Source of the DNA: a virus
Reading direction: 5' to 3' (one strand)
IMG/VR virus record: IMGVR_UViG_3300024520_005201
Span: 1-64,000 of that record
Length of the DNA: 64,000 nt
The position numbers were made by a program, and so were the translations under genes. Shown here in pieces: positions 1 to 64,000 of this stretch. Below the pieces are notes generated by a model. It was given only the letters and a program-made list of their open reading frames with translations. It did not search any database and was not told where the DNA came from. Numbering within the stretch: position 1 is the stretch's first letter; each line of letters opens with the position of its first letter.

Positions 1-2
1 TT

Positions 3-230
3 ACTGGACAAAAGAGCGTGATTACAGCGCTACATGAATACACGCACTCGGCTGGCTACGGTGAAGTAGTTGCTGTTTGGTGGTCGACGAACGCTTTCCG
101 GTTGATATTCCCGAAGGCCTTTGCTAAACTAGAACAGCACCCGGATGTCCCTCATCTGATGAGGAAGATTAGACCACCTGTCGATGACGCGCCAGAGACG
201 TGTGCTGAGACGTGTGATATAAACGTCTAA
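3..230 (+). CDS. HExxH protein, C-terminal part, cut by left window edge
   Basis: The frame is open to the left edge, so only the last 75 residues are seen. A GTG at 18 could in principle start it, but it lies just before the key motif and has no ribosome site, so I treat the gene as truncated. HEYTH at visible residues 11-15 is the zinc-metallopeptidase HExxH signature, followed by AGYGE and a hydrophobic WW segment; the tail carries two cysteines (CAETC). Homologous phage proteins are known only as putative metallopeptidases. No substrate can be inferred. A GNRA-capped hairpin follows the stop. Confidence 0.6.
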   Translation, partial: TGQKSVITALHEYTHSAGYGEVVAVWWSTNAFRLIFPKAFAKLEQHPDVPHLMRKIRPPVDDAPETCAETCDINV

Positions 231-236
231 GCAGTC

Positions 237-254
237 GAGCTAGGAAACTAGCTC
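237..254 (+). other. Perfect stem-loop between CDS end and tRNA-Glu
   Basis: GAGCTAG (237-243) pairs perfectly with CTAGCTC (248-254) around a GAAA tetraloop, a stable GNRA hairpin. It sits 6 nt after the first stop codon and 7 nt before the tRNA. There is no following U-tract, so it is more likely a processing or stabilising element than a factor-independent terminator. Confidence 0.5.
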
Positions 255-260
255 GGCACT

Positions 261-332
261 AGCCCTATCCTCTAATGGTTAAGAGAACAGGCTTTCAACC
301 TGTCAATCGGAGTTCGATTCTCCGTAGGGTCA
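261..332 (+). tRNA. tRNA-Glu (UUC)
   Basis: Folds as a standard cloverleaf: anticodon stem ACAGG/CCTGT with loop CTTTCAA, anticodon TTC at 294-296; T-arm CGGAG/CTCCG with loop TTCGATT; 3-bp D stem CTC/GAG. Acceptor pairs 3-7 are good, 2-71 is G-U and 1-72 is an A-C mismatch. CCA is not encoded. It precedes the next gene by 12 nt and is probably cotranscribed with the plus-strand block. It reads GAA/GAG. Confidence 0.9.
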
Positions 333-344
333 TGGAGAACTATA

Positions 345-716
345 ATGAAAAAACTTAAAAAGTCAGAATTTTTTACAAAAAAAACTAACAAGAATGGCAC
401 ATTTGCTATTGGTTCTAGACATAGAATCATACTGCCAGAAAAGTATAAAGACCCTAGGAAAAACTTTGAAGGTGCCTTAGTAGAGATTGCTTCAAAGAAT
501 AATTACTTACACAAATTAGGCCTTAGTACTTCTAGCATTGAGAAAGCTAAAGTTATATGTAAGATTCTTGAAACTCCTAACGCAGATAGAGATGTAAAAA
601 TAATAGGATTAGAGTATCCAATTAGAAGGTCTTGGCTAGTAGCAGAAGGACACATGTGTGATTGTGATTTAAGAAAAGTTCTTATGGTTAGTGGTTGTGA
701 TTGTGGTGGCTATTAA
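345..716 (+). CDS. Hypothetical protein, 123 aa, cysteine-rich tail
   Basis: Not recognised. The start ATG at 345 has a GGAG 10 nt upstream. The protein is basic at the N-terminus (MKKLKKSEFF) and rich in lysine and arginine, with SRHRIILPEKY in the first third. It ends with a cluster of cysteines (CDCDLRK and CDCGGY) that could bind metal. The stop TAA is directly followed by the ATG of the next gene, so the two are translationally linked. It lies between two tRNAs, a usual place for small accessory phage genes. Confidence 0.7.
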   Translation: MKKLKKSEFFTKKTNKNGTFAIGSRHRIILPEKYKDPRKNFEGALVEIASKNNYLHKLGLSTSSIEKAKVICKILETPNADRDVKIIGLEYPIRRSWLVAEGHMCDCDLRKVLMVSGCDCGGY

Positions 717-929
717 ATGATACTAAAGGTTGAAGCGCTGGACCAATTCCATATTCGCGGCAGAGGAAAGGTCCTCATAGTTGATTCGCGCTCATACGAT
801 TTAACATTCCTAAATGGGGGAGTATTCTACACTGAGTTAGACAACGCTAGAGAATTTTGGGAAATTCGTGGGATTGAAAGAATGGGTAGTAGGCCAGTCA
901 TCGGTTTACCTGTAAGAGAAAGACAATAA
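717..929 (+). CDS. Hypothetical protein, 70 aa
   Basis: Small soluble protein of unknown role. Its ATG abuts the preceding stop codon with no gap, so it probably depends on translational coupling. The sequence reads as a compact beta-rich fold: alternating hydrophobic segments (GKVLIVDSRSYDLTFLNG) followed by an amphipathic stretch and a basic tail. No motif recognised. tRNA-Thr begins 4 nt after it. Confidence 0.65.
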   Translation: MILKVEALDQFHIRGRGKVLIVDSRSYDLTFLNGGVFYTELDNAREFWEIRGIERMGSRPVIGLPVRERQ

Positions 930-932
930 TAC

Positions 933-1005
933 GGTACTGTAGCTCAGTTGGTAGAGCACCTGCCTTGTAAGCAGGCGGTCGTGAGTTCGAGTCTCACCTG
1001 TACCT
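933..1005 (+). tRNA. tRNA-Thr (UGU)
   Basis: Cloverleaf: acceptor GGTACTG/CTGTACC (one T-T mismatch), D arm with GCTC/GAGC, anticodon stem CCTGC/GCAGG with loop CTTGTAA giving anticodon TGT at 966-968, T-arm GTGAG/CTCAC with loop TTCGAGT. No encoded CCA. It reads ACA, a frequent threonine codon in these genes. Confidence 0.93.
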
Positions 1006-1015
1006 TGGAGGATTA

Positions 1016-1219
1016 ATGAATTATATATTAGCAATTCTTTTTATGGTAGCTTCATCTGTAGTAGCTAGTCAAATAAGCAAGAGAATGAAAGAAGTAGGTC
1101 CGTTGAATTTTGCCAGATACGATAGGTATATATTCGCTGCTATGTCTACAAGGATAGCCTTAGTTATGGCACAGTTTGTTCTTATTGCAAATGGAATATC
1201 TAGACTGGTAGAAATGTAA
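1016..1219 (+). CDS. Small membrane protein, 67 aa
   Basis: Starts at ATG 1016 with a strong GGAG 6 nt upstream, immediately after tRNA-Thr. An N-terminal hydrophobic segment (residues 3-18, ILAILFMVASSVVAS) could be a signal anchor; a second hydrophobic stretch at about 47-60 (ALVMAQFVLIANG) makes two membrane passes likely, with a basic loop between them. The stop overlaps the next start (TAATG). Function unknown; size and topology would fit a holin-like or superinfection protein, but nothing shows this. Confidence 0.65.
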   Translation: MNYILAILFMVASSVVASQISKRMKEVGPLNFARYDRYIFAAMSTRIALVMAQFVLIANGISRLVEM

Positions 1220-1638
1220 TGCAAACATTCTTACCCTATCCAAACATTCGTCCCAGCGTAGCATCTTTAACTGATGACCAGCTATGTAGACAGAGAGTCG
1301 ATGCGAAAAAGATTCTCTCTACACTAGAAGGTAAGTCAAAAACTCACCGCCACCACCCAGCAGTTAAGATGTGGAATGGATATGATGAATTATTGAAAGG
1401 GTATTTAGCCGGAAGTATCTACGAGTGGATATCTAGAGGTCACTCTAATAATATGGAGATACCTAAGTTCGATTCATTCAAGTTTAAACTTCCACTATGG
1501 TGGGGAGGATACATACATAGAACACATAAGTCTCTATTGATTCGTTTAAATCCTCATCATTGTAAAGATTTTGATTGGAATATAGGATATGATATTCCCT
1601 TGTTCTGGCCCGTAAGGCATAACGGTAAATTTAAATAG
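1219..1638 (+). CDS. Hypothetical protein, 139 aa
   Basis: Starts within the preceding stop (TAATG). The N-terminal half looks helical (DDQLCRQRVDAKKIL), the middle is rich in tryptophan, glycine and histidine (LWWGGYIHRTHKS), and the tail is basic. No domain recognised. The last base of its TAG stop is the first base of tRNA-Arg, so gene and tRNA abut exactly. Confidence 0.65.
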   Translation: MQTFLPYPNIRPSVASLTDDQLCRQRVDAKKILSTLEGKSKTHRHHPAVKMWNGYDELLKGYLAGSIYEWISRGHSNNMEIPKFDSFKFKLPLWWGGYIHRTHKSLLIRLNPHHCKDFDWNIGYDIPLFWPVRHNGKFK

Positions 1639-1709
1639 CCCCCTTGGCCTAATAGAAGGGCAACTCGCTTCTAACGAGTAGATTGTGGGTGCAAATCCTA
1701 CAGGGGGTA
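1638..1709 (+). tRNA. tRNA-Arg (UCU)
   Basis: Acceptor GCCCCCT pairs with AGGGGGT (first pair G-U), anticodon stem ACTCG/CGAGT with loop CTTCTAA gives anticodon TCT at 1670-1672, T-arm GTGGG/CCTAC with loop TGCAAAT. No CCA encoded. It reads AGA, which is used heavily for arginine in this genome. Confidence 0.92.
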
Positions 1710-1734
1710 TTAACCCAAGAAAGAAAGAGGGAAA

Positions 1735-2766
1735 ATGGTTGCAATTCTTCCGTCGACAGATGTCGCTTTAACGTATGATGATGTTCTTTTAATTCCAGGC
1801 TATTCAGATATTAAAAGTCGTCATGATGTAGACTTGACTAGCGGTAGCTTAGACCTCCGCACTCCTTTTATTAGTTCCAATATGGATACTGTTACAGAGG
1901 AGAACATGGCTATTGCTATGTATGAAGAAGGTGGTCTAGGAATTGTCCATAGATTCCTTATACCAAGTAGGCTAGACCAAATTATAAAGAGGATTAAATC
2001 CTCTGGCGGTTCTCCTTGCATATCAGTAGGAATAAATGGAGATTCAGAAGAGCTACTCCATGTTGCTATTAAGAATAAGGTACGTCTTTACTGTGTAGAT
2101 GTTGCCCACGGACACCATGCTGGTGTTGCTAATCGAATAGATGATATCAGAAAATTTACACATGGATGGTCTGATGTAAAAATTATAGCGGGGAATGTAG
2201 CGACCGTTGATGGTGCTCAGTTTCTTATTGATGCTGGTGCTGATATCATTAAGGTTGGAATAGGTCCTGGTAGTCATTGCACTACAAGGATAGTTACTGG
2301 TCATGGTGTTCCTCAGCTTACAGCTATTAGTAATATCAGAAATTCAATTAGTGATAACATAGAAATTATCGCAGATGGTGGTATCAGAAACTCAGGAGAT
2401 ATAGCTAAGGCAATTGCAGTAGGGGCAGACTATGTAATGCTTGGTAGATTACTTGCTGGCTGTAAAGAAACTCCTATGGAAACTATTGTTAAAAATGGCA
2501 AGAGATTAAAATACTACAGAGGCATGGCTAGTTTTACTGCACAAAGAGAAAGAGGGCGCTCTAAGAAGAGCATCATCTCCGAAGGTGTTGCATCTTCTAT
2601 TCCTGAAACAGGACCAGTATCGGAAGTAGTTGGAAAATTACGCGGAGGTTTAGCTTCGGCATTCTCATATACCGGAGCTAGAACAATGGACGAATTTAAA
2701 TCCAAAGCAAAAGTAATTAGAGTAACAGGTAATTCTCATATAGAAGGGACACCTCACGGAGTATGA
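1735..2766 (+). CDS. guaB: IMP dehydrogenase / GMP reductase family enzyme without CBS domains
   Basis: 343-aa (beta/alpha)8 barrel of the IMPDH/GMPR family. Visible marks: LTYDDVLLIP at residues 12-21, SSNMDTVTE at 47-55, the catalytic loop GIGPGSHCTTRIVTGHG at 175-191 with the active-site cysteine at 182, and ADGGIR at 213-218. The loop (TTRIVTGHGVPQ) is closer to IMPDH than to GMP reductase. The paired CBS module that bacterial IMPDH carries near residue 90 is absent, as in GMP reductases and some phage enzymes. It would feed guanine nucleotide synthesis (IMP to XMP). Start ATG has GAGGG upstream; the stop overlaps the next start (ATGA). IMPDH versus GMPR is my inference. Confidence 0.85.
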   Translation: MVAILPSTDVALTYDDVLLIPGYSDIKSRHDVDLTSGSLDLRTPFISSNMDTVTEENMAIAMYEEGGLGIVHRFLIPSRLDQIIKRIKSSGGSPCISVGINGDSEELLHVAIKNKVRLYCVDVAHGHHAGVANRIDDIRKFTHGWSDVKIIAGNVATVDGAQFLIDAGADIIKVGIGPGSHCTTRIVTGHGVPQLTAISNIRNSISDNIEIIADGGIRNSGDIAKAIAVGADYVMLGRLLAGCKETPMETIVKNGKRLKYYRGMASFTAQRERGRSKKSIISEGVASSIPETGPVSEVVGKLRGGLASAFSYTGARTMDEFKSKAKVIRVTGNSHIEGTPHGV

Positions 2767-3167
2767 GCCACGTAGAATTAAAAGCATTAGAGACTCGTAA
2801 GAATAATTTTAGAAAAAAATTGGCCAGTAAAAAAGACAGACAGGCTGCTCTATCTAAAGATATAAATGATTTGATGAGAGAAATAAGGGATGTTGAGTCT
2901 ATTATCGAAGCAATTAAAATCGGCAAACTAGAAAACAATTCTATTACTATCACTGAACATGCTATCCTGAGATACTTAGAACGAGTTAAGGGTATTGATA
3001 TTGAAGCAATTAAGAAAGATATCGTTACCGAAGAGGTTCTAAAGCAAATAAAAACTCTGGGTGCAGGCATCTACCCAGTCAAAGGTAGATATCATAATAT
3101 AGATAAGAGTACATTTATGATTCGTGTCAGAGATAATGCAGTAATAACTGTTTTAACAAAAGGATAA
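2763..3167 (+). CDS. Coiled-coil protein with RelE/BrnT-like C-terminal domain, 134 aa
   Basis: The first 60 residues are a charged coiled coil (many K, R, E, D, with leucines at heptad spacing). The C-terminal half reads ITEHAILRYLERVKGIDIE followed by beta strands ending in DNAVITVLTKG, the layout of small DUF4258/BrnT-like domains related to RelE toxins. In phages this domain is usually a stand-alone small gene and its role is unknown. The start overlaps the IMPDH stop (ATGA). No antitoxin-like partner is adjacent, so I do not call it a toxin-antitoxin module. Confidence 0.65.
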   Translation: MSHVELKALETRKNNFRKKLASKKDRQAALSKDINDLMREIRDVESIIEAIKIGKLENNSITITEHAILRYLERVKGIDIEAIKKDIVTEEVLKQIKTLGAGIYPVKGRYHNIDKSTFMIRVRDNAVITVLTKG

Positions 3168-3170
3168 CTA

Positions 3171-3350
3171 ATGTTACGAAGATATCAAAGACTGCATAAA
3201 ATATTACTAATTTTTAATTCAGGAATATCAGATGGCTCCCTTGAAGACAATCATGTATATGATGCGCTACTTGATTACATGGATGTTGTCTGGGATAACC
3301 TAAGCGAAGAAGAGAAGAAGTTCCTGACAAAGAATAGATTCCGCGTATAA
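3171..3350 (+). CDS. Small acidic hypothetical protein, 59 aa
   Basis: Begins at ATG 3171, 3 nt after the previous stop, with an AGGATAAC ribosome site, and ends at TAA 3350. Basic N-terminus (MLRRYQRLHK) followed by an acidic helical part (DALLDYMDVVWDNLSEEEKK). Short helical proteins with an LSEEEKKFL ending are common in phage early regions; no function is known. Its 3' end contains a near-consensus promoter for the genes that follow. Confidence 0.6.
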   Translation: MLRRYQRLHKILLIFNSGISDGSLEDNHVYDALLDYMDVVWDNLSEEEKKFLTKNRFRV

Positions 3351-3351
3351 T
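3324..3351 (+). promoter_or_regulatory. Sigma-70 type promoter with CGCG upstream of -10
   Basis: -35 CTGACA (3324-3329), 16-nt spacer, -10 TATAAT (3346-3351), preceded directly by CGCG. It lies inside the end of the preceding gene and would drive the HNH remnant, tRNA-Ile and the methyltransferase group. The same arrangement (16-nt spacer, CGCG next to the -10) occurs at three other sites with good boxes, which is the main support. Confidence 0.65.
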
Positions 3352-3359
3352 AAAATTAG

Positions 3360-3539
3360 GAACACCGGGGCATGGGAGGCAAGGTAGTCAATATATCTGG
3401 AGAAAAGATATACGGTATCGCCAGATGTATAAACAGGGGATTTTCTAAGAAAAGAATTCTTGAAGAAATATCTAAGTGCGAACTTGTTTGTGCTGTTTGT
3501 CATAGAATAAGGACACACATCACTAGAAAAGGCCAGTAG
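3360..3539 (+). pseudogene. HNH endonuclease C-terminal remnant
   Basis: From the codon after a TAG the frame reads EHRG then MGGKVVNIS, and ends KCELVCAVCHRIRTHI. This matches the second half of phage HNH nucleases: a D/E-H-R motif, the helix, and the C-x2-C-H finger. The first half with the N-terminal CxxC pair is missing. An ATG at 3372 could still give a 55-aa product. The last codons overlap the 5' end of tRNA-Ile. I infer a decayed homing endonuclease; an alternative is a small Zn-binding protein reusing this domain. Confidence 0.6.
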
Positions 3540-3602
3540 TTCAGCAGTTAGAACAGCACTCTTATAAGGTGTAAGTCGCAGGTGCAACTCCTGCCTGGCC
3601 CA
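3530..3602 (+). tRNA. tRNA-Ile (UAU)
   Basis: D arm GTTC/GAAC, anticodon stem GCACT/GGTGT (two G-U pairs) with loop CTTATAA, anticodon TAT at 3563-3565; T-arm GCAGG/CCTGC with loop TGCAACT; acceptor pairs 2-7 perfect, pair 1-72 an A-C mismatch as in tRNA-Glu. No CCA encoded. It would read ATA directly without the lysidine modification, useful since ATA is common in these genes. Confidence 0.88.
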
Positions 3603-3614
3603 TTAAGGATTAAT

Positions 3615-3806
3615 ATGACTAAAAATGAACTTGAAAAAACTGTTAATGAAATTGAAAAGACTGTTGTGGCCATGAGAACATTAGCTGACAAAATGCTTAA
3701 TAATGCAAAATCTATTCATGCACCATGTGAGAATGCGTACACAACTACCAAGAGTCGTATGTCAAGCTGTTCGTGCTGGAGATGTTTGCCGAAAGAAAGG
3801 CCCTAA
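3615..3806 (+). CDS. Hypothetical small protein, 63 aa
   Basis: ATG 3615 with AAGGA upstream, just after tRNA-Ile. The first 40 residues form one helix with a heptad pattern (NELEKTVNEIEKTVVAMRTLADKM). The last 15 residues change character: SSCSCWRC followed by a basic end, with three cysteines. The tail and the next 50 bases look like a recombination scar, since a tRNA T-arm-like sequence and a repeated gene-start motif follow. Function unknown. Confidence 0.55.
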   Translation: MTKNELEKTVNEIEKTVVAMRTLADKMLNNAKSIHAPCENAYTTTKSRMSSCSCWRCLPKERP

Positions 3807-3859
3807 TGGCTCGACTCAATAAGCTAGGTTCGATTCCTAGATGCCCTATAGGAGATACT

Positions 3860-4441
3860 ATGAAGGATGTATACGATAGTTTATATTCTGAGGATAGATA
3901 CGCTGGAATAATCAATCACAAGCAGGCTAACTGGTTGCTGAAAAGACCATTGGCTGGTATTAAAACTGCAGTTGATTTTGGATGCGGACCTGGACACACA
4001 GTAAAGAAGCTGCGTGCTCACGGTATAGATACAACCGGGGTTGATTTCTCCACTACTCTAAAGGAAAGATTTTGGAGCGGAGATGATAAGTTTATTCAAG
4101 GCGATATAACATCTACAGACTTAGATGATACATTCGACCTTGTTGTTTGTCACGATGTGCTTGAACATTTAGCAGAAGAAGATGCTACTAAGGCATTGGA
4201 CACACTAGCAAAGCATACTAATGGATTCGTTTCTTTAGTCATTGCTAATCATTCAGACGTCTGGCTTGGAAAAGAACTCCATATTAACAACCAGCCTTAT
4301 GACTGGTGGAAGAATCTTGTTGAAGAGCGCTGGGAGATACTTGAATCACAAAGCCCCAGCGGCAGAGACTTTCCGGGGTCATCTTTTCCCAAGAACCAGC
4401 AGGGGATATTACATCTCTTCTGGTGCAAGAAGAAGGACTAG
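3860..4441 (+). CDS. Class I SAM-dependent methyltransferase, 193 aa
   Basis: I take ATG 3860 (AGGAG 6 nt upstream) rather than the upstream in-frame ATGs, which read through a non-conserved tRNA-like stretch. Motif I is DFGCGPGH at residues 39-46, followed by GVDFS for the ribose-binding acid; the post-motif FDLVVCHDVLEHL is typical of the UbiG/Methyltransf_11 family, which methylates small molecules. The C-terminal part (LHINNQPYDWWKNLVEERWEI) resembles phage methyltransferases often found near sugar or queuosine genes. Substrate unknown. Confidence 0.8.
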   Translation: MKDVYDSLYSEDRYAGIINHKQANWLLKRPLAGIKTAVDFGCGPGHTVKKLRAHGIDTTGVDFSTTLKERFWSGDDKFIQGDITSTDLDDTFDLVVCHDVLEHLAEEDATKALDTLAKHTNGFVSLVIANHSDVWLGKELHINNQPYDWWKNLVEERWEILESQSPSGRDFPGSSFPKNQQGILHLFWCKKKD

Positions 4442-4455
4442 ATGGCTCGACTCAT

Positions 4456-4650
4456 ATGATTATATTTTTAGTTTATGACGATGCTAATCCTGTCTGGGCT
4501 GCAGTTCGCGGAATCTACAACGATAGAGAAGATGCCATGCAGCACGCCAAAGATATTACTAGCACAGACTATAATTTTATTCCAGATGAAAATCGCTGGG
4601 AAAATAAGTATGGAAGTAGTGTCTGGATAGAAAAGCGAGTAGTAGAATAG
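4456..4650 (+). CDS. Hypothetical protein, 64 aa
   Basis: Start chosen at ATG 4456 (MIIFLVYDD). Compact alpha/beta pattern: a hydrophobic first strand, then an acidic helix (NDREDAMQHAKD) and WIEKRVVE at the end. Small phage proteins of this form are of unknown role. The start is preceded by a copy of the TGGCTCGACTCA motif that also begins the next gene. The stop overlaps the GTG start of the next gene (TAGTG). Confidence 0.6.
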   Translation: MIIFLVYDDANPVWAAVRGIYNDREDAMQHAKDITSTDYNFIPDENRWENKYGSSVWIEKRVVE

Positions 4651-5006
4651 TGGCCCGACTCAATATAATAATCTGTGACCTATGTAAGTCAATATCATCG
4701 GCCACATTACCTTTTGCATTAGCCCTACAATCCGGCAAGGGAAAAGATAAGGAGCAGACTAAGGCCGAGATTTGTCAGAAGTGTTATGACTCTATCTATA
4801 AAAAGATAGAATCTGATTTTGATTTTAATAAAAGTTTAAAGCCACAGCCTCGGTTGGAAAAAATTGAGATTACAGAAGGGGAATCAATAGTGCCAAGTAA
4901 GAACATAACGTCAGTGCCACTAGAACACAAATGTCCTCATGATAAAACATCGTTCGACCCCCCTAATCTTAGGTGCAGGGATTGCGGAGAGGAGTGGAGA
5001 GCTTGA
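4650..5006 (+). CDS. Zinc-ribbon protein, 118 aa, GTG start
   Basis: Starts at GTG 4650, overlapping the preceding TAG. There are two metal-binding halves: CDLC (about residues 9-12) with CQKC (41-44), and at the C-terminus CPHDKTSFDPPNLRCRDCGEEW, a C-x2-H/C-x2-C ribbon. The middle is a basic helix. Such twin-ribbon proteins in phages may bind nucleic acid or act as transcription adaptors; that is inference. Translation from GTG is favoured because the frame has two intact ribbons. Confidence 0.65.
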   Translation: MARLNIIICDLCKSISSATLPFALALQSGKGKDKEQTKAEICQKCYDSIYKKIESDFDFNKSLKPQPRLEKIEITEGESIVPSKNITSVPLEHKCPHDKTSFDPPNLRCRDCGEEWRA

Positions 5007-5023
5007 ACTCTAAGGAGGAAGCT

Positions 5024-5344
5024 ATGTCTCTCAGTCGCAAAGATAAAGAACTATTACATCAGGCAATATTAAGAATAACCAGAGTTATTACAGACCTAGA
5101 CGACACACCAGTCGACCCTAGGGTCCTAGATATGCTAGAAATTTGCGGGTCTCTGCTTGAACAGCAGATTGAAATGGAAATTGTATTTGAGAACTATAGC
5201 GCAACAGAGAATAATGAAGTTATTTTATTTGAACAGCAAGATATTGAAGATGAAAATATAGAAGTTGTTCATATTAAGTTTGAGGAGGATTCTAATATTC
5301 CTTCTCCAGAAGATTTAGAAAATTGGTTTAACCTAGGAGATTAG
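5024..5344 (+). CDS. Acidic hypothetical protein, 106 aa
   Basis: ATG 5024 has the strong site AAGGAGGAA 5 nt upstream, so the longer in-frame start at 4973 is rejected. The first half is helical (KDKELLHQAILRITRVITDLDD) with a likely dimer helix (LDMLEICGSLLEQQIEM). The second half is very acidic with many E and D, ending PEDLENWFNLGD. Acidic tails like this can mimic DNA or contact other proteins, but no homologue is recognised. Confidence 0.65.
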   Translation: MSLSRKDKELLHQAILRITRVITDLDDTPVDPRVLDMLEICGSLLEQQIEMEIVFENYSATENNEVILFEQQDIEDENIEVVHIKFEEDSNIPSPEDLENWFNLGD

Positions 5345-5387
5345 AATGACTTCTATAAGGACTAGTAATTGTCATACGTGAAATACT

Positions 5388-5921
5388 ATGAGGACTTTAG
5401 TTTTAAACAAAGCATGGATGGCAATTAGAAACGTCTCTTGGAGAGATGCATTTAGGCTATTATGCGCCGGAAGAGCAGAAGTTCTTAAGTATTACGAAGC
5501 AACTGTCAAGACCCCCAGGGAAGAGATGTTCGTTCCTGCTGTAATTAGACTATTCAGCTTTGACAAATTACCCCTGTGTAAAGTATCATTCTCTAGAAGA
5601 ACAATATTAGAGAGAGATAACTTTGAATGTCAATATTGTAGTCAGAAGCTAACACTTAAGACTGCTACTCTCGACCATGTATTACCTAGGTCACGGGGTG
5701 GAAAGACTACATTTGAAAACACTGTAGCAAGTTGCAATCCGTGTAACAATAAAAAAGGAAATAGATTACTTCGCAACTCTTCTTTTAAATTAAGGAAGAA
5801 ACCTAGTAAGCCAGCTAAATTATCTTTTAGATTTAGATTAAAACAATTAGAGGAAGAATGGAAGGATTACCTTCCGGAGAAAATAAAAAATGAGTTTCAA
5901 ATTAACCGTAGAAATACTTGA
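5388..5921 (+). CDS. HNH endonuclease, 177 aa, intact
   Basis: Complete HNH fold: CQYC at residues 81-84, LDHVLPRSRGG from 95 (catalytic D-H), N111, and CNPC at 116-119 followed by NKKG. The N-terminal 70 residues (NKAWMAIRNVSWRDAFRLL) are the leader seen in bacterial and phage HNH proteins of the McrA-like group. It would nick or cut DNA near its own locus (free-standing homing) or work with packaging; no terminase is nearby, so homing is more likely. The tail is basic. The next gene overlaps it by 32 nt. Confidence 0.85.
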   Translation: MRTLVLNKAWMAIRNVSWRDAFRLLCAGRAEVLKYYEATVKTPREEMFVPAVIRLFSFDKLPLCKVSFSRRTILERDNFECQYCSQKLTLKTATLDHVLPRSRGGKTTFENTVASCNPCNNKKGNRLLRNSSFKLRKKPSKPAKLSFRFRLKQLEEEWKDYLPEKIKNEFQINRRNT

Positions 5922-6126
5922 TGATGCTACTACAAAGATTGATTTTGATGGCAATGTAAATCATATAATCTTAGTGGGTGTGCTTGAGTCAATCAAATAT
6001 GAAGTTATTGGTTCGGCAGCTTTAATGGCAGCCGAGGAAGCAGCAAATGCAAACGCTGCGGCAGCCGTTGCTGCGGCTGAACTACAAGGGGAAGCTATAG
6101 CTACTCCTGAATCACAAGGAGTATAA
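5890..6126 (+). CDS. Alanine-rich hypothetical protein, 78 aa
   Basis: Starts inside the 3' end of the HNH gene. The first 45 residues look like a small beta-alpha unit (KLTVEILDDATTKIDFDG). Residues 45-65 are an almost pure Ala/Glu/Asn run (AAEEAANANAAAAVAAAEL), a low-complexity helix. It is the first of three consecutive genes (to 6801) joined stop-to-start, so the three probably work together. Function unknown. Confidence 0.6.
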   Translation: MSFKLTVEILDDATTKIDFDGNVNHIILVGVLESIKYEVIGSAALMAAEEAANANAAAAVAAAELQGEAIATPESQGV

Positions 6127-6390
6127 ATGCCATTCATACCACCAAAGAAGGATATGGCTCCAGAAAATGTCATGGAGCTTTGTCGGGGAAATTTAAGAGA
6201 GGCTCTGCGCCCTTACTTTAAGGGCAAGGACGCGGCGAGTAGATTAGAAGATGCTGTTGCTGTAGCGACTAATTCTATTGGACATATGCTGACAATGCGC
6301 CCGGTTCGTGAGGGGCCAGTGGGTGCCACTATAATGACAGAGAGGGCTTCAGCAGTTAAGAAGCCTGGCTCTGCACCAAGGAATATGTAA
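6127..6390 (+). CDS. Hypothetical protein, 87 aa
   Basis: Its ATG follows the previous TAA with no gap. Helical, with conserved-looking segments ENVMELCRGNLREALRPYFKGKDAASRLEDAVAVA and a flexible Pro/Gly-rich tail. No known motif. Being sandwiched in a strict stop-start-stop-start trio suggests equal expression of all three products. Confidence 0.6.
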   Translation: MPFIPPKKDMAPENVMELCRGNLREALRPYFKGKDAASRLEDAVAVATNSIGHMLTMRPVREGPVGATIMTERASAVKKPGSAPRNM

Positions 6391-6801
6391 ATGGACCAGA
6401 AACAACAGAATAAAGTTAGAGATATGATAGCTGCAGAGTTAGCTGGAATACCTGTGGCACCTGTCGTCCAGAACGCCTTGGAACAGGCAATGGCTGCAGC
6501 ACCAGGTATGCCTCTCAGCGCACCACAGCCCGCTCAGGCACCTGTAAATATAGTTCAAGCCCCAAGCCCAACCCAGTTTCCACTGGACGAGTATGAGGCT
6601 CTAATGATTGATGCTTTAACCTGGAGGGTTGAGTCTGCTGAGAAATCCCAGCAATTAATCAAGACTGAGGCGCAAGGTATTCAAGATATGCGCGATAAAA
6701 TATTAGCTCGCTGTGTTAAGAGACTGGGTATAGATGTCACTCAGTTTAATTTAGCAATTAATGCGACAACTAAATCAATTAAAATAGAAAAGAGGGGCTA
6801 A
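6391..6801 (+). CDS. Hypothetical protein, 136 aa
   Basis: Last gene of the plus-strand block; ATG directly follows the previous TAA. A Pro/Ala/Gln-rich linker fills residues 25-65 (APQPAQAPVNIVQAPSPT) and a helical domain follows (EYEALMIDALTWRVESAEKSQQLIKTEAQGIQ). Separate helical and linker parts suggest a scaffold- or adaptor-like protein; no family recognised. Its stop codon lies in the loop of the terminator hairpin. Confidence 0.6.
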   Translation: MDQKQQNKVRDMIAAELAGIPVAPVVQNALEQAMAAAPGMPLSAPQPAQAPVNIVQAPSPTQFPLDEYEALMIDALTWRVESAEKSQQLIKTEAQGIQDMRDKILARCVKRLGIDVTQFNLAINATTKSIKIEKRG

Positions 6802-6816
6802 GGCCCCCCTTTTTTA
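6791..6816 (+). terminator. Intrinsic terminator of plus-strand block
   Basis: GGGGC (6794-6798) pairs with GCCCC (6803-6807) around TAAG, followed by CC and six T. The final stop codon of the block falls in the loop. It should end the tRNA/accessory transcript. Confidence 0.8.
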
Positions 6817-6893
6817 TCTACATATAATTTTGAATGAGACGCATTTGAAACGCAAATAAAAACATACTTCTCCAGTGGGACGTATATGAAACG

Positions 6894-6932
6894 AACGCCG
6901 CACGTCTTTGTACGTAAGTGGCGTTTTTTTTT
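6894..6932 (+). terminator. Second terminator at the convergence point
   Basis: AACGCC (6894-6899) pairs with GGCGTT (6920-6925), with an inner ACGT/ACGT helix, followed by a run of T. Read from the plus strand it is a strong terminator. On the minus strand the stem is followed by only a weak U-rich stretch, so it may stop minus-strand transcripts partially. The end of the minus-strand gene at 6931 overlaps its T-tract. Confidence 0.7.
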
Positions 6933-7263
6933 ATGAGCAGCTCATGGTGCTTGCGCCAGGCCCGCTCAGTGTGCTCTGGCCGGGTAATGATAATATGCTG
7001 TTCGGTGAACATATTCTATCGGCATTAATTGTTGCCGTAGGACCAGTAACATTTCTAGCAACTAAATCACTGAGGATTGTTGTAGCAGGACCGGTTATAT
7101 TTAGTGAAACTAAGTCCCCAAATATAGTTGCTGCTGGTCCAGTAGTATCTAATGCTATTAAGTCACTAAGGATTGTTCCAGCAGGACCAGTATAGCCCTC
7201 TTCTTCAAACCATATAGCAAGGTCAGAGACTGTAAATCCTAATCCAAAATTTTCATTAGCCAT
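6931..7263 (-). CDS. Repeat protein with 16-residue TGPA repeats, 110 aa
   Basis: After a 24-residue head (FTVSDLAIWFEEEG) the sequence TGPAGTILSDLIALDT recurs four times at 16-residue spacing, the last one incomplete (TGPTATI). Each unit fits one turn of a beta-solenoid or a short trimeric fibre rung. The C-terminal 28 residues are Ser/Pro/Gly-rich and differ. It is the last gene of the fibre operon, right after a large fibre protein, so a small virion or fibre-tip protein is likely. Family unknown. Unit number may vary by slippage. Confidence 0.6.
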   Translation of the reverse strand: MANENFGLGFTVSDLAIWFEEEGYTGPAGTILSDLIALDTTGPAATIFGDLVSLNITGPATTILSDLVARNVTGPTATINADRICSPNSILSLPGQSTLSGPGASTMSCS

Positions 7264-7271
7264 TTTTTATC

Positions 7272-8723
7272 CTATGGGAAGAATATTCTAGCAGCAACTT
7301 TAGGGTTATCTCCAGAAATAATTCCATCAGCAGCAGCAGACCATCCAACTTTTACCTTGGTTATTCCATCTGCTGTAAGTCCAACGACTTGATTACTTAC
7401 GATAGAACCAACTGTTGTTGAAGACAAAGTTCCTATTGCACTAGTGGTCTCACCTTCTTTATCATAAATAAGTTCTAGACTTATACCAGTTTGGCTTGCT
7501 CCATAAATTGTAAATTCTGCATCAATATTTGCACCGTTAATAGTTAGTAAAGGAGCAGAAGCATTGATGACTCCACTACCTGACCAGACTCTTTCTCCTG
7601 CTGTGCCATCTGTGGCGCTTATTTTACAGAATTGATAGTTATCTAATCCACCATCTACAAGAAACATTCGTCCAGATGGAGCATTATCCCATCTATATAA
7701 GGTTGGACTAGTTCCTTCTGTGTGGTTTTCATATACTACCATCTCATATATTGGTAAGATACCGCTATTCGTTGTATTATCAATCCTAATTAAAGCGTGA
7801 GTTTCCGTTCCTGTAGAAAAACTAGAAAGAGATGTTGGCAAAACAACTGATGATACATCTGCGAATGATGTTACATCTCCATTAGAATCAAGGTTAGCCT
7901 GTATACATTGAAACCCAGTAGCTCCATCATCTGGAATAAATGCAAATAGTTTATCATCTACTTCACACAATGCAGAACCCCAATATGGATAGTCGGCAAT
8001 GGGTGCGGAAATACTACCAGTTAGTGTTCCTAGGCTTGTAGATGCACTTCCTACTACTTTAACCAGTATTGGACTCGACCCCTGTATACATTCCACGCTA
8101 TACAATGTATCATTAGAAATACAAAGCTGTGAGTGTTGCATACTCTCGTCTCCTAATGACGAAACATTAATAACAGTTTCTGCTGAAACATCATATACAA
8201 CCATATGAGTGGCGTTCCCTCTTCCAACGCGATACGCCACATTGTTTCTCCAGGCAAGAGGACTAATTATAGGAGTTGAACCAATATTCCAATCTGTACC
8301 TAGGATGGATTGTGCAGAACTTTCTGTCGCATTACCGTCTCTATCAATTGAAACGAAGGTCATGTCTTGTGCTGCGGGTCCAGGATATGCCATAACTAAC
8401 ACACCACTACCATTAATTGAGGCTGCGCAAAACCCCATCTTTACAGTTTCCTTTTGTGCAAAAGCAGTTTGACTTACATAGCTATGAAAAGAAGTCCATG
8501 GCCCATTAGCAGCTACATCGTACTTCCAAATTTCATTTTTACCAACCGCATATAAATCATTGCCCCAATGAGCTACATTGTTATACTGGGCAGATTCATC
8601 ATTGGTATTATCGGCTCCAAAGTCAGAACCAATTTGTACTAACTGCATATTAATTTCTTTGAATACTGCATACTGAGTGGGTGTCGAACCTTTAATTCTC
8701 ATGTATAAAAATGGCTGTGTCAT
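7272..8723 (-). CDS. Fibre-like virion protein, 483 aa
   Basis: Rich in G, S, T, N and V with little lysine, typical of beta-structured virion appendages. The sequence shows propeller-like blades, each with an aromatic-D-x-x turn (GNDLYAVGKNEIWKYD, WRNNVAYRVGRG, SNDTLYSVECI). The last 110 residues form a separate beta-sandwich-like domain ending in KVAARIFFP. It sits between the 16-residue repeat protein and the 881-aa protein, with which it shares the blade style. A host-recognition or decoration role is inferred from context and composition only. Confidence 0.65.
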   Translation of the reverse strand: MTQPFLYMRIKGSTPTQYAVFKEINMQLVQIGSDFGADNTNDESAQYNNVAHWGNDLYAVGKNEIWKYDVAANGPWTSFHSYVSQTAFAQKETVKMGFCAASINGSGVLVMAYPGPAAQDMTFVSIDRDGNATESSAQSILGTDWNIGSTPIISPLAWRNNVAYRVGRGNATHMVVYDVSAETVINVSSLGDESMQHSQLCISNDTLYSVECIQGSSPILVKVVGSASTSLGTLTGSISAPIADYPYWGSALCEVDDKLFAFIPDDGATGFQCIQANLDSNGDVTSFADVSSVVLPTSLSSFSTGTETHALIRIDNTTNSGILPIYEMVVYENHTEGTSPTLYRWDNAPSGRMFLVDGGLDNYQFCKISATDGTAGERVWSGSGVINASAPLLTINGANIDAEFTIYGASQTGISLELIYDKEGETTSAIGTLSSTTVGSIVSNQVVGLTADGITKVKVGWSAAADGIISGDNPKVAARIFFP

Positions 8724-8732
8724 TGTGCTCTC

Positions 8733-11378
8733 CTAATCGTCCAGGTTGTATTTTGCTTTAGCATATTTTTCAAATCTTAATACTTCTACATCAGCTAGTA
8801 TTCTATCGTACATTGCCATCTCATATATAGTCCCATCATAATAAAGAGATGGAGAGTATACGCCAGAGATTTGTGCACCTGTAGTTCTTCCGAATGTTGT
8901 ATTAGATAATCCAGTAGCTTCGATTGTTCCATCTGTAGTCCACTCGGTTTCCTGTAGTTGTCCGCTTGGAAATAATTGTCCTTGGCCTTCAAAGGCAGTA
9001 TTTCTCCATACAGCCAGCCTGGTATTATCTGCTATTCCACCGCTTGGAACAGCAAGCTCTCGAACAGGCTGCGCACCTAGTGCTGCTTCAAAACTAAAAT
9101 CTCTTAATCTTAGCTCAGAATCAGTGGAATGTGTAAGCATAGACCAGTATTCATGATTAGTCAGACTAGACGTTGAGGATACATTATCATCAGACATGCT
9201 AAAGATTGTCATCTCCGCTACAGAACTAGGTTCATAGATAAGAAAAATAGTTGCAGATTGGCCGGTAATAGGAGAGCCAGATGTGAATAAGAATTCTTCA
9301 TTTGTATCTACAAACGACACACCATCTAGGCCATTATTGGCTGCTTGAATTAAAGTAGGTTGTGAGCTAGTGTTAAACTGTACAAGACCAGATAATGCTG
9401 TCCCTTTATCTCTCCACTCGGAAACATTATGGGTCACTCCACTAGTAATAGTAGTATCATCATTCGCCTCAAACCAGCTCAATAGACCATTTAAGTCTGT
9501 CGGGTCATCAAGAGCTACAATATCTCCTTGACCAAAATTAATTTGTCCATTAAGAGTATATCTTTGATATCTCTGTAGCCCATCTCCTTTTGCATCCCAA
9601 TCGACTGTATATATTTTACCCTCTGTTACAATAACATTAGCAACTAGTAATCCTGTGGCTCCTATTACACCAGAGATTGCTCCATCACTGGTGCCTACTA
9701 ATGTACATGCAGATTCTGGTGCATGATTATGAATATCATACCACCATCTTATATCAACATCCCCGCCTACTAGGGCTCCTGAGCTTGGTATAATGGAATA
9801 AGATATTCTAATAATTCCATCTTCGTCAGTAAGATTACTTCCTCTGTATATGATATCGGCAACTCTATGACCATCATTATCTAATTCTGAGTGACGTGCT
9901 CCTCCGCCCAGTTGACCATGGGGGAAGGCTCTCTGCCGAACCTGTTTAGCTGGGTGACCAATGAAATCAAATGCATGCGCGCCACCATCTTTAGTGGGTG
10001 GATTAGGATGATTACCACCATCAGTATTTCCAGACCCTCTAAATACATGGTAAAAAAGGTTACCAAATTCACCGCCACCACCGGGTGAGCCTGTACATCT
10101 TTGTCCCGCAAATCTACTAGCGCAAATTATGGATGAACGACCAGTTCCATCAAGGCCTCTGTCTTTTTGGTCTATAAAAGCGCGAAGAATTATGTCTTCA
10201 TCTTTTCTTGATGCTGCGCCGAAACCCCCTAGCCATGAACCTTCTTGGTTATGCATCATCTTAAATGGATTTGCTCTGAATCCGGTGACTGGCTGACTTC
10301 CTGGTGCCTGTACCCCTATAAGAACGCCAGTGCCACCCACTCGCCTTAATGGCTGCGCTGCTAATCCATGGTTGGTATCTGTAGTAGATGGTATTGACCC
10401 AATATAGCCTGCAGTAGATGCATGTGTAGCATAGTATGCCCATAATGTAGGTTCAGCAGTTTCTCCTGGTGCGTTACCAGTATCATAAACATTATCGACA
10501 AAGAATAATGGGCGCCCCTCAAATTGACTAGTAGTTGTTAAGGTGTCTCCAACATCTATTCCTACGATGACACTTGGTGTTCCTGTATCAAAAATAAGAC
10601 CTTCAAAAACTGTACTTGTTGCATCTACTCTTAATATTTGAACATTATCTGTAGCATTTTTATTAAGGATATACAAGTCATTCATATAACTCGCAAAGTC
10701 CATTGGATGTCTAGATGTAGTACCAAATGAATTGGTTCCAAACGAATCAAGAACGAAGTCATAATATCCAAAGGATGCTTCACTAGATGTAGTGTAATAA
10801 ATTCTATCGCCGTGCTGAATCTCTGTTAAAATTCCACCATTTGTATCATTGATAGCCAGCCCTCCTGCTTGGGCAGAAGATGTGGTCCATGTTTCTGTAT
10901 CTCCATCAAGCTTTGCATATCTCCATGTCGCTCCATTAGAGACTGACCACGCAGTAACTAGCTGTGGTTTATTCTGTACAAACACGGGATAGAGACCCAG
11001 TGTGCTTGTAGATGTTGCTGTTTTACCAGTGAGAAAATGCTGAGAGACCCATATGCCAGAGGCATCGCTGTAGTTATAGATTGTATCTCCAAGAATAAGA
11101 TAATCTTTTCCCATGAAATTAACAGCGCGATTAACAGCCTGCTTGTTTCCATTGCCAGTTTCTGTATTCCCGGTGATGCCACCATCCAGTAATATTGGGG
11201 CACTTGAAAAATAATTAAAAGAATTTCTTGAAGCATCAGCCACTACTGACGTGAATGGTTGTTCTTGTCTATCAGCTTGTATACAATTCGACCCAAAATC
11301 CTGTCCACCGTAGTTATTAGTTCCACGTTCAGGAGTAGCCGTCATATATCTAGCATGTAATACCCATTCTAGTGCCAT
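8733..11378 (-). CDS. Large fibre-like protein with C-terminal LamG/concanavalin-like domain, 881 aa
   Basis: N-terminal two-thirds is beta-rich and propeller-like (GKDYLILGDTIYNYSD, HGDRIYYTTSSEASFGYYD). A central glycine-rich stretch has GSPGGGGEFG and QLGGGARHSE. The last ~230 residues fit a LamG/concanavalin-type jelly roll: LLSWFEANDD, VSEWRDKGT, FLIYEPSS, and the classic end YDGTIYEMAMYDRILADVEVLRFEKYAKAKY. Such domains bind glycans, so this is the best receptor-binding candidate in the window. Start ATG 11378 with AAGGA upstream. Confidence 0.75.
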   Translation of the reverse strand: MALEWVLHARYMTATPERGTNNYGGQDFGSNCIQADRQEQPFTSVVADASRNSFNYFSSAPILLDGGITGNTETGNGNKQAVNRAVNFMGKDYLILGDTIYNYSDASGIWVSQHFLTGKTATSTSTLGLYPVFVQNKPQLVTAWSVSNGATWRYAKLDGDTETWTTSSAQAGGLAINDTNGGILTEIQHGDRIYYTTSSEASFGYYDFVLDSFGTNSFGTTSRHPMDFASYMNDLYILNKNATDNVQILRVDATSTVFEGLIFDTGTPSVIVGIDVGDTLTTTSQFEGRPLFFVDNVYDTGNAPGETAEPTLWAYYATHASTAGYIGSIPSTTDTNHGLAAQPLRRVGGTGVLIGVQAPGSQPVTGFRANPFKMMHNQEGSWLGGFGAASRKDEDIILRAFIDQKDRGLDGTGRSSIICASRFAGQRCTGSPGGGGEFGNLFYHVFRGSGNTDGGNHPNPPTKDGGAHAFDFIGHPAKQVRQRAFPHGQLGGGARHSELDNDGHRVADIIYRGSNLTDEDGIIRISYSIIPSSGALVGGDVDIRWWYDIHNHAPESACTLVGTSDGAISGVIGATGLLVANVIVTEGKIYTVDWDAKGDGLQRYQRYTLNGQINFGQGDIVALDDPTDLNGLLSWFEANDDTTITSGVTHNVSEWRDKGTALSGLVQFNTSSQPTLIQAANNGLDGVSFVDTNEEFLFTSGSPITGQSATIFLIYEPSSVAEMTIFSMSDDNVSSTSSLTNHEYWSMLTHSTDSELRLRDFSFEAALGAQPVRELAVPSGGIADNTRLAVWRNTAFEGQGQLFPSGQLQETEWTTDGTIEATGLSNTTFGRTTGAQISGVYSPSLYYDGTIYEMAMYDRILADVEVLRFEKYAKAKYNLDD

Positions 11379-11391
11379 TATAAATTCCTTA

Positions 11392-11751
11392 TTACACCCA
11401 AGTAATTGCGCCGTTGAAGATTGTTAGAACCTGACCCTCATCTCCAGACGGTAGTACCGTCAGGCCTCCTGCACCATCCACGTATAGGATATCTCCCTGA
11501 ACATATGATGTCTGTCCGGTCCCGCCGTAATCCTGTGTAATTCCGCTACCTTGCCAGGAGCCTTGTGTAACTAAGCCTAGAGTAGATACTCCAGATGTCT
11601 TCACTACTAACGAATCAAAGGCTGGAAGTAGTGCGCCACTTAGTACCGTCAGGCTGCCAAATGTAGCTTGTGTAGGTATACTTACGAATAGATTAACCTG
11701 GCCAGGCTGATTCACTAAGCTTCCTTGTGGTCCTCTTCCTAAATAAGACAT
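11392..11751 (-). CDS. Small virion-like protein, 119 aa
   Basis: Gly/Ser/Thr/Val-rich beta protein. The C-terminal part, ITQDYGGTGQTSYVQGDILYVD and DEGQVLTIFNGAITW, is the GGTGQTSY repeat motif common in phage tail-fibre shafts, where each repeat forms a trimeric turn. The start overlaps the previous stop (TAATG). It is probably a short fibre or fibre-attachment piece working with the adjacent large proteins. Confidence 0.7.
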   Translation of the reverse strand: MSYLGRGPQGSLVNQPGQVNLFVSIPTQATFGSLTVLSGALLPAFDSLVVKTSGVSTLGLVTQGSWQGSGITQDYGGTGQTSYVQGDILYVDGAGGLTVLPSGDEGQVLTIFNGAITWV

Positions 11752-12347
11752 TATTCTTCTCCCAAAAACTCGTTTAAAATTTGTTCTTCTTCTGGTGTAA
11801 TCTCTGCAAGTATCTCTTGCGGAGTTCTTAATTTTCCACTAAAAAAGGAACCGTCCGGTGGACCGTCCCATTTTCTATGCTTTGCAGCCCACTTTAATAG
11901 TGTAATATAGCTGTATGAACTTGCCATATAATCTTTATGACTACCTATATCTATTCCAAGCTGTTTGGATAGTTCTAATACTCTAAGGTCTGCGTCATAC
12001 TCTATTAAAACAACAGCATCGCGAGCCCATTTAAGCTCTTCTTCTGTATATTTTTTTGTTTTCTGTAACCATTTCTCTAGGACATCCCAACCAAGCTTAA
12101 GGTTTTCACCTTCCAGCTTATGTAAAAATCCTGATTTCCATTGTAGGAAATGTGCATACTCATGTAGGAGTAGTTGCATCAGTTCTACTTGTGAGTGTCC
12201 CTTGATTGTTAGGGATATGATGGGATTATTATTCTTTGAAATATCAAAAGTTCCGGGACATTGAGCAAGCTTAAGTTCTTCTTTATTGTATAGTCGTAGA
12301 TTACAACCATCGGCTTTTATATAACGCACGAGCTGCCAGAAATTCAT
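11751..12347 (-). CDS. Zinc metallopeptidase-like protein (HEYAH), 198 aa
   Basis: LLHEYAHFLQW has the HExxH zinc motif at residues 62-66, and VVLIEYDADLRVLELSKQLGI about 50 residues later offers an acidic third ligand, as in gluzincins and SprT-like enzymes. No signal peptide. It lies inside the fibre cluster, between a fibre shaft protein and a 751-aa fibre, so a role in virion maturation or host-surface proteolysis is possible; a catalytic role is inferred from the motif alone. Confidence 0.65.
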   Translation of the reverse strand: MNFWQLVRYIKADGCNLRLYNKEELKLAQCPGTFDISKNNNPIISLTIKGHSQVELMQLLLHEYAHFLQWKSGFLHKLEGENLKLGWDVLEKWLQKTKKYTEEELKWARDAVVLIEYDADLRVLELSKQLGIDIGSHKDYMASSYSYITLLKWAAKHRKWDGPPDGSFFSGKLRTPQEILAEITPEEEQILNEFLGEE

Positions 12348-12404
12348 AAGTCTAACTCCATTCTTATGTACTAAGCATTCGTAAATTTGTAATTTATTTA
12401 TCGA

Positions 12405-14660
12405 CTAACTGTCAGTAGACATCGCGGTGGCGAGTTTGTAGATAACAGAAATCCTTATTGTTCCAGTATCTAAAGTTCCCGCATCGGGCGTAACGCGAAT
12501 TTCTCTAGCAGATGCTGACCATGCTAAAGGACCGGCAGTCCAATCTGCACTAGATGTTGTATTTGCATCAGTAAATGGCAGGGCTGTGCCTCCAGCATCA
12601 GTATCTCCTCCATCAACTCCAACATCATAACTAACTGCTGTGGTTCCGGTAATAGTGCTAGTATTTCTACATAATATCGCAACATCGTAAGCTCCGGCCG
12701 GAATTAATCCAGTAGTTACTTCAGAACTTGAAACGTCTAAGACTTCTGAGGCGTCATAGGTTTGCACTGCGCCAAAACCTGTAGTTAATTTGCCAAATTC
12801 TCTGCTAGGATTTACAAATATGTCTCCTTGTACACTAATTTGTCCTGCATTGGAAATATTGATTCGCGAGAGTCCAGCCGTTGCAAGGTCAAGTCCTCCT
12901 GCATTGGAATTTAGAATTCCCTTAGTAGTAAAACCAAGACTTAACCAATTTGTAGTTGTTGCAGTATTTCCATGCATAAACAATGTTGGATGTGATTGAT
13001 TTGTGTGTCCGTAGTCAACGGCCGTATGGGTCAAGTCGATAATCTGCATGTAATTCGATGTGCTGCCAAAAAACATAGATAGCCCATCGTTGGTCTGTCC
13101 GGTATCCCAACGTATGCCAGCATCAGACCCGGTTCCCCATAAGCTATAGAGCATGTCTGTCGTAACTGTGCTTTTTCCAAAGGTTACACTAGATGACTTG
13201 AAATTGCAGGCAAGCGCACCATTAATAGCAATTGCCATTGAGTTAGTATCAGGGAAGTAGATACCGTCCCCAGCATCAGTTGGCGACTGAATTGCGCAGG
13301 CACCAATAGAACCATTTGGAACTACAACAGGAGCATCAATAACTAAATTACCTTTACCAAGACCAATAATAGCATTGCCGCCGCTGTGAGCTAAACTCAT
13401 CCATTCAGTATTATCCGTACTTGGGTTACCAGAACTATGAATAAAAATAGTTGGATTATCTGGCATTGCATGGTCATAATCAAAGGCAATAAAGGCATCG
13501 TCTCCAAAAACAACGTGTCTACTAGTACCCATTGCCCACAACATTTGGTTGTAAGACCCATTGTATGTTAATTGAGGACCGGAAATCCATTGAAACGTTG
13601 TAGAATTTGCTAAACGAACTCCAGAATTTGGACGAAGTTGAACATTACAATTTATTAAACCAAGTTGAAGGTCTAAAACATCTGTTCCTTCAACATTAAG
13701 TCTTCCTTGAGTTCCGTCATGATACATCTTCATATACTGTGTAGCATCTACATCTACATCTGTTCCACCATGGTGGAGGATTAATGAAACATCAGAAGAA
13801 ACAGCGTGGTGGTGGTCTTTGCTCTGGTTCGCCAACTCGGTGATAATCAGTGCGCCGCCCTGCGCGCTTGTGCCGTCAGCGCCAATACCTAAGACGAGGT
13901 TATGGGCGGTGGCCTGAGTTTTGTTCCAATTAAACGCCGCGTCGCCGCCGTCGCCAAGGAAAAGGAAGTCGTCGTCGAATATCTTCAGTCCTAGCTGCGC
14001 GCGAATTAGACCAACGAACGACGTTTCTCCGTTGCTCAGAATCTCGAAAGCCTTAGTCCCGCCCTCGCTAAATACCGCGCTGCTGCCGTCGTGGTACATT
14101 CTCATATACTTTGTGGCGTCTGAATCTACATCAGTACCACCATGGAACAATACAAGAGAAATATCACTACTGGTTGCAAGATGATGGTCTTTATTCCAGT
14201 TATCTTTTTCAGTAATGATTAATGCACCACCGGCAGTCACATCACCAGCGGCTCGCATAGCTAAAACATGATTGTTCGCCGTTGCCTGATTCGTGCTCCA
14301 TAGGAATAGCGAGTCGCTAGCACTTCCATATAGACTATAGACATTATCCTTATGTTGTGCTGACCCAGTTATAACTGTGTGGTGAACATTTAGTGTCCCG
14401 AGTGCATCTCCCGCTGCTGCGCCAATCCCAATCGTCCCTGCGCTCTGGCGGTTAATGAATATATCTTGAGCACCAAATGGATTAACAGTAGAGCTAAAAG
14501 CTAATTCAGAATTAGATGCAAAGTTCGCCCCATCTCCGGCAGAAAAATAAATTCCAGAACTCGCACCTGTTAAGTCGCCTAGGATTAAAGTTTGGTCTAG
14601 CGTCTCACCACCTCCACCACCTCCACCACCGCCAGGAATAGGATTACATATACTACTCAT
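12405..14660 (-). CDS. Long tail-fibre-like protein with internal repeats, 751 aa
   Basis: The N-terminus has a nine-glycine hinge (residues 10-18). Two ~80-residue units, about 116-190 and 236-315, are clear repeats: both carry GGALIITE, KDHH, SSD(I/V)SL, GGTDVD, DATxYM and MYHDG. Further weaker copies follow (GNTATTTNWLSLG). The last ~120 residues (AGAYDVAILCRNTSTITGTTAVSYDVGVDGG) form a different beta domain. Composition is strongly beta. The DNA of residues 188-285 is much richer in GC than the rest. A trimeric fibre or baseplate-appendage role is inferred. Confidence 0.7.
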   Translation of the reverse strand: MSSICNPIPGGGGGGGGGETLDQTLILGDLTGASSGIYFSAGDGANFASNSELAFSSTVNPFGAQDIFINRQSAGTIGIGAAAGDALGTLNVHHTVITGSAQHKDNVYSLYGSASDSLFLWSTNQATANNHVLAMRAAGDVTAGGALIITEKDNWNKDHHLATSSDISLVLFHGGTDVDSDATKYMRMYHDGSSAVFSEGGTKAFEILSNGETSFVGLIRAQLGLKIFDDDFLFLGDGGDAAFNWNKTQATAHNLVLGIGADGTSAQGGALIITELANQSKDHHHAVSSDVSLILHHGGTDVDVDATQYMKMYHDGTQGRLNVEGTDVLDLQLGLINCNVQLRPNSGVRLANSTTFQWISGPQLTYNGSYNQMLWAMGTSRHVVFGDDAFIAFDYDHAMPDNPTIFIHSSGNPSTDNTEWMSLAHSGGNAIIGLGKGNLVIDAPVVVPNGSIGACAIQSPTDAGDGIYFPDTNSMAIAINGALACNFKSSSVTFGKSTVTTDMLYSLWGTGSDAGIRWDTGQTNDGLSMFFGSTSNYMQIIDLTHTAVDYGHTNQSHPTLFMHGNTATTTNWLSLGFTTKGILNSNAGGLDLATAGLSRINISNAGQISVQGDIFVNPSREFGKLTTGFGAVQTYDASEVLDVSSSEVTTGLIPAGAYDVAILCRNTSTITGTTAVSYDVGVDGGDTDAGGTALPFTDANTTSSADWTAGPLAWSASAREIRVTPDAGTLDTGTIRISVIYKLATAMSTDS
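13716..14315 (-). repeat. Internal repeat pair of the 751-aa fibre gene
   Basis: Unit A (about 14091-14315) and unit B (about 13716-13955) encode homologous ~80-residue blocks sharing GGALIITE, KDHH, GGTDVD and MYHDG. The protein identity is high while third-position use differs between the units, because unit B and its flank are GC-rich. Confidence 0.7.
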
Positions 14661-14662
14661 GT

Positions 14663-15097
14663 TTAATTCTCCGTTTGACCACCAAATCTATTAGGTGTAC
14701 GTACAGTGATTGGACTCAGTGATGCTGCACGAGAAGCCACCTTAGTAACCCCCGCACCCTCATCATGGGCTACATAATAAATAGTAGTCTGTATGTTGCC
14801 TGCCAAATCACTACTTCCAAATAAACCGCTTCCCGTACTTAGCTCAAGTTGACTACCTCCAAACCCATCTAAAATGAGAGTTCCTGAAGCACCCAGGGCC
14901 ATGTTAGGTGTAATGGGAGTATTCCCATTATAAAATCTAATTGTATTTAAACTATTAGCCTGATTGCTAGCAATAAGCTGATTGATTCCAATCACAATGC
15001 CATCCTGAGCAGGAATAATAACATCAAGAGTGCCGCCACCAGTTGTGACGGCACCATTGGCAATACTAACTTTTTCCGTTCCAAATCTTCTTGCCAT
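14663..15097 (-). CDS. Small beta-rich virion protein, 144 aa
   Basis: Gly/Thr/Ser/Asn-rich with alternating hydrophobics: TTGGGTLDVIIPAQDGIVIGINQL and GNIQTTIYYVAHDEG. This reads as a single jelly-roll-like domain, similar in style to the 144-aa protein at 16544. It ends with a loose R/N/Q tail. Located between the 751-aa fibre and the MGSLN group, so a decoration or fibre-collar protein is likely. Not assigned to a family. Confidence 0.6.
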   Translation of the reverse strand: MARRFGTEKVSIANGAVTTGGGTLDVIIPAQDGIVIGINQLIASNQANSLNTIRFYNGNTPITPNMALGASGTLILDGFGGSQLELSTGSGLFGSSDLAGNIQTTIYYVAHDEGAGVTKVASRAASLSPITVRTPNRFGGQTEN

Positions 15098-15107
15098 TAT
15101 TTATCTC

Positions 15108-15548
15108 CTAATCAAATGCGCCGGAACTTGGGACTCTATCGACGATAGAATCATCAATACTGTCCTTCCTGACAATTGTCTCCCCCTGGTGGTAAGCCCA
15201 CTCTTGTGGCGTATTAGGTACAAGTGCAGGTGGAATAACTGGAACGGCAGTATCGGGAACATTAAGGTCCCTTGCACCATTACGAGCTAGTCTAGCACTA
15301 GTACTTCTACTTTCAAACTGTAGTCCCCAAGCAATATTTTCATGATATTCAACTGTAGCGGGGGCAATATTATCATCTCTTACAATTGAACCAGAACTGA
15401 TAGTTCTGCTTAGTTCGGGGCGATGGTCAGTGACTACTGCCACAACATCGTCCGTGTTATCTGTTTCTATAATCCGAATATCCTGTTTCCGATAAGTAGT
15501 TGTTTGCTTTGCGGCTACAGGAATTCCAGAAGCATTAAGTGAACCCAT
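15108..15548 (-). CDS. MGSLN-type virion protein, 146 aa
   Basis: One of three consecutive genes whose product begins MGSLN (others at 15563 and 16127); the protein at 16544 begins MGS. This one continues ASGIPVAAKQTTTYRK and is polar with many D, R and T. Bodies differ but share the pattern of short polar segments rich in T, V and D, such as IRIIETDNTDDVV. The shared start suggests duplication of a leader or attachment peptide. Likely structural, by position. Confidence 0.6.
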   Translation of the reverse strand: MGSLNASGIPVAAKQTTTYRKQDIRIIETDNTDDVVAVVTDHRPELSRTISSGSIVRDDNIAPATVEYHENIAWGLQFESRSTSARLARNGARDLNVPDTAVPVIPPALVPNTPQEWAYHQGETIVRKDSIDDSIVDRVPSSGAFD

Positions 15549-15562
15549 TTTATCCTCCTAAA

Positions 15563-16114
15563 TTATACAGGTGTCTCGCCAGATGCACCTGCAAACGTAG
15601 CCGCGGGTGTTATATCTGTATCTGTAGTTCCAAGTGTTGCTCCAACAGCGTCTCCACTGTTATTAAAAATTGTCCAATCAGCAAAGCCACTACTCTTTGT
15701 CCTATCAGAATCAACGTAGAATATCTTTGTCTCTGTTACAGTCTCGTAAGGCGCAAGAGTGTTCGTAGCCTCTCTATTTGATACAGAGGTATGAATTCCT
15801 GCAATCTTTCTAGTAGCAACATGTAGTAGGTTGCCACTAGGTAGACCTGTTACTGTGAATTTCTCGCGTTCAACGGAGTTATCCGCATTACGCTTCGCAG
15901 CAGAAAGTCCAGAAAGTGTAACTGAAACGGTATTATCTGGTTGCCAGGCAACACCTAAAGTATCTTTACCAATATCTCTGATAACACCACTGTTAACAAT
16001 CACAGTATTAGTATCTAATTGTGTGTTACCCAGCTTAAGTAGTTCGCCTTGATGATGAACCCTCAGAATATTATTGGTTTTTAGAATTGGTTGTCCGTTA
16101 TTTAAGCTACCCAT
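15563..16114 (-). CDS. MGSLN-type virion protein, 183 aa
   Basis: Starts MGSLNNGQPILKTNNILR. Contains ADNSVEREKFTVTGLPSGNLLHVATRK, which parallels SNSLVERQTERFVTSGSGN in the neighbour at 16127, so the two are related beyond the first five residues. The C-terminal part is an acidic, threonine-rich stretch (GTTDTDITPAATF). Each gene of the group has its own AGGAG-type site and short gaps of 12-15 nt. Virion role inferred from position. Confidence 0.6.
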   Translation of the reverse strand: MGSLNNGQPILKTNNILRVHHQGELLKLGNTQLDTNTVIVNSGVIRDIGKDTLGVAWQPDNTVSVTLSGLSAAKRNADNSVEREKFTVTGLPSGNLLHVATRKIAGIHTSVSNREATNTLAPYETVTETKIFYVDSDRTKSSGFADWTIFNNSGDAVGATLGTTDTDITPAATFAGASGETPV

Positions 16115-16126
16115 TGTTCTGCCTCC

Positions 16127-16537
16127 TTATGGACGGAAACTAGTATTGGGCCGTCTTTCAACAACCGTATCTGTTGCGGCATCACCAAGAACAAGCTTAT
16201 TGCCGGTATGTCTATCTCCATAATCTCTAACAGGAATTAATCCAATCTCAGGATTACCAGAACCAGAAGTAACAAAGCGTTCTGTTTGTCTTTCGACAAG
16301 AGAATTACTTGCTGCATCTGTAATTTTTCTAGCAGGATTTATGAGCTGTGTAGCCCACTGTGTCTTGACTAAATCTGCTCTAGTAGCGCCTGATGCAAAC
16401 GGAACGGCGTACTCTTCGACGAGAGTAGCCGACGTATTGGGAAGTGCCTGTTGAGTTACAGTGATAGCTCCGCCTATATTTCTATAGGTTTCATTCTGTT
16501 TTTGAATTTTGCTGCCATCAAAGTTTAAGCTTCCCAT
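16127..16537 (-). CDS. MGSLN-type virion protein, 136 aa
   Basis: Starts MGSLNFDGSKIQKQNETYRN. The mid-part KITDAASNSLVERQTERFVTSG matches the equivalent segment of the 183-aa neighbour, and the end (DAATDTVVERRPNTSFRP) resembles the end of the 146-aa protein (DDSIVDRVPSSGAFD). These shared blocks make the three proteins paralogues. Family unknown; probably virion surface or fibre-associated. Confidence 0.6.
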   Translation of the reverse strand: MGSLNFDGSKIQKQNETYRNIGGAITVTQQALPNTSATLVEEYAVPFASGATRADLVKTQWATQLINPARKITDAASNSLVERQTERFVTSGSGNPEIGLIPVRDYGDRHTGNKLVLGDAATDTVVERRPNTSFRP

Positions 16538-16543
16538 TAGATA

Positions 16544-16978
16544 TTACTCCAACATAGATAGGTGAACTCTAGCCGACAAGGCTTGAGCCGAGGACAAGGT
16601 CACGTCTACACCAACATTTAGGAAAACAATATCTCCTGCAGAGAGCAGGACTTCATTATTATTTTCTTTATCGAGTAGTAGCTGCACGGTCGTCGCGCCT
16701 CCGGATACTAATGTACCACTAGCTACTACCGCTCCTGCAGCCCAAAGCTCTAGTCCAACTTGACCAACGGATAGGGCTGTGCCCTGGATATTTGCGACGA
16801 CACCTTCAAGCCTGGCTCTTCGTGGCATTTCGTAATCTGTAACACCGTGTGGGTCTGCTAGTTTTGCTGCAGCCGCTGCACCAGATAGTGCAGAATCTCC
16901 AAGATAAAGAACATCACTACCTGTAATGTCCTGATTACCTAGGATATTTTTCATATTCTTCTTATATGCTGAACCCAT
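16544..16978 (-). CDS. Beta-rich virion protein, 144 aa
   Basis: Starts MGSAYKKNMKNILGNQD; the MGS start and location tie it to the MGSLN group, but the body is different: AAAAAKLADPHGV, then an alternating beta pattern (VGQVGLELWAAGAVVASGTLVSGGATTVQLLL) and a hydrophobic end (ARVHLSMLE). It could be a jelly-roll decoration protein. First gene of the fibre group after an AT-rich gap that may hold its promoter. Confidence 0.6.
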   Translation of the reverse strand: MGSAYKKNMKNILGNQDITGSDVLYLGDSALSGAAAAAKLADPHGVTDYEMPRRARLEGVVANIQGTALSVGQVGLELWAAGAVVASGTLVSGGATTVQLLLDKENNNEVLLSAGDIVFLNVGVDVTLSSAQALSARVHLSMLE

Positions 16979-17103
16979 GTTAAACTCCTTTTATCTATTT
17001 AAAAATTGATTTGCATATCTCTATTTAAACTCAAATTCATATTTATTATCTACTAATCTTTATCTAATTATTCTATTAATTATACTAAGTAGACCTATGG
17101 GGT
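16979..17103 (-). promoter_or_regulatory. AT-rich intergenic stretch upstream of the fibre genes
   Basis: 125 nt, very AT-rich, no open frame. On the minus strand it contains TTAGTATAAT (a -10-like box, with a poor -35) and runs such as GATAATAAATATG that resemble AT-only late promoters of some phages. It ends with AAGGAG before the 16544-16978 gene. A late promoter is plausible but not shown. Confidence 0.35.
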
Positions 17104-17107
17104 CTAC
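17089..17107 (-). terminator. Hairpin over the stop codon of the 17104 gene
   Basis: GTAGACC (17089-17095) pairs with GGTCTAC (17101-17107), loop of five. The stop codon TAG lies in the stem. No strong U-tract follows on the minus strand, so termination would be weak or factor-dependent. Confidence 0.4.
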
Positions 17108-17379
17108 CATTCAGGTATTTTCATATCGGGGTTGAGATTCTTAAGCTGTGCGCCCCATAGTTTCATTTCTGTAGATGTCCAGCGGTCGCCAGTTTTCTCT
17201 TCTAATCTTTCCAATCTTCTATCTTGTTTATCTAGGGCTCTATCAATAGTAGTGAACCTGGAATCTAGAAAACCCCAGGCTCCTACTAGAATAATCACTA
17301 GAGATACGACAGCGCCAATTGGAACTAGAGTAGACCGATTTATCTGATTTGGTTGTGGATTATTTTTTTGTGGGGGCAT
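17104..17379 (-). CDS. Membrane-anchored coiled-coil protein, 91 aa
   Basis: One transmembrane helix at about residues 20-38 (LVPIGAVVSLVIILVGAWGFL) after a short polar cytoplasmic start, then a charged coiled coil (DRALDKQDRRLERLEEKTGDRWT) and WTSTEMKLWGAQLKNLNPDMKIPEW. This N-in/C-out layout matches a family of small phage membrane proteins often found near virion or lysis genes. An i-spanin-like or virion-membrane role is possible; no lysozyme is nearby to support lysis. Confidence 0.65.
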   Translation of the reverse strand: MPPQKNNPQPNQINRSTLVPIGAVVSLVIILVGAWGFLDSRFTTIDRALDKQDRRLERLEEKTGDRWTSTEMKLWGAQLKNLNPDMKIPEW

Positions 17380-17494
17380 TAGTGCTCCTATAAATTTATG
17401 AGAAAGTTCGTATCTCTAGCCCTAACTCTTGATAAATTAAGTAATTATAGACAACAACTCTAGTTATTACCCCGGCTAATTAATAATACACCAA

Positions 17495-17977
17495 TCACCA
17501 GCCTAAAATAATCTGATACCCTTTGGTTAGTCCAATTTTAAGGAGTTCTGCCTCATCCCAGCTAATTGGTAATGCTACTGCATCCTTTCTATCTCCCTCA
17601 GCTACGGACACCTTCATGTAATATCCTCGAGATTGCTTCTTTAATTTAATCATTTTATTACCCTTAGAGTTCTTGTGGAACAAGAATAAATCAGGCTCTT
17701 TAGGGTCTGTGTTTGGCGGGAGTGCGCCATTAAATAGGGCCAGGAGCTTACCGATGTCGGCAACTCCTAGCTTTACGGTAATTTTTGTATTCTCCCAGTC
17801 ATAGGGTTTGGAATCTCTCATAGGACGGACCTGCTTTGCTAGCTCCATAAACATACATTCCACGTATGCGTTCCCATTCTTATCTTCTAGCTCTCTACCT
17901 AATTTAAACTGAGCTACTGCTCCATTATTATTTTTGTTGGCCTTATAAATACCAATGAAATCGTTCTTTTTTGCCAT
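17495..17977 (-). CDS. Possible ssDNA-binding protein (whirly/PC4-like pattern), 160 aa
   Basis: Soluble, basic and beta-rich. KKQSRGYYMKVSVAEGDRKDAVALPISWDEAELL near the C-terminus is a strand-strand-helix unit resembling PC4/whirly or similar nucleic-acid-binding domains, and the first half (FIGIYKANKNNNGAVAQFKLG) reads as a second strand set. It heads a cluster with an annealing-like protein and a DNA methylase. I am unsure of the family; the call rests on pattern and context. Confidence 0.4.
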   Translation of the reverse strand: MAKKNDFIGIYKANKNNNGAVAQFKLGRELEDKNGNAYVECMFMELAKQVRPMRDSKPYDWENTKITVKLGVADIGKLLALFNGALPPNTDPKEPDLFLFHKNSKGNKMIKLKKQSRGYYMKVSVAEGDRKDAVALPISWDEAELLKIGLTKGYQIILGW

Positions 17978-18006
17978 TATATACTATCCTTCAATAATTT
18001 AACTGT

Positions 18007-18027
18007 GTTCGTCGAGCAAAGACGAAC
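18007..18027 (-). other. Stem-loop between two minus-strand genes
   Basis: GTTCGTC (18007-18013) pairs perfectly with GACGAAC (18021-18027) around a 7-nt loop, partly over the upstream gene's stop codon. No U-tract. Likely an mRNA processing or stability element between the annealing cluster and the 17495 gene. Confidence 0.4.
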
Positions 18028-18278
18028 TATAAAAACTTGACACACTTGCAATAAAAGAGTGTCTCCTGCTCATCCCCCTTATTACCTGGGAAACTATACC
18101 TCATCCAGCCTTTACCCCAACACAACTTACAATTGCTCTTGGCTTTTATGTTAGGAGTGGCTTCGTGAGTACTTCTTTCTTCTTTTGTTCCTCTGGTTCC
18201 TAAATCAGCACCTAATTCCTTTGCAGACTTCATGATATTATCTACAACTTCGGATTCATTCTCGAAAATATTACTCAT
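18027..18278 (-). CDS. Small Cys-rich zinc-binding protein, 83 aa
   Basis: N-terminal helical half, then CKLCWGKGWMRYSFPG and FYCKCVKF: a CxxCxGxG plus CxC arrangement like a single DnaJ-type zinc-finger unit. A structural zinc is likely. Its start overlaps the previous stop by 8 nt, so it is coupled to the 93-aa gene and the annealing-like gene upstream. Function unknown. Confidence 0.6.
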   Translation of the reverse strand: MSNIFENESEVVDNIMKSAKELGADLGTRGTKEERSTHEATPNIKAKSNCKLCWGKGWMRYSFPGNKGDEQETLFYCKCVKFL

Positions 18279-18552
18279 TCCCGCTATGCTCCTTCAATTC
18301 TTTTACTATTTTATTTATTAATTCTCTTGTTCTGATTACGTCCCTCATGGCATCCTCGTAGTCTTGTTCTGCTACACCGGCCATCTCATCATGATAGGAA
18401 TCCTTCCAAGATTCTGCCTTGTACATACCGGCCAGGCGGCTAACATCAAATAGCCACCTGACCGCCATCTTATGGAATTTTCTGGCTCGCGCCAATCTTC
18501 GAAAGAGCTTCTCTTCTTTGGTAAGCTCCTTGATAGGTTCCTTATCAGACAT
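18271..18552 (-). CDS. Hypothetical helical protein, 93 aa
   Basis: Highly charged and helical (EKLFRRLARARKFHKMAVRWLFD; YEDAMRDVIRTRELINKIVKELKE). No known motif. Overlaps both neighbours by 8 nt, so all three are translated together. Helical accessory proteins in such recombination cassettes sometimes partner the annealing protein; this is inference. Confidence 0.55.
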   Translation of the reverse strand: MSDKEPIKELTKEEKLFRRLARARKFHKMAVRWLFDVSRLAGMYKAESWKDSYHDEMAGVAEQDYEDAMRDVIRTRELINKIVKELKEHSGNE

Positions 18553-19240
18553 TAATTTTCTTTGTTCGTCTCTTCTTCTTTTTTTTACTCATCTTATTTA
18601 AACAAGTGATTATTTCAAGCCCCTCTTCTTTTGTGAGTTTCTTAAGGTCCTTAGCATTACTAGGAACTTCTAGCATCTGGAACAACTTAGCCTTATCAAC
18701 GCCATGTTCTGTGGCCTTCATCTTAATGAGATGGATTTGCTCATCCCCTATGGGACCAAGGTCTACGTCCTGAGCTATCGTCATGTCAGATTTTTCTTCA
18801 ACACTACATGTAGTGATTGCAAATGCTGTTCTGAGGGCTCTAGCCTTAGCTCTGGACTCTGCCATAGCACTTAGATAGAGTTTGAAATTGCCATCACAAT
18901 TTTTTGTGGTTGCATCTGCTGTACCTGCGTAGCTACGACCATCATCGAAGCTATATTCGTAAGTAATCAATACTCCGCTAGTTCCTAGCTGCATTACATT
19001 TGTGGGGCGAGCAGACACTACGCCGCGCTCTTTTGCTAGGCGCTCTAGGCCTTTTAGATATACAAATGGACGGCCTTTTTCGTGCTTGAACTCGTCCTCT
19101 TTTAGGTCTTTATTGTAATCATAGCTTGGGTCGAATGCCTTGCCTGTTTTCTCTTCTCTAAATCTTTTTGTCACTATTGTTAATCCTGCTTCCGGTTTAT
19201 CTCTTAGCTGTTTCACTTGTTCTTTTGAAATTTTCGCCAT
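18545..19240 (-). CDS. Putative phage recombination/annealing protein, 231 aa
   Basis: The centre, LITYEYSFDDGRSYAGTADATTKNCDG followed by SAMAESRAKARALRTAF, carries the AExRAxxRALR element seen in Rad52-type phage single-strand annealing proteins. The C-terminal part (IGDEQIHLIKMKATEHGVDKAKLFQML, LTKEEGLEIITCL) is the small helical domain that ends many RecT/Rad52-like phage proteins. Ends in a lysine-rich tail (KKKKKRRTKK) fit to contact DNA. It would anneal ssDNA in recombination. Start ATG 19240 with TAGGAG; overlaps the methylase gene by 44 nt. Confidence 0.6.
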   Translation of the reverse strand: MAKISKEQVKQLRDKPEAGLTIVTKRFREEKTGKAFDPSYDYNKDLKEDEFKHEKGRPFVYLKGLERLAKERGVVSARPTNVMQLGTSGVLITYEYSFDDGRSYAGTADATTKNCDGNFKLYLSAMAESRAKARALRTAFAITTCSVEEKSDMTIAQDVDLGPIGDEQIHLIKMKATEHGVDKAKLFQMLEVPSNAKDLKKLTKEEGLEIITCLNKMSKKKKKRRTKKINV

Positions 19241-19940
19241 CTTTTGCTCCTATCAGGTCTCTAATATCTCCATAAAAACACATTGGATTATCTGGTTGGT
19301 CTAGTGCATCGTCGTTACCTAGTGAATACCACCCAGGCCACTGTTGTCTGCCGAAAAGTTCCAGCTTTTTAACAGTTGATGCACCGGCTACGTGACACCA
19401 GCAACCATCATGATAGTTGGGGCAATCATCTAGTGCGCCCTCACATTTATCTTTTTTGGTATTTGGGTCTTGCGAGGTGGGGTCAACAACTTTGTCTATT
19501 CTATCGTAGATTTCATCAGGTTTCTGGGAATTACCCCTGCGCAAAGCCTCGATGAACTGTTCTACATTCTGCGCGTATCTCTTGGGGCTGCCGCGCTTGC
19601 CACAAAGGACAATTTCCGTGCTACCTTGCGTGCAGCAGCGGCCATATGTCTTAGCATTCTTATCGTTCTTAGTCTTCTTCGCCCACACAAAAGCACAGGT
19701 TCTGTATGAAAATCCCCAGGCCTCCATTAGCTCTAGTGCGTGAGGTAATTGAGCCCATACAGCCCACATGAACATCCAACAGTTCTTATTTGCTAATGAG
19801 GCGACATCAATCTTCATCATTTCTTTTTGTGAAATGGTTGGATACTTATATTGAATCGCTAGACTCTTTTTAAAGTATGGAACCTCTGCATAACTCCAGG
19901 GTGGGTCAGCATATATTACATCAAATTTATCTAATGACAT
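19197..19940 (-). CDS. MT-A70 family adenine-N6 methyltransferase, 247 aa
   Basis: DVIYADPPWSYAE near the N-terminus carries the DPPW catalytic motif of MT-A70 enzymes, followed by YPTISQKEMMKIDV and NCWMFMWAVWAQLPHALELMEAWGF, all typical of phage and bacterial members that methylate adenine in DNA. The C-terminal region has a cysteine/histidine-rich insert (CEGALDDCPNYHDGCWCH) that may bind zinc. Target site unknown. Its start overlaps the HD-protein stop (TAATG). It may protect phage DNA from restriction. Confidence 0.85.
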   Translation of the reverse strand: MSLDKFDVIYADPPWSYAEVPYFKKSLAIQYKYPTISQKEMMKIDVASLANKNCWMFMWAVWAQLPHALELMEAWGFSYRTCAFVWAKKTKNDKNAKTYGRCCTQGSTEIVLCGKRGSPKRYAQNVEQFIEALRRGNSQKPDEIYDRIDKVVDPTSQDPNTKKDKCEGALDDCPNYHDGCWCHVAGASTVKKLELFGRQQWPGWYSLGNDDALDQPDNPMCFYGDIRDLIGAKDGENFKRTSETAKR

Positions 19941-20521
19941 TAGTCTAGCCTCGATTTGTTAAATGTTCTCTTTGCTGTCCGCGAGGCACCCATATAGGCG
20001 TCTATTAGGTCAGCCTGGGAGACAATGAATGCCTCATCTGTTTTGGGGGGCATATTGCTTCTATACTCTACTCGTCCATGATGTGACACTATGATATGCA
20101 ACAAATGGTCGGCTATATCTGGGTCTATTTTATCATACTTAATGAGTTCATCTATTTCTTTAGCAACTAAGTGATAACCAATTGGAATGTGGTGATGCCA
20201 TCTACTTTTTTGTGTGCTGACATAGGCCTCTTTACCCTTATCATACTCATAGCACAGGACCTTACCTATATCATGAAGGAAGGCTCCGGCAACAATTATA
20301 CTTCTGTTGTGTTGCTTCTTATATCTATCGGTCATCGCGGCTGCGAGCATTGCTGTATTGAACGAATGGTCTAGTAATCCTCCAGCATATGAATGATGCC
20401 TACTGCATCCTGCTGGGTCAGTAATAAATCTATCGTGATACTTTTCCATAAGATTGTATACTAAGTTTTGAATAGAAGAGTCGTCGATTTGTCTTAGTAT
20501 TTTGTCTATCTTCTTGTGCAT
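19940..20521 (-). CDS. HD-domain phosphohydrolase, 193 aa
   Basis: HHSYAGGLLDHSFNTAMLA (about residues 42-60) and AFLHDIGKVL (81-90) give the HD metal site, with further histidines in RWHHHIP and IIVSHHGRVEY. The pattern is that of the YhaM/CBF1 3'-5' exoribonuclease HD module without its OB domain, and of phage HD hydrolases acting on nucleotides. Substrate not determinable. A perfect -10 promoter lies just upstream and GGAGG precedes the ATG, so it heads the transcript that includes the methylase. Confidence 0.8.
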   Translation of the reverse strand: MHKKIDKILRQIDDSSIQNLVYNLMEKYHDRFITDPAGCSRHHSYAGGLLDHSFNTAMLAAAMTDRYKKQHNRSIIVAGAFLHDIGKVLCYEYDKGKEAYVSTQKSRWHHHIPIGYHLVAKEIDELIKYDKIDPDIADHLLHIIVSHHGRVEYRSNMPPKTDEAFIVSQADLIDAYMGASRTAKRTFNKSRLD

Positions 20522-20539
20522 AGAGTGCCTCCTATATTC

Positions 20540-20567
20540 ATTATACGCGAAATTTATTCTGCGTCAA
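20540..20567 (-). promoter_or_regulatory. Sigma-70 type promoter with CGCG upstream of -10
   Basis: On the minus strand: -35 TTGACG (20562-20567), 16-nt spacer ending in CGCG, -10 TATAAT (20540-20545). It lies in the end of the homing-nuclease gene and drives the HD protein, MT-A70 methylase and recombination cluster. Confidence 0.75.
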
Positions 20568-21336
20568 TTATATGGACTACATTTCTTGCACCATTTTCAA
20601 TTGCATCAACAATTTTATCACAAGCTCTTCTACAAAATGCCATAGTGGAAGAAGTTGAGTGGTCGCGCACCCTAAGAACAGTCCAGCCAGATTTTACTAG
20701 CATATTGTTCTTGATTGCATCTTTTGCCTGCACCCAAGCTAGACCTTTATCTCCATAGATGGGGACAAAATGATTCGGTCCGTCCCATTCAATTGCAATC
20801 TTCTCTTTAACCATGGCGATATCAATCTCATAACGTCTACCTGGAGTGAAATCTTTGCTGCGTTGAATTATTTTAAATCCAGCATTGATTAGCATATCTG
20901 CTACCATGTTCTCGTTCTTAGAACCTTTGCGGCGCTTCTTCGTATTACCAACCCTCATTTTATTGATGGCGCTTTTTCTTTCCTCGGGTGTCTTCTTGTC
21001 CCATGCACTTTTCCCTATTTTAGACCTAATAAGTTTGGCTGCCACCTTCTCTTCTGGTGTCATATTTGCCCAATGCTCTTGAAGTCCCATAGAAATACGC
21101 ATCTTTTCTTTATGCGAACGTTCCCTACCCTGAAGTGGAGAGCCATTTTTCTCTAGGTTATTCTTTTGTGCTTGGCTTTTATCTCTAATTGCGAACCCGT
21201 GTTTTTTAAGAGCGCGGCGAATAGTCATAGGGTATGTACCATGCTCTTTAGCTATTTGACTGGTGCTCTTTTCTTTAGTTTCATATTCGCTTTTTAGAAA
21301 GTCATGGTTATCCCACGGCTTACTTTTGTTTGGCAT
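20554..21336 (-). CDS. Homing-type endonuclease with HTH and Vsr-like nuclease domain, 260 aa
   Basis: Start taken at ATG 21336 (TAGGAG 8 nt upstream). The N-terminal 60 residues include a helix-turn-helix (STSQIAKEHGTYPMTIRRALKKHG) for DNA reading. Repeated TPEE(K/R) helices in the middle match NUMOD-type DNA-binding linkers. The C-terminal part (RRYEIDIAMVKEKIAIEWDGPNHF, then GWTVLRVRDH) is a PD-(D/E)xK/Vsr-like catalytic core, as in the I-Bth0305I homing family. Probably a free-standing homing endonuclease. Its 3' end harbours a promoter for its neighbour. Confidence 0.75.
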   Translation of the reverse strand: MPNKSKPWDNHDFLKSEYETKEKSTSQIAKEHGTYPMTIRRALKKHGFAIRDKSQAQKNNLEKNGSPLQGRERSHKEKMRISMGLQEHWANMTPEEKVAAKLIRSKIGKSAWDKKTPEERKSAINKMRVGNTKKRRKGSKNENMVADMLINAGFKIIQRSKDFTPGRRYEIDIAMVKEKIAIEWDGPNHFVPIYGDKGLAWVQAKDAIKNNMLVKSGWTVLRVRDHSTSSTMAFCRRACDKIVDAIENGARNVVHIIDAE

Positions 21337-21649
21337 TATACTTACTCCTATCATAGAAATTTGTATTTAAATGTGGTGCTATATTCCTTACATAGCTCTC
21401 TATTACGGTTTCAGATACTCCATATTTCTGTGAACAAAATACTAAACCCGACCTTAAATCTGTAAGGAACACTTTTTTATTGGGTGGCTCCCAATCTTTC
21501 TCTCTATCTAAATCAATTAGATAAAGTTTATTCTCGGTGAGATATTCAACTATCTCAGCCATAAGAATTGGTTTAGCCTTAGCTCGTGTTACAAAATGAA
21601 CCTGTGTTCCGTCAGTCGTTGTAAATTTTAATGCCTTAAACTTAGCCAT
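21320..21649 (-). CDS. Hypothetical protein, 109 aa
   Basis: Starts MAKFKALKFTTTDGTQVHF; beta-rich first half, then LDREKDWEPPNKKVFLTDLRSG and a helical end (QKYGVSETVIESYVRNIAPHL). This second half looks like a degenerate HTH pattern. No family recognised. Start overlaps the upstream gene by 8 nt; the nuclease gene downstream overlaps its end. Confidence 0.55.
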   Translation of the reverse strand: MAKFKALKFTTTDGTQVHFVTRAKAKPILMAEIVEYLTENKLYLIDLDREKDWEPPNKKVFLTDLRSGLVFCSQKYGVSETVIESYVRNIAPHLNTNFYDRSKYNAKQK

Positions 21650-21881
21650 TCTTCCACTCCTCTATTGTCAGTCGTAATCTGACTCTCAGTTTTTCAATCT
21701 GTTGAATATTATCTTTTTTATTTTTCAAGAGTTTCCTAATCTGTATCGATAGTCCTGTTATTTCTCTATAAAACTTTATGTGTTGCATGTGTTGTCTTAC
21801 ATTATCTAGAGTTAAGCCAAGTGCCCTCTTATATGATGCAATCTGGGCGTTGGAATCTACTAGACTGACAAAAATTTTCAT
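21642..21881 (-). CDS. Short paralogue of the 24136 protein, 79 aa
   Basis: FVSLVDSNAQIASYKRALGLTLDNVRQHM matches FVALVKSNAPLKAYEKKLGLNRDGLKIHL in the 106-aa protein at 23816-24136, so the two are paralogues. The second half is a basic coiled coil (KLLKNKKDNIQQIEKLRVRLRL). The open frame continues upstream of the ATG with PFGLEE, which also aligns with the paralogue, but it meets TGA and offers no start, so the 5' end may have been lost. Function unknown. Confidence 0.5.
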   Translation of the reverse strand: MKIFVSLVDSNAQIASYKRALGLTLDNVRQHMQHIKFYREITGLSIQIRKLLKNKKDNIQQIEKLRVRLRLTIEEWKNG

Positions 21882-21927
21882 CTCTTCAAGACCGAAGGGT
21901 TTCCCTGTACAGGGATTATTTCCTCAT

Positions 21928-22908
21928 TTACCCATTTGAATTTCTCTCAAGGTCAGATGCTACCATCTCTGTAATAAGAGATTTAAAATCATACTTGGGC
22001 TTCCACCCCAGAACTTCTCTTGCTTTTGTGCTATCTCCTAGTAATAAATCAACCTCTGCTGGTCTCATAAATTTAGGGTCTTGGACAACCCATTCTCGCC
22101 AATCCAAATCAACATGACCAAATGCAACATCTAATAAATCCATAATGCTATGAGTCTCTCCTGTGGAGATAACATAATCATCTGGCTTATCGTGCTGCAA
22201 CATGAGCCAGGCAGCATACATATAGTCCTTCGCGTGACCCCAATCCCTCTTGCTATCAAGATTACCTAAGCTTAACTTAGTACTCTGGTCAAAGCACAGC
22301 CTGGCAGCAGCATGAGTAATCTTTCTAGTCACAAACTCTATTCCTCTGCGAGGGCTTTCATGATTAAATAAAATTCCATTACAGGTAAACATATCATAGG
22401 ATTCTCTGTAATTTTTTGTTGACCAGAACCCCGCTAACTTAGCTACTCCATATGGACTACGAGGATAAAATGGGGTAGTCTCTTTCTGCGGAGTCTCCTG
22501 AACTTTTCCAAATAACTCTGATGTACTTGCTTGGTAGAACTTGCAATCTGGTTTAATATTTCTGATAGCCTCTAGACAATTTACTACGCCTCCGGCATTT
22601 ACTCTCATCGTATGATATGGTTCATCCCAAGAAACTCTAACATGACTTTGTGCTGCAAGATTATAAAACTCATCTGGCATATAAGTCGAAACAACTCTAC
22701 TAATACTACCGGAGTCTGTCACATCTCCATTCTCTATTTTAAGATTTGGATTATGATATAGGTGTTTAATTCTCCAGTTAGCAGCATTGCTACTGCTCCT
22801 GCGATTTATACCTACCACAGTATATCCTTTATCCAGTAGTATTTCTGCCAAATATGAACCACTTTGGCCTCTGACACCAGTTATTACAGCTACCTTACCC
22901 ATTTGCAA
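21928..22908 (-). CDS. gmd: GDP-mannose 4,6-dehydratase
   Basis: 326 aa, normal length is about 345. The NAD(P)-binding turn GVRGQSGSYL is near residues 11-20, followed by STSELFG (catalytic Thr/Ser-Glu) and SPYGVAK, the Y-x3-K pair; NHESPRRGIEFVTRKIT and SLGNLDSKRDWGHAKDYM are family hallmarks. Converts GDP-mannose to GDP-4-keto-6-deoxymannose, precursor of GDP-rhamnose, GDP-fucose or perosamine. It opens the glycan island's downstream end; the DUF4326, cupin and other genes overlap or abut it. Confidence 0.93.
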   Translation of the reverse strand: MQMGKVAVITGVRGQSGSYLAEILLDKGYTVVGINRRSSSNAANWRIKHLYHNPNLKIENGDVTDSGSISRVVSTYMPDEFYNLAAQSHVRVSWDEPYHTMRVNAGGVVNCLEAIRNIKPDCKFYQASTSELFGKVQETPQKETTPFYPRSPYGVAKLAGFWSTKNYRESYDMFTCNGILFNHESPRRGIEFVTRKITHAAARLCFDQSTKLSLGNLDSKRDWGHAKDYMYAAWLMLQHDKPDDYVISTGETHSIMDLLDVAFGHVDLDWREWVVQDPKFMRPAEVDLLLGDSTKAREVLGWKPKYDFKSLITEMVASDLERNSNG

Positions 22909-23164
22909 CCTCTGCTAAAATATCTCCGTGACAATCCAGTGGACTACACCAACAGCCAAGAATCTTTCCTTTTAATTCTGCCTTAGCAGTCTCTATCAAC
23001 TCAGGTTGTTTCATCAACCATTCTCTATATCTATTAACTGCTATTTCTCTTGAAGCAACTATTATTTGAGCCGCGGTTCCTTCTTTGTGAGTAAAACGAT
23101 TACCCCATTTAGAAGGTCTACCTATATAGATATCAAACGGTTCCTTTTTGCAATGCACGACCAT
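22895..23164 (-). CDS. DUF4326 family protein, about 89 aa
   Basis: VVHCKKEPFDIYIGRPSKWGN at the N-terminus and GKILGCWCSPLDCHGDILAE at the C-terminus are the two conserved ends of DUF4326, found widely in phages. The conserved cysteines and histidine (CWCSPLDCHGD) suggest a metal or cofactor site. Function unknown. I place the start at the ATG one base after the upstream stop; two upstream in-frame ATGs (23179, 23185) are possible. Confidence 0.75.
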   Translation of the reverse strand: MVVHCKKEPFDIYIGRPSKWGNRFTHKEGTAAQIIVASREIAVNRYREWLMKQPELIETAKAELKGKILGCWCSPLDCHGDILAEVANG

Positions 23165-23165
23165 C

Positions 23166-23552
23166 TTACGCCCTGCCATAATCATCCTCTAGCCTTACTA
23201 CATCATCCAACTCTGTGGTAGACACTTCTACGAAGAGCGCATCGTTTGCACCAGCTCCTATTCTATGAACCATTTCGCGCCCAATAAACTTAGGCACCAT
23301 ATTTTGTGGCCTAAAGAATCCAAGTCTAGTATCTCTTTTTTTGTGCTCAATATAGCCGTCTCCTGCTACTAAGAACAATGTTTCAATCTTTTCGACATGA
23401 TACTGTAGGCTGAGTCTATGTCCTGCCTTCACAAATATTTCCTTGACTACATAAAAATCATTATTTTCCATGATTCTTTCGTGACCCCAGGGTTTTTTAA
23501 TTATCCCAGGAGGCGATTCTTCGTAAGCTTTCTGTGGTTCCTGCCCATTCAT
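23166..23552 (-). CDS. Mannose-6-phosphate isomerase type cupin, 128 aa
   Basis: PWGHERIMENNDFYVVKEIFV, GHRLSLQYHVEKIETLFLVAGDG and a second beta-roll ending REMVHRIGAG are the cupin of type II phosphomannose isomerase (C-terminal half of ManC/AlgA), with metal-binding H and E in place. Stand-alone forms convert fructose-6-P to mannose-6-P, which would feed GDP-mannose for the adjacent gmd. Start at ATG 23552 preceded by GAGGAAG; it overlaps the cyclotransferase gene by 56 nt. Confidence 0.8.
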   Translation of the reverse strand: MNGQEPQKAYEESPPGIIKKPWGHERIMENNDFYVVKEIFVKAGHRLSLQYHVEKIETLFLVAGDGYIEHKKRDTRLGFFRPQNMVPKFIGREMVHRIGAGANDALFVEVSTTELDDVVRLEDDYGRA

Positions 23553-23847
23553 AAACAAATACTTCCTCACCAGGAGAATCTTCTCCTATCTTATATGCCA
23601 TCGTTTTTTCTCTAGTATAAAGAATTGGAACTCCTTCGTACCTATCTAATTTATCTAAGTCTCTACTGGTCACATCTATTAGTTGGCCAGTTACTTCGCT
23701 ATCTGTAGGTACTCTAAAAAGTTTAACGCATGGAAACTGTCCGACATCCCACATGCGAGCATCTATAAAATGAGTATCCTTATCTTCTAACTTAAGAGTT
23801 CCATAGACAAACAACTTATAGAGTCTTCTCTTCTCCAGTTTCTCCAT
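23497..23847 (-). CDS. Gamma-glutamylcyclotransferase-like protein, 116 aa
   Basis: LFVYGTLK near residues 12-19 and DRYEGVPILYTREK further on carry the GGCT/AIG2 fold marks (YGTL substrate loop and a catalytic glutamate, the E of RYEG). The fold removes gamma-glutamyl-type adducts as 5-oxoproline, or acts on related amines. Phage members may have other substrates; the role here is unclear. The gene overlaps both neighbours, and lies next to sugar genes. Confidence 0.75.
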   Translation of the reverse strand: MEKLEKRRLYKLFVYGTLKLEDKDTHFIDARMWDVGQFPCVKLFRVPTDSEVTGQLIDVTSRDLDKLDRYEGVPILYTREKTMAYKIGEDSPGEEVFVYEWAGTTESLRRIASWDN

Positions 23848-24136
23848 CTTCTTTTTCCTCTTCTACCTTGATAGTTTCTTTTCTTTCTTTTAGTTTATGC
23901 TGTAATGTGGGTGGTGCAGATTTTGGCCTGGCCACTATCTTTGCCCCCAGTACATCTGCTACATGTTGTGGAGAAACTCTTACAGGCTTCTTTACCAACA
24001 TAGCTTCATACTCGGTTAGTTTACCTAGGTGTATCTTAAGACCATCTCTATTCAACCCAAGCTTCTTCTCGTAAGCCTTGAGTGGTGCGTTAGATTTTAC
24101 TAGCGCTACAAATTCTTTAATCCATTCTAAATTCAT
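23816..24136 (-). CDS. Hypothetical protein with paralogue at 21642, 106 aa
   Basis: The first 45 residues (WIKEFVALVKSNAPLKAYEKKLGL) match the 79-aa protein at 21642-21881. The rest is a Pro/Lys linker and a Glu/Lys-rich tail (KERKETIKVEEEKEDGETGEEK), probably disordered. The shared block looks like a small helical DNA- or protein-binding domain. The pair brackets the gmd/cupin/DUF4326 group, hinting at duplication around it. Confidence 0.55.
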   Translation of the reverse strand: MNLEWIKEFVALVKSNAPLKAYEKKLGLNRDGLKIHLGKLTEYEAMLVKKPVRVSPQHVADVLGAKIVARPKSAPPTLQHKLKERKETIKVEEEKEDGETGEEKTL

Positions 24137-24771
24137 ATTCTAATCTCCAAAGATTTTAATTGTAATTCAATCAAGTCGACATTTAATTTATCGAAACTTT
24201 TAATTCTAAGAGGTCTACACATAGCATTTACGGCCGACATAATACCTATCGCTGAATTGTCTATAGCAAGACACTCCTTAGAAAAGACGCCTAATTTGTA
24301 TGAAGCCTGTAGGTATGGTGCAGGGTGTGGCTTCAGTTTTCCATTTGTATCTGCACTAGTTATTACTATATCAAAGAATGGCAAAAGACCAGCGGATGTG
24401 AGCATTTCAATTGCGGGGCCCCTAGACGAGTTAGTTGCTACGGCAATCTTGCCACCCGTATATGTGTTCGCAAAATCTACAGCTTCAATGACTCTATCGA
24501 TTGGTTTACATCTTGACCATATTATTTCTTTAGTATACTTTTGTTTTAGTTTAGCTAACATTCTACGAAGATTTGGTTTACCTGGTGCCCTGCCTACCTT
24601 CGATAACTTCTCTATTCTATCTACAGTAGAGAATCCTTTTCTGTATACGTCAGGAGACACTTCGTAACCATAATCACACATTGCTCTCGTAAATGCTTCT
24701 TCGTGCCAGCCTTCTCCGTCTACCAGGACGCCATCTAGGTCAAAAATAATTGCTTTAATTCCACTATCCAT
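24133..24771 (-). CDS. HAD-superfamily phosphatase / phosphoglucomutase-like, 212 aa
   Basis: Motif I is IIFDLDGVLVDGEGWHEEAF (nucleophile D-x-D), motif II VATNSSRG, motif III KLKPHPAPYL with its lysine, motif IV AIDNSAIGI. The cap is helical, as in beta-phosphoglucomutase and related sugar-phosphate phosphatases. It probably supplies or salvages a sugar phosphate for the island. The stop/start of neighbours overlap by a few bases, so it is part of the same operon. Confidence 0.85.
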   Translation of the reverse strand: MDSGIKAIIFDLDGVLVDGEGWHEEAFTRAMCDYGYEVSPDVYRKGFSTVDRIEKLSKVGRAPGKPNLRRMLAKLKQKYTKEIIWSRCKPIDRVIEAVDFANTYTGGKIAVATNSSRGPAIEMLTSAGLLPFFDIVITSADTNGKLKPHPAPYLQASYKLGVFSKECLAIDNSAIGIMSAVNAMCRPLRIKSFDKLNVDLIELQLKSLEIRI

Positions 24772-25720
24772 TCAAAACCTCCTCAATTAGTTTCTCCCAG
24801 GAAGCCTTGCAGCTATCCCATGTGAACGGTGTAGTAAGCATGTATTCTCTGGGTGAAAAGGAACTCTCTAACACTTGCCAAATAGCCTTGGAGAAGTTCT
24901 CTACAGATAGTTCTCCATCTATTCTAACTCCCGCAGATTCATTAAAGTAATCAGCAAACCAGCCTGTGTTTGTTCCTATAACTGGGACGTCACATAGGGC
25001 TGCCTCCACTGTAGCAAGGTGCAGCGTCTCTAGTGAAGAGCACATGATACAAAAGTCAGCTTCATTATATAATCTAAGCATTCCTTGTTCATTGACTCCG
25101 CCTGGATAATTTCTGACGTTGGGTAGGTTTATTTGGTTGCGAGCCTTGGATACATAAATGAAATCTAAATTACTATTCTCTTTTGCTACTTGCTCGAATA
25201 GTCTGGTGTTCTTTGTCTGGTTATAGTCTCCTACAAAGATGCCTGTTCTCTTGAATCTCTGGAATATATCATTGGCTGGCCTGAAGTTTGCCATTGGCTT
25301 GAATAAGTTCTCGTTTACTCCAATGGGAATAACCCTTGACTTGTTAGACACAACCTCTAGCATGGACATTTCTGTATTTTTTAGGAATTCACTTCTGGTA
25401 TATTCACTATTAAACACAACAAAATCTGAAGACATTACTGTGTTGTATTGCTTCTCATCGTAACCATACAGGTCCTGCACAAGAACTATCTGTTTGCAGT
25501 CTCTTTCAATAGGTCTGAAGAATGTTCCATTCCTTATTATTAAATCACATTCTCCTGGGTCATTCTCTATTGTTTCGGCTAGCTTATTAAATGGTGTGCC
25601 AGTCTTATCGACTGTGTCATCTATCTCAAGCAGTGAATGCCAAAATGTTTTAGTCCCTGGTATACAGGTGAGGTAATCGTTAACTATCCAGGTGTTCATT
25701 ATTAATCCAAACTGAATCAT
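24764..25720 (-). CDS. Glycosyltransferase family 4-like (GT-B), 318 aa
   Basis: RVIPIGVNENLFKP marks the acceptor/donor hinge of GT4 enzymes, and CSSLETLHLATVEAALCDVPVIG contains the E-x7-E donor-binding motif, followed by GTNTGWFADYF. No signal or membrane part. Transfers a sugar from a nucleotide donor, identity unknown. Start ATG 25720 lies inside the end of the FkbM gene upstream, overlapping it by 41 nt, so the exact start is less sure. Confidence 0.85.
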   Translation of the reverse strand: MIQFGLIMNTWIVNDYLTCIPGTKTFWHSLLEIDDTVDKTGTPFNKLAETIENDPGECDLIIRNGTFFRPIERDCKQIVLVQDLYGYDEKQYNTVMSSDFVVFNSEYTRSEFLKNTEMSMLEVVSNKSRVIPIGVNENLFKPMANFRPANDIFQRFKRTGIFVGDYNQTKNTRLFEQVAKENSNLDFIYVSKARNQINLPNVRNYPGGVNEQGMLRLYNEADFCIMCSSLETLHLATVEAALCDVPVIGTNTGWFADYFNESAGVRIDGELSVENFSKAIWQVLESSFSPREYMLTTPFTWDSCKASWEKLIEEVLNG

Positions 25721-26309
25721 ATTGAGTTCCGTGCTGTATTCTAGCTCCCGCTAATTTTAGCATCGTAAACCCTCGGGTATTTAAGAAATTACAAACTCCA
25801 TCGTGCAACATTTTCTGGCCAGAAAAGTATGGAACAGTCTCGGTCTCAATGTGCATTATCTTAACTGTATCTAGTAGGTCTCCCATACCTTCAAAGACAT
25901 CATAAGTCGCCCCTTCTACATCTATCTTCATCATATCAATTGATTCATCTATTATATGCAGGAACTCAGAGTCTAATCTATAACAGGGAACAGTTCTTTG
26001 TTCTGTGCCATAGATAGAACCTCTATCATAGATACTGTGAATGCCATTAGTTATCTTGACGTGGAAGGTTGTTTCTCCAGTGTAGGATGAGATAACTTTA
26101 TTAAGCCACGCAATACCACTAGGTGTATGTGCCTCCCAATTTTCCTTTAGCCCCTCATAGGCTACTACAAAAGCATCAGGAAAACATTGTTTGAAGTAAA
26201 CAGAATCAGCGCCATCAAGCGCACCAACTTCTACTATAACTTTAATCTCATGCTCTTGAAAATTATCTTTCACAAGCTGAACAAACTCTGGCATAATTAT
26301 ACTAGCCAT
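25680..26309 (-). CDS. FkbM-family methyltransferase, 209 aa
   Basis: VEVGALDGADSVYFKQCFPDAFVVAYEG is motif I and the acidic residue of the SAM site; DESIDMMKIDVEGATYDVFEGM is the FkbM signature (MKIDVEGxE-like). Such enzymes O-methylate sugars or other small hydroxyls. Its place among glycosyltransferases suggests it caps or decorates the glycan. Coupled with the GT2-like gene before it (TAATG). Confidence 0.85.
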   Translation of the reverse strand: MASIIMPEFVQLVKDNFQEHEIKVIVEVGALDGADSVYFKQCFPDAFVVAYEGLKENWEAHTPSGIAWLNKVISSYTGETTFHVKITNGIHSIYDRGSIYGTEQRTVPCYRLDSEFLHIIDESIDMMKIDVEGATYDVFEGMGDLLDTVKIMHIETETVPYFSGQKMLHDGVCNFLNTRGFTMLKLAGARIQHGTQYDSVWINNEHLDS

Positions 26310-27094
26310 TAGAAACTTTCTCCAAAATGATGGCCGCCGAGAATTTGTATCTTGGGTTTATATATAATTGTCTGAAGAGTAGAAGTGTATACATCCCAAT
26401 TCATATGTAGGGTTTCATCTTCTGACCACGGGTATTTGAGAAGACTTAACTTAAAGAACTTCTTATCTAATTCTAGGTCGAACCATGCCTGGGTAATGCC
26501 ATGCTCAATTTCTCTCCCGTGTGAATCTTCAACGCATTTATCTATGCACATCTTAAGTAGGTCTGTTCTCATGAAGGTAGCTGGAAAATCTATGAAGAAA
26601 TTATTTCTATATTGCTCGTGCCTTTTCATAGCGCACCATTCATTGGATAGCATTGTGTATTGGGTTCTGTCGTTAAATACCTTATCTATTTCTAGTAGGT
26701 GCTGGGGGCTATAGCCGCCGACATTTAACCCTAATATTCCACAAGTTCTATCTCCAAAATCAACAGCTAATGCTTTTGTAAAATCTTCCATTGTAGGTAG
26801 CCATCTGAGAGTTAGGTCGTCTTCACAATATAGGACCCATTCAGAGCTGACCTTATCTAGTGCCTGACGCAGAGACACTACCATTCCTCTGCGCTTCTCG
26901 ACAAAGTAATCGAACTTGTATTTCTTGAATGCCTCCTTGTCCTGTTCCGTTACTCCCTCTCCAAAGTCATCTATGGAAATCAACCTATGTGACAGTAGGT
27001 TAGTGGGTGCTTTATTATCAATGCTTTCCAAGGCTTCCAATAGGTTTCTCTTCCTACTTACAATGGTCGTCCCTACTACTATGCAGTCAATCAT
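26309..27094 (-). CDS. GT-A type glycosyltransferase, 261 aa
   Basis: IVVGTTIVSRKRNLLEALESI is the GT2-like start, and SEWVLYCEDDLTLRWLP gives an acidic metal-binding motif in the DxD position (EDD). EHGITQAWFDLELD in the C-terminal half resembles glycan polymerisation or transfer enzymes, but no closer family is clear. It overlaps the methyltransferase gene upstream by 8 nt. Sugar and acceptor unknown. Confidence 0.75.
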   Translation of the reverse strand: MIDCIVVGTTIVSRKRNLLEALESIDNKAPTNLLSHRLISIDDFGEGVTEQDKEAFKKYKFDYFVEKRRGMVVSLRQALDKVSSEWVLYCEDDLTLRWLPTMEDFTKALAVDFGDRTCGILGLNVGGYSPQHLLEIDKVFNDRTQYTMLSNEWCAMKRHEQYRNNFFIDFPATFMRTDLLKMCIDKCVEDSHGREIEHGITQAWFDLELDKKFFKLSLLKYPWSEDETLHMNWDVYTSTLQTIIYKPKIQILGGHHFGESF

Positions 27095-27689
27095 TAGTTT
27101 TCTCTTTGGTAATAGCTAGGACATTCCAAGTTATATGTTCTCCGCGATGCTCGAACTGACTATCTCCGACAACAAATCCTCCGAAGCTTTCAATCCAATC
27201 TATCACTACACTTTTGTCTCTCATTATTAAATAGCCGCTATCCTCATAGCTCTTGCCTGAGCCCCTTAGTCCTGTAGAGTTTGCTGTTTGGAGAGAGAAC
27301 TTACCTCCAGGCTTTAGAACTCTGACGCCCTGCTCTACCAATAGCTTTGCCTCTTCATCATTACAATGCTGCAAGACTAGGTTACATATAACTAAATCCA
27401 TTATGTCAGATGGCACGTTGCTAAAGTCTTTTGTTAGATATGTTTTCGAGAAATCTTTAACCTTCTCTAGGGCTTCTGCGACAATGTCTACTGTGTATAG
27501 CTCCTTGCAGGAGTCTGATATTTGTTTGGTTGCTGTGCCTGTCCCGATGCCAATCTCTAAGACAACAGAGTCCGAGTTTAATTCAGCCATAGAACTATGG
27601 TATAGCCTATAGTGATTAATATCGTAGCCACTTAACCAGCCTAGATGATTTGTCCTGTGGTTATCTTCCCAAAATTTATTAAGGCGCAT
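27087..27689 (-). CDS. Class I SAM methyltransferase, 200 aa
   Basis: VVLEIGIGTGTATKQIS is motif I, followed by YTVDIVAEAL, LVICNLVLQHC and VLKPGGKFSLQTANS, a Methyltransf_11/25 pattern. Substrate is probably a sugar or its carrier, given the context. The stop overlaps the next gene start. A distinct enzyme from the FkbM neighbour, so the island has at least two methylation steps. Confidence 0.85.
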   Translation of the reverse strand: MRLNKFWEDNHRTNHLGWLSGYDINHYRLYHSSMAELNSDSVVLEIGIGTGTATKQISDSCKELYTVDIVAEALEKVKDFSKTYLTKDFSNVPSDIMDLVICNLVLQHCNDEEAKLLVEQGVRVLKPGGKFSLQTANSTGLRGSGKSYEDSGYLIMRDKSVVIDWIESFGGFVVGDSQFEHRGEHITWNVLAITKEKTND

Positions 27690-28414
27690 TATAGGTCTCC
27701 TGCTTCTGCACTTTCTCCCCTTTGGAAGTGATAAGCAATACTGTCGCCCACCATTAGATGCTGCATACCAAACTTTTTTGCAAGAATAGCATACGTTATT
27801 TTATCTCCGGGCCAATTACCTTTATTTTTTTGCCAACCGCCAGCATCCCTAAGTCTTTGAGTGTTAAATAAGCTGGGCATATATGCGCCCTTGTTTCCCC
27901 AGGCATGGGGTGTAATCTGTACTCTAGCAAACTCCTCAAATTCTTTTTTCTTAAACGTAACTAGTGTCTGTCCAAAGTCTTTAGAAATCAGACCGGGTAG
28001 ACTTGGCATTCTTCCACTCTCTACTAATCTACTAGTTGGAATGTATGTTAGAAGGTCATATTTCGCTAGTGCATCAAGCCATCCATCGGTAAACGCCATA
28101 TCACTATTGACAAAACAAATTGCTTCTGTCTCACACTCTAGAAGACATCTGTTCCAGGCATTATATACATTTTGAATCCACCAGTCATCTGGGTTTGCGT
28201 TTTTATGAACAACTATTTTTATCTTAGGGTCATAGTTGTGAGATAGATAAGATGACCATCTGCTAGCTGCAATAAGAACTTCTTTAGTTGCATCATTACA
28301 TACTATTAAATATTGAACATCATGATTTTCGGAATGGTGTTCAAGGAGAGATTCCATTACAAAATCTAGATAGGCAGGGCTTTTATATATGAGTGTGGCT
28401 ACTGTGATTTTCAT
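27689..28414 (-). CDS. GT-A (family 2-like) glycosyltransferase, 241 aa
   Basis: Start set at ATG 28414 (ATGA overlap with the epimerase stop). KITVATLIYKSPAYLDFVMESLL opens a GT2 fold; EAICFVNSDMAFTDGWLDAL provides the DxD-like NSD. The N-terminal strand-helix pattern and W(I)QNVYNAWNRCLLE are typical. No membrane anchor, so it acts in the cytoplasm. Confidence 0.8.
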   Translation of the reverse strand: MKITVATLIYKSPAYLDFVMESLLEHHSENHDVQYLIVCNDATKEVLIAASRWSSYLSHNYDPKIKIVVHKNANPDDWWIQNVYNAWNRCLLECETEAICFVNSDMAFTDGWLDALAKYDLLTYIPTSRLVESGRMPSLPGLISKDFGQTLVTFKKKEFEEFARVQITPHAWGNKGAYMPSLFNTQRLRDAGGWQKNKGNWPGDKITYAILAKKFGMQHLMVGDSIAYHFQRGESAEAGDL

Positions 28415-29601
28415 TGAAAAGTGTTCCAATTACTAGCTATAAAAGAATCTGTTGTAGGATGTGGTCTGTAGAAGTTATGTTTTAATCTTTGAGCAAGGTC
28501 TGTTACAATAATTTCTGCAGCATTGCCGTCACCTAGCCAGAAGGTTGGATTCTTTTTGCTATGTGTGACCTTGTATGCGGCTGCCCCAATTTTATTAATT
28601 GACATCTCTGTGATACCGCTATTAAATGTTTCTGGTCTTTCTGTGCTTCTTCTAGTAACAACACACGGAGTACCTAGAATAGCACTTGTTTCTTGATTGG
28701 TGCCGGAATCTGTGAACTCAATCATTGCATTCTTCTCAAGAGCAATGAAGTCAAAAAATCCAATAGGCTTAATGAATAGGAAATTCCTTAACAGCTCTTT
28801 ACTAAGAAGATTAATTTCTCCATCTTTAGCTTTTTTTTCTCCTTCAGCATCAAATACTTTCTGTAGTCTAGGCATTACTGGAAGTATTACTGGAACATGG
28901 TTCTCTTGTGCCCATCTTTGAACCTGTCTAAGTATCGAAGCACACACCATTGGATTGTCAACATGCTCAGACCTATGCAAGGTCATTACTGCATATTTCT
29001 GAGGTGAAACACTAAAGGAATCTAAGACTTCCCTTTCTCTACTTTTAATCTCTTCCATATGCTCATTGAGAACATCAACAATAGTATTTCCAGTTACTAC
29101 AATCTTAGTAGGACAGATTCCTTCCTGAACAAGCTTACATTTGTAATCATGCTGATAGGTATATAGGACGTCACTTACTCTATCTATAATAACCCTGTTG
29201 CGCTCCTCTGGCATTCTCCAGTCATGACTGCGCATCCCCGCCTCAATATGAACAATAGGAATCCCCATCTTAAGAGGAGTTATGCAGCCAATAACTGCAT
29301 TAGCATCTCCCAAGAACATAACTACATCTGGCTTTGCTATCTGTATAACTGATTCTAGTTGACTAATTAACTTGGCATGTTGTTGTGGATGTGAACCCGC
29401 TTTTGTATCCAGATTAAATTGTGGCTCTGGAATACCAAGCTCTTTAAAAAAGACCCCCTTTAAATTCTCATCATAATGCTGACCTGTATAAACAAATTGC
29501 AGCTTAATTTCTGGATGAGCTTCTAGTTTTTTAAGTATAAGGCTAGACCTAATAAAGTCTGGTCTAATACCAAACACTGTCATCACATTATACATTTGCA
29601 T
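28411..29601 (-). CDS. wecB: UDP-N-acetylglucosamine 2-epimerase
   Basis: 396 aa, normal for WecB-type enzymes. VFGIRPDFIRSSLILKKLE at the start, VYTGQHYDENLKGVFF, IVHIEAGMRSHDWRMPEERNRVIIDRVSD and the C-terminal FTDSGTNQETSAILGTPCVVTRRSTERPE are all family marks. It makes UDP-ManNAc from UDP-GlcNAc or, in the FnlC/WbjD subgroup, UDP-FucNAc. The DWRMPEERNR segment is closer to the second subgroup; this assignment is tentative. Overlaps the reductase gene by 14 nt. Confidence 0.88.
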   Translation of the reverse strand: MQMYNVMTVFGIRPDFIRSSLILKKLEAHPEIKLQFVYTGQHYDENLKGVFFKELGIPEPQFNLDTKAGSHPQQHAKLISQLESVIQIAKPDVVMFLGDANAVIGCITPLKMGIPIVHIEAGMRSHDWRMPEERNRVIIDRVSDVLYTYQHDYKCKLVQEGICPTKIVVTGNTIVDVLNEHMEEIKSREREVLDSFSVSPQKYAVMTLHRSEHVDNPMVCASILRQVQRWAQENHVPVILPVMPRLQKVFDAEGEKKAKDGEINLLSKELLRNFLFIKPIGFFDFIALEKNAMIEFTDSGTNQETSAILGTPCVVTRRSTERPETFNSGITEMSINKIGAAAYKVTHSKKNPTFWLGDGNAAEIIVTDLAQRLKHNFYRPHPTTDSFIASNWNTFQ

Positions 29602-30430
29602 CTACCATAAATGAACTAAGGTCTTGTATCATATCAACCATATTATTTGGTTCTAGAAGACTATTTAGTTGATAGATTGTTCTTAGCGTTCTATTACAAA
29701 AGCTCTTTGCTTCTGCCTCATTGACTTTAATACCTAGCTCCCATGTTTTATTCATAAGATTAATAAGCTCATACTTATTAACATCATGTGAATAGAGATG
29801 TTTAGTTCCTTTAGACCACAAGTCTCTATGAATAATATCTCCTATCATGCGTGCTAGTTCAAGTGTTGTAACCCCATTCCACATATGATTACTGAAGCCA
29901 TTAACTTCTTTGCCCTTCTGAGACAAGAGCCATTCTACTAATGACCTTTTATTTCCATTCCATTCTGGTCCAATTATACTCGTGCGTAGAACCATTACAT
30001 CTTCTGGTTCGCCCAAACTCTTGCTCTTACCGTATTCATCTAGTGGATTATGTGGACTACTTTCTGTATAGCCACCTAGGTATCCATTGAATACGCAGTC
30101 TGTTGTAATGTGAATTATTCTAGCACCAACTTCGAACCTATGATTCCACTCTTCTAATTCGTGTGGAAAGATTGCATTGGTATAGATTCCCTCTTGTAAT
30201 CTAGTTTTATCATTAAATACAGGCTTGATTGCACCTATACAATTAATTATATAGTCTGGACTGTTTAGTGCTGGAATCTTATTCAAGAGAGATACCATAT
30301 TATATGACGGATGTATAGCTAATCCATCTCTTCTTGAGATACCTATTACATGTAGGTCTTCCTGTGTCTCTAGGTATTTGACTACCATTCCACCAAGCAT
30401 ACCAGTATCACCTAGAACAACAACTCTCAT
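29588..30430 (-). CDS. Sugar-nucleotide reductase, RmlD-like SDR, 280 aa
   Basis: Start at ATG 30430 with GGAGGT and a 9-nt spacer; it overlaps the cupin stop. VVVLGDTGMLGGMVVKYLE is the Rossmann turn, ITTDCVFNGYLGGYTESS and NPLDEYGKSKSLGE carry the S/T-Y-K catalytic set of dTDP-4-keto-rhamnose reductase relatives. It would reduce a 4-keto-sugar nucleotide made by a dehydratase. With the 2-epimerase and the cupin it forms a gene trio as in UDP-FucNAc-type pathways. Confidence 0.82.
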   Translation of the reverse strand: MRVVVLGDTGMLGGMVVKYLETQEDLHVIGISRRDGLAIHPSYNMVSLLNKIPALNSPDYIINCIGAIKPVFNDKTRLQEGIYTNAIFPHELEEWNHRFEVGARIIHITTDCVFNGYLGGYTESSPHNPLDEYGKSKSLGEPEDVMVLRTSIIGPEWNGNKRSLVEWLLSQKGKEVNGFSNHMWNGVTTLELARMIGDIIHRDLWSKGTKHLYSHDVNKYELINLMNKTWELGIKVNEAEAKSFCNRTLRTIYQLNSLLEPNNMVDMIQDLSSFMVDANV

Positions 30431-30852
30431 CGGTTTTTTACCTCCCATATATCACCCCTCACATTATATGATTCCCTATAATTATCATTCTTAACTTCAT
30501 CAAATGTCAGCGTAGAGTATACCATAATCTTTGTATTATCTGTAAGGCTGATGGCTCCATTATAAAACCCTGGTGGAACATAAAATATCTGTGGCTTTTC
30601 TCCAGTAAGAACGGCGCTTTCTAAGTCTTCGTCATTTGCCATATTCAATGCAGCTATCTTAACAGCTCCACTTACTACGTGCATATAGGTATGTGCTTCT
30701 TTATGTCCGTGCCAAGCTCTAATCATTCCTTTTGAGAAATTTGTTACAGTATATGTTCTCTTGATGCCTTTAGTATGCATCCAGTCCATGACACAAAATA
30801 CAGAACCTCGGTCATCTATATGTGTTGGTAGATGCGTTACTCCTGGCCTCAT
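30427..30852 (-). CDS. RmlC-like cupin, sugar-nucleotide epimerase/isomerase, 141 aa
   Basis: HIDDRGSVFCV, MIRAWHGHKEAHTYMHVVSGAVKIAAL and PPGFYNGAISLTDNTKIMVYST match the RmlC/WxcM-like cupin of nucleotide-sugar epimerases, with the H-H pair for catalysis or metal. It may act on the 4-keto-sugar together with the neighbouring reductase. Ends in ATGA overlap with that gene. Start ATG has a GAGG-type site. Confidence 0.78.
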   Translation of the reverse strand: MRPGVTHLPTHIDDRGSVFCVMDWMHTKGIKRTYTVTNFSKGMIRAWHGHKEAHTYMHVVSGAVKIAALNMANDEDLESAVLTGEKPQIFYVPPGFYNGAISLTDNTKIMVYSTLTFDEVKNDNYRESYNVRGDIWEVKNR

Positions 30853-30861
30853 GCTGGCTCC

Positions 30862-31479
30862 TTAATTACCTGTGAAGTTTCCAATTTGTTTCTCGCCAGC
30901 ACTCCTGGCATCGCTAAACTTCTTGTAGCCACCTACATTGCTACAGGTCGTAGTTCCTGCATAATCTCTTGAAGAAAATGTATTAGTATTTCCATACTTA
31001 ACACCAAGAGCCTTAGCAACTTTGAATACATCATCTCCACAACCCATGAATACAAATGTCCAGTTACCCTGTGCTTCTAATGTTTTAATCATTACAGAAA
31101 TATCTCTCATGCTATGTAGTTTAGAAGAATTCTCCCTGCCATCTGTAACAATATTAACCAAATAAGCTACGTCCTCACCTTCATTTGTTTTAATTTCTTG
31201 AAGAGATTTAATAGTGGCTGCTGTTGCATCTGCTAAGGATGTCCAACCAACACATTTATATTCATCTTCAGTTACTCGTTCGCCAACATCTAGTCTACGT
31301 GGCTCATCTACCTTAGTAGAAAATGTAGTTAGCGTGACTGTGGTCTTCTGCTCTGCCTCTGTTGCGTTTTTCTCTAGGACACTAAGCTCTTCATTAAGTC
31401 CACTAAGTGCTTCTTCTCTAACCTTACCCATAGACCCACTTCGGTCTAATACGATTCCTACGTGATTAACTTTCTTCAT
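30862..31479 (-). CDS. VWA-domain protein, cytoplasmic, 205 aa
   Basis: VNHVGIVLDRSGSMGKVREEAL (MIDAS D-R-S-G-S, residues 12-16), VGWTSLADAT (MIDAS Thr) and IVTDGRENSS (third Asp) make a complete von Willebrand A metal site. No signal peptide. Phage and bacterial single-VWA proteins of this type are related to TerY-like and stress proteins and bind partner proteins. Its gene sits between sugar enzymes. Function unknown. Confidence 0.8.
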   Translation of the reverse strand: MKKVNHVGIVLDRSGSMGKVREEALSGLNEELSVLEKNATEAEQKTTVTLTTFSTKVDEPRRLDVGERVTEDEYKCVGWTSLADATAATIKSLQEIKTNEGEDVAYLVNIVTDGRENSSKLHSMRDISVMIKTLEAQGNWTFVFMGCGDDVFKVAKALGVKYGNTNTFSSRDYAGTTTCSNVGGYKKFSDARSAGEKQIGNFTGN

Positions 31480-32888
31480 GCTAACTCCTTAATAAATTTT
31501 GCATTGTGATATTGTTTCGCCCACGGATTTTTAATCCTACCGCTCAAAATAAATGAGGCAAACTCTTTGATTCCGAAATCAAAATCTATTTTTGGTTTGA
31601 ACCCCAGTCTATAAGATTTTACAGCTTCTACGACATAGTTTCTAGAGTCTTCAAATGACATCTCTGTTACGTTAACATTGCTAGATTCACCAGTCATATC
31701 CAAAATTAATGCAGATATTTTTTTAGCCATATCTATAATCTTATAATTTCTGTCTGATAAAATATAAGTTCCAAAATCTTCTGCTTTATATTTTTTAATA
31801 GAGGCCTCTGCAAATATTCTAGCAGCATCCCTTACATGCAGTATGGGTCTGTATTGTTCTCCTCCAAATACATCTAATGGCTCACACTCTACTGATTTGA
31901 TAGTCATAATATTAGATACTAAATCGCACCTAATTCTAGCAAAGGCTGTAGATAATCCATATAATGTACCTAGTCTAAAAATAAAACTATTACTATTGTT
32001 CTTGATGAAATCTTCTGCAATTAATTTGGTTGACGCGTATAGACTTAATGGCCCAGTTGGACTATTTTCTGTAAGTACTTCCTCTGAAGCCCCAAATACA
32101 GAACATGTGGAAGCAAATATTAATCTTATTCCATTAGACCTACAGTAATCTGCCAAGAATTTAGTTGAATCAATATTTATAAGCTTTGTCATTTCTGGAT
32201 TAACTGCACATGCCCCATCTCCAACTATAGCTGCCAGGTGAATTATTGAATCTGGTTTTATCTCATTAAGAACTGATAGAATATTTTGTTCATCATTTAC
32301 ATCCATGTTGTAAAAATCAAAAAGCTCATGTTCTCTTAGATAATGATTGGAATATGTAAGATTATCTACTCCATAAACATAGTGTCCCATTTCCAAAAGG
32401 GTTTGTACAACAGCATCTCCTAAATACCCACACACACCTGTTATAAAAATTTTCCTACAAGACTTGCCATATGTAGGAGTTTGCTTGTGACATTCTATAC
32501 ATAATGTTCTACCATTACTTATATCGAATCGCAAATCTACAAATTTTGCAAACGGCCTAACGTGGTCAACATTTAGATTTTTGCCACTGCCACAAAAAAT
32601 ACATTTGTGCCTATCTCTATCAAGAACAGCAGTTCTCCACTGTTTATATTTACTACTTTGTCTTATCTTTTTGTGCTCATGAGGTTGAGGCTCAGGGTTT
32701 TTATTATGAGGAGTCATTCCTTTTTTAAACCATCCCTTATTGGGTTTTGTGATATTATATTTGCCACCAGATTTTGGCTTTCTATAAATATATGTACATT
32801 CTTTTGAACAGTATTTGCCGCCGCCCTGCTTAATCTTATATGGCCATGTCTGAAATGCTTTACCACACTTGCATACCACTTCAATCAT
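31476..32888 (-). CDS. HNH endonuclease fused to NAD-dependent sugar epimerase, 470 aa
   Basis: Residues 1-144 are a phage HNH nuclease: CKCGK at 6-10 and CSKEC at 27-31 as a zinc finger, KGMTPHNK, then CIFCG at 96-100, VDH at 107-109, N125 and CIECH at 130-134. Residues 145-470 are a sugar-nucleotide SDR: IFITGVCGYLG (NAD turn), STCSVFG, YASTK (Y-x3-K), YRPILHVRDAARIFAE. The joint codon at 32454-32456 is AGG, followed by AAA ATT, exactly where the epimerase alone would begin MKIFITG. This looks like a homing endonuclease inserted at the epimerase start. Confidence 0.85.
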   Translation of the reverse strand: MIEVVCKCGKAFQTWPYKIKQGGGKYCSKECTYIYRKPKSGGKYNITKPNKGWFKKGMTPHNKNPEPQPHEHKKIRQSSKYKQWRTAVLDRDRHKCIFCGSGKNLNVDHVRPFAKFVDLRFDISNGRTLCIECHKQTPTYGKSCRKIFITGVCGYLGDAVVQTLLEMGHYVYGVDNLTYSNHYLREHELFDFYNMDVNDEQNILSVLNEIKPDSIIHLAAIVGDGACAVNPEMTKLINIDSTKFLADYCRSNGIRLIFASTCSVFGASEEVLTENSPTGPLSLYASTKLIAEDFIKNNSNSFIFRLGTLYGLSTAFARIRCDLVSNIMTIKSVECEPLDVFGGEQYRPILHVRDAARIFAEASIKKYKAEDFGTYILSDRNYKIIDMAKKISALILDMTGESSNVNVTEMSFEDSRNYVVEAVKSYRLGFKPKIDFDFGIKEFASFILSGRIKNPWAKQYHNAKFIKELA

Positions 32889-33058
32889 TTACCTCTACTC
32901 CTCAACCATGCTCTACTACTATAAGAGTTTACTTTTGCTTGCTGGTCACTTTTAGCTTGAACAATTTTAACAGGACCACCACAATAGCAGACCTTTTCAT
33001 AGAGTGGCATCATCTCTTTGCATATCCCGCACTTTTTCGCATAAAACTGGGCAGCCAA
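32885..33058 (-). CDS. Small zinc-binding protein, TTG start, 57 aa
   Basis: TTG at 33058 with TAGGAG 8 nt upstream, and a TGA that overlaps the ATG of the fusion gene (ATGA), so the frame is coupled to it. KKCGICKEMMPLYEKVCYCGG gives a CxxC...CxC metal set; the rest is basic (QAKVNSYSSRAWLRSRGK). It overlaps the end of the protease frame by 62 nt. The start and overlap make it less certain, but the motif and coupling support it. Confidence 0.6.
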   Translation of the reverse strand: MAAQFYAKKCGICKEMMPLYEKVCYCGGPVKIVQAKSDQQAKVNSYSSRAWLRSRGK

Positions 33059-33890
33059 AATAAACTCCTAGAAAACAATTAAGTAAAATAAGGGAGCACA
33101 AAATAAAACTCTGTAATTTATATGCTCGTGTATCCTCTATCGAATCAATCAGATATTCTTTTTCATCAAACCACAAATATAATCTAATATTAGTTGCGGA
33201 CATATAGCCTGCCCAAATTGCTGGATTATACTTAACCTCTGAATCTTTAACTATAGAAGCAACGCCTAGTAATTCGTGGTTATCTTTTGTAAAAATTCCA
33301 CCACCACTATTACCAAACCATATTCTCATAGCTATTCTATCATATAGATAGTCTTTCTCAATCGTTGTACTTTGATTTCCAAATGTAATGTGTGGATTAT
33401 TTCCTTCCATTCTTCCTATTGTATATATCTGTCTTCCAGCACCAACATCTAAATGCTCATCAACATTTACTAATCTAATATTTGAATTAATTTTGATGTC
33501 CGGCCTAATAATCATGAAGTCAAAACTTTTAGCAACCCTTAGCTTCTCTGGGGGTGCATAAATAACAAAGCCTTTGCATTCAATTTCTTCCGGATAATAA
33601 TACTTTATCAAAACAGTTCTTTCTTCCCAATCGATTATCCCATTGCTATTTTTATCTGCTACATGTTTAGCACTAAGAATATTTCCATTTCTAAGAGCAA
33701 CACCTGTACCTCCAGCAGTAAATTTTTCGTCCTCGGCTATAGCAATACCGCATGTGGCCGCAAATGAATCTTCATATCCGTCATCTACCATGAACGTGGG
33801 AAAATCTGGCTTCGTAAGAACACCATAGATAAATAATCCACCTATTAAAAAGCTTATACAAAACATTAATATCTCATAGAATCTATTCAT
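32997..33890 (-). CDS. Membrane-anchored trypsin-like serine protease, 297 aa
   Basis: N-terminal membrane segment at residues 7-24 (ILMFCISFLIGGLFIYG). The catalytic triad is visible: H76 in SAKHVAD, D124 in KSFDFMIIRP, S195 in WFGNSGGGIF. Right after the histidine, DKNSNGIIDWEE (79-90) fits a 12-residue EF-hand/dockerin calcium loop. A second membrane stretch follows at about 260-282 (FILCSLILLNCFLGVYF). The protease core would lie outside the cytoplasmic membrane. Its role in a sugar operon is unknown; processing of a host-surface protein is possible. The 3' end overlaps a small gene. Confidence 0.8.
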   Translation of the reverse strand: MNRFYEILMFCISFLIGGLFIYGVLTKPDFPTFMVDDGYEDSFAATCGIAIAEDEKFTAGGTGVALRNGNILSAKHVADKNSNGIIDWEERTVLIKYYYPEEIECKGFVIYAPPEKLRVAKSFDFMIIRPDIKINSNIRLVNVDEHLDVGAGRQIYTIGRMEGNNPHITFGNQSTTIEKDYLYDRIAMRIWFGNSGGGIFTKDNHELLGVASIVKDSEVKYNPAIWAGYMSATNIRLYLWFDEKEYLIDSIEDTRAYKLQSFILCSLILLNCFLGVYFGCPVLCEKVRDMQRDDATL

Positions 33891-34648
33891 TTCATACTCG
33901 TGGCTACTGGAGCCTTAAAGACTTCATTAAACTCCGTTTCTTCAGGTTGTGTCCTGAACCATTCTGGTTTTGATTTAGCTACGCGAAGGCCGCGCTCGTC
34001 TATTAGTCTGTGAAGCTCCCAGCCACTTTGCCCATGAGACCTATAGGTTACATACTTATCTATAATTCTAGAATCACTAGAAAATCCATAATGTATAACC
34101 TTAATGTCTGCCGTAACTATCTTACCTATTCCGTTGGGGTATTGGCGCTGGTGGAGACCAGGTCTATCGTCGTAGTATAGCTCACCTGTATTTCTCCATA
34201 ACCTGCAGAATTCTCCGTCATTGTAAGCGTTGTCTAATCTATAGAAGCATGGATTCCTCCAGAGATTTACCTCTTTAAATCCATATGCATCGTCTGTGGC
34301 TGTCTCACATATGTTTCTGATGCCGCCATTTTCCCCCGCCGCTTCTATTGTTTCATCTGCATCAAGCCAGAAAATCCAATCAGATTCAATCTCTATCGCT
34401 TTATCTATTAGTTTTTGTTTGTGTTGTATCTCATTCTTGAAATCATTACGCTCACCATTAATAAAAAGTATTTCCTTAAGCTGGTCACCTAGAAAATCTC
34501 CCCTAGCCAGATATTCCATGCTGCCATCTGTACAGCCATCGTTATATATTATTAAAGCATCGCAATAACGCTTAACAGAATCTATGAATCTAGGAAGATT
34601 GTCTTTCTCTAGTTCATTATAAATTTGTGCTATACAGGTAAGCTTCAT
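33887..34648 (-). CDS. GT-A family 2 glycosyltransferase, 253 aa
   Basis: CIAQIYNELEKDNLPRFIDSV opens the fold; IIYNDGCTDGS and SDWIFWLDADETIE give the nucleotide-binding acid and the DAD metal motif. WRNPCFYRLDNAYNDG and the C-terminal LHRLIDERGLRVAKSK are typical of LPS-type GT2 enzymes (waaE-like). Overlaps the protease start (ATGA). Donor unknown. Confidence 0.85.
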   Translation of the reverse strand: MKLTCIAQIYNELEKDNLPRFIDSVKRYCDALIIYNDGCTDGSMEYLARGDFLGDQLKEILFINGERNDFKNEIQHKQKLIDKAIEIESDWIFWLDADETIEAAGENGGIRNICETATDDAYGFKEVNLWRNPCFYRLDNAYNDGEFCRLWRNTGELYYDDRPGLHQRQYPNGIGKIVTADIKVIHYGFSSDSRIIDKYVTYRSHGQSGWELHRLIDERGLRVAKSKPEWFRTQPEETEFNEVFKAPVATSMK

Positions 34649-35547
34649 ATTAATAGCTCTCTTACCGTTGGTGCCAAGTTATGGACTACCTCTGGGTGCT
34701 TTGTAAATGGAAATAAGATTTGCTTAGGCCACCAATTAATTCCATAGGTAATCCTATCTAGATTAGGTTTATCAATAACTTCCCATCTAGTTTCTAATCC
34801 TGTGACTCTAAGGTCTACATCTTTTCCCTGTGTCCATATATTATTCTTGCGCATCTTTTTATCCATAGGCCTGGCCCAACCGTAGTGAACTATGTCTTCG
34901 CTAGGGTCGCCTATGCATCTTCTGCGGTGCTTTGGGTGACCGATATCTTCTCCGGGACCTGTGCCCCAGGCTTCGTCCGTCCACTTACCAAGAGATATGG
35001 CGCCCTCTGTTCTATAAATTCTAGCATGGCCATATGAGCCAGTAAATCTACCATCAAAGGACGGAGGTATCCTCATACAAAGAAACTCTGGCTTTTTATG
35101 ACCAGCCGCTTCTTCTATTAAACCATCTGTCCAATCAATACTATTCTCGTATTTGTTTTGGTATAATTCCCAGTGGTTAATTGTGAACATGGTGACGTTA
35201 TAGGGAAGGTCTCTAGCTTTTTTTACAGCCTTCTCAGCGCCCTCAAAGTAGAACACGTCGTCAGCGTCCAGTCTAATAAAGCGCTCGCACCCTTCGGCTC
35301 TCAGGGCTTCTATGGCTTTATTCTTAGGCTTACTAATATCGTAGTCTTCTAGAAAACCATACTCGATTAAAATTAATTTGCCAGAACTCAATTCATTCTC
35401 AAACAAGGTCTTTATTATTTTTAATGTGTGGTCATCTGAACCAGTATCAACTACTACATAGGTATCGACAAAAGGAAGCAGACTGCTTATTGTGTAGGCT
35501 ATAGTTGTCTGTTCATTCCAACAACAAGTCATTGCTCCAATTTTCAT
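34645..35547 (-). CDS. GT-A family 2 glycosyltransferase, 300 aa
   Basis: AMTCCWNEQTTIAYTISSLLPF and VVVDTGSDDHTL are the donor-binding start, and CERFIRLDADDVFYFEG carries the DAD metal site. WELYQNKYENSIDWTDGLIEEA and the C-terminal helical part follow. Cytoplasmic and soluble. Adjacent GT2 genes are joined with 1-8 nt overlaps, so they form one expression unit. Confidence 0.85.
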   Translation of the reverse strand: MKIGAMTCCWNEQTTIAYTISSLLPFVDTYVVVDTGSDDHTLKIIKTLFENELSSGKLILIEYGFLEDYDISKPKNKAIEALRAEGCERFIRLDADDVFYFEGAEKAVKKARDLPYNVTMFTINHWELYQNKYENSIDWTDGLIEEAAGHKKPEFLCMRIPPSFDGRFTGSYGHARIYRTEGAISLGKWTDEAWGTGPGEDIGHPKHRRRCIGDPSEDIVHYGWARPMDKKMRKNNIWTQGKDVDLRVTGLETRWEVIDKPNLDRITYGINWWPKQILFPFTKHPEVVHNLAPTVRELLI

Positions 35548-36338
35548 TAGTGATATATCTCTTTATTAGAATCAATCATATCTTTATTAATGATTTCTAT
35601 CTGACTTTTAATCCCATACTTCTCTTCATACTTCTTGGTATATGCTGGATGCCAATCTACTTCACCCTGCCTTCTGAAAGATGGTATCCTAAAGTTCGTG
35701 TAAGACCTTCTGCCCCACTTCTGACATAGCCACGGTGCGTTATTCTCGCCTCTCCAAGAGCCATTCTTAGAAACATCCTTATGGTGGTCCATGAACTTAT
35801 AGTCTTGGGTCCTATTTATTCTGTCTTTAATTCCTGACTCGAAAATTCTTAGCTGGTGGTCATTATCTTCAAAGCCACCACCCCTAAAATTCTCATCAAA
35901 CCAGCCCATCTTAAGTATGAGCCTCTTGTGTAGGCACATACCTCCGTAGTGTAGTAGATGAATCATATCAAACTTATCTGTGGCGATTTGTTCTTCTAAA
36001 TATTCTAACCACCCGGGTTTAAACGTAGCATCATCATTACATATAAGGACCCAATCTGTTGGAGCTAACATTACACACCAGTTCCATAGTTCTGCTAGTC
36101 CACTTTTTTCTGGAATTAAAACAGACCTGATATAGTCTTCTGAAAAAGTCGATGTCAAAAAATCATTCTCAGAGAGTGTATAGTCTGTATGTAGTTTATC
36201 AGGACTATCAAGTAACATTGTAAGCGCTGGTCTACCACTAAAATTGTAATCCGTAGTATTCATAAACGAATCAACAAACTCTTTCATAGGTTGCCACCTA
36301 TGCCTGGTTGCTACTGCTACACTAATATTCTTATGCAT
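35547..36338 (-). CDS. GT-A type glycosyltransferase, 263 aa
   Basis: KNISVAVATRHRWQPMKEFVDSFM at the N-terminus and TDWVLICNDDATFKPGW (NDD metal motif) in the middle fit a GT2-like fold; GWFDENFRGGGFEDNDHQLRIFE is typical of galactosyl- or GalNAc-type C-terminal regions, with ED and W around the acceptor site. Start ATG within the end of the upstream gene. Sugar not predictable. Confidence 0.8.
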   Translation of the reverse strand: MHKNISVAVATRHRWQPMKEFVDSFMNTTDYNFSGRPALTMLLDSPDKLHTDYTLSENDFLTSTFSEDYIRSVLIPEKSGLAELWNWCVMLAPTDWVLICNDDATFKPGWLEYLEEQIATDKFDMIHLLHYGGMCLHKRLILKMGWFDENFRGGGFEDNDHQLRIFESGIKDRINRTQDYKFMDHHKDVSKNGSWRGENNAPWLCQKWGRRSYTNFRIPSFRRQGEVDWHPAYTKKYEEKYGIKSQIEIINKDMIDSNKEIYH

Positions 36339-37122
36339 CTGGAGCCTCCACTAATTGAGGTTTAAAGGTACCCTGCATTGTCTGCTGGATTATTGCATCG
36401 TATCTACCTGTCTTCATGTATTCAAGAGCCAGTTGTTTGCACTTAAAAGATTGAGCAGCCTCTTCTTCTTTTCTGCTGCCTGTAATCTGCTGGGAGTGAA
36501 CTCTGAAGCCAGCCAAGGGGACCTTGATTAATGCGAACCTTGTGTGCTCTGCTGCTCTTACTACGAAATTAAAGTCTTCACAAATCTCATGGCAGTAGTC
36601 TCCCACCTTCTCCCAGAGTTCTTTTGTATACATGAACGACATACCTATATCATAACCGTTTACAAGGTCTTGAGCTGGCTGTGGCCTTGTGTGCTCTACC
36701 TTTTGAATTACTTTATCATTCTCATCTACATATACGAAGTCCGAATATATGAAATCAACACCCTCTGCGGATGTTTGCTTCAGGCACTGAGACAGAGCTG
36801 CTGTGAAGTTAGCAAAGTAAAGATTGTCTGCACTACACCATGTTAAAAATTTACCCCTAGCTTCGCTGTGGCCAAGATTTAAAGCGCTACCTGTTCCACC
36901 ATTCTCTTTCTCGAAATATCTAATGCGACGGTCAAAGAAAAATTTCTGAATAATATCCTTGGTCTTATCTGTTGACCCATCATTTACTACAATAATCTCA
37001 ATATCTTTCATCTCTTGTTTTAACAAGGAGTCAAGCGTCTTAGAGATAAACTTCTCTGCATTGTATGCAGGAACTATAATTGAGACCAATGGGTCTCTCT
37101 CTCCTAGTTTAATTTCTATCAT
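36331..37122 (-). CDS. Family 2 glycosyltransferase, 263 aa
   Basis: Classic GT2: PLVSIIVPAYNAEKFISKTLDSLL, IEIIVVNDGSTDKTKDIIQ and GKFLTWCSADNLYF (SAD metal motif); FIYSDFVYVDENDK follows. Closest of the set to cell-wall and LPS GT2 enzymes such as WcaA/EpsE types. No membrane anchor. It overlaps the lipoprotein gene by four bases. Confidence 0.88.
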   Translation of the reverse strand: MIEIKLGERDPLVSIIVPAYNAEKFISKTLDSLLKQEMKDIEIIVVNDGSTDKTKDIIQKFFFDRRIRYFEKENGGTGSALNLGHSEARGKFLTWCSADNLYFANFTAALSQCLKQTSAEGVDFIYSDFVYVDENDKVIQKVEHTRPQPAQDLVNGYDIGMSFMYTKELWEKVGDYCHEICEDFNFVVRAAEHTRFALIKVPLAGFRVHSQQITGSRKEEEAAQSFKCKQLALEYMKTGRYDAIIQQTMQGTFKPQLVEAPDA

Positions 37123-37718
37123 CTCCAGTTCCTTATAACATCTCTGTAAACATATTTAAAATATGGAAGCCCGCCGTATCTAATCATGTGCTGTAACACA
37201 TAGCTTATTCTCTCAGAATCTTCACCTATGCCAAATAAATTAGTGATTGTTCTATCTGCAAAAGTATCTATAAACTCTGCTTGTTTTGGATTTTCTTGTT
37301 CTAGTCTATTCCAGGCAAGCTGGAACTCAAATAAACTAATAAGGTCTATATCTCCATCTCTTGTCATGTCATCTATATGATGCATGTACTCATGTAAAAT
37401 AGCAGAAACTCCGTTGCTCTTTATTCCTTCTAGACTAAGGACAACTCTACGACCTACTCCTAACCGAACAGCAATGCCAAGCATATTGGTCCACACATTA
37501 ACACCAGTGACGTAGCTACCACCCCACGTAACGGTATCTATACTAGGGATATCCTTGACTGCATTATATGCTTCGTCGGTAAAATAATATTTCAGGACAC
37601 TATCTATCGTCTCGTGTTGTGGAACACCTACTTGTCTCGCTGGAAGAATATCATCTAGATTTGTTACGTGTGTGGCACATCCTGTAAAAAATAATAGTAG
37701 AACTAATAAATATTTCAT
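37119..37718 (-). CDS. Lipoprotein with HExxH metallopeptidase motif, 199 aa
   Basis: Signal peptide of the lipoprotein type: LVLLLFFTGC, lipobox cysteine at 14. SAILHEYMHHIDDMT at about 106-120 has HEYMH (H109-E110-H113); FAFIDTFADRTITN supplies an acidic candidate. Exported and lipid-anchored, so it could act at the host envelope. It overlaps the exported VWA gene by 4 nt, so both are likely cotranslated and may form a pair. A catalytic role is inferred from the motif. Confidence 0.7.
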   Translation of the reverse strand: MKYLLVLLLFFTGCATHVTNLDDILPARQVGVPQHETIDSVLKYYFTDEAYNAVKDIPSIDTVTWGGSYVTGVNVWTNMLGIAVRLGVGRRVVLSLEGIKSNGVSAILHEYMHHIDDMTRDGDIDLISLFEFQLAWNRLEQENPKQAEFIDTFADRTITNLFGIGEDSERISYVLQHMIRYGGLPYFKYVYRDVIRNWR

Positions 37719-38446
37719 TTACTTTTCCCTCCAACCAGATAGTATCCACCGCTATACGTGGCACCTAGTTTTTTTAGAAAAGCCTGGCATTCTGAGTCTG
37801 GTCTCTTAACAGACAAAGACCATTGTTCGGTGTTCTCTATGCCTATTGTTCTGATGGTAGCCTGCATCAGTCCTCTTGTTAGTCTCATCCTCTGCCCTAT
37901 TTGAATTGCTTCTATTATAGGAGTGAAGGCGTATGCCTTTGGATTTCTTTCAGCATACTCTGCTGCCTCTGTAAAACCACCATCTGTAATTAGTATTATA
38001 CTGAGGCTTCTCTTCATCACCCTGTTGTGGTTAAGGTTATTAACTTTTCTAAGCGCGGAGGAGATAGCTATTTTACCCCATGAATATGTCCCAGTATTAT
38101 TCCTAATCCACTTCTTTGCTTTTGCGAACTCTTGTTCTCCTTGCGGTCCACCCGCATTAGTCCAGTCTCTAAATCTTTCATCTCCTTTATCATGAAAGGT
38201 ATAGATACAAAAATAGAGTTCGTCTGATGCTATCCTAGATGTTGTTTCTAGCCAGGCCTTCTCGAACCTAGCACTTATATCGTCGCTTAAATTAATTGAG
38301 CTAGATGCATCTATTACGAATACAATATTGGGAGACAGACTAAATGGCTTAGGCGCAACTACTTCTGTATAAGGAACTTCACTCTGGGCTAATGTAGTCG
38401 TTAGCATGAATAACACTATGACTGCAGCTAATATTTTATTTTTCAT
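37715..38446 (-). CDS. Secreted VWA-domain protein (DUF1194-like), 243 aa
   Basis: Start taken at ATG 38446. Signal peptide ILAAVIVLFMLTTTLAQS (cleavage about 20-21). IVFVIDASSSINLSDD holds the MIDAS D-x-S-x-S at 46-50; SIILITDGGFTEAAE provides the third Asp. The spacing (GTYSWGKIAISSALRK between) fits DUF1194 secreted VWA proteins. It would be exported to the periplasm or surface and bind a partner or metal. Paired with the HEYMH lipoprotein. Confidence 0.75.
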   Translation of the reverse strand: MKNKILAAVIVLFMLTTTLAQSEVPYTEVVAPKPFSLSPNIVFVIDASSSINLSDDISARFEKAWLETTSRIASDELYFCIYTFHDKGDERFRDWTNAGGPQGEQEFAKAKKWIRNNTGTYSWGKIAISSALRKVNNLNHNRVMKRSLSIILITDGGFTEAAEYAERNPKAYAFTPIIEAIQIGQRMRLTRGLMQATIRTIGIENTEQWSLSVKRPDSECQAFLKKLGATYSGGYYLVGGKSK

Positions 38447-38897
38447 TTGCAATCATTTTGCTTTTTAGAATCTGTTCTACAAAAGCCTCGAACGTATATG
38501 CAACATCATTCATATACTTCGCCTTGGTCGCCTGGCCGTAGCTTACACCTCGGACTCTAAAATTAATTGAGCTTTTCCCCGTGGGAACTACAAATGCTAT
38601 GTCTCTTTGATTGAATGCTACTAGAGCAAATCCATCAATATCATCTTTCTCGTACATAGAAGCTTTTGAGCGATTCTTTTTTAAACTAAATTCATATATA
38701 AGCTTGCCAGTCTTTGATGCTTTTCGCGGCAGACGGATTGTCTTAACTTGAATCTTGATTAGATTATCATTAACGTCAGCTACCAGGTCGTACTTAACCT
38801 TGGGTGGCGTTGTTAGACAAACGTGTCCTAGTGCCGTAATCTCTGCGGCTACTAAGTATTCTCCGGCCTGCCCCATAAAGTGTGCATCGTGTTGCAT
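38436..38897 (-). CDS. PD-(D/E)xK nuclease-like protein, 153 aa
   Basis: GQAGEYLVAAEITALGHVCL, then YDLVADVNDNLIKIQVKT: the G-E...D...Q-V-K pattern of the group I intron-endonuclease-like PDDEXK_5 family and related Holliday-type folds. Further beta strands follow (GFALVAFNQRDIAFVVP). It may be a homing nuclease or restriction-type protein. Overlaps the VWA gene end; the upstream neighbour shares a stop-start. Confidence 0.7.
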   Translation of the reverse strand: MQHDAHFMGQAGEYLVAAEITALGHVCLTTPPKVKYDLVADVNDNLIKIQVKTIRLPRKASKTGKLIYEFSLKKNRSKASMYEKDDIDGFALVAFNQRDIAFVVPTGKSSINFRVRGVSYGQATKAKYMNDVAYTFEAFVEQILKSKMIANEK

Positions 38898-39097
38898 TAG
38901 TTTTCCTCAAATAGATTGACATCAAACAGTATATTAAAATCATCAAGACACTCCCAAGACAATAACATTACTGTACAGCCTCGTTTTCCTTTTACAAAGA
39001 TAGATGCTCCGTATTCTGGTAAGTATCCAGTTATTGGAAACTCGTCATCTTTTTTGAAAATATCCCAATCTTTTTTTAGTATCGCTATTCCATGCAT
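38897..39097 (-). CDS. Hypothetical protein, 66 aa
   Basis: Small soluble protein: IAILKKDWDIFKKDDEFPITGYLPEYG then GASIFVKGKRGCTVMLLSWECLDDF. Beta-rich with a short helical end. No motif known. Its stop overlaps the nuclease start by one base and its start overlaps the DPPY methylase gene stop, so it belongs to the same operon. Confidence 0.55.
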   Translation of the reverse strand: MHGIAILKKDWDIFKKDDEFPITGYLPEYGASIFVKGKRGCTVMLLSWECLDDFNILFDVNLFEEN

Positions 39098-39675
39098 TAT
39101 TGTTTCTCAAAAATAAAGACGGCCCTAACCCGATGGTTAGTTGACCTGCTTATTGCTATTTCTCCAACTCTTTTAAATTCTTCTTTACGATACATTGGCA
39201 GAACCATATCCATCCAGCACAAGTAGCCCCCCTTACGTAAAACCTTGTAGGCTTCCTTGACTACCTTGTTTCGATTAACCATCGGGTTGCCGTAGCGAAG
39301 AGCGTCAGATTCTGTATAAGGAGGGTCTGCTAATATTAGGTCATAGTAATCATTCTTTACGTGGTCGCTAAGTTCTTCTGCATTACAACAGACGTCTGGC
39401 TTTAGGTCGGGATTGATATCAATCTTAATACCTCTGTCTAACTTACCTAGGCTTCCACTAAATAAGTTCATGGTTCGGCAGTTTGCTACGTCTGGAAATA
39501 GAGAATGAATGCGCTTGAGATAAGAGGGTGGGTAGGCTCCATGATAGCCGCTACCCTTGTAGTTATTTCCTATGTTCCATACGCCTAGAATCCAACCCTT
39601 ATCTGACCACATGGAGGGATACTTAGGAAAGGTTCCGTTATATAGCTTAACTCTTTCGTCTAGAGAATACTTCAT
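39097..39675 (-). CDS. DPPY-type SAM methyltransferase, 192 aa
   Basis: Start at ATG 39675 (ATGA overlap with the GT). MNLFSGSLGKLDRGIKIDINPDLKP is motif I, and DYYDLILADPPYTESDALRYG holds the DPPY catalytic motif of adenine- or amino-DNA methylases; AYKVLRKGGYLCWMD is typical. Short for a DNA methylase, similar to small phage enzymes. Target unknown. With the MT-A70 enzyme it is the second likely DNA-modification gene. Confidence 0.75.
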   Translation of the reverse strand: MKYSLDERVKLYNGTFPKYPSMWSDKGWILGVWNIGNNYKGSGYHGAYPPSYLKRIHSLFPDVANCRTMNLFSGSLGKLDRGIKIDINPDLKPDVCCNAEELSDHVKNDYYDLILADPPYTESDALRYGNPMVNRNKVVKEAYKVLRKGGYLCWMDMVLPMYRKEEFKRVGEIAISRSTNHRVRAVFIFEKQ

Positions 39676-40757
39676 ACTTCTACCGTATTGTAGAACGGTT
39701 CCATTCTTTTTGTTCCCCAGAAATCTTCCATCCATACTGCTATGTTTGGTAGCCTATCCTTAGAATAAATCTTATCCTCTTTCCAGTTCTTAATCGGTTG
39801 GTCATTTTCATTATGACAAAGCTCTGGATAATCTTTCATATCGCAATAGTTATCTGTGCAAAATATCTGAGCATAATATCTACTTCTTATAGTGCACGCC
39901 ATCTCCTGTCTCTGCGGGTGCTCATCTAATATTTTAGGCTGAGGGCCATTGTAAAATAGAATCTCGTTAAGGTCTTCTTTGAAGTTAACGAACTCATCAA
40001 GCTTAATATCGAACTCAGTTGCTGCACTTCCTCCGCGACCTTCATACTTTGCTAGTTCACTACGATAGAACTCTGCCTTCATCTTGTGGAACTCATGCCC
40101 TTTAGCATGACCATAGTGGTAGATATAAAGGCCAGGCATTGTATACCTAAGTTGCTGCATCTCTGGAGTAAAGTAGGAGCATTTACCATTGGGTAATGTC
40201 GCAACAGGATGAGTGTAGTATCTCATGCCAGGAACATATTTAATAATTCTCTGGTGTTGCGGTTGCCACTCTGGGTGTGGTGCCCTGACGTGAAAGAAAT
40301 CTCTGTAGAAATGTAGGAACGTCGGTATAATTTCTGACGCTGTGGGATGCATATGTATGGCCTGTCTGACTCTATTTACGTCACCCTCCATATAGAACTC
40401 ATCTGCGTCTACTATGAACAGCCATTCACCTGGAGACGCTGCATCAATAAAGATTTGCTTCTGTTCTTCCAGCGATTTAAACGACCTGTTAAGCGTATAT
40501 AGTTGAATCTTATTGTCAGGGTCAGGAAAACTCTTAATAATCTCCAGAGTGCTATCAGTGCTAGAACCATCAGGTGTAGCTCCTGGACGCCCCTCAACAG
40601 CACCTTCAACCACCCGAATAATATCGAATTCATCGTAGTTGTTTTTGAGGACGTATTCAATCCAGTCTTCTTCATTATGACATCCAATACATTTAACGAG
40701 TTTAATTTTATTAAGGTCGTAGTTGACCTCACTCATAATTTTATCCATCTGTTTCAT
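39672..40757 (-). CDS. Family 2-like glycosyltransferase, 361 aa
   Basis: Start at ATG 40757 (overlap with the preceding TGA). IKLVKCIGCHNEEDWIEYVL, VVEGAVEGRPGATPDGSSTDST and GEWLFIVDADEFYME give the GT-A start, acidic loop and DAD metal site. C-terminal AKGHEFHKMKAEFYRSEL is helical. Long for a GT2, and with several cysteines near the end (CTDNYCDMKDYPELC) that may form a small metal or disulfide site. Confidence 0.82.
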   Translation of the reverse strand: MKQMDKIMSEVNYDLNKIKLVKCIGCHNEEDWIEYVLKNNYDEFDIIRVVEGAVEGRPGATPDGSSTDSTLEIIKSFPDPDNKIQLYTLNRSFKSLEEQKQIFIDAASPGEWLFIVDADEFYMEGDVNRVRQAIHMHPTASEIIPTFLHFYRDFFHVRAPHPEWQPQHQRIIKYVPGMRYYTHPVATLPNGKCSYFTPEMQQLRYTMPGLYIYHYGHAKGHEFHKMKAEFYRSELAKYEGRGGSAATEFDIKLDEFVNFKEDLNEILFYNGPQPKILDEHPQRQEMACTIRSRYYAQIFCTDNYCDMKDYPELCHNENDQPIKNWKEDKIYSKDRLPNIAVWMEDFWGTKRMEPFYNTVEV

Positions 40758-41848
40758 GCTGGACAAACTTCTTTTTCTACACAGGACATAACACTTTTAA
40801 TTGTATTATCCCAGGACAATTGCTTCGCTGTTTCCATGCCTGCGACATTTAGTCCTAGTTGTCCTGCTTGTTTTTTATTATGAACAGTCCTCATATGGTC
40901 TGCTAATTGCTCTGTGCTAAAGTTTGCCCATTCTCCTTGGCCGTTAAACCACTTGCCATCGTTAGCTGATTCCATTCCTGTAACGTCTAGCTTAAGTGAA
41001 TTCTCGTTAGTTAAGAATTGGGTATGACCAGAGTAATCTGTAGCAATGATGTGTGCTCCGCACGCCATCAGTTCTGGAATTTCTAGGTTCCAGCCTTCAG
41101 CGTGACTTGGAAATACGCCACAGTCTACGTGATTAAAAATCTTTCTAATCTGGTCGTGGGTCTCTAGCCTTGGAAAGAACTTAATATGACCGACCATTGG
41201 AGTGCTGGCGTATTTCTTTTTCCACTCAATGTTTTCGTGCCCAATGAATGGGTTGTCATTAATCATCCATAGTTCTACGTTATCACCAGGTTGGAACGCA
41301 AGACAGAAGGCTGCGAGTAGTTCCTCGTGGCCCTTTCTTTTTTCCCATTTACCTATGTTGATAAAAATTGTGCTATCTTTCTGCCAGTAGGCCCTGTTGC
41401 TTCTTTCGTTTTCATCTACAAAAAACTTGGCCGGGTCTACACCTAGGGGGGCAACGGTTACGGGGACATCTATATTATTTTCTTCAATGACATCCTTGGC
41501 CCAGTCAGAACACACAACTAATTGGTCAACATTGCTCAGGCTATGCTTCTCTCTATCATTGAATTTATTTAGTTCAAAGATAGGCCAGCCGATTCTCTGT
41601 CCCCTTCCTGGGAACATATCTAGCTGATACTGATGCCATATTCTTAGAGATGGTGCATTGCTATTATACGATTGTGCATTAAGAATGGAACTCTTGATTG
41701 CATTTTGTATTCCTGCATCTGGCCATTCTGGATTTCCAATAGGAAAGTAAGATACCTTATGGCCGTTAGCCACTAGAGACTTAAAAACATTACAACCAAC
41801 TACACCATAACCCAGCGTATTGATTGGCGCTACTAAATTAAAATCCAT
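40754..41848 (-). CDS. Glycosyltransferase family 4 (GT-B), 364 aa
   Basis: VAPINTLGYGVVGCNVFKSLV at the N-terminus; VAPLGVDPAKFFV, IFINIGKWEKRKGHEELLAAF and the E-x7-E motif in FPSHAEGWNLEIPELMACGAHIIATDY. A complete GT4 with both Rossmann halves. It overlaps its upstream neighbour by 11 nt and is one of three GT4 genes in tandem (to 44632). Confidence 0.88.
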   Translation of the reverse strand: MDFNLVAPINTLGYGVVGCNVFKSLVANGHKVSYFPIGNPEWPDAGIQNAIKSSILNAQSYNSNAPSLRIWHQYQLDMFPGRGQRIGWPIFELNKFNDREKHSLSNVDQLVVCSDWAKDVIEENNIDVPVTVAPLGVDPAKFFVDENERSNRAYWQKDSTIFINIGKWEKRKGHEELLAAFCLAFQPGDNVELWMINDNPFIGHENIEWKKKYASTPMVGHIKFFPRLETHDQIRKIFNHVDCGVFPSHAEGWNLEIPELMACGAHIIATDYSGHTQFLTNENSLKLDVTGMESANDGKWFNGQGEWANFSTEQLADHMRTVHNKKQAGQLGLNVAGMETAKQLSWDNTIKSVMSCVEKEVCPA

Positions 41849-42998
41849 TTGCCAACTTCCATTTCTTGTAGTAATGAAGTATGGTATCCTTCATGTGCTT
41901 TCCTACCTTGCCATATGAAAAGTCATCGACTCTTTCTTTGCAAAGTTTAATTCTATTTTCCCACTTGGAGTTCTTACTATCAAGCTGACAATAATTCCAC
42001 TCATGGTATGCATCTCTCATCGCGCTTCGTAGGCTAGAGATGTCTGGTTCTGCCCAGTTATCTTCTCCCGTATACATAAAGCTATGTGGGTGTGACATAT
42101 CGAAGCATGGACTAAGTGTGTAGTCCACTAGCCAACCTGTATCCTTATTGATAAATTCTGTTGGCCCACCCCAGCCTACTGCTATAGGTGGAACCCCGAA
42201 GCCCATGGCATCAAAGTGGGGAATTCCCCAGCCCTCGCCTCTACTAGGAAGAACGTAGCAATCAGATGTTGCATATAATCTTTTGATTGCTTCTTCTGAG
42301 AGAATCTCATGCACCAAATATACTTGAGGATATGAATTGATTCTCAATAGTTCCTTCATTTTATTAATTTGGTTTATCATTTTCTGCTTATGCTCTTCTG
42401 TATCTTGTGAACCAAAATAAACTTTCAGAATAAGCATTACATTATCTGTGCTTCTGAACTCACTGAAGTATGCTTTGAGTAGCGAGTCTAGTCCCTTCTT
42501 TTTACTAATTTGACAAATCGAAAGAAACTTAAACTTCCCTGTAGAGTTGGGAATTTGGAATGGTGCCAGGTCTTCATACTTTACTTTATCAAATGTATGA
42601 GGAACTTTTACTATAGGTATTGTAACGCCAGCTATTCTAGCTGCTTTTATATTCTCATCACAGGGAACTAGGGCTAGGTCCATGGTATTAATTTGGTTTA
42701 CCCATTCCTGAGGAACTCTATCGGTCTCCCATGCAAAATAATTTACGTTAAAGACATCTTTTCTTTTAGTAGTTTCATTAGGGGTGGTGTGCTGGATAAC
42801 TATATCTACATCCTGTAGGCTTCTGTTCTCTAATTCCTTCTCTCTATCTGAAAAGTTATGATTACCTCCATCATAATGGAGTGACCTTGTAACTAAATTA
42901 CAGTCTGCGCTATCTAATGCTTTGACATAATCCCTAGCTGCTGTAGCATATCCACTAAAGTCCTTGAGTGGCGCGACATATAAAATTTTAGGACTCAT
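41838..42998 (-). CDS. Glycosyltransferase family 4-like (GT-B), 386 aa
   Basis: ILYVAPLKDFSGYATAARDYVKAL at the start, IVKVPHTFDKVKY, FKFLSICQISKKKGLDSLLKAYF and YVLPSRGEGWGIPHFDAMGFGVPPIAV. The second glutamate of the E-x7-E motif is replaced by aspartate (E-x7-D), which still allows donor binding in some enzymes. No membrane part. Located between two other GT4 genes. Confidence 0.85.
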   Translation of the reverse strand: MSPKILYVAPLKDFSGYATAARDYVKALDSADCNLVTRSLHYDGGNHNFSDREKELENRSLQDVDIVIQHTTPNETTKRKDVFNVNYFAWETDRVPQEWVNQINTMDLALVPCDENIKAARIAGVTIPIVKVPHTFDKVKYEDLAPFQIPNSTGKFKFLSICQISKKKGLDSLLKAYFSEFRSTDNVMLILKVYFGSQDTEEHKQKMINQINKMKELLRINSYPQVYLVHEILSEEAIKRLYATSDCYVLPSRGEGWGIPHFDAMGFGVPPIAVGWGGPTEFINKDTGWLVDYTLSPCFDMSHPHSFMYTGEDNWAEPDISSLRSAMRDAYHEWNYCQLDSKNSKWENRIKLCKERVDDFSYGKVGKHMKDTILHYYKKWKLANGF

Positions 42999-44632
42999 AC
43001 TAAAACTCCTGGTAGCCCTATACTTTCTATGGATAGAGCTTTGTTAGGGTCATAGCCTCTAACCTCAAGGGACTTATTCCATCTAATAGTCTCAAACTTA
43101 TTATGAGTTTGATTCTCTCCTCTAAAAAATGCCTCAACAGACTCTCTACTATTCCCAGACGCCAAAGAGTTCATCCAATTTGTAAAACCTTGCTTGTCTG
43201 GTTCTCTATGTAGTATGTTTCTATAACAGGCTAGCACAAATTGTTCGTTGTTTAATCCAGCGGGGAGCGCTATATTATTTACGATTTTGAATTCTGGACG
43301 TCTATTCCACGTTTTACTTCTATCATGCATATCTAATTCATCAAAGATTCTTTCAAATTCATTTGCTGTGGAATCCCAATTATGAAGAGTGAGGGCACAC
43401 TCTCTAGCGCGCTTCCCCATTTTCTTACGCTTCTTAGAATTAGTTAACAAATCCTTGAAGCCAGCAACCATGCTATCTACATCTGGTAATGAACGCACAG
43501 CCATAGTTTCGGCCTCCGTATAGAAGGTTCCGATATCTATTGCTATACCTCCGCCATTTTCCACATGGTCTTCCATGGCAGAATAATTAGAGTAAAGCCC
43601 GGGGACTCCACAAGCTTTAGCTTCTACAATAGGTAATGCCCATCCTTCGCAAATAGCTGGTTGGACATAGATATCCATCATATTGAAAATTTCTGATAGT
43701 TCTTCTGTTGAAACTCCGCTGTGTGTGTTTGGCATGTGAGCTTTTATTTCTCCACAGAAAACACACTTTCCATTTCCACTCTTCCCCTCACTAGGAATAA
43801 ACCACGAAAAGAAGTTACGACTACAGGCGTCGCATCTGTACGTAAAAATAACGTGTCTATTAAGACCGTTTCTTTGAATAAGCTCAGGAATATTCCAACC
43901 AACATCCGGCCAGCTAGTATGACATAACAAAACAGATTTTTTAATTTCTTTAATATGTCCATAATCCTTGCGGAGTTTTGCATAAGCTTGGAACAACTCT
44001 GGGAAACACTTCCTCTTTTGGTTTCTCATCACAGTTCCAATAATTTTAAGCCCCTTCTGAAGACCCCACTCAGACCTTACTTCGAATTTATCTTTTGGAC
44101 TAAATACATCTAGGTCTACACCTGGGCTAGTGACGCTGGTCACATTTACCCCTTGGCCTTCTAGAATTCTTTTGCCAAACCTGCTATAGGTAGTCACTAT
44201 ATCTGACTTCTTAAAGGTATCTTCTATCCATTCTTTTCTTTGTGGGGCGCTATCTACGGTAGGAGTAATTACTGTTTTAAAGTTTGCTCTGAATTGAGAC
44301 TTAAGAATATGCTCAACCATCCATGGGTCTCTAGCATCAAATACAATATCTGGCTGGAAGTCTGCAACAACAGCATCAAATTTATATACTCCAAATTGAT
44401 TTACCGGTTGGCTCTTATAAACCTGAGCCTCCTGTTGGTTCTTGGGTAGATTCCCATAGAACTTCCACGGTAATTTCAAAGCACTCTCATCTGCCGAGTT
44501 TCCATAGCTACCGAACTCAGCTATTATATACTTATCCGTATCATAAATTCTTCTTATGATTTCTTTATTATATGTAGCAAATCCGGTAGAGAGCCAACTA
44601 GACTCTCCACAAAATAGAATTCTTTTCTTCAT
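42995..44632 (-). CDS. Large GT4 glycosyltransferase with zinc-ribbon insert and C-terminal DUF4214-like domain, 545 aa
   Basis: ILFCGESSWLSTGFATYNKEI at the start, SPGVDLDVFSPKDK, GTVMRNQKRKCFPELFQAY, and E-x7-E in AICEGWALPIVEAKACGVPGLYS. Inside the C-terminal Rossmann half, residues 262-293 have C-x2-C at 267/270 and 290/293 (CDAC and CVFC), a zinc-ribbon insert. After the GT core, residues about 465-520 (NNEQFVLACYRNILHREPDKQGFTNWMNSL) match the DUF4214 helical pattern seen next to glycosyltransferases. Confidence 0.82.
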   Translation of the reverse strand: MKKRILFCGESSWLSTGFATYNKEIIRRIYDTDKYIIAEFGSYGNSADESALKLPWKFYGNLPKNQQEAQVYKSQPVNQFGVYKFDAVVADFQPDIVFDARDPWMVEHILKSQFRANFKTVITPTVDSAPQRKEWIEDTFKKSDIVTTYSRFGKRILEGQGVNVTSVTSPGVDLDVFSPKDKFEVRSEWGLQKGLKIIGTVMRNQKRKCFPELFQAYAKLRKDYGHIKEIKKSVLLCHTSWPDVGWNIPELIQRNGLNRHVIFTYRCDACSRNFFSWFIPSEGKSGNGKCVFCGEIKAHMPNTHSGVSTEELSEIFNMMDIYVQPAICEGWALPIVEAKACGVPGLYSNYSAMEDHVENGGGIAIDIGTFYTEAETMAVRSLPDVDSMVAGFKDLLTNSKKRKKMGKRARECALTLHNWDSTANEFERIFDELDMHDRSKTWNRRPEFKIVNNIALPAGLNNEQFVLACYRNILHREPDKQGFTNWMNSLASGNSRESVEAFFRGENQTHNKFETIRWNKSLEVRGYDPNKALSIESIGLPGVLV

Positions 44633-44985
44633 TCAACCACCTGGTATGGAACCCTCTGTAGATTGTAGAGCTTATCCAGAGACCTTACCCTACTCTTTGC
44701 CAACTTTTTATCTACTGCTGTGTTATTACTCTTCGCTGTTTTATATTTACATAGCATCATAAACGTAACCTTATCTAAGGATATTGGATACTTAAGCTGT
44801 GCAACTACCGTAAGTACCTCGTGATACATACAGCTCCAGGCATATGACCTGAAATTTCTAATAGAATCTTTTTTCTGAAATGCTTGAAGCAAACCAACGC
44901 AGGCCGCCTGATAACAGTCGTCTCTGAGGTTTGATGGAACATTTTTAAGCACAGACCTAATAAGGCCTTCATATTCTTGTAACAC
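44629..44985 (-). CDS. Sigma-70 region 2-like protein, 118 aa
   Basis: NLRDDCYQAACVGLLQAFQKKD and NFRSYAWSCMYHEVLTVVAQLKYPIS follow the region 2 pattern of sigma-70 factors (DLxQEGxIGLxxA... FxxYAxxxIR). The usual region 4 helix-turn-helix is absent at 118 aa, so it may be an anti-host or partial factor. It could help redirect transcription of late or island genes. Its start overlaps the GT gene (ATGA). Confidence 0.65.
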   Translation of the reverse strand: MLQEYEGLIRSVLKNVPSNLRDDCYQAACVGLLQAFQKKDSIRNFRSYAWSCMYHEVLTVVAQLKYPISLDKVTFMMLCKYKTAKSNNTAVDKKLAKSRVRSLDKLYNLQRVPYQVVE

Positions 44986-44998
44986 TAGATATACTCCA

Positions 44999-45026
44999 GG
45001 GGGAGAGCAATGAGTTGCTCTCCCCC
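44999..45026 (-). terminator. Perfect 12-bp hairpin after ssb
   Basis: GGGGGAGAGCAA (44999-45010) pairs with TTGCTCTCCCCC (45015-45026), loop of four. It lies 12 nt downstream of the ssb stop. There is no T-tract on the minus strand; on the plus strand it is followed by TTCT. It is likely a transcript-end or mRNA-stabilising structure separating the ssb unit from the sigma-like/GT genes. Confidence 0.6.
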
Positions 45027-45037
45027 TTCTATTGTAT

Positions 45038-45439
45038 TTAGAACGGCAGGTCGTCTATTGCTTCAGAGCTGGTAGCCGGAGCAAGCGTGCGCTCATCCAC
45101 GGGCTTATCTTTACGATTCTTTCCAACCTGAAGTTCTAGGACATAGACTTTAATCTTACTTCGTTTCTCGCCAGTCTCTTTGGCTGTCCACTCATCAGTT
45201 TCTAGTCTGCCTCTAATATAGACTTCTGTCCCCTTACCAATACTTCTTTCAATATAATCAGCCTTTTGATTCCAGGCTTCGCAGTCTACAAAAGTCGGCT
45301 TATCAATCCACTCATCGCCTTTTTTATACGAACGGTTGACAGCTAATCTAATAGTGGCGACTCTACTGTCTCCGCCAATCTTTTTAATCTCGGGCTCTTT
45401 CGTGGTGTGACCAACTAAAATGACTTGATTTACATTCAT
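45038..45439 (-). CDS. ssb: Single-stranded DNA-binding protein
   Basis: 133 aa, standard SSB OB fold: NVNQVILVGHTTKEPEIK, VATIRLAVNRSYKKGDEWIDKPTFVDCEAW, YIERSIGKGTEVYIRGRLETDEW. The tail ends DDLPF, the acidic tip that binds partner replication proteins. Binds ssDNA at the replication fork with DnaB and DnaE. The gene follows a 157-aa ORF under a perfect -35/-10 promoter. Confidence 0.95.
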   Translation of the reverse strand: MNVNQVILVGHTTKEPEIKKIGGDSRVATIRLAVNRSYKKGDEWIDKPTFVDCEAWNQKADYIERSIGKGTEVYIRGRLETDEWTAKETGEKRSKIKVYVLELQVGKNRKDKPVDERTLAPATSSEAIDDLPF

Positions 45440-45450
45440 CGTAACTTCCT

Positions 45451-45924
45451 TTACAAATTCACTAAGGACAAAAATGGAGACAATACTCCATAAGAAATGG
45501 CTTCGCCGATAATCTCTTCATTCAAATTATCGCCTTCAAAAACAAATCTTTCATATAGTTCTTTTATCTTATCTTTCTTAAGAACTGTATCAAAATTTAT
45601 TATTCCTAGCTCCGGGGGGCTGAAGATAACTCCATCAGTCCTTTCTCCATCGGGGCCAACATATATTATTTCATCTAGGCTTACACCCTCCATTCTAATG
45701 AAGGACATAATCTCCTCAATTATGAGCGCTTCCGCTGCTAGCGCATCTATGGGTAGTGGAATGTCACTACCAGGACACACTAATCCATTATCCCATTTCC
45801 ATAGGAGTTTCGAGCCATGATAAGATACGACAACTCTACTATGAATTATATCTGATACCACCACACATTCAGCTTTTGGTGGGGATGATTTTAGATAATT
45901 TACTATTCTATTTCTGCTTGACAT
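45451..45924 (-). CDS. Hypothetical protein, 157 aa
   Basis: First gene after the promoter at 45942-45969. N-terminal (SSRNRIVNYLKSSPPKAECVVVSDIIHSRVVVSYHGS) looks like a small beta domain; then DALAAEALIIEEIMSFIRMEGV helix and an acidic end with hydrophobic strands (EIIYVGPDGERTDGVIF). Cotranscribed with ssb, so a replication-associated role is possible. No family recognised. Confidence 0.6.
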   Translation of the reverse strand: MSSRNRIVNYLKSSPPKAECVVVSDIIHSRVVVSYHGSKLLWKWDNGLVCPGSDIPLPIDALAAEALIIEEIMSFIRMEGVSLDEIIYVGPDGERTDGVIFSPPELGIINFDTVLKKDKIKELYERFVFEGDNLNEEIIGEAISYGVLSPFLSLVNL

Positions 45925-45941
45925 ATAGGTCTCCTAACATT

Positions 45942-45969
45942 ATTATACGCGGATTGAACATCGTGTCAA
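45942..45969 (-). promoter_or_regulatory. Perfect sigma-70 promoter
   Basis: Minus strand: -35 TTGACA (45964-45969), 16-nt spacer ending CGCG, -10 TATAAT (45942-45947). AGGAGA precedes the downstream ATG. It drives the 157-aa gene and ssb. Both hexamers match consensus exactly. Confidence 0.85.
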
Positions 45970-45977
45970 ATACTTTT

Positions 45978-47543
45978 TTATAAATGTTCAATCGCATTTA
46001 CTAATAAGCCGGTCCCTTTACTATTATCACTTTTCCTTCCTTTAATTAATACGGCCTTACCTTCTTTTATTATCCATCCTAACTTATTATATTGACTAGC
46101 AAATACAGTAACTCCATCCATCATATATGTATTATCGCTGACTTTCATAAAACACATAAGATTACCGTTCTTATCTTTAATCTCTCTAATGCCCTCTATG
46201 ATTACTCCTACCTTAACTCTATCTCCATGTCTGAGATTAAGGAAGTCCTTGCAGGTTGTATCCACCTTGTAGTTATTATATAGCTCTACTTCACTACCAC
46301 TTAAAGGCATTCCTAGGTGAAACTTTTCCCAAGCCAGAGCCATGCGCTTTCTATTTCCACCCAGGTCTCTCTTTATATCATTCCACTTCTCTATAATCCT
46401 AGGGCCTCTACTCTTATTAGGAATATTATTATCGAAGAGAGATATTATCATATCATCTACTGAACATGTATCAATAAAATCTTCACTAAAAAGAAAATCT
46501 CTTTCTCTATCAGTCAGAGATAATAGGAATTCATAACGAGCTAATAACCTAACACGGTCTATAGGTATTGCCAGAGCATTGCATTTAATTAAAGCTTGAA
46601 CTACATTCTTCTTTACCTTGCACTTATCTAAAAATAATTTCTTAAATAAACCATAGCTGGTATCAATACCTTTTAGTTGTTTAATATTCTCCAGGGATTT
46701 TTTACCTATACCTTTAATATGAGATATACCAAATACTAAATCATCATTATCTGTAAATTCAAACTGACTATTGCCAAACTCTACACTAGGAGGTAACACG
46801 TTGATATTAAATAACTTAGCTTCATATACCAACTGTTTAATTTCGTCAAACTCATCTGGGTTACTATCCGAAAACGCCAGTTTGTTCTTGAAGAACTCTA
46901 TTGGGAAATGAACCTTTGAATAAGCTCCCCAGTATCCCAGGATAGCATAACTGACTGCATGACTCTTATTGAATCCATAGCCTGCAAACTTTTCAATCCA
47001 AGAGAATACTATTTCTGCCTTATCTTGTGAGTGATTATTTTCAACTGCACCTTTAATAAACTTATCCTTAATCTTTTCAAATAGGTCAGTATTCTTTTTA
47101 CCCATAGCTTTTCTGGCCGTATCAGAATCTTGTAACGAGAAGCCCGCGAAGTCGGTGCAGATTCTCATAATCTGCTCCTGGTAAACAGGAACACCCATAG
47201 TATCCCTAAAGATAGGTTCTAGGACAGGGTCAATATATTCTGGTCTAAGCTCGCCATTCTTTGTCTTCACGTAGGTATCTGTAATATTTAGCATCTTCCC
47301 AGTAGCTGGGTCTTCTCTATACTCTGCTTCTAGGCATCCCGGACGAATTACACTAATGACTGCAGCTAATTCCTCTATGTTTCTAGGCGCAATCATTTTA
47401 CAAAATCTTCTACCTAGCTGCTTCTCAATTTGAAACAAACCCTTGGTTAAACCATTACTAATTAAATCCCAAGATGCTTGACAATGTAAATCAATATTAT
47501 CAAAATCTAAAGTTTCAAACTCACAACCACAATCAAACTTCAT
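45978..47543 (-). CDS. dnaE: DNA polymerase III alpha, C-terminal part (fingers, HhH, OB)
   Basis: About 521 aa. Start chosen at the internal ATG 47543 (MKFDCGCEF), overlapping the thymidine kinase stop; a longer start at 47576 is less likely. GLFQIEKQLGRRFCKMIAPRNIEEL and VISVIRPGCLE begin the fingers; KFAGYGFNKSHAVSYAILGYWGAY is the conserved DnaE element intact here, followed by ISHIKGIGKKSLENI (helix-hairpin-helix) and a C-terminal OB fold (RVKVGVIIEGIREI). The palm with its catalytic aspartates is in the gene at 49246. The junction lies between the third palm Asp and the fingers. Confidence 0.92.
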   Translation of the reverse strand: MKFDCGCEFETLDFDNIDLHCQASWDLISNGLTKGLFQIEKQLGRRFCKMIAPRNIEELAAVISVIRPGCLEAEYREDPATGKMLNITDTYVKTKNGELRPEYIDPVLEPIFRDTMGVPVYQEQIMRICTDFAGFSLQDSDTARKAMGKKNTDLFEKIKDKFIKGAVENNHSQDKAEIVFSWIEKFAGYGFNKSHAVSYAILGYWGAYSKVHFPIEFFKNKLAFSDSNPDEFDEIKQLVYEAKLFNINVLPPSVEFGNSQFEFTDNDDLVFGISHIKGIGKKSLENIKQLKGIDTSYGLFKKLFLDKCKVKKNVVQALIKCNALAIPIDRVRLLARYEFLLSLTDRERDFLFSEDFIDTCSVDDMIISLFDNNIPNKSRGPRIIEKWNDIKRDLGGNRKRMALAWEKFHLGMPLSGSEVELYNNYKVDTTCKDFLNLRHGDRVKVGVIIEGIREIKDKNGNLMCFMKVSDNTYMMDGVTVFASQYNKLGWIIKEGKAVLIKGRKSDNSKGTGLLVNAIEHL

Positions 47544-48087
47544 TCCAACACTCGAAACATCTAGGCTCGAAAGCATCTATTCCTCCTACTACTACTTGAC
47601 CTTTATCTTTTGTTTTTCTATATGTTCTAGTGGCACTATTAATTTTCTTACACCTAGAGCATACCGCCTTGAGACAAACTATGTTATCTGCCAGCGCTAA
47701 TAATTCTGGCATTGCACCAAAAGGTTTACCATATGAATCTTGTGATAAACCAGCTACAATAATATGGGACCACTCAGACCATTCGTCTATGCATCTAAGA
47801 ATTTGTACTTTATTAAAGAACTGTGCTTCATCAATAAGGATTACATTTATATCTCTATCATATTTTTTAAAACATTTGTATGCTTCATTAAAAAAGCTAT
47901 TTGAATCGACAGCATAGGCTGAAAATTTATCTCCGTAATGAGTAGTAATATCACTCTTGCTATATCTATCATCTATTTTTGGCTTAAATGCAATTACAAT
48001 ATCTCCTGCAACTATATGAGACATAGCTTTACTTATTAGGGCTGAGCTTTTGCCAGAGAACATTGGCCCCGTAATTACTGTTAGCAT
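47533..48087 (-). CDS. tdk: Thymidine kinase
   Basis: 184 aa, type II TK. P-loop GPMFSGKS at 7-14, then IDDRYSKSDITTHYG, LIDEAQFF (Walker B-like DEAQ), and a C-terminal zinc lasso with C-x2-C (CSRC) and CFEC. Phosphorylates thymidine to dTMP. It lies between the two halves of the polymerase alpha gene. Overlaps the FmdB-like gene (TAATG). Confidence 0.95.
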   Translation of the reverse strand: MLTVITGPMFSGKSSALISKAMSHIVAGDIVIAFKPKIDDRYSKSDITTHYGDKFSAYAVDSNSFFNEAYKCFKKYDRDINVILIDEAQFFNKVQILRCIDEWSEWSHIIVAGLSQDSYGKPFGAMPELLALADNIVCLKAVCSRCKKINSATRTYRKTKDKGQVVVGGIDAFEPRCFECWNEV

Positions 48088-48305
48088 TATTCTCCTAACA
48101 AATCTTTTCCAGTTTCTTTTTTATACCACTTGCCTAAAGTTTCTCTCTCTATATGAATGGCATTACTTCCAATGATTCTTCTTTCCCCTTTACCATCACA
48201 TCTCATAAAGCTGCAATTGATTTTTTCTTTAGGGTCTGAACTAATAGGTAGGTCAGCATTCCATGTGCCGCCACATAGGTCACAATGATATTTATATCTA
48301 GGCAT
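48087..48305 (-). CDS. FmdB-like zinc-ribbon protein, 72 aa
   Basis: MPRYKYHCDLCGGTWNADLP has the CxxC start of the FmdB/CxxC putative regulatory family, with a second pair around CSFMRCDGKG. The rest is basic. Such proteins are small zinc-binding regulators of unknown target. Fits between tdk and a 163-aa gene with an 8-nt overlap. Confidence 0.75.
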   Translation of the reverse strand: MPRYKYHCDLCGGTWNADLPISSDPKEKINCSFMRCDGKGERRIIGSNAIHIERETLGKWYKKETGKDLLGE

Positions 48306-48789
48306 CTATGTGCTCCACTCTGTAAGCTACGTTATCTTCTTCAATCATTTCTCTCTTAACGAGCAGCATAAATGTAGCCCATCTATCTCCGCCCTTAACA
48401 CTTCTAAATCTTGAAGCGTTTGCTACATTAAATAGATAATTTCTAAGGTCCTCTGTCTTAAACATATATAGAGTGAACCCCTTATCATCTGGCACGACGT
48501 AATGAACTTCGTGTGCCTCTGTTGAGGATATACCCGTCAGCTTGCCCTTTTTGTTATGTGTCTCGAAGCATAGGTTGCCCGTCCTCTTCGCCATCATATC
48601 ATACTTAACTTCTACACTATATGATATACCACAGTCTGATGTAATCTCTACATCTCCTTCTATTTGCCTTGCCTTTTCAAGGTCAGCAATCACAACATTA
48701 TCTGCTGCTTCATGCAGGCTATCAAGAAAGGTCTTAACTATACTAACCGCCACTTTTGACTCCTCTAAATCTTTTAAGAAATGTCCCAT
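48298..48789 (-). CDS. Possible PD-(D/E)xK-like protein, 163 aa
   Basis: VEITSDCGISYSVEVKYDMMAKRTGNLCFETHNKKG contains an E-V-K with acidic residues at PD-(D/E)xK-like spacing, and AHEVHYVVPDDKGFTLYMFKTEDLRNYLF completes the alpha/beta pattern common in phage nuclease-like proteins of unknown role. No substrate known. The next gene start overlaps its stop (TAATG), in the replication cluster. Confidence 0.6.
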   Translation of the reverse strand: MGHFLKDLEESKVAVSIVKTFLDSLHEAADNVVIADLEKARQIEGDVEITSDCGISYSVEVKYDMMAKRTGNLCFETHNKKGKLTGISSTEAHEVHYVVPDDKGFTLYMFKTEDLRNYLFNVANASRFRSVKGGDRWATFMLLVKREMIEEDNVAYRVEHIDA

Positions 48790-49259
48790 TATGAAACACC
48801 CGTACTTCCAAATCCGCCCTCTCCTCTTTCAGAGACTGAGACACTATCGGTCCATGTAAAGTCTCCTTGAGGAGCACGCTTCAAAACAAATTGTGCAACC
48901 CTATCCCCTACTCTTACTGCAAAAGGATGCTCAGAATTATTCTGTAGAATCACACCACATTTTCCTCTATATCCAGAATCTATTGTGCCTGGAGAATTCA
49001 ACACAGTAATACCATCTCTGAGTGCTAGACCAGACCTGGGCCTCACTTGAACTTCCCAACCACTTTGAATTTGTATCTTAAAACCAAGGTCAATAAGTCC
49101 ACGACAACTTGGCTGAATTACAGTTTCAGTGACGCTGCTAACATCTGCTCCTGCATCACCATCCTTTTTATAACTTGGTAATATAGCTTCATCGTGTGTT
49201 CTTTCTAATTTAACACTAGGCCTACACTGAACAGACCATTCACTATTATTTTTTTTCAT
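48789..49259 (-). CDS. dut: dUTP pyrophosphatase (dUTPase)
   Basis: 156 aa trimeric dUTPase with all five motifs: DAGADVSS, QVRPRSGLALRDG, NSPGTIDSGYRGKCGV, GDRVAQFVL and the C-terminal GEGGFGSTG. Hydrolyses dUTP to dUMP, giving the substrate for thymidylate synthesis by ThyX at 52376. Starts inside the end of the polymerase N-part gene. Confidence 0.96.
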   Translation of the reverse strand: MKKNNSEWSVQCRPSVKLERTHDEAILPSYKKDGDAGADVSSVTETVIQPSCRGLIDLGFKIQIQSGWEVQVRPRSGLALRDGITVLNSPGTIDSGYRGKCGVILQNNSEHPFAVRVGDRVAQFVLKRAPQGDFTWTDSVSVSERGEGGFGSTGVS

Positions 49260-51141
49260 CTTTATTATCCTTCTGTTGGCTATGTCTTTTATTCACATCC
49301 TGTTGAATGTTATAGAGGACATCCATTGTATTAAGTCCTAGGATATCTACCTTTAAAAACCCCATAGAATCTAGTGTAACTCCGTCCCACTCTGTAATTT
49401 TTTTCTTTTCTTTTGTATTCCATCTCAAAGGAATAGAACCAGTTTCAAAAGACTCATTACTGATAACAATACCTGCTGGATGTTGTCCTGAACTTTTCGG
49501 ACAGCCCTCAAGCTTCTCTGCTATTCTAAATAGTCTAGGATTCTTATCTTTGTATTCCTTAAGTTTTTCATTCTTATCTATTGCGTCTGCTAAGTTCTTT
49601 ACTTTTGCTGGAACGTTACGTGTCATTACATTAGCATCTTGAAAGCTCATGCCCTCTTTGCCAAGAATAGTTGCGGTATCTTTAAGAGCAGCCTTGGTGG
49701 CTAGGGTATTAAATGTCACCATCTGTGCAACCCTATCTTTTCCAAACCTCTCCTCTATATACTTAACTACTTCTCCACGCCTACTTCTACTGACGTCAAT
49801 ATCAATATCCGCCATAGAACCTTTTCTACCTATGTTGTAGAATCTCTCCCAGATAAGACCATATTTAATTGGGTCTATACCTGTGATTCTGAGAATATAA
49901 CTAACAATAGAACCCGCAGCAGAACCACGGCCTGGACCAATAGGTATGTGCTGAGAACGGGTCCAACTAACAATGTCCCAGATAATAAGAAAGTAATCAG
50001 CAAGATTAGCATCTTTAATATCTCGAAGCTCTTTTTTAACTCTGGCCTTATGCTCCTGAGAAGCTTCTTCAATCGGACAGCCATACCTTTCTTGATATCC
50101 TGACATGACAAGCTCGACCAAATAATTAAATGATGTAAGGTCAACTACCTCTCCTTCGGCATCTTCGTGCCCACAATTCTTCACAGTAGCACAGCCCGCA
50201 GATTCAGGAACAAATTCATATTTAGGTAGACGAAGTTTGTGTTCTATATCTATATCTTCAATGCGGTCAGCAATTTGAGAACTCATTTCTAACTCTGCTT
50301 GAGTCAGGGTACTCATTCTTCTCTCGCCATCTTCTGTTGTTAGATATTCTTTAAGCATATGGTGTGCATTTTTAAGCCAATACTCTCTAGTAGAATAGTA
50401 TGGTCTAAACTGTTTACCTTTCCCATATCCTACTGGTTTATCGAAAGTATCTTTTGTTCTAATTGCCCAGATTGCCTCATGCATTTCTACGTCATCGCGG
50501 TCAATATAATGCGCATCTTGGCACGCCACAACAGGAATGTCTAGATGGTTTCCCATTTGGCGTAGCATCTTGTTAATTTCTGGCTGACAATTCAATCCGC
50601 CGTCTTGTGTTTCAAGGTAGAGCCTATCACCAAAAATATTCTTGAGTCTTGTCGCGTGTTGTGCAGCGACATCAAAATTACCTTCATTGATATTCCATGG
50701 TACGATACCCTTGAGACATGCTGTAAGACAAATTAAACCCTCTCCATATTTATCTAAATCGTTGAAGTCAACGCGTGGGCCATAATAAAACTTTTCGCTA
50801 GCTCGCGTTGTTAAAATCTTAATATTATCCCAGCCTGTTTTATTCATTGCCAGAAGAATTAAATGATGATTACGAGAAGCTCTTCTCTTATCTTCTTTAG
50901 CTTTTATCTTATCTTGTTCATGGTTATCTACCATATAGAATTCACAGGAAAGAATAGGTTTAATCTTACGCTTCCTACATTCCTTGTGAAACTCTGGTAC
51001 ACCCGCGATAGTCCCGTGGTCAGTAAGAGCTAAGGATTTATGACCATACTCATCTGCTCTCTTGACAATATCTGGTACCTTAGATATCGCATCTAATATA
51101 CTATAATTACTATGTAGGTGTAGGTGTGTCATCTCTGTCAT
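49246..51141 (-). CDS. dnaE: DNA polymerase III alpha, N-terminal part (PHP and palm)
   Basis: 631 aa. PHP domain: THLHLHSNYSILDA, LALTDHGT, further metal-binding histidines (SRNHHLILL, DAHYID). The palm: GPGRGSAAGSIVSYILR, then SMADIDIDVSRSRRGEVV with the first two catalytic aspartates, and FLKVDILGLNTMDVL with the third. It ends in a charged tail (KDNKDEKK) right after the palm. It would have to join the 521-aa partner (45978-47543) to form a normal ~1150-aa alpha subunit. AGGAG precedes ATG 51141. Confidence 0.94.
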   Translation of the reverse strand: MTEMTHLHLHSNYSILDAISKVPDIVKRADEYGHKSLALTDHGTIAGVPEFHKECRKRKIKPILSCEFYMVDNHEQDKIKAKEDKRRASRNHHLILLAMNKTGWDNIKILTTRASEKFYYGPRVDFNDLDKYGEGLICLTACLKGIVPWNINEGNFDVAAQHATRLKNIFGDRLYLETQDGGLNCQPEINKMLRQMGNHLDIPVVACQDAHYIDRDDVEMHEAIWAIRTKDTFDKPVGYGKGKQFRPYYSTREYWLKNAHHMLKEYLTTEDGERRMSTLTQAELEMSSQIADRIEDIDIEHKLRLPKYEFVPESAGCATVKNCGHEDAEGEVVDLTSFNYLVELVMSGYQERYGCPIEEASQEHKARVKKELRDIKDANLADYFLIIWDIVSWTRSQHIPIGPGRGSAAGSIVSYILRITGIDPIKYGLIWERFYNIGRKGSMADIDIDVSRSRRGEVVKYIEERFGKDRVAQMVTFNTLATKAALKDTATILGKEGMSFQDANVMTRNVPAKVKNLADAIDKNEKLKEYKDKNPRLFRIAEKLEGCPKSSGQHPAGIVISNESFETGSIPLRWNTKEKKKITEWDGVTLDSMGFLKVDILGLNTMDVLYNIQQDVNKRHSQQKDNKDEKK

Positions 51142-51142
51142 T

Positions 51143-52057
51143 TTATGCTCCTGCCATCGGCAACTTCTTTTTATGCTCTACCTCTGGTGGCAAAACGAAC
51201 TGACCATTTTCATCTGTATACTGTTGCTTGATTTTACTACACTCGTCATAACCTATGCACCAATTGCACTTGAATGACTTCTTTCTAATTGGGCTACATG
51301 CTGTAGCAATCTTTCCGTAAGAATCTTTAAGAAATGCCCTAGTCTTTTCATCATCCTCTCTGTTAAAGATAATGCTGACTGGTCCCTTTCTTAGATAATC
51401 CAAAGTCATAACCACATAGTTATATTGAGGAAATAACTCTTTAGCTACCATGCTATAGATTCGCATTTGTAAATCCTTAAATGCGGCATCTGTATTCTTT
51501 GTGTAGTTTCCAGTCTTATAGTCTCTGACTTCTAGGGTTTCTTCATCTATCTCTGTTACCAAATCCATAAAGCCACGGACCTTAAAACCCTCATACTCTT
51601 TTTCAAAAGCAACCTCGGCTCCAATTATCTTGCGATTAAGAACTGAGTCTGGCCTTATGATAGTATGCTCAAGAATCCTGAGGTCGTCCTCAAAGTTTGG
51701 CTTAGGGCAGCCCTCGAAATCTTCTACGATTCTGTTCGCTACGGAGCAGATACCTCCACTAGAAAGCCACTTGCATTCAGTGCAGTTCTTTTCTACTGGG
51801 TGAGGGAATCCTCTATTGGGTTTTCTATCATCAAATTCCCATACCTTATGCTTTTCATAATAAGCCTTCAGGTGTTTAACATAGTCTTTATCTTCTTTTA
51901 CATAAAGTTCAAGAGCTTCGTGGACCGCACTCCCTTTGTGGGTGGCTATTGAATCTCCCTTTAACTCTGGTAGAACCAGATGATATTGTAAAAAGTATCT
52001 GAACGGACAATCTATATATGTGTTTAATCTGGATGCCGATAAGTATTCAATTTTCAT
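51143..52057 (-). CDS. Cas4/RecB-family PD-(D/E)xK nuclease, 304 aa
   Basis: YLSASRLNTYIDCPFRYFLQYHL at the start, KGSAVHEALELYV, then GFKVRGFMDLVTEIDEETLEVRDYKTGNYT, the D...E/D-Y-K catalytic core of RecB/Cas4 nucleases. Cysteines at the start (DCPF) and end (CNWCIGYDEC) would hold a 4Fe-4S cluster as in Cas4/AddB. Phage versions function in DNA recombination or replication, usually near helicases. Ends 2 nt before dnaE-N. Confidence 0.85.
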   Translation of the reverse strand: MKIEYLSASRLNTYIDCPFRYFLQYHLVLPELKGDSIATHKGSAVHEALELYVKEDKDYVKHLKAYYEKHKVWEFDDRKPNRGFPHPVEKNCTECKWLSSGGICSVANRIVEDFEGCPKPNFEDDLRILEHTIIRPDSVLNRKIIGAEVAFEKEYEGFKVRGFMDLVTEIDEETLEVRDYKTGNYTKNTDAAFKDLQMRIYSMVAKELFPQYNYVVMTLDYLRKGPVSIIFNREDDEKTRAFLKDSYGKIATACSPIRKKSFKCNWCIGYDECSKIKQQYTDENGQFVLPPEVEHKKKLPMAGA

Positions 52058-52385
52058 TTTCGAATTTAGCCTTTAGTTTTATATATTCAACGTATTCCTT
52101 GGTTCGCTTCTTTTCTTTTCTTTTCTCTGATGCTACTTTTCTTTTCTTAATTTGAGCACATCTATGTTTATACTCATTGTCATCCTCTGGACGAACGCCA
52201 ATAAGATGAATATCTGTAGAAGAACTTTCTAGAAACAACTCAGTGTATTCTGACTTTTCAAATACCCTCTTTAATTCTTGAAGATATTCTATAGCTGAAT
52301 CTATATCTGTTGCCAATTCATTAGCAAGATGACACTTTATGTATTCTGTAAACTTCTTTCTTTGGGGCTTGCTGCTCACTGACAT
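52047..52385 (-). CDS. Hypothetical basic protein, 112 aa
   Basis: N-terminal helical (KPQRKKFTEYIKCHLANELATDIDSAIEYLQELK), and a highly basic coiled coil (KKRKVASEKRKEKKRTKEYVEYIKLKAK). Likely DNA- or RNA-associated. No family. Overlaps ThyX and the Cas4-like gene by about 10 nt each. Confidence 0.55.
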   Translation of the reverse strand: MSVSSKPQRKKFTEYIKCHLANELATDIDSAIEYLQELKRVFEKSEYTELFLESSSTDIHLIGVRPEDDNEYKHRCAQIKKRKVASEKRKEKKRTKEYVEYIKLKAKFENEN

Positions 52386-53179
52386 TCACCCTTATACATT
52401 TTTCTGAATTGTTTCCAGCCTACGAAATTTCCTGACCTATACTCTGGGTTTCTAGATGCTTCAGCTACGTGCTCAAACGGTGACCAGTGCCCATGTCCGC
52501 TACCAGTAAGTAGTCTATCAAATAAAACAAGGTCCTGGTCAACATCTCTGTTGCCATCGTGGGTAAGATAGGATACGCGAGCACAGCGTGCGACACTTAT
52601 CTTTCGTCTTAGGTCTATATCAAAACCTAACTCATCACCTTGAATATAGGGAGTATGCCATAGTCGTCCTACTGGCTCAGATTTTCTTTGAGATTCAAAC
52701 ATTCTGTCAGCTAGATAATGAATCTCCGGTTGAGCATCTTTATGCCTACGTAATCCGTAGAAATTACTATAGTTTGTGGCTGTGCAGATAACAGTTATAT
52801 TCTTCCATGGCTCCACTACTCTATTTACAATTTGTTTATGCAGACCTATACTGTATAGAGTTCTTGCATAATCTACTGCGGAATCTCTTGCTTTAAGCCA
52901 TTCCCTTTCTGCTATCTCTTGTTCAAAATCTGATAATTCTTTTCCTGCAGACATTCCTTTTTTATTCTTACCCCAAAATACAGGCATAGCAGGGTCGTCT
53001 ATGACCATCCTAATCATTTTCTTGGTAGGTATAGCTCTACTGCTTGCAGCATTCCTACTAAACATCCTGTGAGTCATGAACTCTGCATGGATGAAGCGAG
53101 GATATGTTAACTCAAAGGTAGTAAGTCGTGCTCCTGCCTGGCTAACTGAATCAAGAATTACTTCTACCTTAAAACTCAT
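52376..53179 (-). CDS. thyX: Flavin-dependent thymidylate synthase ThyX
   Basis: Start at ATG 53179, overlapping the preceding TGA. THRMFSRNAASSRAIPTKKMI at about 36-56 is the ThyX motif (RHRxxSxN-type) with the FAD/dUMP residues. C-terminal segments VGRLWHTPYIQ, ARCARVSYLTHDGNRDVDQD and WSPFEHVAEA belong to the family. Converts dUMP to dTMP using FAD and methylene-tetrahydrofolate. Together with Dut and Tdk it makes up the thymidylate supply. Confidence 0.94.
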   Translation of the reverse strand: MSFKVEVILDSVSQAGARLTTFELTYPRFIHAEFMTHRMFSRNAASSRAIPTKKMIRMVIDDPAMPVFWGKNKKGMSAGKELSDFEQEIAEREWLKARDSAVDYARTLYSIGLHKQIVNRVVEPWKNITVICTATNYSNFYGLRRHKDAQPEIHYLADRMFESQRKSEPVGRLWHTPYIQGDELGFDIDLRRKISVARCARVSYLTHDGNRDVDQDLVLFDRLLTGSGHGHWSPFEHVAEASRNPEYRSGNFVGWKQFRKMYKGECQ

Positions 53180-53355
53180 CTTTGTCCAACCTTTTCCATC
53201 CAGAATGTCTGGAAGCAACAACCATCTTTATCTCGCCACATACGGTACCCTGCTTCTTCTGTGAAACCAGAGAGTGGGCCGCCAGAACTAGGTGGTCCAC
53301 CATGAAATTCAAATATAGAATCGCATTGTGGACATTTCCAACTATTAAAATCCAC
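53176..53355 (-). CDS. Small zinc-ribbon-like protein, GTG start, 59 aa
   Basis: GTG at 53355, TGA overlapping the thyX ATG (ATGA). WKCPQCDSIFEFHGGPPSSGG at the N-terminus is a CxxC half-ribbon; a second pair CC occurs in DKDGCCFQTFW. Short for an ORF caller but supported by the start-stop coupling to thyX and by filling an otherwise empty gap. Function unknown. Confidence 0.6.
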   Translation of the reverse strand: MDFNSWKCPQCDSIFEFHGGPPSSGGPLSGFTEEAGYRMWRDKDGCCFQTFWMEKVGQR

Positions 53356-53896
53356 TCTTATCTTCTTTCTTTTTTAAATCTAAGTGTGTAAATGAATCCT
53401 TGGCATCTGGATACTTCTCTATAATCTCAAGGGCAAGCTTGTCCATATCTGCAAAGAATCCCTTGGGGGCAGGTGGCGGTCTATCATCAATAAACTTGTC
53501 GCAAATCATTCCATCTCTCATCACAACTAGAGAAGCAATAGCTTTTGTAATATGATTAAGTCCACTGTCAGAATCAATATCTTCACCCTCCCACCATTTA
53601 TTTAAGTGTCTCCAAGTTGCATCGCGATAGACGCTAGCACGCACACCATCAATACGATAATTATGCCTACCATATTTCCTTGCTCCTTCAAGCATTGCAC
53701 AACCAATTTCTGCAACCACCGTTCCTGGCACTGTAGATATTGGTGCCTTCTTAACGCCTACGGAATCTTTAGGGTTTGTCTTCTTGCCTTCTGATGTTTG
53801 CATTTTTTTAATTACCTTGTCGAGTGCATCTAAATCAAGCTCAGGAATATTGCCTGGTCCTGGTCCATATACTGTTTCTCGTTTATACCCTGACAC
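53345..53896 (-). CDS. dATP/dGTP diphosphohydrolase-like (DUF5664 family), 183 aa
   Basis: NPKDSVGVKKAPISTVPGTVVAEIGCAMLEGARKYGRHNYRIDGVRASVYRDATWRHLNKWWEGEDIDSDSG is the conserved block of the phage dATP/dGTP diphosphohydrolase N-terminal family, with an all-helical MazG-type core (E-x-x-E/D). Predicted to hydrolyse dNTPs to dNMPs. C-terminal third is variable. Overlaps the zinc-ribbon gene and joins the nucleotidase (TAATG). Confidence 0.7.
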   Translation of the reverse strand: MSGYKRETVYGPGPGNIPELDLDALDKVIKKMQTSEGKKTNPKDSVGVKKAPISTVPGTVVAEIGCAMLEGARKYGRHNYRIDGVRASVYRDATWRHLNKWWEGEDIDSDSGLNHITKAIASLVVMRDGMICDKFIDDRPPPAPKGFFADMDKLALEIIEKYPDAKDSFTHLDLKKKEDKSGF

Positions 53897-54456
53897 TAAA
53901 TAGCTTCTGCTAATAGGAAGTCATCCCAGTCGTTAATTCTCTCAACCTTAACATGCTCAATCTTCCTATTATGGGGATAGTCTACGCAATAAACATATGC
54001 TTCTGTATGGTCAGCAATATCTATAATGGTAGACCCCGAGTCTTCAATGAACACACCGATATTAAGCTTATTAACTAATGAAGATTTATCTTCTTTAACA
54101 AAGAATAGATTTTTACTAAATGGAAAACCATGCTCTGCTAGTGCATCTATAGTATCCTGTCTGGCATATCCTGGCCTCTTAGTAATATAGAAAATCTTAT
54201 GTCCACCATTCTCTATTCTCTCTAACGCGTCTAGAGTGCCTTCGAGAAGCGGCAGATTTCTATACCCACCATTTTTTCCAAACTTATGAAACTCCTCCCA
54301 GAATCCATCTTCAGTAAGACCTTCTGTATCTTTGTGCCAAAAATAGTTTGTAATTTCGTGCTCTTGTAAATTTAAATCGAATGCACCATTAAGGCGCTCC
54401 CTAAATACATTAAGAAAATCGAAACAAACACCATCTAAATCAACTCCATATCTCAT
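53896..54456 (-). CDS. 5'-nucleotidase/HAD-like (deoxyribonucleotidase type), 186 aa
   Basis: RYGVDLDGVCFDFLNVFRERL has the HAD D-x-D nucleophile; IFYITKRPGYARQDTIDAL and IEDSGSTIIDIAD are the motif II/IV parts. The fold matches NT5C/YqfW-type 5'(3')-deoxyribonucleotidases of phages, which dephosphorylate dNMPs. Ends overlapping the dATP/dGTP enzyme; part of the nucleotide group. Confidence 0.78.
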   Translation of the reverse strand: MRYGVDLDGVCFDFLNVFRERLNGAFDLNLQEHEITNYFWHKDTEGLTEDGFWEEFHKFGKNGGYRNLPLLEGTLDALERIENGGHKIFYITKRPGYARQDTIDALAEHGFPFSKNLFFVKEDKSSLVNKLNIGVFIEDSGSTIIDIADHTEAYVYCVDYPHNRKIEHVKVERINDWDDFLLAEAI

Positions 54457-55430
54457 GCGAAAATTTCCCTTGCTTTCTCAACTGTTAAATCTCCTACGTC
54501 TCCGTCTTGTAATTCTACAATAGACACATTAAAAAAAGCTTTTGCTGTATTGAATGCGGCGCTCGCGCCCGTCTTCCCCGCCGTGTCAGCATCTAGGGCT
54601 ACTATTAGCTCCTGTGCTCCACACTTTGCTAGCAAAGCTATCTGTCCATTGTGTAGCTTTCTTCCAAAGATAGCCACTCCATTATGTATTCCTGCATGTT
54701 CTAATCTAAGAACATCTAGCGGTCCCTCTACTATAATTACCTTACCAGTTTGTTTTATATGAGTTACAGCTCTATCTATATTAAATAGATTCTCTGCCCC
54801 TATGAATCCCTTACTATGAAACCACTTGGGTATTTTCTTTTCTTTCCAATTAGGGAATAAGGTCCTGCCTGTGAATCCGACTATCTGACTATAGATATTT
54901 CTGATAGGTATAATAAGTCTGTTAGACATTTGCTTGTAGCCCTCGGCAGTTACTCCTATCTGATAGTTTTCTATAAGTCCTTTAGGATAACCTCGGCCTT
55001 CTAGATATGAATGGTAGAGTAACTTTTCTAAAATCTCCTCTCCATAAATCTTTGTTTCCTTCTTGGCCTTTTTAATAAAAGCTTTATTGGCATGGAGGTG
55101 GGTTGCCTCATCTATATTAATGCCATCGCCTTCTACTATCTTTTCTATGAACTTGCACGCATCTGGAAATCCACAATCTAATACGCCCATTACTAGACCA
55201 AATACATCCTTGCTAAAATTGTCATGGCAGCCACGAGAAAAGCATTGCCAAATCTCTTTGTCTAGGTGCCACGACCATGCGTCATCTCTATCTCCGTTAT
55301 GAACCGGACATGCAGCAGTCACGTATTGATAGCGTTCTCTATAATCAATCCTTAGTGCGTCAAGAACCTTTAATATTTTTTCAGAAGCTATTAGCCTCAG
55401 TGTTTCAATTTTCTTTCTATTCATTACCAT
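54453..55430 (-). CDS. dnaG: DNA primase, DnaG type without C-terminal helicase domain, 325 aa
   Basis: CHC2 zinc finger CPVH (41-44) and CFSRGCH (63-69); the toprim core has IIVEGPLDVLRL (from 232) and LIVALDADTAGKT (275-287), then DVGDL. The C-terminal helicase-binding domain of full DnaG (~580 aa) is missing. Makes RNA primers for lagging-strand replication with the neighbouring DnaB. A second in-frame ATG (55424) overlaps the dnaB stop and may be the true start. Confidence 0.93.
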   Translation of the reverse strand: MVMNRKKIETLRLIASEKILKVLDALRIDYRERYQYVTAACPVHNGDRDDAWSWHLDKEIWQCFSRGCHDNFSKDVFGLVMGVLDCGFPDACKFIEKIVEGDGINIDEATHLHANKAFIKKAKKETKIYGEEILEKLLYHSYLEGRGYPKGLIENYQIGVTAEGYKQMSNRLIIPIRNIYSQIVGFTGRTLFPNWKEKKIPKWFHSKGFIGAENLFNIDRAVTHIKQTGKVIIVEGPLDVLRLEHAGIHNGVAIFGRKLHNGQIALLAKCGAQELIVALDADTAGKTGASAAFNTAKAFFNVSIVELQDGDVGDLTVEKAREIFA

Positions 55431-56842
55431 TCACTTACATTTCCAATATTATTTGTTTCTTCTTTTCCAATCTTTGCTTTTAGTTTTTTAACTGCCGTAA
55501 AGACTTCTGAGTTTCTCTTGTCTTCCTTAAACTGTCCACATGATTTATCAAAGTGAACATTCACCCATTCGTTGAATGCATGACCACAACCATTACGAGA
55601 GAACCTAGCCTCTAATACATGAGTCCCACGAGTCGGACCATCTTCTTGTATCTCCTCTAGTTTCTTTGGCCTGAGGATTGTAGCAGAGTCTACGTTCTCT
55701 ACGATTCTTCTAATACCTATATCCTCTTGTTTGTTTAATTGGCCAAGAGCCATAATGGGAATGTTCAGGTGCGCCGAACAATCATGAAGGCTAGACATTA
55801 GAAGACCTATAAGCTGGTATTCTTGAAGCCTATCAACATCTGACGAATCCATTAGCTTAATGTAATCATATATTACTAAGCCCTTACCTTCGTCTCCTAT
55901 AATGGGGCCGCCCAGATTCTTGTATACGAACTTTCTAATAATAGGTATGACACTATGAACCGAGCGCCCTGCTATATTCTTGTAGAATATTGGCGCGTCC
56001 CTAATGAGGGCAACTGCTTGTTTTACTTTTTCTATTTGATGCTTATCGTTCTTCCAAGTGCCTCCCTCAATAATATTGTATGGGATACCTGTCATGATTC
56101 CACAAAGCCTCATTTGCTGCTGTCTAAGCTGTAGCTCAGTATCTAAATACAGAACTGGCTTTCTTTGCAGGACTGCGGTTTGAAAAGCTGACCACATAGA
56201 TAGCTGCGACTTGCCAACCTTTGTGCTAGCAAAGATTCCTGTGATTGCTCCGTTACGAATATAGCCAACATCTTTCTGCCAGCGAGGTAGACCTATATCA
56301 ATCCCCATATCTCCTTCTAGGTCTGCATAGTTATTGATATTCTCTTCGAAGTCGTCAGCTAGACATTGAACATCTTCTTCTCCGGCATCTAGTGCTCTAA
56401 TAGAATCAAGAACTCTTGTCTCTACCATGCTTCTCATGTCGGAGGTTCCGCCACTCCAATCCTCAATATCATCCTTGAGGTCTTCGCATGTATTTATTAG
56501 GGCTCGTTTAATCGATGCCTGTTTTACTGCGGATATATATCTAACAAAGTTTTTGGGGTTTATATTTTGGTCCACGATGGCATCAATTAGTTCGCCATTT
56601 AATGTGTGGTGGTAAAACCCTTCTACATTTTTTTGTTCTGCTGTCGTTATGATAATGTGCTTATCAATTTTGACAGACTCTTCTGATACAATCAGGTCTT
56701 TAATAATTTCAAAAATTAGGGCAGCACCAGTATTAACAAAGTCGCCCGGAGTTAATACATCATTAATAGTAAAAAATCTATCTGGTTCTTTGATAAGAAT
56801 AGATAGGATGGCTCTCTCAGCCGCGTGTGCTTCTATACTCAC
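55424..56842 (-). CDS. dnaB: Replicative DNA helicase (DnaB)
   Basis: 472 aa. N-terminal DnaB domain (AHAAERAILSILIKEPDRFFTI), Walker A IFASTKVGKSQL (residues about 203-214), Walker B GLVIYDYIKLMD, and ALGQLNKQ (motif 3). The end (GHAFNEWVNVHFDKSCGQF) belongs to RecA-like RAD55-type DnaB. Ring helicase that unwinds DNA at the fork. Overlaps the 154-aa gene by 26 nt. Confidence 0.95.
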   Translation of the reverse strand: MSIEAHAAERAILSILIKEPDRFFTINDVLTPGDFVNTGAALIFEIIKDLIVSEESVKIDKHIIITTAEQKNVEGFYHHTLNGELIDAIVDQNINPKNFVRYISAVKQASIKRALINTCEDLKDDIEDWSGGTSDMRSMVETRVLDSIRALDAGEEDVQCLADDFEENINNYADLEGDMGIDIGLPRWQKDVGYIRNGAITGIFASTKVGKSQLSMWSAFQTAVLQRKPVLYLDTELQLRQQQMRLCGIMTGIPYNIIEGGTWKNDKHQIEKVKQAVALIRDAPIFYKNIAGRSVHSVIPIIRKFVYKNLGGPIIGDEGKGLVIYDYIKLMDSSDVDRLQEYQLIGLLMSSLHDCSAHLNIPIMALGQLNKQEDIGIRRIVENVDSATILRPKKLEEIQEDGPTRGTHVLEARFSRNGCGHAFNEWVNVHFDKSCGQFKEDKRNSEVFTAVKKLKAKIGKEETNNIGNVSEW

Positions 56843-57281
56843 TTCTTACCCTTCTATCATATATCTTCGACATGACATATATTTTATTTTTAATTGTATC
56901 ACAAACTGGTCTAAGCATCTCTAATTTAGCCTTTTCGTTATCCATCTGCGCCTTGAACTCTTGAAGAATCTCATGCTTAGATATAGCAATAGCTCGTCGT
57001 TCTTTCGCATGAGACGCTCCATACTTAGCCGCCAATGGCGCAACCCTTATATCAAAGGCATCCTCTAAATTCTGAACACGTGCCGAAAGAATACCCAATT
57101 CGCTATATAGATAGACATAATAATTGGATAGGACGAGCATCAATTCATCAAACTGTTCCAAGGTGACCGACTTAAGCTCAGGTGCTGAAAATTTAATAGC
57201 ATCCTTGAGCATATTCTTTTCTTGGTTTTCAATATATACTAGGCCAGCCTGTTGCCGCCAATCGCTTATTGTTTTACTCAT
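56817..57281 (-). CDS. Hypothetical coiled-coil protein, 154 aa
   Basis: Mostly helical: LKSVTLEQFDELMLVLSNYYVYLYSEL, then EDAFDIRVAPLAAKYGASHAKERRAI and KAKLEMLRPVCDTIKNKIYVMSKIYDRRVRSEY. Heptad hydrophobics suggest a coiled coil. Precedes dnaB and is the first gene after a promoter at 57299-57326, so a helicase-loader-like or fork-accessory role would fit, but this is inference. Confidence 0.55.
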   Translation of the reverse strand: MSKTISDWRQQAGLVYIENQEKNMLKDAIKFSAPELKSVTLEQFDELMLVLSNYYVYLYSELGILSARVQNLEDAFDIRVAPLAAKYGASHAKERRAIAISKHEILQEFKAQMDNEKAKLEMLRPVCDTIKNKIYVMSKIYDRRVRSEYRSTRG

Positions 57282-57298
57282 ATAGAACCTCTACGTTT

Positions 57299-57326
57299 AG
57301 TATACGCGTACTTTATTAGTTGTCAG
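57299..57326 (-). promoter_or_regulatory. Sigma-70 type promoter with CGCG upstream of -10
   Basis: Minus strand: -35 CTGACA (57321-57326), 16-nt spacer ending CGCG, -10 TATACT (57299-57304). Drives the 154-aa gene, dnaB, primase and following genes. It lies in the end of the 57316 gene. AGAGG precedes the ATG. Confidence 0.7.
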
Positions 57327-57723
57327 ATAACAGTTTATTTCTAATTTGTTCTTCGCTATCTGCTTCTCTTATGACTACTAGATGTATATTATTAACACTA
57401 CACCATAGAGATTTTTTTCTATCTCTTGCTTGGGCTAACCTAAAATTCTCCTGTGAGCCGTGAAAGAAATTACTGTATTCATAATGCTGTTTACCCTGTG
57501 CTTCAACGGCAATTCTTTTCCTAGGAAGAAGGAAGTCTATGTATAATCTGTCACCTGGAATATAAAATTCTTCGAGTATGACTTCATTGGGGAAGACCTC
57601 ATCTACTACTTCTCCTACGAAAAACTGAAAGTTACTCTTGCATTTATCAGAAGACCTCCGAGGCCACTTTGATGGTCGGAGGTCTATCTTATATTCGCGC
57701 CCCTCAGTTGAGAGGAACTTCAC
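57316..57723 (-). CDS. Vsr/DUF559-like endonuclease, 135 aa
   Basis: DRLYIDFLLPRKRIAVEAQGKQHYEYSNFF gives D and E-x-Q of a PD-(D/E)xK core; the rest (VVIREADSEEQIRNKLL) fits the Vsr/DUF559 fold. A basic N-terminal region (RPSKWPRRSSDKCK) may bind DNA. It sits 1 nt from recA, suggesting a recombination-linked nuclease or a free-standing homing protein. Confidence 0.7.
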   Translation of the reverse strand: MKFLSTEGREYKIDLRPSKWPRRSSDKCKSNFQFFVGEVVDEVFPNEVILEEFYIPGDRLYIDFLLPRKRIAVEAQGKQHYEYSNFFHGSQENFRLAQARDRKKSLWCSVNNIHLVVIREADSEEQIRNKLLSDN

Positions 57724-58727
57724 TAGAATACTTCTTCTATCTTATCAGTAATACTTTTCTTAAAGTCAACGTCTGTTCTAAACATCTCAATAACTTTTGC
57801 TTGTCTGATTCGCTTGTCTGTTCCATCTGGTTGTGGCACCATATACCAACCATTGCTATAGGGAAGAATTCCTAAGTCTCTAGCAAACTCTAGCATATCT
57901 AGTTCTGAGTCAATCCCTTTGCCATAGATAATAGGAAATTCTACCGTAATCTCCGGCCTGTTAACGTTGTTTTTAACCACCTTGGCTCTTACTCTCTGGC
58001 CTATTTGGTCACCATTAGCATTTTTAATCCTACCTGCTGCTGGAGCAAAAAGCTCTATGCGTTGCGCTGACCTATTTTTTATTGCCTTGCCCCCATGTGT
58101 CGTAGTGGCCTTGCCAAACATCGCCATAGTAGAGGTTAGGTGATTAAGGAATATTGTGACGCACTTATTACGTGCATTTATTCCTGTAAGCTTGCGTATC
58201 ATCTTATGACACAATCTGGCGACCAGACCCATGCTTTGCTTTTCAAAATTCTCAGCGCCCTCTACTTCGGGCAGGAGGCCTCCCACTGAGTCGAGCACAA
58301 TAACACAGCCAGGATGAGCTACCATTAAATCATACATCATATTCATAGCTTCTTCGCCAGTATCTGGATATAAAATAGTAAAATTGGTTCTGTCAAATCC
58401 ATCAATCATATCAAGCTGTGCTTCTCTGAGTTTATATTCTAAGTCTATATAGAATACCAACTTACCCATCTTCATGGCATTAGAAGCAACCTCTAGGGCT
58501 AGGGTTGTTTTACCTGTGGCGTTGGGTGCATAAACCTCTACAAATTGTCCTTCTAAGAATGGTCTGCCTAGGGCCCAGTCTAATTTAATTGACCCCGTAG
58601 GAATATGTTTAAGGTCATCATCATTGAAGTCCTTACCAATCTTTACCTTGTCTCTCCATTCTTTTTTGAAATCGTTAATATCAAATCCCACGATATCACT
58701 TACCTCTTGCTCTGCTTCTGTTGTCAT
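57723..58727 (-). CDS. recA: RecA recombinase
   Basis: 334 aa. Walker A VYAPNATGKTTLALEV (from residue 65), TFYIDLEYKL, Walker B CVIVLDSVGGLLP, and NHLTSTMAMFGKATTTHGGKAIK (DNA-binding loops region). The glycine-rich P-loop is APNATGKT instead of the bacterial GPESSGKT, typical of phage RecA. Catalyses strand exchange; the C-terminal domain is short and ends acidic. Start overlaps the MazG gene stop. Confidence 0.93.
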   Translation of the reverse strand: MTTEAEQEVSDIVGFDINDFKKEWRDKVKIGKDFNDDDLKHIPTGSIKLDWALGRPFLEGQFVEVYAPNATGKTTLALEVASNAMKMGKLVFYIDLEYKLREAQLDMIDGFDRTNFTILYPDTGEEAMNMMYDLMVAHPGCVIVLDSVGGLLPEVEGAENFEKQSMGLVARLCHKMIRKLTGINARNKCVTIFLNHLTSTMAMFGKATTTHGGKAIKNRSAQRIELFAPAAGRIKNANGDQIGQRVRAKVVKNNVNRPEITVEFPIIYGKGIDSELDMLEFARDLGILPYSNGWYMVPQPDGTDKRIRQAKVIEMFRTDVDFKKSITDKIEEVF

Positions 58728-59068
58728 TTAATTGCCTCTGCTAGTTTCTCAGTCCTTGCTTTTGCTTTTTCCCCTGCCGATTCAAAAAGTTCATCGTGGG
58801 TAATTCCGCATAGTGTTGCAATATTTAAACACACCACTATGACATCTCCCAGCTCTTCTTTTACAGCTTGCTTAGGTGTTTGTCCTTTCTTTAATAACTT
58901 TTTAATCTTACTCTTGCTATGTCCACTAAACGCAACGATAGCTTCTAGGACCTCGCCTGCCTCTTCTCCTAATTTAATAGCAGAGATTAGAATGCCCCTT
59001 GGCTTCTTTGCACTGAACCACTTTTCATATTCGCCGTGGAACCTATTAAACGTTTCTTTCAAGTTCAT
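58724..59068 (-). CDS. MazG-like nucleotide pyrophosphohydrolase, 115 aa
   Basis: Start chosen at ATG 59068 (MNLKETFNRFH), since the earlier in-frame start overlaps the previous gene by 89 nt. LGEEAGEVLEAIVAFSGH (E-x-x-E-x12-28) and KEELGDVIVVCLNIATLCG (E-x-x-D) are the MazG metal site. Hydrolyses NTP or dNTP to NMP. With DUF5664 and Dut it suggests the phage manages its dNTP pool. Confidence 0.85.
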   Translation of the reverse strand: MNLKETFNRFHGEYEKWFSAKKPRGILISAIKLGEEAGEVLEAIVAFSGHSKSKIKKLLKKGQTPKQAVKEELGDVIVVCLNIATLCGITHDELFESAGEKAKARTEKLAEAIK

Positions 59069-59474
59069 CAAGTTTATCAAACAATCCTTTCTTCTTAATA
59101 AAAAAACGAGGCTCTCTAAGGTCTTCAACCTCATATGCCTCGTTCTTAGTTTTAGAAGTATCTTTGGGTGCAGCTAGTCTTTGAATCCTAGCCGCCTCTT
59201 TCTGAAGAAAAAATTCTAGTTGTGCGTAATCAGTAAAGCTTGTAATCTTAATATTGTTGACTACCTCAACAACTGCTTGCGGTCCGTATGTCTTTAGAAA
59301 TTTTGAAACAGCACGGACCTCTCTAGTATAAAGGCCTTTCCAAAATTTGTGTCGCCAAAAGTATGGCCGCAAACTACCGACTCCATATTGTCGTATCAAC
59401 ATAAGTTCTGCTATGTAGGACCTGAGTTGCATTTTATGACCATCTGTTGTTTGACTTAGCACTTTAATTTTCAT
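59046..59474 (-). CDS. Hypothetical protein, 142 aa
   Basis: Basic, largely helical: AELMLIRQYGVGSLRPYFWRHKFWKGLYTREVRAVSKFLKTYGPQAVVEVV, then KEAARIQRLAAP and a charged acidic/lysine tail. The first half contains aromatic-basic segments that could contact DNA. No known family. A promoter-like site precedes it at 59526-59553. Overlaps MazG by 23 nt. Confidence 0.6.
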   Translation of the reverse strand: MKIKVLSQTTDGHKMQLRSYIAELMLIRQYGVGSLRPYFWRHKFWKGLYTREVRAVSKFLKTYGPQAVVEVVNNIKITSFTDYAQLEFFLQKEAARIQRLAAPKDTSKTKNEAYEVEDLREPRFFIKKKGLFDKLDELERNV

Positions 59475-59525
59475 TGGTTACAATCCTTCCTAATTCTGTA
59501 CTTTAACTACTGAACCTCTACTAGT

Positions 59526-59553
59526 ATGATACGCGTACTTTATTGTTTGTATG
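59526..59553 (-). promoter_or_regulatory. Promoter-like site related to the CGCG promoters
   Basis: Minus strand: -10-like TATCAT (59526-59531), CGCG next to it, 16-nt spacer, and a poor -35 CATACA (59548-59553). The spacer sequence is nearly identical to that of the 57299 promoter, so it is probably a variant copy. Activity may be weak without a good -35. Confidence 0.4.
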
Positions 59554-59742
59554 TTATTCTTTTAAGTAAAGCCTCCCACCTAATCCTCCGTGAAGTAAGT
59601 CCAACGGAACCAGCCAAGTTACCAGTCTCCCTTGAGACATATCATGTTTTCTAATCGCATTCATTTTTGCTAATGTAATATTTACGTTCTCTTTTGTTTT
59701 CTTTGCTTCTTTCCTGGTTCTAACTAAGGTAGCTTTTTTCAT
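59554..59742 (-). CDS. Small basic protein, 62 aa
   Basis: Start at ATG 59742 (MKKATLVRTRKEAKKTK); an upstream TTG at 59790 in the same frame is less likely. The first half is very basic, the second has HDMSQGRLVTWLVPLDLLHGGLGGRLYLKE. A small nucleic-acid-associated protein is plausible. Function unknown; lies between the replication cluster and the structural genes. The 90-nt gap upstream is AT-rich with no clear promoter. Confidence 0.5.
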   Translation of the reverse strand: MKKATLVRTRKEAKKTKENVNITLAKMNAIRKHDMSQGRLVTWLVPLDLLHGGLGGRLYLKE

Positions 59743-59832
59743 TCTTTGTTCTTCACACGTTAGATAATTTTGTGGCTGTCCAACTGACAAACTTTTTTTA
59801 TCTCGTCATTTTTTTCTTAGTTTATTATTCAT

Positions 59833-61626
59833 TTACTCCTCGTTTGCAGCGCATGGTCCGGTATCTTCATAATCTGGTGTTGGAATTTCTCCTCCACCAC
59901 AACCAACTCCAATGTTTAGTTCCTTATCTGGGTTGTTAGAACAAGGGGCTTTAATTTTAACAGGGACACATTGGTCACAATCAAATTTAGGTAGAGGAGT
60001 TATGGTTAACGTGCCTCCTCCAGGAACGGGGACTCCACCACCAGGAATAGGAGTTCCCTCTCCGGGTCCACCAGAAATATTAATTACATATTCACATTCA
60101 CATGCTGCAAATCCAGCATTTATATTTTCTGCCAAACTCTGTAGGTCAGCGAAGTGTGTAGCTGATATTGCAGCTAGTGCTGCACCTATGGCAGCAGCCA
60201 TTCCAGCAAGCGCTGCGTTTACTCCATTTGCGACAGTTGCTATACTTCCTTGAACACCACCGATTGCTCCTACTAGTTCATGATTATTAGCATCTTGTAT
60301 AGCCTGAAGATTTTCTGAGTATCCATTAACCTCTGTGCATAAGCCATCTAATCTCGTAATAGTATTTATATCGTTGCTAACTAATGTTTCACATAATCCA
60401 GCAACTAAAGAACACTCATCTATTGCAACAGCAGGTACCCATTCACATGGCGGAGTCGTGCCAGCCTCTAATGGGTCATCATCACAAGTAGGCAATTCTT
60501 CATCCATGAATACCATTTCTCCAATAAATAATTTAGGTTTAGTTTTAAGAGATGATGAATCGCAGCACACCTCATCTCCTAGGTCAGACATGTTTCTTCC
60601 AAATTTTATTGGACCATCAATTTCATTTTCTTTCCAAAAATGAACAGTGCTTTTAATATCAATACCAACACCATCTCCTGTAGTCTCGTCTCCTAGAGAT
60701 TGTTCTTCTCCCTTTTTATGACACGAGTCATCCTCTTCAGATGCATCCTTATGGGGAATAACAAAGACAGTACTTAGTTTAGCAGAACCATTAGTATCTT
60801 TGTCAAAGAATTTATGGTTTAGATGTGTCATTATTTCGCCAGTCTGAACACCCTCGGTTTTTCCATCAGTGCTGGCGAAAGCTGTTGATTGCCTAACCCA
60901 CCATACATCTTCCAGCTTTCCTTTTAGCCACGGGAATCCTTTGCCTGTATCGGGATTCGTACTAAAGACAGTAGTTCCTAGGCCTTTACTCTCTTGGTCA
61001 ACAATTAAATCATTCCACGCACCCCATACGTTACGTCTTTCATCCCATCTTAAATCAACAGTTCCTACCTTCCATTGTGCTCTATCTAGTTTTGCATCTT
61101 CTTCATTCTTTCTAGCGTCCTCACTAGAGGGAAACAGCGGAAGCATCTCCTTTGTTCTACCGTAACCACAGGCCATCATTGGTGTCCTCATACAGAGACC
61201 TCTGATGTTAAATAGTTCGCCAAAATTATCTATACGTGTTCGACCCGTCTCTACATCATCTCCACTAACTACATATTGAACTTGTTGTTGTAGCCTTGGC
61301 TCAGGGACCAATTCAGGACTAGGTTCTACATGTGCCCATACATTGTCTGTATTTGTATTGGGAAATGCGGAAGCATATATTCCCTGAACCGTTATTGTAC
61401 TCATGGCATTAACAATCTTAAATCCATCCACTATAGATAGGAATGAATCTAGAGACGAACCATATGTGTTTGACCAATCTGTATCTAAAACTCCTGGAGT
61501 ATTTAGATTAATCATCATTGGTGCATCTATACCTTTGTCTATAGCCCAATCTGAACCAGATATTGCATAGCCTGCCCTGGGTAAATTAACACCAAGCAAA
61601 TTATCTATATTTTTTTGTTCTGTCAT
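59833..61626 (-). CDS. Putative virion protein, 597 aa
   Basis: Large, mixed composition, with WDERRNVWGAWNDLIVDQ, MTHLNHKFF and an acidic mid-part with many cysteines (DEVCCDSSS, PTCDDDP, CEWVPAV). The C-terminal ~150 residues include an Ala-rich helix (NGVNAALAGMAAAIGAALAAISATHF), PIPGGGVPVPGGGTL hinge repeats and a cysteine cluster (CDQC, CSNNPDKEL, GVGCGGG). Downstream of a hub-like protein and not in the fibre cluster. Structural role inferred from context; family unknown. Confidence 0.55.
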   Translation of the reverse strand: MTEQKNIDNLLGVNLPRAGYAISGSDWAIDKGIDAPMMINLNTPGVLDTDWSNTYGSSLDSFLSIVDGFKIVNAMSTITVQGIYASAFPNTNTDNVWAHVEPSPELVPEPRLQQQVQYVVSGDDVETGRTRIDNFGELFNIRGLCMRTPMMACGYGRTKEMLPLFPSSEDARKNEEDAKLDRAQWKVGTVDLRWDERRNVWGAWNDLIVDQESKGLGTTVFSTNPDTGKGFPWLKGKLEDVWWVRQSTAFASTDGKTEGVQTGEIMTHLNHKFFDKDTNGSAKLSTVFVIPHKDASEEDDSCHKKGEEQSLGDETTGDGVGIDIKSTVHFWKENEIDGPIKFGRNMSDLGDEVCCDSSSLKTKPKLFIGEMVFMDEELPTCDDDPLEAGTTPPCEWVPAVAIDECSLVAGLCETLVSNDINTITRLDGLCTEVNGYSENLQAIQDANNHELVGAIGGVQGSIATVANGVNAALAGMAAAIGAALAAISATHFADLQSLAENINAGFAACECEYVINISGGPGEGTPIPGGGVPVPGGGTLTITPLPKFDCDQCVPVKIKAPCSNNPDKELNIGVGCGGGEIPTPDYEDTGPCAANEE

Positions 61627-64000
61627 TATCCGAAATCTAACCCTCCTCCATTTAAACTAGAATCAGAGAACCCAATATGTGAACCAAATCCCTTATCTAC
61701 ATTTACATTGTGTCCACTAATAAAACCAGCTTGTTGTTGTGGTAATACTCTACCACCACCGTTGTTAACCATGTAGGCTATAAGAGCTAGCTCCTCTTTA
61801 CTTATTTCACCAAACTTTCTAGTATATGTTTGAAGTGAATAGCTAGTCTTTACTCCGCCGTCACCGAAGCTTATACTAATAGAGTTTATATTTGAATTCT
61901 TTTCAAGAGAATCTCCAATGCTAAATTGGGGAAATCCTTCTACTTGAATATTGGCAGAGAATGCCTCCTTCTGTAATGATGTAGCATTATCTACTTTTAT
62001 CTGCATGGATTCTATCATTGCTCCTATACTTCCAAATTCCCATGGAGCAAATCCATCATCTTGTATAATTTGAACTTTGCCTTGAGAATCAGCCCCAAGA
62101 TTACTTGAAAATACTGGACCATATCTAAGAGTTCTAGAGCGCGTAGGTATAAAAGCAAAGCTTGGTTGATAAGCAAAAGCATGAACACCAAAAAAGCCTG
62201 GACCATAGAATCGCGTATATCTCTCCCAAATTTTATTTACAGCCTCTTGATACTGTATTCCTATGCCATCCGCTACTGCTCTGGCATCCGCTATAAGCTT
62301 CTGCTTTAGTGGAGTTTTTTCAAAAACACCGCCAGGAATAGTTACTACTCCATCTTTATCTACAGTGCATGATACATATAGAGATGTTTTAACAGTAGCA
62401 AATGGACTAACAGCTTCTTTGTAAACATAGCTTGCAGTATCTTTTATTTCCAAAATTACATCGTTTGGGTCATATTCATTATCTAATTTTAATACCAGAA
62501 TAGCTTGTCCCACTTCTATTCTATTTTCAAATGTATTACCAAATCTAATCCAATCTCTACTGAAGGATTGTTGGTTGCCAAATAGTTGTGTTAAATTTTC
62601 TAACCCAAGAGAAAACGCCCCGCCAGCAGCTTCTGAAGAAAATTCAACATAAGCCTTAGTTCTTCCATCGTTCTGCCTAAAGTATTCATTAGGGTCATCG
62701 TTCCCCCCTTGTACATCTCTAGTCCATGCAGATTGAATTACCTCATCTAATATTGTATCATGAACAAATCTTTTTCCATATGTAGATTTTGCGTGTGCCT
62801 CTAGCTTTTTAAATAGCGCGCCCATCTCAGCAAACTTAGCTAACTTTGCTTTTGTCAACGCCTCCTTCCTTTCTTCCGACATAGGCTGAACTTGTCTGCC
62901 CTCTTTTACATCCTGCTCATTTAAAAGTAATGTTACAATGCCGCCCAAATCCTCATTATTAAATCCAGGACCATATCTTGATAATCCAAGAGCCTCTGAT
63001 ATGAACGTCTCCGTTCCTAGCCATATTTCCCATTGATGTCTACCAGCTATTACTGCTATTATCTCATCTTCAGTCATGATATAATTATTGATTCCACCCT
63101 CAATGGTTAAATCCAGAGGCTCATTAGCCATACCTAAGATTGCTACCTTGGTTAGATTTTCAAGTGGTGCACCCTGAAGAGCCATACAAGAAACTTCGTT
63201 TCTAAGTTCTATTCCAGAGGTTGCAGTTATTACTCTTTCATCATGTTGGTCCAAGAAACTTTGTAGGTCTATATCTATATTGTCAGTAGACCTATCAATT
63301 ACTCTAACAGTTACTTCTATGATACCGTCTGCTCTCTTTTCTGATTCAACAAACCAATCAAAGGAATGTCTCTGTGACAAATCTTCTATTAAATTAGAAA
63401 GAGGAGTTAGGTTTGTATTAATTCTGTGGTTAGGATTTACTATTGCCGCGACCTCAGTTAGGTCAAATACATACTGCTCCCCAAATACATTAACAACTTG
63501 TTGAGGAATAGGAATTATAGCAGTTCCAACTAAAACATTATCTCCATTAAGTACGGATACTATGCTACTAAAGGGCATACCAGATTGATTCCAGTTAGAT
63601 AAATTTACAAGACCTTGGCCATAAGGACCATATACATCGATAACAGAGCAGCCTGTAGTATTTATGGTATCTATTATTGCCTGAGAGCCGGGAGCAAGAA
63701 TCATAGGAATAGATTTCATTATCTCCCTTGGGTCAGATAGTGAAACTCTAATTGTTCTTCCAGAGATGTTTGCCACATCTATTTCATATCTAGTTATTAC
63801 ACCAGAGAAACTCCAGACAGTTCCTAGAGCTATTGTTTGAAAAGTTCCTACATCTGGAAATTCAAATAATGAATCATCATCTTCTACAAGAGTAAGAGAA
63901 GCTGTGCTAGGACTAGTAGAAAGACCTAAGTTATTAGATACGTTTTTTACATATGAACCGAGGAATTTATCTACTCCTCCTCCACCTAAATCAGTTGCCG
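61626..64000 (-). CDS. Tail hub/baseplate-like structural protein, N-terminus beyond the window
   Basis: The frame runs open past position 63776 to the right edge, so the GTG at 63776 is not the start; about 791 residues are visible. SGVITRYEIDVANISGRTIRVSLSDPREI and FDWFVESEKRADGIIEVTVRVIDRSTDNIDI resemble domains of phage tail hub or baseplate components (gp27-like). NHRINTNLTPLSN and the C-terminal glycine-rich SFGDGG follow. Adjacent to another virion protein. Family uncertain; a virion tail role is inferred. Confidence 0.6.
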   Translation of the reverse strand, partial: ATDLGGGGVDKFLGSYVKNVSNNLGLSTSPSTASLTLVEDDDSLFEFPDVGTFQTIALGTVWSFSGVITRYEIDVANISGRTIRVSLSDPREIMKSIPMILAPGSQAIIDTINTTGCSVIDVYGPYGQGLVNLSNWNQSGMPFSSIVSVLNGDNVLVGTAIIPIPQQVVNVFGEQYVFDLTEVAAIVNPNHRINTNLTPLSNLIEDLSQRHSFDWFVESEKRADGIIEVTVRVIDRSTDNIDIDLQSFLDQHDERVITATSGIELRNEVSCMALQGAPLENLTKVAILGMANEPLDLTIEGGINNYIMTEDEIIAVIAGRHQWEIWLGTETFISEALGLSRYGPGFNNEDLGGIVTLLLNEQDVKEGRQVQPMSEERKEALTKAKLAKFAEMGALFKKLEAHAKSTYGKRFVHDTILDEVIQSAWTRDVQGGNDDPNEYFRQNDGRTKAYVEFSSEAAGGAFSLGLENLTQLFGNQQSFSRDWIRFGNTFENRIEVGQAILVLKLDNEYDPNDVILEIKDTASYVYKEAVSPFATVKTSLYVSCTVDKDGVVTIPGGVFEKTPLKQKLIADARAVADGIGIQYQEAVNKIWERYTRFYGPGFFGVHAFAYQPSFAFIPTRSRTLRYGPVFSSNLGADSQGKVQIIQDDGFAPWEFGSIGAMIESMQIKVDNATSLQKEAFSANIQVEGFPQFSIGDSLEKNSNINSISISFGDGGVKTSYSLQTYTRKFGEISKEELALIAYMVNNGGGRVLPQQQAGFISGHNVNVDKGFGSHIGFSDSSLNGGGLDFG

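Follow-up and report, generated by a model that had tools for sequence, protein, structure and literature searches.

The window analyzed here is a 64,000-nucleotide stretch of viral DNA (IMG/VR record IMGVR_UViG_3300024520_005201, positions 1 to 64,000). Open reading frames on its minus strand comprise, in succession, a gene for the N-terminal part of a DNA polymerase III alpha subunit (polIIIα-N), four further genes and a gene for the C-terminal part (polIIIα-C). Both the frames and their Pfam domains agree with the proposal of an earlier note on this DNA that polIIIα is encoded by two same-direction genes with four others between them. The polIIIα-N gene (49246..51141, minus strand; 631 aa) matches Pfam PHP (1e-44) and DNA_pol3_alpha (6e-77), and its product consists of a PHP domain, a palm with the catalytic residues D445, D447 and D599, a thumb and a closing helix at residues 604-630. 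The polIIIα-C gene (45978..47576, minus strand; 532 aa) matches DNA_pol3_finger (5e-38) and HHH_6 (6e-9) and encodes fingers, HhH and an OB fold, the last of which has a weak sequence match (7e-4) with strands and fold that fit in the predicted model. The features of a C-family DNA polymerase (DnaE/polIIIα), namely PHP, a palm with three catalytic aspartates, fingers and OB, are present. The true start of the C gene is uncertain: ATG 47576 is preceded by AGGAGG, yet this sequence belongs to conserved thymidine kinase codons, and the alternative ATG 47543, which yields a 521-aa product, is conserved and is equivalent to the start of the C gene in the relative L002.

In alignments to solved structures, N protein residue 622 pairs with E. 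coli alpha residue ~578, and C protein residue 23 (532-aa numbering) pairs with residue 584. As the N protein reaches ~578 and the C protein resumes at 584, it is the palm-fingers linker that has been interrupted, and no sequence has been lost. The summed length (631 + 521 = 1152 aa) is in line with the ~1150-aa joined subunit proposed previously, the nearest unsplit relatives having open frames of 1150 and 1127 codons, the first of which specifies 1138 aa from its start codon.

Approximately 1.7 kb of other genes separates the two halves in the window. Proceeding from polIIIα-N, these minus-strand genes encode a dUTPase (48789..49259; 156 aa; Pfam dUTPase 3e-25), a 163-aa PD-(D/E)xK-like protein (48298..48789), an FmdB-like zinc ribbon (48087..48305; 72 aa) and a thymidine kinase (47533..48087; 184 aa; Pfam TK 1e-40). 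The Pfam matches bear out the identities assigned previously to the dUTPase and thymidine kinase genes, whereas the other two assignments need qualification: the 163-aa gene has zero Pfam matches and a single weak PHROG match to an unknown family (phrog_13596, 5e-4), and the match of the zinc ribbon to Zn_ribbon_8 (8e-6) falls under the curated cut-off. The six genes from N to C overlap by 14, 1, 8, 1 and ~11 nt, the first of these being the overlap between polIIIα-N and the dUTPase gene. Directly upstream is a gene for a PD-(D/E)XK (Cas4/RecB-like) nuclease (51143..52057, minus strand; Pfam PDDEXK_1 1e-26), which is the conserved left neighbor by synteny, and directly downstream are orf157 and the gene for SSB (45038..45924, minus strand; Pfam SSB 6e-24), the latter being the conserved right neighbor. 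Replication genes nearby in the window specify UvsX, a DnaB-like helicase, primase and ThyX, in addition to the Cas4-like nuclease and SSB.

The architecture of the window was found in seven contigs, namely the window itself, L002, L003, L039, L041, L126 and L128, which are alike in the break and in the greater part of its contents; the break in L003 is without a thymidine kinase gene and this contig has two dUTPase-like genes. As the same layout recurs in independent contigs, the two-gene arrangement is not an assembly error. The same break is present in >100 uncultured viral sequences. In IMG/VR, 72 loci with this break have a DnaQ-like gene (~227 aa) inside it, often together with other cargo. 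This gene matches Pfam RNase_T (9e-13) and phrog_192 ('DNA polymerase exonuclease subunit'), and the DEDDh residues are present in 68/68 cases. A scan with the C-protein alignment recovered 80 loci, in nearly all of which alpha is divided into an N and a C gene at this position, and the best 80 matches of an independent scan with the N protein comprised 38 split, 35 unsplit and 7 truncated enzymes, with some contigs appearing in both scans. The window shares with the lineage that has the exonuclease in the break (L070-L149) both the break site and the neighboring genes for primase, Cas4-like nuclease, SSB and glycosyltransferase. The 163-aa gene of the window also recurs inside the break of L042 and of the exonuclease-type loci L091, L116 and L255. 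The window has no DEDDh exonuclease gene in the break, and a PF00929 search detected none in the 69.7-kb record. No cultured relative of >36% identity was found in the phage collection. The split thus is old and widely distributed, not peculiar to this locus, and annotation that looks for alpha as a single full-length gene will give wrong replicase counts for uncultured phages. Three apparent splits were set aside: L188 and L204 are in records titled uncultured Mycoplasma and probably reflect a genetic-code artefact, and L202 resembles a simple frameshift.

Comparison with unsplit homologs, a check proposed in the earlier note, revealed intact genes within the same flanks. The closest enzymes encoded by an unbroken gene are those of L213 and L214, with 39% identity over N. 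The gene order at these loci is primase, Cas4-like nuclease, intact polIIIα, SSB and glycosyltransferase, which constitutes an 'empty site'. The same order plus the insert is found in the window lineage, in L042 and in the exonuclease-type loci L091 and L116, although SSB was not detected in L116. An FmdB-like gene is located directly upstream of polIIIα in L213. Phylogenetically, the window lineage and L213/L214 form a group (98) to which the exonuclease type is sister. A constraint that unites all split members was not rejected (p-AU 0.129), and an earlier tree that did not include L213 and L214 placed the window and exonuclease lineages in one clade. Thus, the nesting of L213 and L214 together with the outcome of the constraint test is compatible with a single break followed by re-fusion as well as with multiple breaks. 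The linker at the junction in L213 is ordinary (KRHGKKFDLLTLPL), a feature of the sequence that argues against re-fusion. More than 70 loci in which both halves are complete, along with unsplit syntenic relatives, offer naturally occurring enzymes from 'before' and 'after' the cut that could be reconstituted, and the split and unsplit pairs are material for examining how an essential gene survives cutting.

Concerning the origin of the break alone, and compatible with a polymerase of two chains, the cut may have been made by a homing endonuclease that afterwards was lost or displaced by cargo. LAGLIDADG genes are located in the gap within the alpha gene clusters of L126 and L122, in the second of which alpha is in three pieces, and Endonuclease VII-like genes are present in L120, L130, L131, L145 and L148. 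However, the breaks in the window, L002 and Rossellomorea phage phiT1 have no homing endonuclease, none of the four intervening genes of the window being one according to Pfam and PHROG, and the homing enzyme of L126 is surrounded by cargo genes and may have been acquired afterwards. A homing origin is a genuine possibility that nevertheless falls somewhat short of being probable.

The gap also contains nucleotide-sugar genes (L074 and L083), methyltransferase genes (L092 and L132), a formyl transferase gene (L141) and, in the L088 contig, ~6 kb of metabolic genes that include one for an aldehyde dehydrogenase. The earlier suggestion that thymidylate genes were gained at the break is upheld in respect of gene gain, because in L213 and L214 an unbroken gene is bordered by the same neighbors, but not in respect of thymidylate genes specifically, as the gap mostly contains the exonuclease gene or others. 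These patterns suggest that the interior of a disrupted essential gene can offer shelter to newly acquired genes.

Multiple observations suggest that the two genes specify a functioning enzyme. The catalytic aspartates of the palm are kept in 84/84 split enzymes, and the finger motifs YQEQ, RKAMGKK and FNKSH are all kept and co-inherited with them. Comparison of the window with L002 gave dN/dS values of 0.068 for N, 0.049 for C and 0.053 for SSB, which are rough values as dS is saturated; judged by these ratios, both halves are under purifying selection. An intact alpha gene elsewhere, which the earlier note had named as evidence against a split polymerase, was not found: a domain search of the whole 69.7-kb record yielded just one palm match, and 23 related records each contained one palm and finger set, the palm match being divided wherever it is interrupted by an intein or a second break; all of these records are metagenomic and may be incomplete. 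The N half modeled alone with AF2 (pLDDT 88.9) resembles E. coli alpha (2hnh; Foldseek TMq 0.80) and the C half alone (pLDDT 91) resembles M. tuberculosis alpha (7pu7; TMq 0.70). Each half is confidently predicted by these models to fold alone as its share of a bacterial alpha subunit. Distance matrices for N and C have a correlation of 0.93, although a high value is expected for any linked genes, and those for N and the exonuclease a correlation of 0.88. It is highly probable that the window encodes a working phage replicative polymerase with an alpha subunit composed of two separately synthesized chains that are assembled non-covalently.

Alternatively, a split intein might join the halves post-translationally as occurs in cyanobacteria, in which DnaE is split by the DnaE intein (PMC3919608). 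Inteins indeed are present in polIIIα of the window lineage, at the FNK/SH site of the C gene in L003 and L126 and at the GRG/SASGS site of the N gene in L041. Nevertheless, no intein domain was detected by Pfam at the ends of the window proteins, although the intein of L003 was seen by Pfam below the cut-off, the N protein ends as an ordinary helix, and the start of the C protein is without the HN motif of an intein C-terminus; the intein residues that the earlier note had considered incompatible with its reading thus were not found. Cyanobacterial DnaE is likewise a two-gene C-family polymerase, but protein splicing there occurs at FAGY/FNKSH, an element that is intact within the C gene of the window, so that the break differs from the cyanobacterial site as claimed previously. 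Joining by an intein accordingly is extremely improbable. Joining at the RNA level, by trans-splicing or by a split group I or II intron, has even less to commend it and is scarcely conceivable: group I introns are known in phage polymerase genes, but no Rfam intron match of either group was obtained in the window, L002, L003 or L025, and the halves start and stop independently of each other and overlap the adjacent genes. A frameshift is ruled out by the four genes between the halves.

Breakage of a gene is a common first step of decay, and the two genes might therefore be decaying remnants of a replaced polymerase. That prospect is very improbable in view of purifying selection, the retention of catalytic residues in all split enzymes, the presence of a sole alpha per record, and the location of the genes within a replication set that belongs to the phage itself (primase, DnaB-like helicase, UvsX and SSB). 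The halves also might act separately, for example if N were a PHP nuclease and C bound DNA or had a regulatory role, in which case the host polymerase would replicate the phage. The complete set of nine PHP metal ligands and the predicted folding of each half alone would suit such roles, yet independent use would not require that the palm aspartates and the three finger motifs be kept and co-inherited; separate functions are improbable, if less so than the preceding alternatives. For a two-chain polymerase, non-covalent assembly is by analogy with published phage precedents the most likely mode.

The C protein begins with the head element MKFDCGCEFETLDFDNIDLHC (47481..47543, minus strand), a putative metal knuckle with Cys5, Cys7 and Cys21 (521-aa numbering). 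The CGC motif occurs near the start of 30/79 split C proteins of the clade and at the junction in 0/100 unsplit enzymes. The third cysteine, four residues before a conserved tryptophan, is present in 30/30 proteins with CGC vs 2/49 without it, an association that corresponds to only ~3 independent changes on the tree (sign test p 0.25-0.5). Residues 1-20 in the model of the window C protein have pLDDT values of 88-89 and include a strand bridge between K2 and E8. A scan of all N and C columns for a fourth metal ligand identified no further Cys or His that cleanly tracks CGC. The motif is absent in L003, L039, L041 and L128 of the window lineage, whose heads differ, and hence is not essential; its occurrence in both the window and exonuclease lineages implies that it may be ancestral. 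A metal knuckle formed by CGC...C is plausible based on the sequence pattern and the model. Of the earlier proposal that MKFDCGCEF may be a metal or docking element, the metal part thereby gains some support. The charged C-terminal tail of the N protein, from which the earlier note had argued for non-covalent assembly, was considered as a docking element but is not kept in L003, L039, L041 or L128 and was rejected as a candidate.

The nine PHP metal ligands present in the window are kept in 11/12 split enzymes of the non-exonuclease type, the exception being L202 with its probable frameshift artefact. About half of the exonuclease lineage has a degraded PHP site. As the ligands are intact and the window record has no RNase_T exonuclease, proofreading may rest on PHP, and the residue pattern suggests that this domain performs proofreading in the window lineage.

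A scheme for the formation and operation of the enzyme can be proposed. An insertion at the palm/fingers boundary would have cut an ancestral single polIIIα gene such that each piece kept complete domains plus its own start and stop. Both chains would be translated from a single run of overlapping genes, and presumably are co-expressed. The chains would then assemble without a covalent bond, the palm of the N chain with its catalytic aspartates and the fingers of the C chain forming one active site in which the fingers would bind nucleotide and template. In members that bear CGC, the CGC...C knuckle is likely to bind a metal and to cap or dock the N-terminus that the break created in the C chain. 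The gap would later have become a place of gene gain and loss, acquiring the proofreading exonuclease in most relatives and being filled by the dUTPase/PDDEXK/FmdB/TK genes in the window lineage, with proofreading in the latter probably left to the intact PHP domain. A more elaborate model, in which the replicase of the lineage is a modular multi-chain enzyme of N, C and mostly a DEDDh proofreader encoded in the break, the CGC...C metal clasp arose with the break and stabilizes the two-chain active site, and the gap has been kept as a safe harbor for cargo, is speculative and rather unlikely as a whole. Palm and fingers on separate chains constitute a test of how divisible an active site is while still copying a genome.

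Split phage enzymes that reassemble are established; what is new here is the breadth of the split, the contents of the gap and the CGC element. Proteins 43A and 43B of Aeromonas phage 25 co-purify and have polymerase activity, and the split NrdA of Aeh1 is functional (PMC2988022). Like the gp43A/gp43B pairs of Aeromonas phages 25 and 44RR and NrdA of Aeh1, the window pair would be an essential phage enzyme made as two reassembling chains. However, gp43 is a family B polymerase and NrdA a ribonucleotide reductase, and their genes are separated by a homing endonuclease gene or untranslated spacer instead of metabolic or proofreading genes. A single literature report of phage polIIIα in two genes was found (PMC7302621), which concerns Microbacterium cluster EF phages, including Dauntless and Krampus. 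In the cluster EF phages and Gordonia phage LittleFella, polIIIα likewise derives from two genes, but the break follows PHP and the genes are adjacent or overlapping, whereas in the window it falls between palm and fingers with four genes intervening. Rossellomorea phage phiT1 (gp20/gp19/gp18) has the same break site as the window, with a single 49-aa ORF between the halves that is unrelated to the window cargo. As phiT1 belongs to neither the window nor the exonuclease lineage and branches at another position in the tree, its break is independent.

Inteins occupied polymerase genes of the split lineage at more than one position. The gene for the C-terminal part of the PolIIIα catalytic subunit carried an intein with an HNH part in two related loci, L003 (14034-16430) and L126 (4615-7008), at the insertion point FNK/SH, which is near but not identical to the cyanobacterial DnaE intein site. 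The N-terminal gene of L041 harbored a LAGLIDADG-type intein inside a palm motif (GRG / SASGS; L041:5944-9225). The FQFEN/C intein in loci L065 (5977-10217) and L046 (1629-5869) comprised two overlapping open reading frames, with the break falling between the splicing and HNH parts. This arrangement is a candidate natural split intein, or alternatively reflects a frameshift.

The break site differed in L025, L028, L030, and L062, being located inside the palm, and the palm segment surrounding GSSVAYLIGIT seems to be present once more, in diverged form, in the second gene of these loci. Two-gene PolIIIα with palm-level breaks also was observed in the named phages Tenacibaculum phage Larrie (L036) and Staphylococcus phage SPbeta-like (L037). 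PolIIIα was in three pieces in L122 (2027-7596), in the order N1, LAGLIDADG homing endonuclease gene, N2, small open reading frame, exonuclease, and C. PolIIIα also appeared fragmented in L188 and L204, whose records are titled uncultured Mycoplasma, which probably results from TGA being read as tryptophan instead of from a true split.

Metabolic genes spanning ~6 kb separated the polymerase halves at L212:2284-9079 (the L088 contig): an aldehyde dehydrogenase matched by Pfam, and aminotransferase-, amidinotransferase-, and dehydrogenase-like genes judged by eye. Separately, positions 31476-32888 of the window encode a 470-residue protein that combines an HNH endonuclease-like part with a region matching PHROG 540 (nucleotide-sugar epimerase).
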